From a virus, in the IMG/VR virus record IMGVR_UViG_3300032085_001429, positions 1 through 25,878 of that record: 25,878 nt of DNA. One strand, given 5' to 3'. A model generated the notes under the pieces. That model saw only the letters and a program-made list of their open reading frames with translations. It did no database searches and had not been told where the DNA came from. A program made the translations under genes and the position numbers. Of the stretch, positions 1 to 25,878 are shown piece after piece (positions within the stretch are counted from its first letter, which is position 1; every line of letters begins with the position of its first letter).

Positions 1-1692
1 TTTGAAAGTATTTGATAAGTCTTTAATTGATAATGGGTCTCTAGTAAAATCAGATTTATGTGTTCCCCATGTATGTGATTCTGGTGGCCGGCCTGTTCCT
101 CCAACATACTCTTGTTGCTGGCCAGGTAATAATTCTCCTTTGTTAGCGACATGCATTGAAGCAATATCATGCGGCGTGCCAAAAGACATATTTGTTTTCT
201 TAGGATCATTGCCTTCAGACTTGATCTGCTCTTTTCGGAAATCATTTTTGAAATCTTCAATGACTTGATCTTGCTCATATTTCCATTCAGTATCAGACAT
301 TTTGAAGATGTTTTCATAGATCCATTGAGTTGAAAACAGGCCTGAATCTTTCATATCAGTTGCCAATGACAATTTAGCTGCTAATGTCTCTACCTGCTGT
401 CTTTCATATACTAATGATGGATTTGTTAGTGATAATTCAAAATCAACTAAATCATCGTCTGTAAATCCTTGTGAATACAAATGTATGATGGCAATCTTTG
501 TGAGTTCAGATATGAATACACGTTGTATACGTTCTATAGTTCGTGCAAAACGAACATCTTCTGCGGCTAATGTGGCTTTACCTTCAACACCTTCGTCATA
601 TCCTAAAAATGCTTTTGGTACCTTTAATGCTGCGAACATTTTATTTTTGAGATAATCAATGTCTTCAATCTGACCGTCATTGCCTAGGCCTGGCAGAGCC
701 TCTATACTTGTTCCGGTTTGATCTCCACGTACTGGTAAGAAATAATCCTCAATGGCATTCTGCATGTTGAATTTGAGATTATAATCTCCCGTCTTCTCAT
801 CAATATAAGGAACCTTCTTCATTTTATTAATGATAGACTGAATATGATTATCAACTTCATTTGGTGGAATATTGCCGACATCTATTTTGAAAACTCTACG
901 TTCTGGTGCTCTCATTATTCTATGAATCAACATAGCATCTTCCATCAGTGTTAACTGCTTAAATATTTTTCTTGCAGGCTCAATCATCGATTTACCATAT
1001 GGCAAAAAGTTAGTATCTGACATCAATCTGAAATGAGCAATTTGCCATGATTCAAAATGACTAAATGCTCCCTGTATTGTTGAACCATGATTGTAAGTAT
1101 TCTGACCTTCTAACACAAATCTGTATGCAAATGGGTTGTCAGGATCAAAACCCTCCTCTCTACGAACTTCATAAGCAGATAATGGTGATACATTCACAAT
1201 GCCAATCTCTTCTTCAATATCTAAATGCAGATAAAAATCACCATATTTACATGCATTTCTGATCCATGGCCATAAATTATATTCCACATTCATGATATCA
1301 AAGAACAGATTATACAAAATCTTTTGAATCTCTGGATTGGCAGTTTTTATAGTTAACACATCTCCATCTGCATCTTTAGTTGTGGATTCGTCTGAATATA
1401 TGTCTAATGCTGATGCAATGATTGGGTCCATGTCCATAGCTTCATAATCTGTAAACATTTCAATTTTGGAAACATGATAATTCGCGTTCTGATTATATGT
1501 AGATGTAGCAAATCCAGGCAAGCCTCTATGCAAGCCAGAGAATCTGTCTACATATCGTTTATTGGATAAGTTACCATGAGACTGTAAACGATTTGTATCA
1601 ACTGCTTTGAGTCTGTTCTTGGAAATTCTTCTTACTACCACATTGGTAGAAAATAGACGATTAAGTCTTCCACGTAATGATTTATCAGCCAT
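1..1692 (-). CDS. 20: Portal protein, T4 gp20-like (partial, C-terminus beyond window)
   Basis: Portal vertex protein of the head: in T4-like phages a dodecamer that starts prohead assembly, docks the terminase and passes DNA. The frame runs open from ATG at 1690-1692 to base 1, giving 564 residues; the stop lies outside. Recognisable gp20-family blocks are an N-terminal basic region (MADKSLRGRLNRL), a block near residues 315-335 with EDYFLPVRGDQTG followed by IEALPGLGN, and VPKAFLGYDEG followed by KATLAAEDVRFARTIERIQR, the helical clip/stem part typical of the family. The ATG is preceded by the motif ATATTTATA but by no clear Shine-Dalgarno sequence. It follows the large terminase by 24 bases. 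In T4 the sheath and tube genes 18 and 19 lie between genes 17 and 20; here they do not. Assignment is by recognised family motifs, not by a search. Confidence 0.93.
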   Translation of the reverse strand, partial: MADKSLRGRLNRLFSTNVVVRRISKNRLKAVDTNRLQSHGNLSNKRYVDRFSGLHRGLPGFATSTYNQNANYHVSKIEMFTDYEAMDMDPIIASALDIYSDESTTKDADGDVLTIKTANPEIQKILYNLFFDIMNVEYNLWPWIRNACKYGDFYLHLDIEEEIGIVNVSPLSAYEVRREEGFDPDNPFAYRFVLEGQNTYNHGSTIQGAFSHFESWQIAHFRLMSDTNFLPYGKSMIEPARKIFKQLTLMEDAMLIHRIMRAPERRVFKIDVGNIPPNEVDNHIQSIINKMKKVPYIDEKTGDYNLKFNMQNAIEDYFLPVRGDQTGTSIEALPGLGNDGQIEDIDYLKNKMFAALKVPKAFLGYDEGVEGKATLAAEDVRFARTIERIQRVFISELTKIAIIHLYSQGFTDDDLVDFELSLTNPSLVYERQQVETLAAKLSLATDMKDSGLFSTQWIYENIFKMSDTEWKYEQDQVIEDFKNDFRKEQIKSEGNDPKKTNMSFGTPHDIASMHVANKGELLPGQQQEYVGGTGRPPESHTWGTHKSDFTRDPLSIKDLSNTFK

Positions 1693-1708
1693 GATGATGT
1701 TTTTATTA

Positions 1709-1716
1709 TATAAATA
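1709..1716 (-). promoter_or_regulatory. ATATTTATA-type junction motif before portal gene
   Basis: The plus strand reads TATAAATA here, so the sense (minus) strand reads TATTTATA. It sits directly after the terminase stop codon and 16 bases before the portal ATG. It is one of five copies, all at gene junctions. It may be a late-gene expression signal; orientation is opposite to the T4 late promoter. The sense strand also reads TATAAT just after it. Confidence 0.5.
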
Positions 1717-3294
1717 TTAAATTAACCAAGTTAGATCGTTATTATCCTTATCTCCAGATTCCCATTTCCAACTTTTCTCCACATCTTTTGTCGACGTATA
1801 TACTCCAGATGATTTGCCAAAGTGATTAAGTGATTTTCTTGAAAGGTCAATACCTTGTTGATATAAACGCATTGCAGTGTCTCTCACCCATAATGCAATG
1901 CCAAATGCCATCACCAAATCATCATTATAACCTCTCTGTGCCTCTGCTCTGGAACCGTTCCATATGAATACCAGAAGTTCATCTATCAATCTTCTACTAT
2001 GAACCACCGGAGATTTCTCTCTGAAATATGTTTCCAATTTTGAAATTAACAATGGTCTGGTTTTTGATGTGGTGGAAAATCCAGGTACCTTCTGAGCTTT
2101 ATTTTTCAGATCATATCCTTTTGCCAAATGCACATCTTCATCTATATATGCATCTTGTTTATATGAATAATACAGATTAGGATAATTTTTGTCAATGGCA
2201 ACCTGTATGACTGCCCACCCAATGTTAGCATTCTCAATTACCAGTAGTGCATTGTTCCATTCGGTGGCAACTGCTACCAACATGTTACCATATTCTGTAG
2301 TACCGATCTTACCTTTATATTCTGCAACTTGTTTAACATTATCAATATCAAGAACATGAAATGCTGAATAGTCTGCTCCATCGCCTCGTGCAACGTCCGC
2401 AACTACCACATAGTTAGTAGAATAATTAGGATAGTCCCAAACCCAGTAGTTACCATCAAATCCTCGTTTTTCAACTGGATCTTTTATGTATGTCTGATCA
2501 TACCACTGAAGTATAGGACCATCTATTACTGTATGACCAGAAGATATGAAATCACAGTCACATTCCTGTGCTGCCATTTTTTCTCCCAGGAGAGATGTTT
2601 GTTGACGGCGCCATTCTTCATTACGTTCTGGATGTACTGTCCAATGCAGCCTAATTGGATTGAACTCCCCAGCTGCCTCAGCGTCTACCCATGTTTTGTG
2701 AAACCAGTTACCAGTACCATTAGGAGTAGACAATGCTATACATCCTCCTCCCGTTGACAACGTTTGTTGAGCCGATGCCCATATTTCACCAATATTTCGT
2801 ATGAATGCTGCCTCATCTATAACTAACAATGATAAGGCTTCCGATCTACCTGCAGTGCCTGTAGATGAAACTGCTTTGACCTGAGAACCGTTTCGTAATC
2901 TCAGTGAAAGTTTGTTATCTTCATCTGTAGTACCCTTCATCCAGGTTGGTAAATTTTCATGCATGACTCTGATCTTTGTCACTAAGTTCTTTGCCACTTC
3001 CTGAGTAGTTGCAATGACTAACACATTGAAGTCTGATTTGAACAACATGTTCCAAAGAATGAATCCTGCTGACAGAGTGGATATACCTAATTGTCTGGAT
3101 TTCAATATGATGTTATAGCGATTGTCTTTGAAATCGTTGAGAGTATCTTGCTGAAATGGGTATAAATTGAAATACATCTTACCTTTGGTAGGATGCTGAA
3201 TCACACAATACTTACGCATGAAATGAACCGGATCTGTAGCCGATTTCTTGAATTCATCTCGTATTATTTGTTTAAGTGATTTCTTTTCTGACAT
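1717..3294 (-). CDS. terL: Terminase large subunit (packaging ATPase-nuclease), T4 gp17-like
   Basis: Motor of DNA packaging: the N-terminal ATPase powers translocation through the portal and the C-terminal RNase H-like nuclease cuts the concatemer. The protein has 525 residues (T4 gp17 has 610). ATPase motifs are a deviant Walker A, KSRQLGIST (residues 65-73), Walker B LLVIDEA (156-162, catalytic D160/E161) and the coupling motif STPNGTGNW (189-197). Nuclease motifs are VVVADVARG (D300), LVIENAN (E354) and NDDLVMAF (D458/D459), giving the acidic triad. The position normally held by lysine in the P-loop (GKT in T4) is Ile71; the upstream Lys65 matches the KxRQxGxS form seen in other terminases. 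The start ATG (3292-3294) follows the previous stop by 14 bases, with AGGA about 12 bases upstream. The portal gene comes next. No small terminase is recognised beside it. Confidence 0.95.
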   Translation of the reverse strand: MSEKKSLKQIIRDEFKKSATDPVHFMRKYCVIQHPTKGKMYFNLYPFQQDTLNDFKDNRYNIILKSRQLGISTLSAGFILWNMLFKSDFNVLVIATTQEVAKNLVTKIRVMHENLPTWMKGTTDEDNKLSLRLRNGSQVKAVSSTGTAGRSEALSLLVIDEAAFIRNIGEIWASAQQTLSTGGGCIALSTPNGTGNWFHKTWVDAEAAGEFNPIRLHWTVHPERNEEWRRQQTSLLGEKMAAQECDCDFISSGHTVIDGPILQWYDQTYIKDPVEKRGFDGNYWVWDYPNYSTNYVVVADVARGDGADYSAFHVLDIDNVKQVAEYKGKIGTTEYGNMLVAVATEWNNALLVIENANIGWAVIQVAIDKNYPNLYYSYKQDAYIDEDVHLAKGYDLKNKAQKVPGFSTTSKTRPLLISKLETYFREKSPVVHSRRLIDELLVFIWNGSRAEAQRGYNDDLVMAFGIALWVRDTAMRLYQQGIDLSRKSLNHFGKSSGVYTSTKDVEKSWKWESGDKDNNDLTWLI

Positions 3295-3308
3295 AACATT
3301 TTTTAATC

Positions 3309-3890
3309 CTAAATTAGATCGGCTCCGGCATCTTCAACAGTTTGTATCACTTTCTGTATGTATTCAGCTATTTCGCCTGATTTAATTGCGTTTAATGCTG
3401 TTTTAATACCTACCATTTTCAATTTACCTTTTGCCAAATATTGTAAAGCTGATGAACCTCCTTGTAATAACAATGCTGCTACAATTAATGTATGTATCAG
3501 TTCAGCAACTTTATGTGCTTTCTTTTTGTCTTTGACGCCGGCTTTCATAATAGCCCTTTCAATGGCACCGACGATGATATGATGATATTTTTCACCAATG
3601 GTAACTAATTTTTCGCCAGATAAAAATTTCAATCCAGGTATTTTACCTAACAAGTTTATGAACTTGCCAACTAATTTCACAATCATACCTAATGATAAAG
3701 CTACGCCTGCTAATGTCAATGCACCCAGAGCCTCATTTTGTAGATCATCACCCTCTAAATCAACTGATTTGAAATCTTGGGCTAGATCGCCTAATGTATC
3801 TTCAACATCAGCTTCTGCAGTCTCAATATCATCCTCTGATAATAATTGTTCGTTGATTATTTCATTAACTATTGTCTTGAGTTTTTTCAT
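3309..3890 (-). CDS. Small hydrophobic protein with capsid-targeting-like leader (193 aa)
   Basis: Family not recognised. Residues 1-19 form a basic-to-amphipathic helix (MKKLKTIVNEIINEQLLSE) ending in L17-S18-E19, the L/I-x-E pattern used by the T4 prohead protease. An acidic stretch follows (about 20-53, rich in D and E), then two strongly hydrophobic segments (about 54-83, rich in A, L, G and V, and about 131-152), each long enough to span or insert in a membrane, separated by a Lys-rich loop (115-127). I infer a head-packaged protein that could act on a membrane at DNA entry. A holin-like or plain structural role is also possible. The ATG lies inside the end of the preceding gene (26-base overlap, different frame), so translation is probably coupled. 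The terminase follows. Confidence 0.75.
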   Translation of the reverse strand: MKKLKTIVNEIINEQLLSEDDIETAEADVEDTLGDLAQDFKSVDLEGDDLQNEALGALTLAGVALSLGMIVKLVGKFINLLGKIPGLKFLSGEKLVTIGEKYHHIIVGAIERAIMKAGVKDKKKAHKVAELIHTLIVAALLLQGGSSALQYLAKGKLKMVGIKTALNAIKSGEIAEYIQKVIQTVEDAGADLI

Positions 3891-4518
3891 TAGTAGGTTT
3901 TGCTAAACTTTTTCTAATATTTTCTTTCAACTCATTATAATCATTTTGCATGCGCTCAACAAACTGTGAAATATCAATATCATCTGATCTACCATCTGCA
4001 TTATGCCAATAAGCTTCTTTAACCTGATTTTTTAAAATATCAACTTCTATATCACAGTCTCTGAACCAGGCCTCAGCATTGTCAGACATTATCTTTCTTT
4101 GATATTCATTCCAAGCTTCTTCACCTTGTTCTTTTATTTTACGCTCTTCTTTGAGGATACATGAAAAACATTTTTTACGACTAAAATAAAATTTTAAATT
4201 CAAACGTTTTTCATCACCTTTCATGAACTCACCACATTCAGGACAATTATCCGGAGCTTTTAAAATGTCCTTGATAGATGACAACAATGAATTTGCTGAT
4301 TCCTTGACACGATAACCTTCCTTCTGAGTCCATTTATGTTTATGGCCTTTGACATCAGTCTCATACCATACTTTAGGCCGGCCATCCTCAAATCTTTCAA
4401 CTACATCCATATCCTTTTCAGGACCTTTGGAAAATGTAAATGTTTTTCTTGTTTGAGTTTTGTGCTTACCAGCCAACAGATCTCGAACTGCTTTAACGTT
4501 TTGTAACTTTTTGGACAT
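3865..4518 (-). CDS. Conserved-type hypothetical protein with C4 zinc ribbon (217 aa)
   Basis: Function unknown. The clearest feature is a four-cysteine zinc ribbon: CPECG (C92, C95) and CFSC (C117, C120), with a basic spacer (KRLNLKFYFSRKK) suggesting nucleic-acid contact. The N-terminal 70 residues are basic and rich in K, R and T. Residues 121-205 look mostly helical, with alternating charged stretches. It has no L-x-E leader, unlike its two neighbours. Its ATG follows the previous stop by one base (TAA-T-ATG), so the two are probably co-translated; its own end overlaps the next gene by 26 bases. Position beside the terminase makes a packaging or head role plausible, and a divergent small terminase cannot be excluded, but no gp16 motif was recognised. 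Confidence 0.75.
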   Translation of the reverse strand: MSKKLQNVKAVRDLLAGKHKTQTRKTFTFSKGPEKDMDVVERFEDGRPKVWYETDVKGHKHKWTQKEGYRVKESANSLLSSIKDILKAPDNCPECGEFMKGDEKRLNLKFYFSRKKCFSCILKEERKIKEQGEEAWNEYQRKIMSDNAEAWFRDCDIEVDILKNQVKEAYWHNADGRSDDIDISQFVERMQNDYNELKENIRKSLAKPTNEKTQDNS

Positions 4519-4519
4519 A

Positions 4520-5086
4520 TTATTTGAATTCTGATCTGAACTTCATACGAAGTCTGTTTTTAGCAGCTTGATCTAATGGTAAAGAATCTAACATAGCAAA
4601 AACAAAATCAACCTGTTGTGTCGCAGGCTTACCTTGTAATGCTCTAGTTAACATTCTAAATGCCTGAGTCTTTTCCATTCTTTCTTTCTTACCAGCTAAT
4701 GCGCCTCTCAAACCATCTTGTTCATTCACATTTTCCGTAACAGCGTCATCTACTGGTGGCTCAACAATAGCAGAACGTACAGATTTGGTTTGTAACTCTC
4801 TTTTTAATTTTTCAACTGCCTGAGTATCATCTCCAATAAGTTTCTGAACGATCATTAATACTGCTGCAGCCTTTTGTGAAGGCGATCCGACCTGCAATGA
4901 TTTTTGTAATGCTCTCATATACTGAGTATCTAATAATCGATCAATGCGACCAGTAGTAGTCGATGTAGCACGACCTAAATCTTGCTCATTTGTATCTTCT
5001 TTTTTCTTACTGTAATCGCCCTCTGAAAGAGTTGATTTAATAATACGTCTTATTTCTTGACGTAAGATTTTTTCTTTTTGATTCAT
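4520..5086 (-). CDS. Small helical protein with capsid-targeting-like leader and two internal repeats (188 aa)
   Basis: Family not recognised. I chose ATG 5084-5086 over an in-frame ATG seven codons upstream (5105-5107) because GGAG lies eight bases before it, whereas the upstream ATG has no ribosome site and abuts the ATATTTATA motif. The protein starts with a basic amphipathic helix (MNQKEKILRQEIRRIIKS) ending in L20-S21-E22, as expected of a T4-type capsid-targeting peptide. A polar linker (about 25-50) follows. Two related helical segments, about residues 54-99 and 140-185, share the pattern TQxxRxLxxxLQ-x-G-x-P...Q, then hydrophobic V/M positions, then L, D and basic residues, indicating an internal duplication. 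Residues 100-139 are a variable linker. The gene forms one cluster with the 217- and 193-residue genes and the terminase. Likely an internal head protein. Confidence 0.78.
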   Translation of the reverse strand: MNQKEKILRQEIRRIIKSTLSEGDYSKKKEDTNEQDLGRATSTTTGRIDRLLDTQYMRALQKSLQVGSPSQKAAAVLMIVQKLIGDDTQAVEKLKRELQTKSVRSAIVEPPVDDAVTENVNEQDGLRGALAGKKERMEKTQAFRMLTRALQGKPATQQVDFVFAMLDSLPLDQAAKNRLRMKFRSEFK

Positions 5087-5106
5087 TTCGAATGCTCCGT
5101 TTTTCA

Positions 5107-5114
5107 TATAAATA
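5107..5114 (-). promoter_or_regulatory. ATATTTATA-type junction motif before 188-aa gene
   Basis: Plus strand TATAAATA; sense strand CATATTTATATG. It lies in the 33-base gap between the 780- and 188-residue genes, 20 bases before the chosen start, followed by GAAAAACGGAG. Same motif as at the other four junctions. Confidence 0.5.
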
Positions 5115-5119
5115 TGTAG

Positions 5120-7462
5120 TTATCTGGAATACCTTGTCAGTCCTAATAATTGATTTACAGGGGCAAATAATCCAGTTAGTTTATAAGTTTTACCTTTGTA
5201 TACAAACACAATTCCTTCAGTAGGAACCAATTTTTCAAATCCGCCTGCCGTTTCAATTCGTTTCAATTGAGTTTTCATTTTGTCTAATGTTGCTAGATCA
5301 TCACTATCCTTCAGCTCTCGCACTGTATCTGCAATTTGTTTACGTAGATCTTTCACCGTGTCTGATGGATTGGCTGACAAAAATTCTGATGCATTACTTA
5401 ACACTTCTGCGCCAAGTTCCAGAAAGATGTCTTCAAATTTCACTATGTTGGATTTGTTCAATTTAGCAATATCCTGTTTATCAATCAGCAGAACCTGATC
5501 AAGAGTATCAGGATTGATAATATTTTTTGCATTTAGTCTATATGACTTATCACCATATGCCCATCTACGCAATAAACCTTCACGTTCTTCCGTAGATAAA
5601 TCCGGCAATCGATTGTCAATGTAATTTTCCCACCAACGCTGATGGTACATCACAACTTCATCTGAATCTTTCAATCCATATTCTTTCTGAAGCTGATTTA
5701 TTTTATTAATATAGTAAGTTTCTTTTTCATCAAAATCTGGAAGTTTTGATAATGTGACAACCTTTGGTGGTATAATTTTGAAATGTTCCTGCGTATCAGC
5801 ATTTACATCAGATATCATTTTCTGTAACAAACCACCATACTCTGGTAAAGATGCTGTTTTAGTGGCTGATTCCAAATCAAATTCATTGAGACCGTGAAAC
5901 TGTAAATAGGCTTTTGGTCCATATGTTATCACATTTGCTGTGGCTGGATATATGATTTCCAGATTCACAAAGCGACGTCCATTCTGAAACATTTCATCTC
6001 GCTGTTCAGGTGATAATGCAAGAATTGCTTTTTCCAGATCTTCCATAGCAAATGCAAATGCATCTGATATATCTCCTCTACCGCCAAATTTCATTTTCAC
6101 AGCATCTATGTCCATCGGCTGCCTGATGGTGGCTTTATTACGAGCTGCTCCTACTTTACCATCTTTGAAAGTGACATTTAGATTCTGACCATCCGTTTTT
6201 TCTGTGACATCTGATTCTCTGTTCAACTCTCCTTGTAATGACATACGAACCATATCCTTCATTTCTGCAAATGTAAGATCTCTATCATCAAATGGATGAT
6301 TCATATGGCCAGAAGCCCCTCCTTCAGTTATTAATGTTCTGAATTTGCCAGCCCACCATTCTTTGGTAAGTGATTCTGTCAGTGATGCCTCGGCTTTAGT
6401 CATTGGTTCATTCTCTGTGGAATCGATTGCTTCTTCGGCTCCTAGAAAGTTAAGAAATTTATAACCTACTCGTTCTGCTACATCTGTTATATAGTTTTGC
6501 CAACGCTTATATCCAGGAGTACCTCTAAGCTCTTTGGTGTAATTGGTACCAGATCCTATAGCCCCTACTTCGCCTGTAGGAAAATATGACACAGTATCAA
6601 CTGGACCGTTAGGCCACATATCATTATGATCTTCCAATTCTTTGTCAGTGTTCAATACATAATTAAGAACTGAAAATCCTAATCGCTCAGCCATGGCAGC
6701 AGTTTTCTTTTGGTATGTTTTCTGATTACCATAGAAATATCTTGGGCCATCATCAACATCTGCTTTGCTTCCATTAGCCTGAGATATCTCTGATATAATT
6801 TTTGTATCAGTAATGAAATTAATTATTTGCTCTGCAACTAACACACTGAATTTATCTCTGAGTAGATTGAATATCTTGTCATCATAAAAGCCCATCACAG
6901 TTTCAAACTCTTCCGGCGATGCTGTTGCCAATACCTGTCTCAGTACTGTGCCAGACATGTCTCCATATCCTGGTACTCTGATTGACACATGAGGTGCCAC
7001 ATACAGATAACCATGTTTCGTGTAAGGTTGGAGATTACCTTTGTTATCATCATAATACTGAAAAAATGTAGGTTCGCCGTTTCGTTTTGTGCCTACTCTA
7101 AAGCGAGGATCTTCGTCCATGTCCTTCTTACCGACAGCAAATATCACTGCAGTTGTTTCAGGATTATAATTTCCAAGTATTTCACTAGCTTGATATGGAT
7201 TACGGACTTGTACCACATTGGTGATACCGTGAGCATTGATCACTTGTTCTTTTTCAGAGAAGTCCAAAGGTGACTTAGGCAGTTTCACTTTGTCAGAAGT
7301 GGCAACATAGGTATTGCTTTTTCCGAATCTATTGGCAAGTTTCTTGTAAACTTCAGCATGATGTTTGCCCATGGGTTGAAACCTACCCGGATATATCACA
7401 ACTATGTCACGTATATCAGCTTCGTTCAGAATTGCAGAAGCTATGCTTTTTCCTAAGTTCAT
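5120..7462 (-). CDS. Bifunctional nucleotidyltransferase / ligase-like fusion with capsid-targeting-like leader (780 aa)
   Basis: Residues 1-14 (MNLGKSIASAILNE) are a short helix ending in L12-N13-E14, a possible prohead-protease site. Residues 19-210 look like an HxGH-type nucleotidyltransferase (cytidylyltransferase/NMN-adenylyltransferase superfamily): IYPGRFQPMGKHH (24-35) is the nucleotide-binding start and SGTVLRQ (170-176) matches the ISSTxxR-type motif. Residues about 230-345 are a middle region of unknown fold. Residues 380-780 carry the covalent nucleotidyltransferase motifs of ATP-dependent DNA/RNA ligases in the right order: motif I EKTDGQN (Lys422 as nucleotide-accepting residue), Arg441, motif III FVNLEI (Glu502), motif IV TEGIVFVY (Glu749) and motif V YKLTG (Lys761). 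It thus appears to hold two different nucleotide-transfer sites. Substrate unknown. The ATG lies only three bases after the ATATTTATA motif, with no Shine-Dalgarno sequence; no better in-frame start was found. Confidence 0.85.
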   Translation of the reverse strand: MNLGKSIASAILNEADIRDIVVIYPGRFQPMGKHHAEVYKKLANRFGKSNTYVATSDKVKLPKSPLDFSEKEQVINAHGITNVVQVRNPYQASEILGNYNPETTAVIFAVGKKDMDEDPRFRVGTKRNGEPTFFQYYDDNKGNLQPYTKHGYLYVAPHVSIRVPGYGDMSGTVLRQVLATASPEEFETVMGFYDDKIFNLLRDKFSVLVAEQIINFITDTKIISEISQANGSKADVDDGPRYFYGNQKTYQKKTAAMAERLGFSVLNYVLNTDKELEDHNDMWPNGPVDTVSYFPTGEVGAIGSGTNYTKELRGTPGYKRWQNYITDVAERVGYKFLNFLGAEEAIDSTENEPMTKAEASLTESLTKEWWAGKFRTLITEGGASGHMNHPFDDRDLTFAEMKDMVRMSLQGELNRESDVTEKTDGQNLNVTFKDGKVGAARNKATIRQPMDIDAVKMKFGGRGDISDAFAFAMEDLEKAILALSPEQRDEMFQNGRRFVNLEIIYPATANVITYGPKAYLQFHGLNEFDLESATKTASLPEYGGLLQKMISDVNADTQEHFKIIPPKVVTLSKLPDFDEKETYYINKINQLQKEYGLKDSDEVVMYHQRWWENYIDNRLPDLSTEEREGLLRRWAYGDKSYRLNAKNIINPDTLDQVLLIDKQDIAKLNKSNIVKFEDIFLELGAEVLSNASEFLSANPSDTVKDLRKQIADTVRELKDSDDLATLDKMKTQLKRIETAGGFEKLVPTEGIVFVYKGKTYKLTGLFAPVNQLLGLTRYSR

Positions 7463-7465
7463 ATC

Positions 7466-7473
7466 TATAAATA
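7466..7473 (-). promoter_or_regulatory. ATATTTATA-type junction motif before nucleotidyltransferase-ligase gene
   Basis: Plus strand TATAAATA; sense strand TTATATTTATAGAT followed at once by ATG. Only three bases separate motif and start, which argues against a simple -10 box with a normal leader at this copy and leaves open an RNA-level role or a leaderless message. Confidence 0.45.
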
Positions 7474-7505
7474 TAAGAAATTTTTATCAAAGTACAAAAT
7501 AAATT

Positions 7506-10127
7506 TTATATTGAAATTTTGAGTACTCCTCCAGAATTATATAATCTACCTGGAATTCCAGGGTCAGATGTTGGAAGATTTAAGAAGGTTATTACTTCAT
7601 TATTAACTCTTAAACTACCTGACATTGATATATTACCTGCACTCCCTATTGTAAATCTATTTGCTGGGCCAGAAGTAGTAAAAGTATCACCAGCTCCGCC
7701 TATTACTAGTCCATCAGCTGATCTTATGTTAACAGGGTCCATTAATATTGCACTTGCAGTCATTGATCCAACATTACTAGAACCTATAGATGTTACACCT
7801 GTTGATCCTAATACAAAATCTCCGGCCTTGATTTCACCGGTATTACCATCGAGTTCAACGCCTGATCCTACTTCTGATCCAATGAATAGAGAACCTGACA
7901 ATACATTGTTGGTACCAGTTATAACTGTGTTTTCACCTTTAAATGTAACAGGATATACAATGACATCATTTTCTGCTAAATTGTTATTGAAGTCAAAGAA
8001 TTGAAATTTGAAAGTGAGAGGTGTATTGAAATATGTTGGAGGTATACGTTTGTTTATTTTGACAAAATTAGGAGTAAATCCAGACTCTTTCACTGATGCC
8101 AATGATATGTCAGATACATTCCATGAACCTCGTCTAATTATCAGAAAGATGTCAGAACTTATATCTTTATTAACTTCAAATTTCAAATTCACATCATCAA
8201 TACTAGCACTTGCGTTCAATTCTATGGAACCAATCCTTGTACCGAAATTTTTGTTATCTTCGAGACTGTCTGTCAATGTTGTTGACAACTGGCTAGCTGG
8301 AGTGATGGACATGTATTTATTGTCTCTATCATTGTAATCAGGTATTATTGAATAACCTTCGCTTCCAGATATATAAACATCTAATCTAGGCAAATTTACA
8401 TTGACATCAGTTGATTCAGGTGTATCAACAGCTAAAACTTTCATCCTTAACACATATGTTGTGTCTGCTTTGAGAGCAGGTTGATATTCTGATGCATTGA
8501 TATGAATATATGCAAATTTCTTATCAGTGTCATTGAATGCTTCAACCGGTTGTATGTTAACAGAAGATATAAGCTGTTCTTCATTAAATGTATTGGTTAT
8601 CTGAACTTCCGATGGATTGATATCATCTGAACCTGTCCAGTATGTATTGAAGTCATTAATGTCTGTAAAATATCCAATACGATTTTTTATCACACCTGCA
8701 GATAATGTATTTTCCACTGCATCATCATCTATGAGAAGTTCTGTCTCTTCTAATATTGTATCTCCCAAATCTATGAAATCTCCAAAGAGACCAGCAGCTT
8801 TAAATAATGTTTTTACCTTATAAACATCTCCAGTAGCTGGTGATAGATTAGTTAATTCAATTGCAGCAAATGATTGTGTTTGCTGTGTTGTAACTGTGGC
8901 AGGTTTATTGAAATAACTTGCTGTGAAATTGCTTGATAATTCTGTTTGCCTGATAGTTTTGGATGTTCCATCTATAGTAGCTATCTGAATTGAAAATTCA
9001 GAATTTGTATTATCAGTTTCATTTTTGAAACCAGATACCTGTGCAGCTCTAGCTCTTTTAGAATTAATAATATCAGTTATTATAAAATTTATACTACCAC
9101 TTAATAATCTAGTCTGATTCTGTCCTGTCGTGTCTACTATTGTTGACTCAGTCGACAGCTGTGATAGTGGTATTAATTCATCATTTGAATTCAGTTTCAA
9201 TCCGGATATCTTAGTACCATTATCATCTAAACCAGCGACATTGATATTAGGATTCAAAATAGTAAATTTACCTCCTAACATGTTAGTATTGAACGAAAAC
9301 TGTGATCCTTCTATTATCAATTCTGATACATTATTAAATGTACTTATCGGCTGTGATTCAGACTCTTCAGGTCCAAATGTGTCACTACTCACTTTAATAT
9401 TAGGTTGCTGAGCTAATGCCTTTCCATATATCTTACTAGTACCGATCAATGACCCTTGACCCTGTAAACCTCCTTTATTTGATAAAGTCCCAAAATTTAC
9501 ATTTTGATTAGATAGACTTTTTATCTTTACTGTTGCGCCAGATCCTTTGTCAGATGATAATACATTTGATAAACCAGTTACTTGTTCAAAGACTTGCGAT
9601 GTCTCTTTGACAACTGCTTTTGGTTGTTTGATAAAAATTATTTCAGAATCATTTCTTAAATAAGGAGAAACAGTTACACGTCTTGCCCAAAGAACATTTG
9701 GTATATTTTTGTTAATTGGACTGTGTAATTCATTTGAAAAAGGTATAGTAGCTCCCGTGTCAGGATCTATTGCTGCTCTCCCAGCTATGTAAACTGTAGC
9801 ATTACCGGGTGGTGTATTTTCATAAATCCATATGGAGACTACTCTTGAGCCATCTTGTTCAGCATATGAAAGAACTTCATAATAAATTGGCTGACCATTA
9901 TAATCTAATATTTCTATATGAATATCTGAATTATTTACAAGTGTACCAGCATTGGCCTTAATCTTAAAAAGATTTTTGCCAGATTTTAACGTATCAGGAA
10001 AATCAAAAACATTAAAGTATTGATCTGAAGACACTGAAGTGTCGACTTTTATAATCGATGTATAATCTTTTAGCCCTATATAAGGTCTTTTTCTTTGTAG
10101 ACTTTGAAGATTACTAACATTTGACAT
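7506..10127 (-). CDS. Fibre-like virion structural protein (873 aa)
   Basis: Probable tail-fibre or baseplate-attached protein; exact homologue not recognised. The N-terminus (about 20-140) is beta-rich and immunoglobulin-like in appearance (KSGKNLFKIKANAGT, IHIEILDYNGQPIYYEVLS, then SIWIYENTPPGNATVYIAGR). The middle is long, rich in T, S, N and D, with few charged clusters and no enzyme motif. The last 130 residues carry short Gly/Ser-rich repeated turns (SGSLFIGSEVGSG, GAGDTFTTSG, SAGNISMSGSLRV) that suggest a trimeric beta-helix or shaft, and end in NLPTSDPGIPGRLYNSGG-x-LKIS, a tip form often seen in phage fibre and fibre-adaptor proteins. It starts 12 bases after the fused gp47-gp46 gene, whose last codons contain the CATAAATA motif, and is followed by the packaged-enzyme candidate. 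Fibre role is inferred from composition and repeats. Confidence 0.8.
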   Translation of the reverse strand: MSNVSNLQSLQRKRPYIGLKDYTSIIKVDTSVSSDQYFNVFDFPDTLKSGKNLFKIKANAGTLVNNSDIHIEILDYNGQPIYYEVLSYAEQDGSRVVSIWIYENTPPGNATVYIAGRAAIDPDTGATIPFSNELHSPINKNIPNVLWARRVTVSPYLRNDSEIIFIKQPKAVVKETSQVFEQVTGLSNVLSSDKGSGATVKIKSLSNQNVNFGTLSNKGGLQGQGSLIGTSKIYGKALAQQPNIKVSSDTFGPEESESQPISTFNNVSELIIEGSQFSFNTNMLGGKFTILNPNINVAGLDDNGTKISGLKLNSNDELIPLSQLSTESTIVDTTGQNQTRLLSGSINFIITDIINSKRARAAQVSGFKNETDNTNSEFSIQIATIDGTSKTIRQTELSSNFTASYFNKPATVTTQQTQSFAAIELTNLSPATGDVYKVKTLFKAAGLFGDFIDLGDTILEETELLIDDDAVENTLSAGVIKNRIGYFTDINDFNTYWTGSDDINPSEVQITNTFNEEQLISSVNIQPVEAFNDTDKKFAYIHINASEYQPALKADTTYVLRMKVLAVDTPESTDVNVNLPRLDVYISGSEGYSIIPDYNDRDNKYMSITPASQLSTTLTDSLEDNKNFGTRIGSIELNASASIDDVNLKFEVNKDISSDIFLIIRRGSWNVSDISLASVKESGFTPNFVKINKRIPPTYFNTPLTFKFQFFDFNNNLAENDVIVYPVTFKGENTVITGTNNVLSGSLFIGSEVGSGVELDGNTGEIKAGDFVLGSTGVTSIGSSNVGSMTASAILMDPVNIRSADGLVIGGAGDTFTTSGPANRFTIGSAGNISMSGSLRVNNEVITFLNLPTSDPGIPGRLYNSGGVLKISI

Positions 10128-10139
10128 TGCGATACTTTA

Positions 10140-13100
10140 TCATAAATATTGAATTTTTGAATAACCGCCTGTCTTTTTTATTTCAATAAGTTTGTCTACA
10201 ATGTCTCGCATTGCATCGATATGTGATATACACATTATGAAACCAAATTGAGTTTTCAGATAATCAAATAACATGTACATGGAGTTTAGATTGTCAGAAT
10301 CCAGAACTCCGAATCCTTCATCAATTGCCAAGAAATTCGGTCTAGGTAAATTTGAAACATTGATGAGAGATGTTCTGATTGCCAATGATGAAACAAATTT
10401 CTCCATACCAGATGTGAGTTCCAAAGGCCAATAGTTATCTTCATCATATACTATAAAGGCATTAATGTTCTTACCATCAGTTTGTAACAATATAGTGAAA
10501 TCCACAATCTGTGTCAATATGTTGTTTATTTCAGCTTCAATCTTCGGCAGAGCCTTTGATATCAGATAATATGGGACACCATCACGTTTCACAGCCTTCA
10601 TATAATATTCATAACCTTGATATTGCTTTTCCAGATCTTTCAAGCGTTGAATATCTGCTTTTGTGTCAGCAATTTTCTGATTGGCAACGCTTAGCTTACC
10701 GGAAACATCAATGAGTTGCTGATCAATGTCGTTTATTTCACGTTCAATGAATACCAATTCATTCTTATGTTCATTTATATCATTGTTAAGCTTTCGATTA
10801 TGCTCTATGTATTCAATCTGTTGCAATGATTTGTTTAGACTTTCATTCAGTGAATTCATTTCACTGTTCAAATCATAGTTCTGCCGTTCACATTGATCTA
10901 ATGAAATATTTACATTGTAAACTTGATCTCGAATTTTTCTTTTCTTGTCTTCCAGATTATCATACTCAATTAATTTATTCTTGACATTTTCAATATCAAT
11001 CTTCTTCAGATTATCTTGTACAAGTTTAACTTGATTGTTAATTATACCTAATCTATTCCGAAGTTCAGGTAATTTTTCTGCAATGGTCTTAGTTTCATGT
11101 AACCATGGATTTGCCATACAGTATTCACAATCAGGATTCCATTTGTGATCATCTAATTTAGATGTCATACGCTGTGCATGTTCAATTTCCTTTTTCAATG
11201 ACATCTGATTATATTCCATATCAGATAATTCAATTCTTCGCTGATCATGTAAATTGATCATTTGTTGCAAACCTGATTTATCAATTTTGGACAACTGAGA
11301 ATTAATCTCACTAAGTTTTTCATTTGCCATGTCCATGAAACGTGAATGTTCGATTATCTGTTTGTCATTGCTTTCCAGATCTAAATCAATTGATCTAATC
11401 TTTTCTTTGATATCTTCTGGATTTTCTAGATCATGGATCTCATATAATTGCTGTGACAATGTTATGATTATCTCATTAAGATTGCGTCGCATTTCATTAT
11501 GATCTGCTTTGTCTTTTGATATTTTATCAGAAATCTTTTGATATGTTTCACTATCCAATTCTGCGTCTGACAAATCCTTTGACAGATCTTTCTTTTTGTA
11601 TTCGCGAATCAGTGCCGCCGTTTCCTTGATATCCTCATGACCAATCAGATATTGTTGTTCAAAAATTTCAATGTCAAGAAACTGTGACAAAAGATCTTTA
11701 CGTTCTCTCTGTGTTTTGTCAATGAAACCTGTATTGTTGTTTTGTAATGACAGAGCAGTTAGAACAAAATCTTCATATGTACCGAGATAGTCTCTGATAT
11801 TTTTATTTGTACTGTCTCGCTGATCACCATTCAAATTTTCTTCATTACCATTTACGTCATAACGATAAAAATTAACTGTGACTTTGACATGATCATTGCT
11901 TTGTTTTTTACCAGAACGTTCTACACAGTAAGTATGTTTACCTAATTCAAATTCAAACTTGCTTTGAAAGTTACTACATTTGTTATTAAGCACATGTGCT
12001 GCCTTTTTAGTTCGACTACATTTATCAAAACAACAAAATGCCAATGCATCTAACAAAGTAGATTTACCAGAAGCGTTAGGAGCAAATAGTCCATATGATC
12101 CTTGCAGCGATCCAAAATCTATAACATTGTCAGTACCATAACTGAACATGTTTGAAAATTCAAATCGTTTCGGTACCCAGGTAGTGTTTCTGGCTTGTTT
12201 GTCTAACACAAGTTTACTATGAACAGTTCTGTTAATATAACGAACAATGTCCATCATTTTATCATCTACACCATGTTCAGCTGTCAGATATTCTGATATC
12301 ACATTGTTTTGCCATTCCACATCTCTGACACTACCGAAATTAATTTTATTGGCAGTATTTGTGGTATTGATCTCATTAACACGTTGTATGGTGATATCTT
12401 GTACTTTACATTTGCTGCGTATATGTGATGTAACAGCTTTGATATCTGCGGCATCAGTATTCTTTACTTTCAGTCTCAGTCTAGGCCTTAAAGGTATATT
12501 TGAAATATCTGTTTTCAGTTCACCATCTTCTACATATGCTGTGTAATAACCATAATCATTTTTTATCTCAACAAATTCAGAAGTCCTTGTTTTGACATCC
12601 CAAACCAATATACCATGCACCAGACCTTCGCCATGGTTCTGTTGAATTAATGAACCTGCATATGCAATTGTTTTATCATCATCAAGATATTGCGTTTTAT
12701 GAATATCTCCTAACAATGTCATGTCATGGCCATCAAATATGGTTGTTGTGACATGATCATTTTGCAGTACAAATCCAGCATCTGTACTAGCATTGTTGAC
12801 TGCGCCATGGTGTAATGCAATCTTTGTTTCAGCAGTTAGTTTGTCAGCTTTTATGAAATCAACCGGTTTGTCAAACACGGACATAACGTTAAAGTCCACA
12901 TCGGCCAATCTATATATACCTGTGTCTTTAAGATAGTGTAAATCAGTGTGTTTGATAGCCTTAACGATAGGATAAAGAGCGTCTAAGCGATCTGAATTAT
13001 TTAGGTTGCAATCGTGGTTACCGGTGATCACAATTGTAGGAGATATATCTGCCAAAGATCTGAAAAAATCAGACACCATGTCAATAAGTTCTGGCGACAT

Positions 13101-13292
13101 ATCTGTTTTGGCATGTACAATATCTCCTGCTACATATATCACAGAATTAGGTGTAGCATTCTTTTTGATATAAGAATACAATCGTTTGAATACTATCTTA
13201 TATTCTTTATGACGTTTCACATTTCGAATATGAACATCTGCAATGTGAAAAATCTTGTCAATCTGTTTTATGTCTGTTTTTATAACGTACAT
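10140..13292 (-). CDS. 47-46: Fused recombination nuclease, gp47 (SbcD/Mre11) + gp46 (SbcC/Rad50)
   Basis: One 1050-residue protein holding both subunits of the end-processing exonuclease that T4 encodes as separate genes 47 and 46; it would resect DNA ends for recombination-dependent replication and host DNA breakdown. Residues 12-240 are a metallophosphoesterase: DVH (19-21), GD (56-57), GNHD (91-94), LHHG (160-163) and GDIH (195-198). After a linker (about 340-375) comes the ATPase: Walker A APNASGKST (404-412), a long coiled coil (about 550-895) broken at its apex by a zinc hook CEYC (C722, C725), signature LTSGMEKF (959-966), Walker B FLAIDE (987-992), D-loop GVLD and switch histidine SHID (1023-1026). 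The start overlaps the primase by 13 bases; GGAAG lies ten bases upstream. No stop or frameshift separates the halves. Expressed with the primase, probably early. Confidence 0.95.
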   Translation of the reverse strand: MYVIKTDIKQIDKIFHIADVHIRNVKRHKEYKIVFKRLYSYIKKNATPNSVIYVAGDIVHAKTDMSPELIDMVSDFFRSLADISPTIVITGNHDCNLNNSDRLDALYPIVKAIKHTDLHYLKDTGIYRLADVDFNVMSVFDKPVDFIKADKLTAETKIALHHGAVNNASTDAGFVLQNDHVTTTIFDGHDMTLLGDIHKTQYLDDDKTIAYAGSLIQQNHGEGLVHGILVWDVKTRTSEFVEIKNDYGYYTAYVEDGELKTDISNIPLRPRLRLKVKNTDAADIKAVTSHIRSKCKVQDITIQRVNEINTTNTANKINFGSVRDVEWQNNVISEYLTAEHGVDDKMMDIVRYINRTVHSKLVLDKQARNTTWVPKRFEFSNMFSYGTDNVIDFGSLQGSYGLFAPNASGKSTLLDALAFCCFDKCSRTKKAAHVLNNKCSNFQSKFEFELGKHTYCVERSGKKQSNDHVKVTVNFYRYDVNGNEENLNGDQRDSTNKNIRDYLGTYEDFVLTALSLQNNNTGFIDKTQRERKDLLSQFLDIEIFEQQYLIGHEDIKETAALIREYKKKDLSKDLSDAELDSETYQKISDKISKDKADHNEMRRNLNEIIITLSQQLYEIHDLENPEDIKEKIRSIDLDLESNDKQIIEHSRFMDMANEKLSEINSQLSKIDKSGLQQMINLHDQRRIELSDMEYNQMSLKKEIEHAQRMTSKLDDHKWNPDCEYCMANPWLHETKTIAEKLPELRNRLGIINNQVKLVQDNLKKIDIENVKNKLIEYDNLEDKKRKIRDQVYNVNISLDQCERQNYDLNSEMNSLNESLNKSLQQIEYIEHNRKLNNDINEHKNELVFIEREINDIDQQLIDVSGKLSVANQKIADTKADIQRLKDLEKQYQGYEYYMKAVKRDGVPYYLISKALPKIEAEINNILTQIVDFTILLQTDGKNINAFIVYDEDNYWPLELTSGMEKFVSSLAIRTSLINVSNLPRPNFLAIDEGFGVLDSDNLNSMYMLFDYLKTQFGFIMCISHIDAMRDIVDKLIEIKKTGGYSKIQYL
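10141..10148 (-). promoter_or_regulatory. ATATTTATG-type junction motif before fibre-like gene
   Basis: Plus strand CATAAATA; sense strand CAATATTTATGA. It is the weakest copy of the motif and is embedded in the last codons and stop (TAT TTA TGA) of the fused nuclease, 13 bases before the next ATG. Confidence 0.4.
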
Positions 13293-14203
13293 AATATTTT
13301 TTCTTCCATTAATTTGAATTCAGACAATTCTGATGTCTGATCTATAACTTCATGTATTTTCTGAAATCCTAGGTCTGCAGGATCTGAATCCGGGAGATCA
13401 ACAAAATATACATGTATACCATTTGCCATGAAATATTCAGCTGCTTCCAATGCTTGTTTACGAGCATCTTGATCTAAACATATGTAAATGTGTTTAACTG
13501 ATTTTTCTACAAGTCTCAGTTTTAGAACATCTGATATGGTTTTACCAAATAAAGGAATGGCATTGCGTCGAATCGCAATTGCATCAAAAACTCCTTCAAC
13601 TAAGACAATAGGTTGTTTCCAATCAACATGTAGTTCAAATCCAACCACATTCTTTGATATGGATGGATTCTTATATTTCAATGTATCATCTTTGTAATAT
13701 GCTCTGGCAACAAAATAATTCAGATTAGCAGCATCATCATAACTTGGTATGATAATCTTTCCTTCATATTGACCTGAATCACAATATCCTATTCTGTATT
13801 TCAGAATGTCAGTTAGTGTGATTCCTCGCTTAGCAAGATAATGAAATGCATTACGAAACTCTGGATCAGTTCGTTGCTTCCATAATGGTTTAAATTCTGG
13901 TGGCAATGTAACTACTGGAGTATTAGTAGATGTATATTTTGATTTGATCTGTACGTCTTCTATAAGCTCAGCTAATCGTACAAACTTGCTTCTATCTACT
14001 TTCAGTTTACGAAACAGTGTATGTATCTTTCTGCCCGCTGCATTACATACCCAACAGTGCCAATGCTGTGTGATAATGTTGACTTCCAGTTTTCGTTTAT
14101 GGTGATTGCAGAAAGGACAGTGATAAGGAATGTTGTCAGATTTCTGTTTACCAGAAGAACCGAGCACAGAGTCTAAGAGAGAAATAACAGCATATCTGCT
14201 CAT
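13280..14203 (-). CDS. 61: DNA primase, T4 gp61-like (zinc finger + TOPRIM)
   Basis: Makes RNA primers for lagging-strand synthesis, in T4 as part of the primosome with helicase gp41. The protein has 307 residues (T4 gp61 has 342). An N-terminal zinc finger of the DnaG/CHC2 type is visible: CPFC (C29, C32), H48 and CWVC (C50, C53). The TOPRIM core shows IVLVEGVFDA (E203), ICLDQDA (D244, D246) and the acidic DSDPADLG (272-279), which together bind catalytic magnesium. The region between (about 85-195) matches the RNA-polymerase-like subdomain in layout only. The ATG (14201-14203) is the first gene after the only sizeable non-coding gap and lies behind a strong sigma70-like promoter, about a dozen bases from the expected transcript start; no Shine-Dalgarno sequence is seen. 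The end overlaps the fused nuclease by 13 bases. No helicase gene is in the window. Confidence 0.93.
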   Translation of the reverse strand: MSRYAVISLLDSVLGSSGKQKSDNIPYHCPFCNHHKRKLEVNIITQHWHCWVCNAAGRKIHTLFRKLKVDRSKFVRLAELIEDVQIKSKYTSTNTPVVTLPPEFKPLWKQRTDPEFRNAFHYLAKRGITLTDILKYRIGYCDSGQYEGKIIIPSYDDAANLNYFVARAYYKDDTLKYKNPSISKNVVGFELHVDWKQPIVLVEGVFDAIAIRRNAIPLFGKTISDVLKLRLVEKSVKHIYICLDQDARKQALEAAEYFMANGIHVYFVDLPDSDPADLGFQKIHEVIDQTSELSEFKLMEEKILCTL

Positions 14204-14221
14204 GTATATAATTAATATTAT

Positions 14222-14250
14222 ATTATATTAGCATTGACATTACATATCAA
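14222..14250 (-). promoter_or_regulatory. Sigma70-like promoter for primase/nuclease genes
   Basis: On the minus strand, TTGATA (14250-14245) is separated by exactly 17 bases from a perfect TATAAT (14227-14222). The expected transcript start is near 14215, about 12 bases before the primase ATG. It probably drives early expression by host RNA polymerase of the primase and the coupled fused nuclease. The region from 14205 to 14230 is pure A/T. Confidence 0.7.
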
Positions 14251-14252
14251 TG
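14232..14252. repeat. Inverted repeat overlapping the promoter -35 region
   Basis: CATTGA (14232-14237) and TCAATG (14247-14252) form a perfect 6-base inverted repeat around a 9-base centre, covering the -35 box and part of the spacer of the primase promoter. Such placement suits a repressor or activator site; chance is also possible in AT-rich sequence. Confidence 0.35.
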
Positions 14253-14293
14253 TTTCATTATTCAATAACTTTCAAATGAAAATTTATTAATTG

Positions 14294-14322
14294 AAAATAA
14301 TAAAAATTTTTCAAAAGGTCAA
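14294..14322 (-). promoter_or_regulatory. Second possible sigma70-like promoter, upstream
   Basis: On the minus strand, TTGACC (14322-14317), a 17-base spacer, then TATTTT (14299-14294). It is weaker than the primase-proximal promoter and its -35 overlaps the loop of a small hairpin. It would add about 70 bases to the leader of the primase transcript. Confidence 0.35.
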
Positions 14323-14328
14323 CCTTTT
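14313..14328. terminator. Small hairpin after the endonuclease gene (weak terminator candidate)
   Basis: Minus strand AAAAGG-TTGA-CCTTTT: a 6-base stem with a 4-base loop, followed by GAAAAATTTTTA. It is positioned to end transcription from the structural block before the primase. The stem is short and has only two G-C pairs, so termination would be weak. Confidence 0.3.
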
Positions 14329-14332
14329 TGCC

Positions 14333-14348
14333 AACTTTTTTCAAAGTT
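14333..14348. terminator. Second small hairpin after the endonuclease gene
   Basis: Minus strand AACTTT-GAAA-AAAGTT: a perfect 6-base stem with a GAAA tetraloop, ten bases after the endonuclease stop codon and four bases before the next hairpin. With that hairpin it may form a tandem weak terminator or an RNA-stability element protecting the 3' end. Confidence 0.3.
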
Positions 14349-14358
14349 TTTTGTCGGG

Positions 14359-14772
14359 TCAAACTTTCAACCATTCTTTTGGGATTGCTTTTTCCGACCA
14401 TGCAATCCCATGCTTATCACAAAAGTCACCGTAGGTGGTTTTAGAACCTTTCCTGATCTTTGTTTTTGCTGATTGAAAAATGATCCTGATATCTAAATCT
14501 GGATGTTGTTTCTTTATCAACAAATGTTTCTTGCGATCTTCCGTGGTCCATCGACCTTTAGTTTCAATTAATATGCCATTAGGTAATGTGAAATCAACTG
14601 TATAGGTACTCTGCCTCTCAGGTACAATATAATTGATTTTTGTCGTTTCATAAACCTTTTTTGGATCTATTTTCTGTTCAGTGAGTTGATCAGCTATCTT
14701 AACTTCAAATCCCGATCTATAACCTGACTTCAACGCATCGCGTCGTGTCTTACTTCGACTTCTCCAACCCAT
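14359..14772 (-). CDS. T7 endonuclease I-like Holliday-junction resolvase (137 aa)
   Basis: Structure-specific nuclease that cuts four-way junctions and branched DNA, resolving replicating concatemers before packaging. It is clearly like T7 gene 3 (149 residues): RSGFE (E23), TYTVDFTLPNG (D59), IETKGRW (E69, K71) and DRKKHLLIKKQHP, then DIRIIFQSAKTK and YGDFCDKHGI. The residues match T7 E20, D55, E65 and K67, so all catalytic residues are present. T4 itself uses the unrelated endonuclease VII (gp49) for this step. The ATG directly abuts the stop of the 719-residue structural gene (TAAATG), so it is probably translated by coupling and made late, when packaging needs it. A 155-base gap with hairpins and promoters follows. 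Confidence 0.93.
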   Translation of the reverse strand: MGWRSRSKTRRDALKSGYRSGFEVKIADQLTEQKIDPKKVYETTKINYIVPERQSTYTVDFTLPNGILIETKGRWTTEDRKKHLLIKKQHPDLDIRIIFQSAKTKIRKGSKTTYGDFCDKHGIAWSEKAIPKEWLKV

Positions 14773-16932
14773 TTAGTAGTCCCATCTTAAAATAATGTTA
14801 GTGTCTATATCCGGACGTTTTTGCAACGCCTGAGATAATTTACCAACTGCTAATAACTGTAAATGCTCATCATAGAGTCCTATTGTTGTGATATATGGAT
14901 TAGCTGTTCCAGACACAAACATTGATCTACGGAATGAACCTGGCTCTGATTGATTTTCATTAGGTAAACATGGTGTTTCTTGATCTGTAGGTTTTCTAAA
15001 TGTAGCTGATGGATTTTGTGATACATTCATTTTTCCTTGAGGTACACGGACCATTACTTCATTTTCATATATAGTATGTATACCTCTATATTTCAAATCA
15101 AATGAATCATTGCCAGTACTGAGAAATATACCTGATCCAGTAGTATGTTTTTGTAAAGGAGATGTTGTCACAAGTACGCCATTTTTATAAAAAACATTTC
15201 CCATTACATTACTCTGATATAATGAACCAGAAAGATAATGCCTATTAGATAACGATGAAACAGCATTATCATCTACAGCATATTCATATAATCGAAACTC
15301 GGCCAGATCATATGGATTGTAAAATACATCACCATCTTCTGATACTTTAGCATCGAAAATTAATTCTGCATCTCCTATAAGTTCGACTTCTGCTGTCCCA
15401 TTCAATATCAAATCATTTGCAACAAATACTTTTGAATTATCTTCAACTATGATAGATGCATTATCTGCAATATTTAGATCATTGTCAATAATTAATACTG
15501 TATTAGATGATACAGTTAATGTTACGCCTGAATTGATAATCAAATCAGTATTGCAGTATCTAGTGACATTGCTAGGTAAAATCAATGATGTTGTTATAGG
15601 CGATGATATATTGATAGAACCAGATGGCGGCGGTGGGGCAACACCTAAGAATCCGGCAGTAGATCCTAATATGATATCATAATCATTAGCAACACTACCT
15701 GGAGGTATGATACCAGAATCAGCAGATATACCATTGATAAATAATTCTGCTGTAGAATTTTTATTTCTAACTAAGATATGGTCCCAACTTGTATTGACTG
15801 CGCCTGTTGTTGTTGTAGTAGATCCTGATAAATGCAATGAATTAGTACCATTACTTGAGTGAAAATGATATACTGTTTCATCTGTACCATTACATTCAAC
15901 GCCTATAGCAAATGGTGTTCTATGATTATCAAAATTTTGTCCTATGTTAGGAGGTTCAGTTATGACATCACGTATTGATGTTGTATTTGTTATTGGATCA
16001 TAAACATGATCACGCTTAACTACATTTTTACTAGCAATTGAATATGCTCCTGTATCATTGGAACCTTTCTTTACCCAAAAGGAAATGCTATAATCGTCAC
16101 ATTTACCAAATCTATCAAATAAATTTGATGCATTACGTTGATAATTTGAAGCAGGTATACCATCCTTATGATGAGATATTCTTATGAATGATGATGAGTT
16201 GATAAATCTTGCCGCTAATCCTGATGTTTGATCAACCCCTGTAGTACGTACACCATCTACAATTTCCACATTGTTGAAACTATGAACTGTTTCAGTTTGT
16301 TTCTGTGGATGATTTAAATCTGTATCAGCGCCTTTAAGAAAATATTTGAATTTTTTTGTCGCCATTCCAAGATTAGATTCTTGAAATCTGAACTGTCTAT
16401 ATTCATTGTTAAATGATAGATGTAATATACATCTACTTGCTGATGCAAAACTCGCTGTTTCAATTTGTTGATCTCTTAGGTTACCATGGCCATCATCAGT
16501 AATATTTAAATTTATATCTTTACTGAATGCCGTTAGTTCTACAGAACTTCTTTTTATACCTTCACCCATATCGAAATATGGTATTGATAAAATCGAAGCA
16601 GAATACCATAAAAGTTTTTCAACATTTTCAATATCAAATAATTCTTTAGATTTAGCTGGATCGAATGGATTCTGATAATATTTGTGATCCAGTCCGTGCC
16701 ACATGACATGTTTGTTTACACCAGACTCATTGTTAACTGCATAGTTATATGTAGGGTCACCAACATTAATTTCAGGATGTTCAGTTCCTAAATAAACTGC
16801 GTCATAGCGACTGAAACCAGATGATGTTAGAAAATTATCTGAACTAACTTCATAATGTTTATACGCCTGAAACTTTCTATTGTTTACATCTCCAGGTCTA
16901 ACACGTTCAAAGGTAGTAGGGATAGTTGCCAT
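14773..16932 (-). CDS. LamG-like virion structural protein with inserted beta-helix-like segment (719 aa)
   Basis: Probable fibre, baseplate or whisker component able to bind glycan. Residues 1-190 are of unknown fold. A LamG/concanavalin-like jelly roll is visible from about residue 200 (SISFWVKKG at 282-290, WDHILVRN at 383-390, AELFINGI at 396-402, YDIILGST at 418-425) and resumes at about 536 (YDLAEFRLYEYAVDDNAVSSL). Between them, residues about 433-530, introduced by PPPPSG, read as short repeated strands rich in I, V, N and D (LIINSGVTLTVSS, LIIDNDLNIAD, SIIVEDNSKVFV, LILNGTAEVELIG), like a small parallel beta-helix looped out of the jelly roll. The last 45 residues (from NPYITTIGLYDEHLQLLAVG) resemble the end of the next upstream protein. 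The ATG follows the previous stop by 19 bases; its ribosome site is weak. Confidence 0.85.
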   Translation of the reverse strand: MATIPTTFERVRPGDVNNRKFQAYKHYEVSSDNFLTSSGFSRYDAVYLGTEHPEINVGDPTYNYAVNNESGVNKHVMWHGLDHKYYQNPFDPAKSKELFDIENVEKLLWYSASILSIPYFDMGEGIKRSSVELTAFSKDINLNITDDGHGNLRDQQIETASFASASRCILHLSFNNEYRQFRFQESNLGMATKKFKYFLKGADTDLNHPQKQTETVHSFNNVEIVDGVRTTGVDQTSGLAARFINSSSFIRISHHKDGIPASNYQRNASNLFDRFGKCDDYSISFWVKKGSNDTGAYSIASKNVVKRDHVYDPITNTTSIRDVITEPPNIGQNFDNHRTPFAIGVECNGTDETVYHFHSSNGTNSLHLSGSTTTTTGAVNTSWDHILVRNKNSTAELFINGISADSGIIPPGSVANDYDIILGSTAGFLGVAPPPPSGSINISSPITTSLILPSNVTRYCNTDLIINSGVTLTVSSNTVLIIDNDLNIADNASIIVEDNSKVFVANDLILNGTAEVELIGDAELIFDAKVSEDGDVFYNPYDLAEFRLYEYAVDDNAVSSLSNRHYLSGSLYQSNVMGNVFYKNGVLVTTSPLQKHTTGSGIFLSTGNDSFDLKYRGIHTIYENEVMVRVPQGKMNVSQNPSATFRKPTDQETPCLPNENQSEPGSFRRSMFVSGTANPYITTIGLYDEHLQLLAVGKLSQALQKRPDIDTNIILRWDY

Positions 16933-16951
16933 ATCATGATCAGTTCAAATT

Positions 16952-18289
16952 TTAGTAATTCAATTTAACTTTAATCAATGCTTCTCTTGTAAAGTTTTTC
17001 AAGATAGGTTGGCTCATCTTAGCAACTGCTAACAGCTCTAAGTTAGAATTATATAATCCTACTGTTGTTATATAAACTTGAGGATTGTCAGCAAAAGTTG
17101 CATAAGCTAATTCTCCAGATCCGGTAGTGAATGATTTGTTATTTGAATAATTGAATTCTGCATTGCGTGCTCTTACAAAATAATATGTTGCTTTGACACG
17201 CTCCATTGACCTGGCTTGAATTCCTCCATTAAAGTTAACCGGTGTTAAATCATTGGAACTGGATAAAGCAGTAAACAACTTCATAGCATTATCACCTTGA
17301 ATCTGTGATCCTGTGACTGAATTGAAATTTAAACCACCTAATGAAATATCACGATCTAACTGTTCTGCATTTAGTATTGCAATACCAAGATGTGGATAAA
17401 TTAAACCATAATGAACTTCATTACCTGGATTATGAATTACTTGACCTTGAGTGGTATTATCTAATGTACCTGATACTAAGTTATATATTGGACCGAATTG
17501 ACCCACTGTAGGATTGTTAGCAGAAGAGTCATCTACAATTTGTACATATCTGCCATCACCAGAAAGTTTTACATTTGATCCGGTATGTGCTGCATTAGTT
17601 ACTTGACCAGGCCCAATTGATCCAGAAAGTCTTGCTAGAGTCAATTCAAAATTTCCAGCATCTATTCTTTCTCTGAATCGTGATCTATTGAAATTAAGTA
17701 CATAAATTGAATTACTATCAGAACCATTGAATGTAAATTTACGATCTCCTGGATCTAATAATAACTGAGCATATTGCGAATATATACCTCTGGTCGGTGT
17801 ATCATTATTAAGATTTCCTGTTAAGTCTCGAGATCCTGATCCTCCGAAATGTCCATATGCAATTGAAAGCTCTGAATTAGCATTTGCTACTACGCCTGGA
17901 TCACCATTTGAAAATATCTCCTGATAATAAGTTTTCTGTGTAGCAGTTAACAATGAACTTGTAAACATGTTTACTAAACTACCAGTATTGCCAGAAAATA
18001 ATCCTCTGGTGACTTCTTCCTGAACATCAGTTAAAATGTCATTAGCTGGATCAAAGGCGGTATATACCCCAGTATTGAAAATGATATTACCAGAGGCTTG
18101 TGAACCCTGAAATGCTCCTAAATTTTGGCCACCTCCAGGTATTGCTCCAGTAAATGCTGCGCCTACAGGCACTGCGTTAGTTGCACCAGCTCCGGCTTGG
18201 GCAACACCTCCTCCATATCCTGGTAATACAAAATGCATTGGCATATTGTTACCAAATTGTTCTCTTGCTAATGATAAAGCTGTTCTCAT
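16952..18289 (-). CDS. Virion structural protein (about 445 aa)
   Basis: Probable tail or baseplate structural protein; family not named. The open frame extends upstream to 18370 (ATG at 18364, TTG at 18370), but that would overlap the preceding gene by more than 50 bases and simply read its other frame. ATG 18287-18289 begins 22 bases after the previous stop and gives a natural start (MRTALSLAREQF). Early residues are Gly/Ala-rich (PGYGGGVAQAGAGATNAVPVG). The middle carries SRDLTGNLNN, FNRSRFRERIDAGNFELTLA and a GDGRYVQIVDD turn. The C-terminal 90 residues (YYFVRARNAEFNYSNNKS, then QVYITTVGLYNSNLELLAVAKMS) form a module shared with the 719-residue neighbour. No enzyme motif, signal peptide or membrane segment. 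Cotranscribed with the genes on both sides. Confidence 0.82.
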   Translation of the reverse strand: MRTALSLAREQFGNNMPMHFVLPGYGGGVAQAGAGATNAVPVGAAFTGAIPGGGQNLGAFQGSQASGNIIFNTGVYTAFDPANDILTDVQEEVTRGLFSGNTGSLVNMFTSSLLTATQKTYYQEIFSNGDPGVVANANSELSIAYGHFGGSGSRDLTGNLNNDTPTRGIYSQYAQLLLDPGDRKFTFNGSDSNSIYVLNFNRSRFRERIDAGNFELTLARLSGSIGPGQVTNAAHTGSNVKLSGDGRYVQIVDDSSANNPTVGQFGPIYNLVSGTLDNTTQGQVIHNPGNEVHYGLIYPHLGIAILNAEQLDRDISLGGLNFNSVTGSQIQGDNAMKLFTALSSSNDLTPVNFNGGIQARSMERVKATYYFVRARNAEFNYSNNKSFTTGSGELAYATFADNPQVYITTVGLYNSNLELLAVAKMSQPILKNFTREALIKVKLNY

Positions 18290-18311
18290 GTGACTATGTG
18301 TTTTCTTGTTA

Positions 18312-18971
18312 TTATGGGTTTGCTCTAATGGTAATCGGTAATGTAATATATCCTCCCGTCTCATTACCAAAAATAGTTATGCTAGTCTGTCTATCGCTTG
18401 CTCCAGCTGTGCCAGCATTTGGATGTATCAATGAAAAATTGAATGTCATGCCAGATATTTGTGAAGTTGTACCAGCATCGCCTATAAATGTAGCTGTAGT
18501 AGCTGTCAATCCAGGTAAATTCTGTGCAGAAGGAGCATTAGTAGTGACATTTCCTATCACAAGATTGGAATCATTAATAACAACTGTATATCCGTAATTA
18601 TTATTAGCTCCTGGGAAATTAGCAGTGGTTGGCGTGATAGAAAAAGTATCACCTGAAGCGGCATTAATTGCTGATACTCCAACGCTGATAATTGGTAATC
18701 TTTGTGTACCTCTTGGCAAAGTGATTAACTTATACTTCATCATCTGTGTTTCATCAGTCAAAGCTTCTGTGATAGGTAGATTTTCTATGGCTGCTCCATA
18801 AAATGCTGTACCAAGAGGATGATCAACATTATATAGATCATAATCAATTTCATCATCAGCTAAAGCAAAGTAACTTATGTTGAATTGATTTTGACCCTGT
18901 GCGAGTACTTCTCTGCCTTTTTTTGTAAGAATGGCATCTACTGTTATGGTTGAATTGTTTAAATATCCCAT
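18312..18971 (-). CDS. Virion structural protein (219 aa)
   Basis: The N-terminal half has a pattern I recognise from structural proteins of many T4-like and aquatic phages: GYLNNSTITVDAILTKKGRE (residues 2-21), then ISYFALADDEIDYDLYN (about 32-48), an HPLG turn, and TQMMKYKLITLPRGTQ. The C-terminal half (about 110-219) is a beta-rich, Gly/Thr/Asn-rich domain ending TIFGNETGGYITLPITIRAN. Exact place in the virion is unknown; its neighbours suggest baseplate or tail-end. It has the best ribosome site in the window (AGGAG four bases before ATG 18969-18971) and the ATATTTATA motif 18 bases upstream, so it probably begins a late transcript that continues through the 445- and 719-residue genes and the endonuclease. 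Confidence 0.85.
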   Translation of the reverse strand: MGYLNNSTITVDAILTKKGREVLAQGQNQFNISYFALADDEIDYDLYNVDHPLGTAFYGAAIENLPITEALTDETQMMKYKLITLPRGTQRLPIISVGVSAINAASGDTFSITPTTANFPGANNNYGYTVVINDSNLVIGNVTTNAPSAQNLPGLTATTATFIGDAGTTSQISGMTFNFSLIHPNAGTAGASDRQTSITIFGNETGGYITLPITIRANP

Positions 18972-18989
18972 GACTCCTGTTTTATTTTC

Positions 18990-18997
18990 TATAAATA
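18990..18997 (-). promoter_or_regulatory. ATATTTATA-type junction motif before 219-aa gene
   Basis: Plus strand TATAAATA; sense strand GCATATTTATAG, followed by AAAATAAAACAGGAG and the ATG. It lies in the 41-base gap after the 1553-residue gene. Spacing suits a -10-like element with a short leader. Confidence 0.5.
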
Positions 18998-19012
18998 TGC
19001 TTTAACAAGGAA

Positions 19013-22000
19013 TTAGCCTCCAAATCCTTGATTGTTATTAGTCTGAATTGATATGCCCGGATTTGCAACGACACCTACTGATGGTACATTGATACCTGAA
19101 AATGGTGTAGGTATTTGCGGTTGACCAGTTGTATTGACAACTAAACTTCCTCCGGCTGTATTAGCAGATGCTAAATTAGTGTAATTTAATTGATTAGGAT
19201 TAGTGATATAAACTTCAACGACCGGCGATGTTCCTATACCCGGTAAATTAACATTTGATGTAATATTAATACCTGGCCCAGTCAATTTACAGCCATCAAA
19301 GAAAAGATTTTCCTGGTCAGTGAAGAAGTCATCCATGTAGCAGGCAGTTTCCAGAGAACTACTATAGAATTGCCCTAATGACTGACTGAGAAATCTATCA
19401 AGTTCTAATTCCTGTTTATTACTGAAAGTTTTTTGTTGACTTCCAAAATGATAAATCTTCTTCTTGTAAATGTTACTAGGTCGGCAATCATATACTTGCT
19501 GCTGAACTAGATTATGACATACCTTATTTATATCTTCAATAACTGATATCTTGTCAACTTTTATTGACTGAGTATAAGAACCAGTTATTGCAAAATTCAG
19601 ATCAAATGTCAATTTAGTAAATGGCTCAACTTTTATATTATCAAATGTGATCCTATCGGTCCGCAGAAAAGATGAACTATAGTTATCAATTATTGATTTT
19701 TCTAAAATGTTTCTTCCGACAAAACTTCCTGATCTATCAACCTTAGTATCATTTACACCAGCTAGATTATTAACAGTACTTAGTACTGCAGCATTGATCT
19801 TGAATGGAGATATACTAGGATCTGCTATCTGACCATGTACAATATCCAAATGAAAATCCCTTACAGTTTCAAATGGTGAATAAGTATCAATTTGTAATCT
19901 TAAACTATCAGCAGCTGAAGAGGTATGTATAGTCGCCAATGTAGCTGTCACATCATCTAATGAAAGTACATTACTCAAATTGCTCCATTCAGATGATTCT
20001 GGTACATTCTTAACTGAATAAATTGTTTGAACTGAAGCGGTAGCTGACGGTTCTTCGTCGACCGGATAAACTGCAATTGTACAATAATCACTTGCTGAGA
20101 AATATGTTTCAATTTGACCAAATCTATTTCCTAGATCTAACATTCCATTGTCACTGAGATGATAATTAGTTTCACCTTCAATTTTTGTAGGATCATCAAT
20201 CGATCCTTCAGGAATGTTAATTACATCGGATGTTGCAAATAAAGAACTGGTTACAGCAATTTCCGTCTCTGTTACTAAATCTTCAAATGTCGGTTGCTTA
20301 GATATACGTACTTTACTTCTTTCTAATGCATGTGGCTCGACTAAAATTCCCGTAACTTCATCTACTCTCTCTGGTATTGTTTGTGAAAACTGTGAAAATA
20401 TTCCAAAGTCAAATTGTGTGAATACTCTTAAGAAAGCATTAAGATCATTTCTTTGAACAAATTTCTTCCAGTAATGTTTAGAAAAATGATATAGATCAGG
20501 ATATTGATCTTCAAATTCATCATCTGGATCTCCTACAAAATCATCTAAAGCTACATCTCCGACATGATTGAATATATCTTTATTGATCTGATCAGCCAAT
20601 GAATAAAATAGTCCTAATCTATTACTATCTAAAGGAGCTCTATCAAATCTTGATGTTTCAGCTGATCTATCTGGTGACAGATTACTGATCAGTTCATTAT
20701 CTTCAATTCTTATTTTTTCTGATCTAGGTACTACACCTCCCAATGACAAGCCATCTATATAATATGTCTCTTCAATAACTTCATAATTACCTCGAAGTGT
20801 ATTGACCGGAGTCTCAAAACCTGATGCGCTAGCAAAGGTGTTACCTAAAATACCAAATGTCGGACTGAAATCATTTATGTCTTGTGCTGGATGTGATGAT
20901 GATACAATCAATCCTGGGCCGCTACTACGATCTACAGCATTTAGATCAGTACCGAGTGGATAATGTCTAACTAATGTGTCAAATGAACTAGTAGCTGATA
21001 ACGATGATACATATGATGTCGGATTCAATGTATGTATATCAAATGAATTCTGATCAAAGACTTCTATATATTCTCTGTATTCTTGTATCGATCCTGAAAA
21101 AGCATTGACCATTTCAGATCCGCCAAGTGTCTGCATACCAGAACTTATACCTAAACTGTTGCTTCCGAGATTAGGATATGATCCTAAAAATTGTTTAACT
21201 GTATTACTAGATGATGCCCATGACTTATAATGACTTCCATCAGACGGTGTTAATGAAATACTTCCAGTATGAATAATTTTACCTGCAATGAAATCAGAAG
21301 CTTTTTGAACTCTTACCGTATATGTTGTGTCGGTATTCGATCCTGTATTGAAATGATTACCAGTTGTACTATAAAACTCAGTCAAATTGTAAATATCACC
21401 ATCATATAATGGTAAGAAATCAGTAGATCCGGATATACTAGTGCCATCATCGGGAGATGAAACTGCATATATGATTCGACCATATGAATCACTACCAGAA
21501 TAAGATGATGTATATTGAATACCTATTTGTGATATCAGTCCAGTAGATTCTCCGCCGCGGCTGTACAACTGCATGCTTGATTTAACATTGGGTTTGAATC
21601 TAAATTCACGTTTTATTATAGGTATTTCACCTCTATCTATACCTAAAGATCCGACTCTCGTATTCAAACTAGAACTCACATATTCAGCTGAGAAATTTAA
21701 ATTTGAACCAGAATTAAACTTAAGAGCATATGCAAATCTATCTTCAATAAGAACAGGTTGATCTTCTCCTACTTTTGGACCGCCGTATTCTCTGATGCTT
21801 AATAAAGATTGAGGTATACCATAAACGTTCATTATAGCATATATTGCTCTTTCCGAACCTTTTGTTTTTAGAATGTAAGGCAAATTATTATACATTCTCT
21901 GCCAAATCTCAGCAGTAAGTTCTTCATTAGATTTAGAAAATAAAGATCCAGTCTGAGCAAAAGCTCCAGAACCAGAATCTACACCTAATGCATACTGAGA

Positions 22001-23674
22001 TAAAGCCGTAGCTTGATTGCCATTTGTTAACTGCCAACCCAATGATTGAGCTAATTCATAATAAACATCTTTATGCTGGCCCAATTTTGGATGATGTTCA
22101 TCATTGTAAATATCTGCTATATTATTTACATATGCGTAAATTATATCATAATGATGACCAACCATATTAACAAATTTCAGATACTGATCATTGTTACTGT
22201 CATTTGTAATAAATTCTGGTATTGTTTTTACTAATGCATTATCATTTTCAATATCAAACAATGAGCCGGTGGCTATAGCTGAATTATACCAATTAGTTGA
22301 TAAACTAGATGTCGTATGATGTAGTACAAATTTTCCATTCACAATACGCTTAGGCCAAGATGTTAATCTATATTCCTGAGCTCCAATAAGCCCGCCTTCA
22401 ACAACTATATCATCATTTACATAATGAGGAAATTCTGTAAAAAGACTACTGGTGGATTCGTAATACAGATATCGCTCAAATCCATCGAATTTACCAATAA
22501 TATCATTCTTTTTTGTTTGTAATATTTTAATATTGGTAGCAAGAGCAGTATCTGTAGTAGAATTTGCTGCATTTAACAAACCTAATTGTTGATCAAAAAA
22601 TTCAATTGTTTCTAATTTAGTTTTAAAATTTTGTATACGCTGCTCAGCTGATGAATAAAATACAAAATTTTGTAAACCACTGTAATCAATTTTAATTTTA
22701 TCATCAAATGATTTGGTTACAAATGCATTTAAAACTTGTTCAGATACTGACAATGATCCTTCTAATATATCATTATATGATGCAAAGTCAGTCTCAGTTA
22801 CTGTTCCTGCTGAATAATTTTCAAAATTTGCCCCACGTAAATTATTTAAAATTAACGGTTGCTCAAGAAATGATAAATTAATATTATCTGTTATTGAATC
22901 TGCTATCAATTCAGTTATGAAACAGAAACTATCTTCTACGATTGACTCCGGCAGTGGTTGATATAATCGAAGTATGATATCAGTAGGACTGGTCCATAAT
23001 GCTTTGTTAATAATTCTATATAATTCGTTTTCACCAAAATTTACAAACAAATTATCAACAGCTACTGAATAATTTAATGTATCAGTGACTACTGGCAGTC
23101 CATTATTAAATACAATTTGTTCAGTATTTGAAGTTGGATCTATAGTTGTCTGATATACATTTTGTATATAATCATTTGTGACACCTATATTTAAAAAATT
23201 ATTAATATCAGTAGCAAAAATTTGTGCACTGGGATTCAAAGATAAATGCACTTCTCTGCGGTCTGGTGATATCTCACTAACTATAAAAGGTTGTGAAGTG
23301 TTATCTCCTAAAATATTTCTATATACATTAACAACAACTTCAAATTCGCCTCGTGTAATACCAACTCGTTCCAATTCATTATTATAATTGATTATAAGTT
23401 CATTACCTTCAATATAATAATCAGTTATAACTCCTCCAGCTATCCTGGTATCTGCTATGGGATCTATAACATTTTCAGATGGAGCATAGACCTGCATTTC
23501 CACTACAATGGAAGAATTGCTTTCTAAATAAGGAAGGCCTATACCAGTATCCGGAACTACAGACACAGTAGTTGGATTCAATAACTGTACGTGTTCAGGT
23601 AACCATGTAGATGCTACCAATGTCGTAGGCGTTGAAATGATTTGATCTGTATTTGTAAATCTTTGTAATGACAC
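19013..23674 (-). CDS. Giant virion structural protein with LamG-like domain (1553 aa)
   Basis: Largest gene in the window; probable baseplate or tail-tip protein. Residues 1-270 are beta-rich (IVVEMQVYAPSENVI, ELIINYNNE, EVVVNVYRNILG). Residues 340-400 look helical. Residues 495-630 include GHHYDIIYAYVNNIADIYN and a conserved-looking NLPYILKTKGSERAIYAIMN plus YGIPQSLLSIREYGG, a block I recall from other large phage structural proteins. From about 645 to 880 there is a LamG/concanavalin-like domain (AYALKFNSGSNLNFS, REFRFKP, closing with AFSGSIQEYREYIEVFD). The C-terminal part (1010-1480) holds more mixed regions and CHNLVQQQVYDCRPSN, CYMDDFFTD and FFDGCKL; the tail is Gly/Asn-rich. The start is GTG at 23672-23674 with AAGGAG six bases upstream; the Shine-Dalgarno sequence lies inside the previous gene, two bases from its stop. 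Confidence 0.87.
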   Translation of the reverse strand: MSLQRFTNTDQIISTPTTLVASTWLPEHVQLLNPTTVSVVPDTGIGLPYLESNSSIVVEMQVYAPSENVIDPIADTRIAGGVITDYYIEGNELIINYNNELERVGITRGEFEVVVNVYRNILGDNTSQPFIVSEISPDRREVHLSLNPSAQIFATDINNFLNIGVTNDYIQNVYQTTIDPTSNTEQIVFNNGLPVVTDTLNYSVAVDNLFVNFGENELYRIINKALWTSPTDIILRLYQPLPESIVEDSFCFITELIADSITDNINLSFLEQPLILNNLRGANFENYSAGTVTETDFASYNDILEGSLSVSEQVLNAFVTKSFDDKIKIDYSGLQNFVFYSSAEQRIQNFKTKLETIEFFDQQLGLLNAANSTTDTALATNIKILQTKKNDIIGKFDGFERYLYYESTSSLFTEFPHYVNDDIVVEGGLIGAQEYRLTSWPKRIVNGKFVLHHTTSSLSTNWYNSAIATGSLFDIENDNALVKTIPEFITNDSNNDQYLKFVNMVGHHYDIIYAYVNNIADIYNDEHHPKLGQHKDVYYELAQSLGWQLTNGNQATALSQYALGVDSGSGAFAQTGSLFSKSNEELTAEIWQRMYNNLPYILKTKGSERAIYAIMNVYGIPQSLLSIREYGGPKVGEDQPVLIEDRFAYALKFNSGSNLNFSAEYVSSSLNTRVGSLGIDRGEIPIIKREFRFKPNVKSSMQLYSRGGESTGLISQIGIQYTSSYSGSDSYGRIIYAVSSPDDGTSISGSTDFLPLYDGDIYNLTEFYSTTGNHFNTGSNTDTTYTVRVQKASDFIAGKIIHTGSISLTPSDGSHYKSWASSSNTVKQFLGSYPNLGSNSLGISSGMQTLGGSEMVNAFSGSIQEYREYIEVFDQNSFDIHTLNPTSYVSSLSATSSFDTLVRHYPLGTDLNAVDRSSGPGLIVSSSHPAQDINDFSPTFGILGNTFASASGFETPVNTLRGNYEVIEETYYIDGLSLGGVVPRSEKIRIEDNELISNLSPDRSAETSRFDRAPLDSNRLGLFYSLADQINKDIFNHVGDVALDDFVGDPDDEFEDQYPDLYHFSKHYWKKFVQRNDLNAFLRVFTQFDFGIFSQFSQTIPERVDEVTGILVEPHALERSKVRISKQPTFEDLVTETEIAVTSSLFATSDVINIPEGSIDDPTKIEGETNYHLSDNGMLDLGNRFGQIETYFSASDYCTIAVYPVDEEPSATASVQTIYSVKNVPESSEWSNLSNVLSLDDVTATLATIHTSSAADSLRLQIDTYSPFETVRDFHLDIVHGQIADPSISPFKINAAVLSTVNNLAGVNDTKVDRSGSFVGRNILEKSIIDNYSSSFLRTDRITFDNIKVEPFTKLTFDLNFAITGSYTQSIKVDKISVIEDINKVCHNLVQQQVYDCRPSNIYKKKIYHFGSQQKTFSNKQELELDRFLSQSLGQFYSSSLETACYMDDFFTDQENLFFDGCKLTGPGINITSNVNLPGIGTSPVVEVYITNPNQLNYTNLASANTAGGSLVVNTTGQPQIPTPFSGINVPSVGVVANPGISIQTNNNQGFGG

Positions 23675-23676
23675 TA

Positions 23677-25878
23677 CTAGCTCCTTATATAATTATCATA
23701 AACGAAACCATTTGGTTGAGCATTATTTAACGCTGTAGTAGCTTGACCTGGGAAATTAAAGAAGAAGTCTTTTCCCTGTGTATCTGTAAATAATCTTCTA
23801 CGTACCAATTGTATCGCATTGTATTGTGCAATCAAATTTTGCCGCTGATACTGTTTTGCTTCTGATCGTAAGAATGCTGGTATAAAGAATATACCAGATG
23901 ATATTTGATTATTCAATACCGTATTTAATGCTGATAGTGCATTATAAGCTGTTTGCATTTGTGCCGGATCTGTAGCAGTCAGTATTGTCTGATCAATGTA
24001 ACTCATAACTGCAGTTGCATTGGACAACATCTCGCCGGTTATGGATCGATATTCATCAATCAGAGCTGCTATTGCTTTGAATGTAGCAAATTCGTCTTTA
24101 ATCTGATTAAATATTAACAGACCTATATATTCGTTACGCCATAATAAGTCTCTCAACGTACGTCTGTTCAGATTAGTAGTGTCATGTGCAGAATAATTAC
24201 TATTCGGTGTAGGTCCTTGAATATCAGTAGAAATGATACGAGAAGTTACTGATGATATTTGTCCTACAACTGTAGCAGTCGGTATTTGTATATTATTACT
24301 TAATAGAGGACCATATCCTGGAATATCTATATTTTGCAAATTAGTTATATCAGCTATCAAATCAGCGATTGCATTATTAGTAGCCGTACCCAAAGGCGTT
24401 GATTGTGGAACACCATATATCTCAGGTGTATCGCCTACATTAAAACTATCATTCCAAATACGTCCCCAACCAAAACCTAATATGTCATCAATATTATTGT
24501 CTGATAACTCATCTAATGCTTGACCTGTATCTGATAAACATCTAAAGAAATTGGTATTTGTAGCAACATTGACAACATCACCATTGTTTTTCAATCGTTT
24601 CAATTTCCATTGGCCCGAAGTAACTGTCAATACATTGTAGATATCACTATTACCATCAAACATTTCATTGATTTCATCTATAGCAGGTCTATTATATGAA
24701 TCATAACTTATTTGTGCCAAACCTAATATGGTAGCAGTATTTAAAAACAAATCATTCAATGAATCTCGTATAGCATCGATTTGACCTTGTTGTATGGCTT
24801 GTAATGTATAATCATTGAATCGATTTTCAGGATAATATTTAATAGATCCAGCTGGTTCATATGGCTGCAGCTCTGTCTTACTGAACATATTGTAACCATG
24901 GGATTCAAAATCTATGTAATTATCATATTCAGCTAAATCTAGACCCGGATTGCCGTCATCTCCTGGATCAGTGCCGCCATCAGATGTTATGATATGTGGA
25001 AAGGCATTCCATACAGGCTCTAATTCCAACGCAGTATCAGTTTGATTAGTACTAACAACTCCTTCTGGTAACATTGATCTTATAATTGTGATACCACCAT
25101 TATCACATAAAATGTTAATCAGTCCAGTCTCTCCATAACGACCCGAAGCTCCGACTATACCATTTGCTGGGTCAGGTTCTACAGAACCATATCTTGATAT
25201 ATCATAGTCATTGACATATGCATATTTTTTGATAACAAATACATCAGTGACTTGTTTCCAATGACCATGTACCATCATGCGTAAATTGTTAACTAGATCA
25301 TCGGATTGTACTGGAGTGAAATTTGCTACTTCATTATCATCCCAATTACCGGTCAAATTTGGCCAATCTAAAACAACCATCTGACCTTCGAATTTTTCTC
25401 TCATTTTTTCATTGAATGTCTGATCTTGAAATACACGCGGGGCGTATTGCGCTTGTATAGTCGGTACACCTGTTGTTGTCACAGGTAAAATATAATCACC
25501 TGGGTCTCTGACAAATGGAGATATCGGTAGATAACCAGTTCTGAATCGTATATCATAGTTCCATTCAGATGATCTGTCTGGCATTGAACGTGCTATGAAT
25601 TCATCGTAAGGTGATGACACAGAACTGATAAATGTTGTACCATCTAAAGATATGTCAAATGTTGTGAAATCTGCTTCCTCTGCTACTATGATAGAAGCAT
25701 ATGTTTGCCCTTCTTCCACTAACATGACATCCAACGTTTTATAATTTGGTATTGGTCTTGCAATACCATTCTCTATATAGAATATACAGAATACATCATC
25801 TACAATAAAGTTATTAGTTGCTAGATTATGTGGACCAAATCTTATATAATTGTCATGAATATCCAACAAGTCTACTGG
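23677..25878 (-). CDS. Large virion structural protein (partial, N-terminus beyond window)
   Basis: The frame is open to the window edge: codons CCA GTA GAC precede the TTG at 25869, so the start is outside and 733 residues are visible. Family not recognised. The first part is beta-rich (YIRFGPHNLATNNFIVDDVF); about 110-150 has RDPGDYILPVTTTG and PRVFQDQTFNEKMREK. The region GHWKQVTDVFVIKKYAYVNDYDIS and the Asp-rich GGTDPGDDGNPG follow. The C-terminal 250 residues are mainly helical (AFLRSEAKQYQRQNL, LVRRRLFTD). No enzyme motif or membrane segment was found. It ends TAG two bases before the GTG of the 1553-residue gene and contains that gene's ribosome site, so the two are made together. A baseplate or tail role is inferred from neighbours only. 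Confidence 0.75.
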   Translation of the reverse strand, partial: PVDLLDIHDNYIRFGPHNLATNNFIVDDVFCIFYIENGIARPIPNYKTLDVMLVEEGQTYASIIVAEEADFTTFDISLDGTTFISSVSSPYDEFIARSMPDRSSEWNYDIRFRTGYLPISPFVRDPGDYILPVTTTGVPTIQAQYAPRVFQDQTFNEKMREKFEGQMVVLDWPNLTGNWDDNEVANFTPVQSDDLVNNLRMMVHGHWKQVTDVFVIKKYAYVNDYDISRYGSVEPDPANGIVGASGRYGETGLINILCDNGGITIIRSMLPEGVVSTNQTDTALELEPVWNAFPHIITSDGGTDPGDDGNPGLDLAEYDNYIDFESHGYNMFSKTELQPYEPAGSIKYYPENRFNDYTLQAIQQGQIDAIRDSLNDLFLNTATILGLAQISYDSYNRPAIDEINEMFDGNSDIYNVLTVTSGQWKLKRLKNNGDVVNVATNTNFFRCLSDTGQALDELSDNNIDDILGFGWGRIWNDSFNVGDTPEIYGVPQSTPLGTATNNAIADLIADITNLQNIDIPGYGPLLSNNIQIPTATVVGQISSVTSRIISTDIQGPTPNSNYSAHDTTNLNRRTLRDLLWRNEYIGLLIFNQIKDEFATFKAIAALIDEYRSITGEMLSNATAVMSYIDQTILTATDPAQMQTAYNALSALNTVLNNQISSGIFFIPAFLRSEAKQYQRQNLIAQYNAIQLVRRRLFTDTQGKDFFFNFPGQATTALNNAQPNGFVYDNYIRS

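Follow-up and report, generated by a model that had tools for sequence, protein, structure and literature searches.

Three neighbouring proteins encoded in the window (the whole stretch of viral DNA analysed here, a 25.9-kb fragment from an uncultured phage related to T4) are best explained as head cargo of the T4 type, targeted to the capsid and processed by a protease, with the largest of them, a protein of 780 aa, serving as a polyprotein; the probability of this reading is placed at about 0.72. The N-terminal capsid-targeting peptide of each protein would dock the cargo in the prohead core, and a gp21-type prohead protease would then remove each leader after [LIV]-x-E. In the 780-aa protein two cuts by the protease are predicted, one after E14 and one after E380; within the head these would release a nucleotidyltransferase resembling NMNAT (~366 aa) and a 400-aa enzyme resembling RNA ligases, and both would enter the cell together with the DNA. 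Speculatively, at the beginning of infection they may restore NAD+ there and mend RNA, tRNA included, that host defences have damaged. We infer packaging, cleavage and delivery in the window's phage from the evidence laid out below.

The source record consists of this fragment alone, and the fragment's edge falls within the portal gene. The features of the gene neighbourhood, in which a slash within a sequence marks a predicted cut, are as follows.

1..1692, minus strand: portal gene, cut short by the edge of the window, its start sequence identical to the portal family of relatives
1717..3294, minus strand: large terminase (T4 gp17 type; Pfam Terminase_6N, 1.4e-8)
3309..3890, minus strand: helical, hydrophobic protein of 193 aa with leader
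3834..3890, minus strand: leader of the 193-aa protein with tandem sites, MKKLKTIVNE/IINE/QLLSE/, fitting the template derived from T4 IPIII
3865..4518, minus strand: zinc-ribbon protein of 217 aa without leader, no site near the N-terminus
4520..5086, minus strand: 188-aa protein with the 22-residue leader MNQKEKILRQEIRRIIKSTLSE/, its start being the second Met of a 195-aa ORF
5021..5086, minus strand: leader of the 188-aa protein, ending IIKSTLSE/, predicted cut after E22
5107..5114, minus strand: TATTTATA element ahead of the gene for the 188-aa protein, ending on the first ATG of the 195-aa ORF
5120..7462, minus strand: 780-aa protein, a predicted polyprotein of leader, NMNAT-like domain, disordered linker and RNA-ligase-like domain
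7421..7462, minus strand: leader of the 780-aa protein, residues 1-14, MNLGKSIASAILNE, predicted cut after E14
7466..7473, minus strand: TATTTATA element, candidate late promoter, upstream of the 780-aa gene

All three leader-bearing ORFs and their N-termini were confirmed on the minus strand. The window's terminase shares 55% identity with those of the Microcystis phage Mel-JY01 and the Flavobacterium phage immuto, two isolated phages, and the zinc-ribbon protein is a conserved terminase neighbour belonging to a cluster of 70 distinct members; as an earlier note on this DNA had it, this protein lies among the three without a leader of its own, no N-terminal site being found. Searches of Pfam and PHROGs with the single window proteins of 188, 193 and 217 aa gave no significant family. 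The TATTTATA element is strand-specific, occurring in 196 of 1091 upstream regions versus 38 times in 855 kb of coding sequence. It also bears on the 188-aa protein, whose ORF (4520-5107, minus strand) encodes 195 aa when counted from the first ATG: the length of 188 residues (start 5086) given earlier is right, because the element ends on that first ATG and the homologues L006 and L007 begin at the second Met.

The earlier note had described the leaders as basic or amphipathic helices ending in L-x-E. Such leaders are indeed found on all three proteins, but the term basic is true of the 188-aa leader only, those of the 780- and 193-aa proteins being amphipathic with a charge near neutral. The AF2 model of the 780-aa protein has pLDDT values below 50 across residues 1-14, and of the 28 complete N-termini in its family about 20 have the leader ahead of strand beta-1. 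The LxE of the 188-type leader is retained in L003-L007, L009 and L028. The 193-aa leader carries three tandem sites (E10, E14 and E19), and over the first ten residues it agrees exactly with the IPIII template; the AF2 model of this protein is of low confidence (mostly below 50 over residues 1-65, with helices at 60-190), and a fold search with this poor model was uninformative. A leader nearly identical to that of the window's 188-aa protein is found on a protein of the 193 family in L024, and its occurrence on different families argues for head cargo. Against the cargo reading stand the commonness of the loose motif by chance, a PGGFKP-type sub-clade of the 780-aa family (e.g. L045) that lacks the N-terminal leader and keeps the internal site, and the 188-type leader of L024, which has lost the E.

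The 780-aa protein comprises the following parts beyond its leader.

6839..7408, minus strand: NMNAT/NadD-like nucleotidyltransferase domain, residues 19-208
6323..6397, minus strand: linker helix ending in the internal site LITE/GG, residues 356-380, predicted cut after E380
5123..6322, minus strand: RNA-ligase-like domain, residues 381-780, with motifs EKTDG, ARNK, FVNLE, EGIVF and YKLTG

Two rows from annotated records were left out of the structure modelling. The AF2 model of the 780-aa protein is of low confidence at residues 1-14 and 328-386 and folded at 19-208 and 387-780. The NMNAT-like domain matches NadD/PPAT in Foldseek with a probability of about 1.0 but an E-value above 0.001, and PDB nucleotidyltransferases in hmmsearch at 1e-6; the CTP_transf_like match is weak for the window protein and significant for its relatives, which also match the phrog_395 cytidyltransferase at ~1e-13. 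With reference to the NMNAT signature (GxFxPxHxGH / ISSTxxR), SGTxxR is present, whereas the window's sub-family (PMGKHH) has another residue in place of the first His of HxGH, a His that occurs in relatives, e.g. as PFHKGH. The C-terminal domain contains the covalent nucleotidyltransferase motifs I (KxDG), III, IV (EGxV) and V with the catalytic Lys, and its alignment shows invariant K/D/G/E. It resembles T4 Rnl1 and an archaeal RNA ligase in the KxDG, EG[IV]V and K motifs and in a weak fold match (Foldseek to RNA ligases, probability 0.4-0.8, E ~0.03), but differs from known RNA ligases and CCA-adding enzymes in having no significant sequence family match; Pfam RNA_ligase was hit at E 0.04 in 2 of 30 family members, and a profile search with the domain matched no solved ligase. 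These motifs and the weak fold similarity are suggestive of a ligase. The proposal that the protein holds two nucleotidyl-transfer domains is supported by Foldseek and the ligase motifs.

The same protein had been regarded as a single nucleotidyltransferase-ligase effector. Both domains are predicted, but a conserved site at E380 lies between the enzymes, and the protein is probably a polyprotein in which two enzymes are joined by a second copy of the cutting site. The variable linker between the NMNAT and ligase domains ends in [LIVM][LIM]xE/GG in 39 of 42 distinct relatives, the entropy falling from about 3.6 to 0.44 bits at the site, which lies in a region predicted by AF2 to be disordered and is often doubled; in L061 it carries a copy of the N-terminal leader, and in L012, where the domains are swapped, the ligase begins with MGG precisely at the cut position. 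In Mel-JY01 the predicted cut lies between IIAE and GGLGGHM. These features argue for a polyprotein. Relatives place CCA-adding or metalloprotease-like domains between comparable sites, and in L094 and L100 the same ligase is fused to a PolyA_pol (CCA-adding) domain. The GRYD domain follows a leader in the stand-alone protein G002 96290 and follows KKVMAE/ within immuto_183, which favours the reading as polyprotein cargo. The proteins might instead be packaged by their leaders with no polyprotein involved, LITE/GG capping the ligase fold as a structural element that is never cut. The motif does abut the conserved domain start, and the evidence for packaging is independent of the internal site; nevertheless, the predicted disorder and frequent doubling, the start Met in place of the site in L012, the copied leader in L061 and the similar sites flanking other inserted domains make this alternative improbable.

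Cytidylyltransferases have been reported in virions of T4-like cyanophages (PMC10665884), and hence the earlier view that a head-delivered nucleotidyltransferase is undescribed was partly wrong. In S-CREM2, a cytidylyltransferase, a SAM hydrolase, a kinase and a Cas9-like protein are listed as detected by MS, and all four bear T4-like leaders, that of the cytidylyltransferase being MKNFSSFLTE/A. The accessible part of that report discusses neither leaders nor cleavage, and its authors allow for contaminants among the detected proteins (PMC10665884). This cytidylyltransferase (ORF154) matches phrog_395, as do the relatives of the window's domain, and like the N-terminal part of the 780-aa protein it has a homologous NMNAT-like domain after its leader; unlike the 780-aa protein, it is of 286 aa and has neither a ligase domain nor an internal site. 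Because a leader-bearing protein reported from virions shares this family, processed head cargo is favoured, and loading of the three window proteins into the head, as proposed earlier, is probable by this homology.

The processing machinery points in the same direction, since relatives carry both a gp21-family protease and a matching capsid propeptide. The protease (PF03420) is found in long relatives at E-values of 1e-29 to 1e-36, gp21 is present in the near relative L014 (at 7345), and the capsid propeptide ends in [LIV]xE/[AS] in 11 of 11. The suggestion to look for such a protease downstream of the portal was well founded, as it lies just downstream in relatives; in the window's phage the gene would fall beyond the portal gene, outside the window. 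T4 gp22, gp67 and gp68 bear the same sites and are degraded, and the three proteins could likewise be assembly factors, of the prohead core or scaffold-like, most of which disappear after cutting, rather than delivered effectors. The 188- and 193-aa proteins are small, are encoded among the head genes and might belong to the core, and the Mel-JY01 protein of the 193-aa cluster adjoins the capsid gene. This is, however, still less probable than an uncut linker, given that the 780-aa protein contains two enzyme domains whose catalytic motifs are conserved, and given the reported occurrence of the family's cytidylyltransferase in mature S-CREM2 virions.

The loose leader motif turns up in some 12% of sequence stretches chosen at random, and seven times in the 780-aa protein as a whole. 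At the family level, the leader pattern was found in 68 of 247 unrelated terminase-neighbourhood families, compared with 28.9 +- 4.4 in internal windows (maximum 45 over 200 draws) and 26.3 +- 4.5 in shuffled sequences. A stricter template, built from the key positions 4, 7, 8 and 10 of published IPIII mutagenesis (PMC9026906), gave 12 of 318 against 0.65 +- 0.8. In T4 it matches IPII, IPIII and gp24 only, all gp21 substrates, and in S-CREM2 only four proteins, the cytidylyltransferase among them, every one in the published virion list. Processed head cargo is favoured both because leaders, conserved in part of the homologues, are enriched near the terminase across unrelated families and because the template picks known substrates and virion proteins. 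The enrichment is seen near the terminase and is weak or absent in whole genomes. The family-level and strict-template tests superseded position-specific scoring, which genome-wide gave just a two-fold or so N-terminal enrichment, false positives included, and an unsupervised motif search, which returned a weak [LI]-x-E motif and nothing else. For leader domains inside other proteins, inspected cases only were used; the figure of 42/132 from an automatic search was set aside, one truncated ORF (L067_16) having dominated it. That the N-terminal helices serve membrane or tail docking or complex formation, their T4 resemblance being a coincidence among amphipathic acidic-ended helices, is very improbable despite the frequency of the loose motif, in view of the enrichment in both tests, the agreement with T4 substrates and reported virion proteins, and the matching propeptide and protease of relatives.

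Taken as processed head cargo, the window proteins resemble gp21-processed T4 IPI-III and Alt in leaders of 10-22 residues that end hydrophobic-x-E before unrelated mature parts, in a system whose relatives encode a gp21-family protease and a capsid propeptide with a matching site; the 193-aa leader matches IPIII at positions 4/7/8/10. They differ in that the mature proteins are unrelated to those of T4, the large one being a predicted polyprotein of NMNAT-like and ligase-like parts, in that leaders of 14 and 22 residues occur, and in that the clade has many more leader-bearing families. Ejection proteins of phiKZ-like phages (SPN3US gp53/gp54 and others) are also packaged in the head, with propeptides removed by a protease that cuts after x-x-E at redundant sites (PMC5694885, PMC10052503, PMC9026906); SPN3US differs from the window proteins in its long propeptides, its A-x-E specificity and the proteins concerned. 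The open-access literature yielded no immuto virion proteomics and no Mel-JY01 paper.

What appears to be new here is the probable polyprotein nature of the 780-aa protein, virion cytidylyltransferases having been reported already. A wider proposal, which we regard as tentative and rather unlikely, is that a large uncultivated T4-related clade packs varied capsid-targeted polyprotein enzymes that are split in the head as a time-zero anti-immunity kit, with NMNAT acting against NAD+ depletion and RNA ligase, joined in relatives by a CCA-adding enzyme, mending cleaved tRNA. If the reading is right, cargo in the form of polyproteins split by the protease would extend what the internal proteins of T4 are known to do, and the presence of cytidylyltransferase, SAM hydrolase and a Cas9-like protein in cyanophage virions, which the study concerned could not tell from contamination (PMC10665884), might be accounted for by a leader. 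The rule of a leader with [LIV]xE would then list head-delivered proteins from genomes of uncultured T4-like phages, and single out, from those now annotated as hypothetical, many candidates for host takeover and anti-defence.

The window is a single IMG/VR virus record of 25,878 bases, and every large ORF in it lies on the minus strand, in the following order:

Minus strand, in gene order: tail and other structural genes; endonuclease I; primase; gp47-gp46 fusion; large structural ORF; genes for the 780-, 188-, 217- and 193-residue proteins; large terminase; first part of the portal gene, at the window's edge.

Visual inspection of the translation suggests that the fusion (10140-13292) is one protein of 1050 residues that combines an Mre11-like (gp47) phosphoesterase with a Rad50-like (gp46) ATPase; the endonuclease (14359-14772; PF05367, 5.8e-52) is of the T7 type within a T4-like genome. 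Among named phages, the closest terminases (55% identity) are those of Microcystis phage Mel-JY01 and Flavobacterium phage immuto. In Mel-JY01 the block recurs, with a 'cytidylyltransferase like protein' close to the terminase; in immuto an NMNAT-annotated protein of 907 residues and different composition is encoded near the terminase. At least 594 related virus contigs were identified by terminase profile and 80 of these were retrieved; they are non-independent samples, and gene starts were taken from a simple ORF caller. The 217-residue zinc-ribbon family (3865-4518; about 70 members in related loci), with the N-terminal motif LLAGxHxTQT, is a near-constant terminase neighbour and is perhaps a packaging factor.

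The N-termini that the earlier note had described for the 780-, 188- and 193-residue proteins, short capsid-targeting-like leaders ending in hydrophobic-x-E, were confirmed in the ORFs, including its start for the 188-residue protein, since the upstream ATG sits within a TATTTATA element and homologues use the later Met. The leader motif alone proves little, being present in about 12% of random windows; therefore, it was tested whether unrelated families share it. Proteins of the terminase neighbourhood were grouped into families by their mature parts (from residue 31), with one representative per family and [LIVMFTY][LIVMF]xE at residues 9-24 as the criterion. The motif was found in 68 of 247 families, against 28.9 ± 4.4 for internal windows and 26.3 ± 4.5 for shuffled N-termini; across whole genomes of relatives the enrichment is weak or absent. 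Leaders appear to move from one protein family to another, judging by a 193-family leader in the related locus L024, KEQILRAEIRRLIYESLNE, almost identical to that of the unrelated 188-residue protein, KEKILRQEIRRIIKSTLSE. The PGGFKP sub-clade of the 780-residue family has no N-terminal leader, and its proteins therefore either enter via the internal site or are not packaged. Zeta-toxin-like P-loop kinases with the leader MIKLIDLLNE/G or similar (a slash marks a predicted cut) in three relatives (L062:4-765, Pfam 4.9e-7; L069:4605; L074:2970) are further candidate head cargo.

In the T4 internal protein IPIII, residues 4 and 7 of the leader serve targeting and residues 8 and 10 processing (PMC9026906), and the template M..[LIVFYM]..[LIVFYM][LIVFM].E was fixed from that work. 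It matched three of the 221 T4 proteins searched (about 85% of the genome), IPII, IPIII and gp24, all substrates of the prohead protease gp21, and four of 221 in cyanophage S-CREM2, each in the published virion proteome; only gp24 and the four S-CREM2 matches are truly independent, because IPIII defined the template and shares its leader with IPII. Around the window's terminase 12 of 318 families matched, against 0.65 ± 0.8 after shuffling. The 193-residue protein (MKKLKTIVNE/) fits the template; the other two leaders are longer. The N-termini of T4 (NC_000866) gp61.1 (MKTFKEFIKE/D, L130:8966) and gp2 (MAIFQIINE/S, L127:16061) also resemble capsid-targeting leaders.

Among the virion proteins listed for S-CREM2 are a SAM hydrolase, an APH-like kinase, a Cas9-like nuclease and a cytidylyltransferase (PMC10665884). 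All four have T4-like leaders (OR473000; L132, L131): MKDFDSFLEE/, MKRFDAFLTE/, ...LRFASFMAE/ and MKNFSSFLTE/, respectively. A stricter pattern, MK..FL.E, selects four S-CREM2 proteins, every one a listed virion protein (Fisher's test, p = 0.005; this value is optimistic, as the pattern was written after some sequences had been seen). The authors allow for contamination among the detected proteins (PMC10665884), against which the common targeting peptide argues. The cytidylyltransferase matches phrog_395 (2e-59), the family also matched by the first domain of relatives of the 780-residue protein (about 1e-13).

The window ends before any protease gene; the gp21-like protease expected downstream of the portal was found in long relatives (PF03420, E 1e-29 to 1e-36), and the near relative L014 has it directly past the portal. 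Propeptides of the clade's capsid precursors end in [LIV]xE/[AS] in 11/11 cases. A small RpsU/S21-like gene lies between the protease and scaffold genes in many clade members (L015:22183-22410 and about 20 other loci).

The 780-residue protein has the following parts:

Residues 19-208: NMNAT/NadD-like domain; in the window's sub-family the HxGH motif has its first His replaced.
Between the two domains: long linker, predicted disordered.
Residues 381-780: domain with RNA-ligase motifs.

At the domain border, [LIVM][LIM]xE immediately precedes GG(A)xGHMxHPFD in 39 of 42 distinct relatives. The linker is hypervariable up to this site (entropy about 3.6 bits, down to 0.44 at the E), and the site is frequently doubled (e.g. 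NNLKE/GILNE/GG); in L061 the protein's own leader is repeated there. Being conserved within a region predicted to be disordered, it looks like a processing site. Domain order is swapped in L012 (6514-8661), where the ligase begins MGG, and L101 (6339-8588), showing the two domains to be separable modules. Between similar sites are inserted a CCA-adding (PolyA_pol) domain in L094 and L100 (3e-30 and 1e-29), an HD domain also in L094, and a segment with an HEMVH motif in L093; a GRYD domain follows KKVMAE/ in immuto_183, and its homologue in G002 is a separate protein starting MISMKTLITE/GRYD. These are putative cleavage boundaries. In L074 (3710-8053) an intein-like insert splits the ligase gene at motif I, between EK and TDGQN, a homing-endonuclease-like stretch preceding the junction.

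A candidate late promoter, unlike the TATAAATA of T4, was recognised in the window and in related loci:

7466-7473, minus strand: ATATTTATA
5107-5114, minus strand: ATATTTATA
1709-1716, minus strand: ATATTTATA
18990-18997, minus strand: ATATTTATA

It precedes the 780- and 188-residue genes and is strand-specific, occurring in 196 of 1091 upstream regions of clade genes against 17 in the other orientation, and 38 times in 855 kb of coding sequence.

The earlier proposal that the three proteins are loaded into the head thus stands in part and is extended: packaging by leader is likely, and processing of the 780-residue protein as a polyprotein is well supported by sequence. Head cargo would be expressed late from the candidate element and dock in the prohead core; the 780-residue protein would be cut after E14 and E380 (LITE/GG), the 188- and 193-residue proteins after their leader sites, and the cargo would exit along with the DNA. 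Some phages are known to counter defence by restoring NAD+ (e.g. PMC12774641), and an NMNAT activity, if present, could refill NAD+; an RNA ligase, fused in some relatives with a CCA-adding enzyme, would point to tRNA repair. The set would be a variant of the T4 internal-protein system, with polyprotein processing added to packaging by leader.
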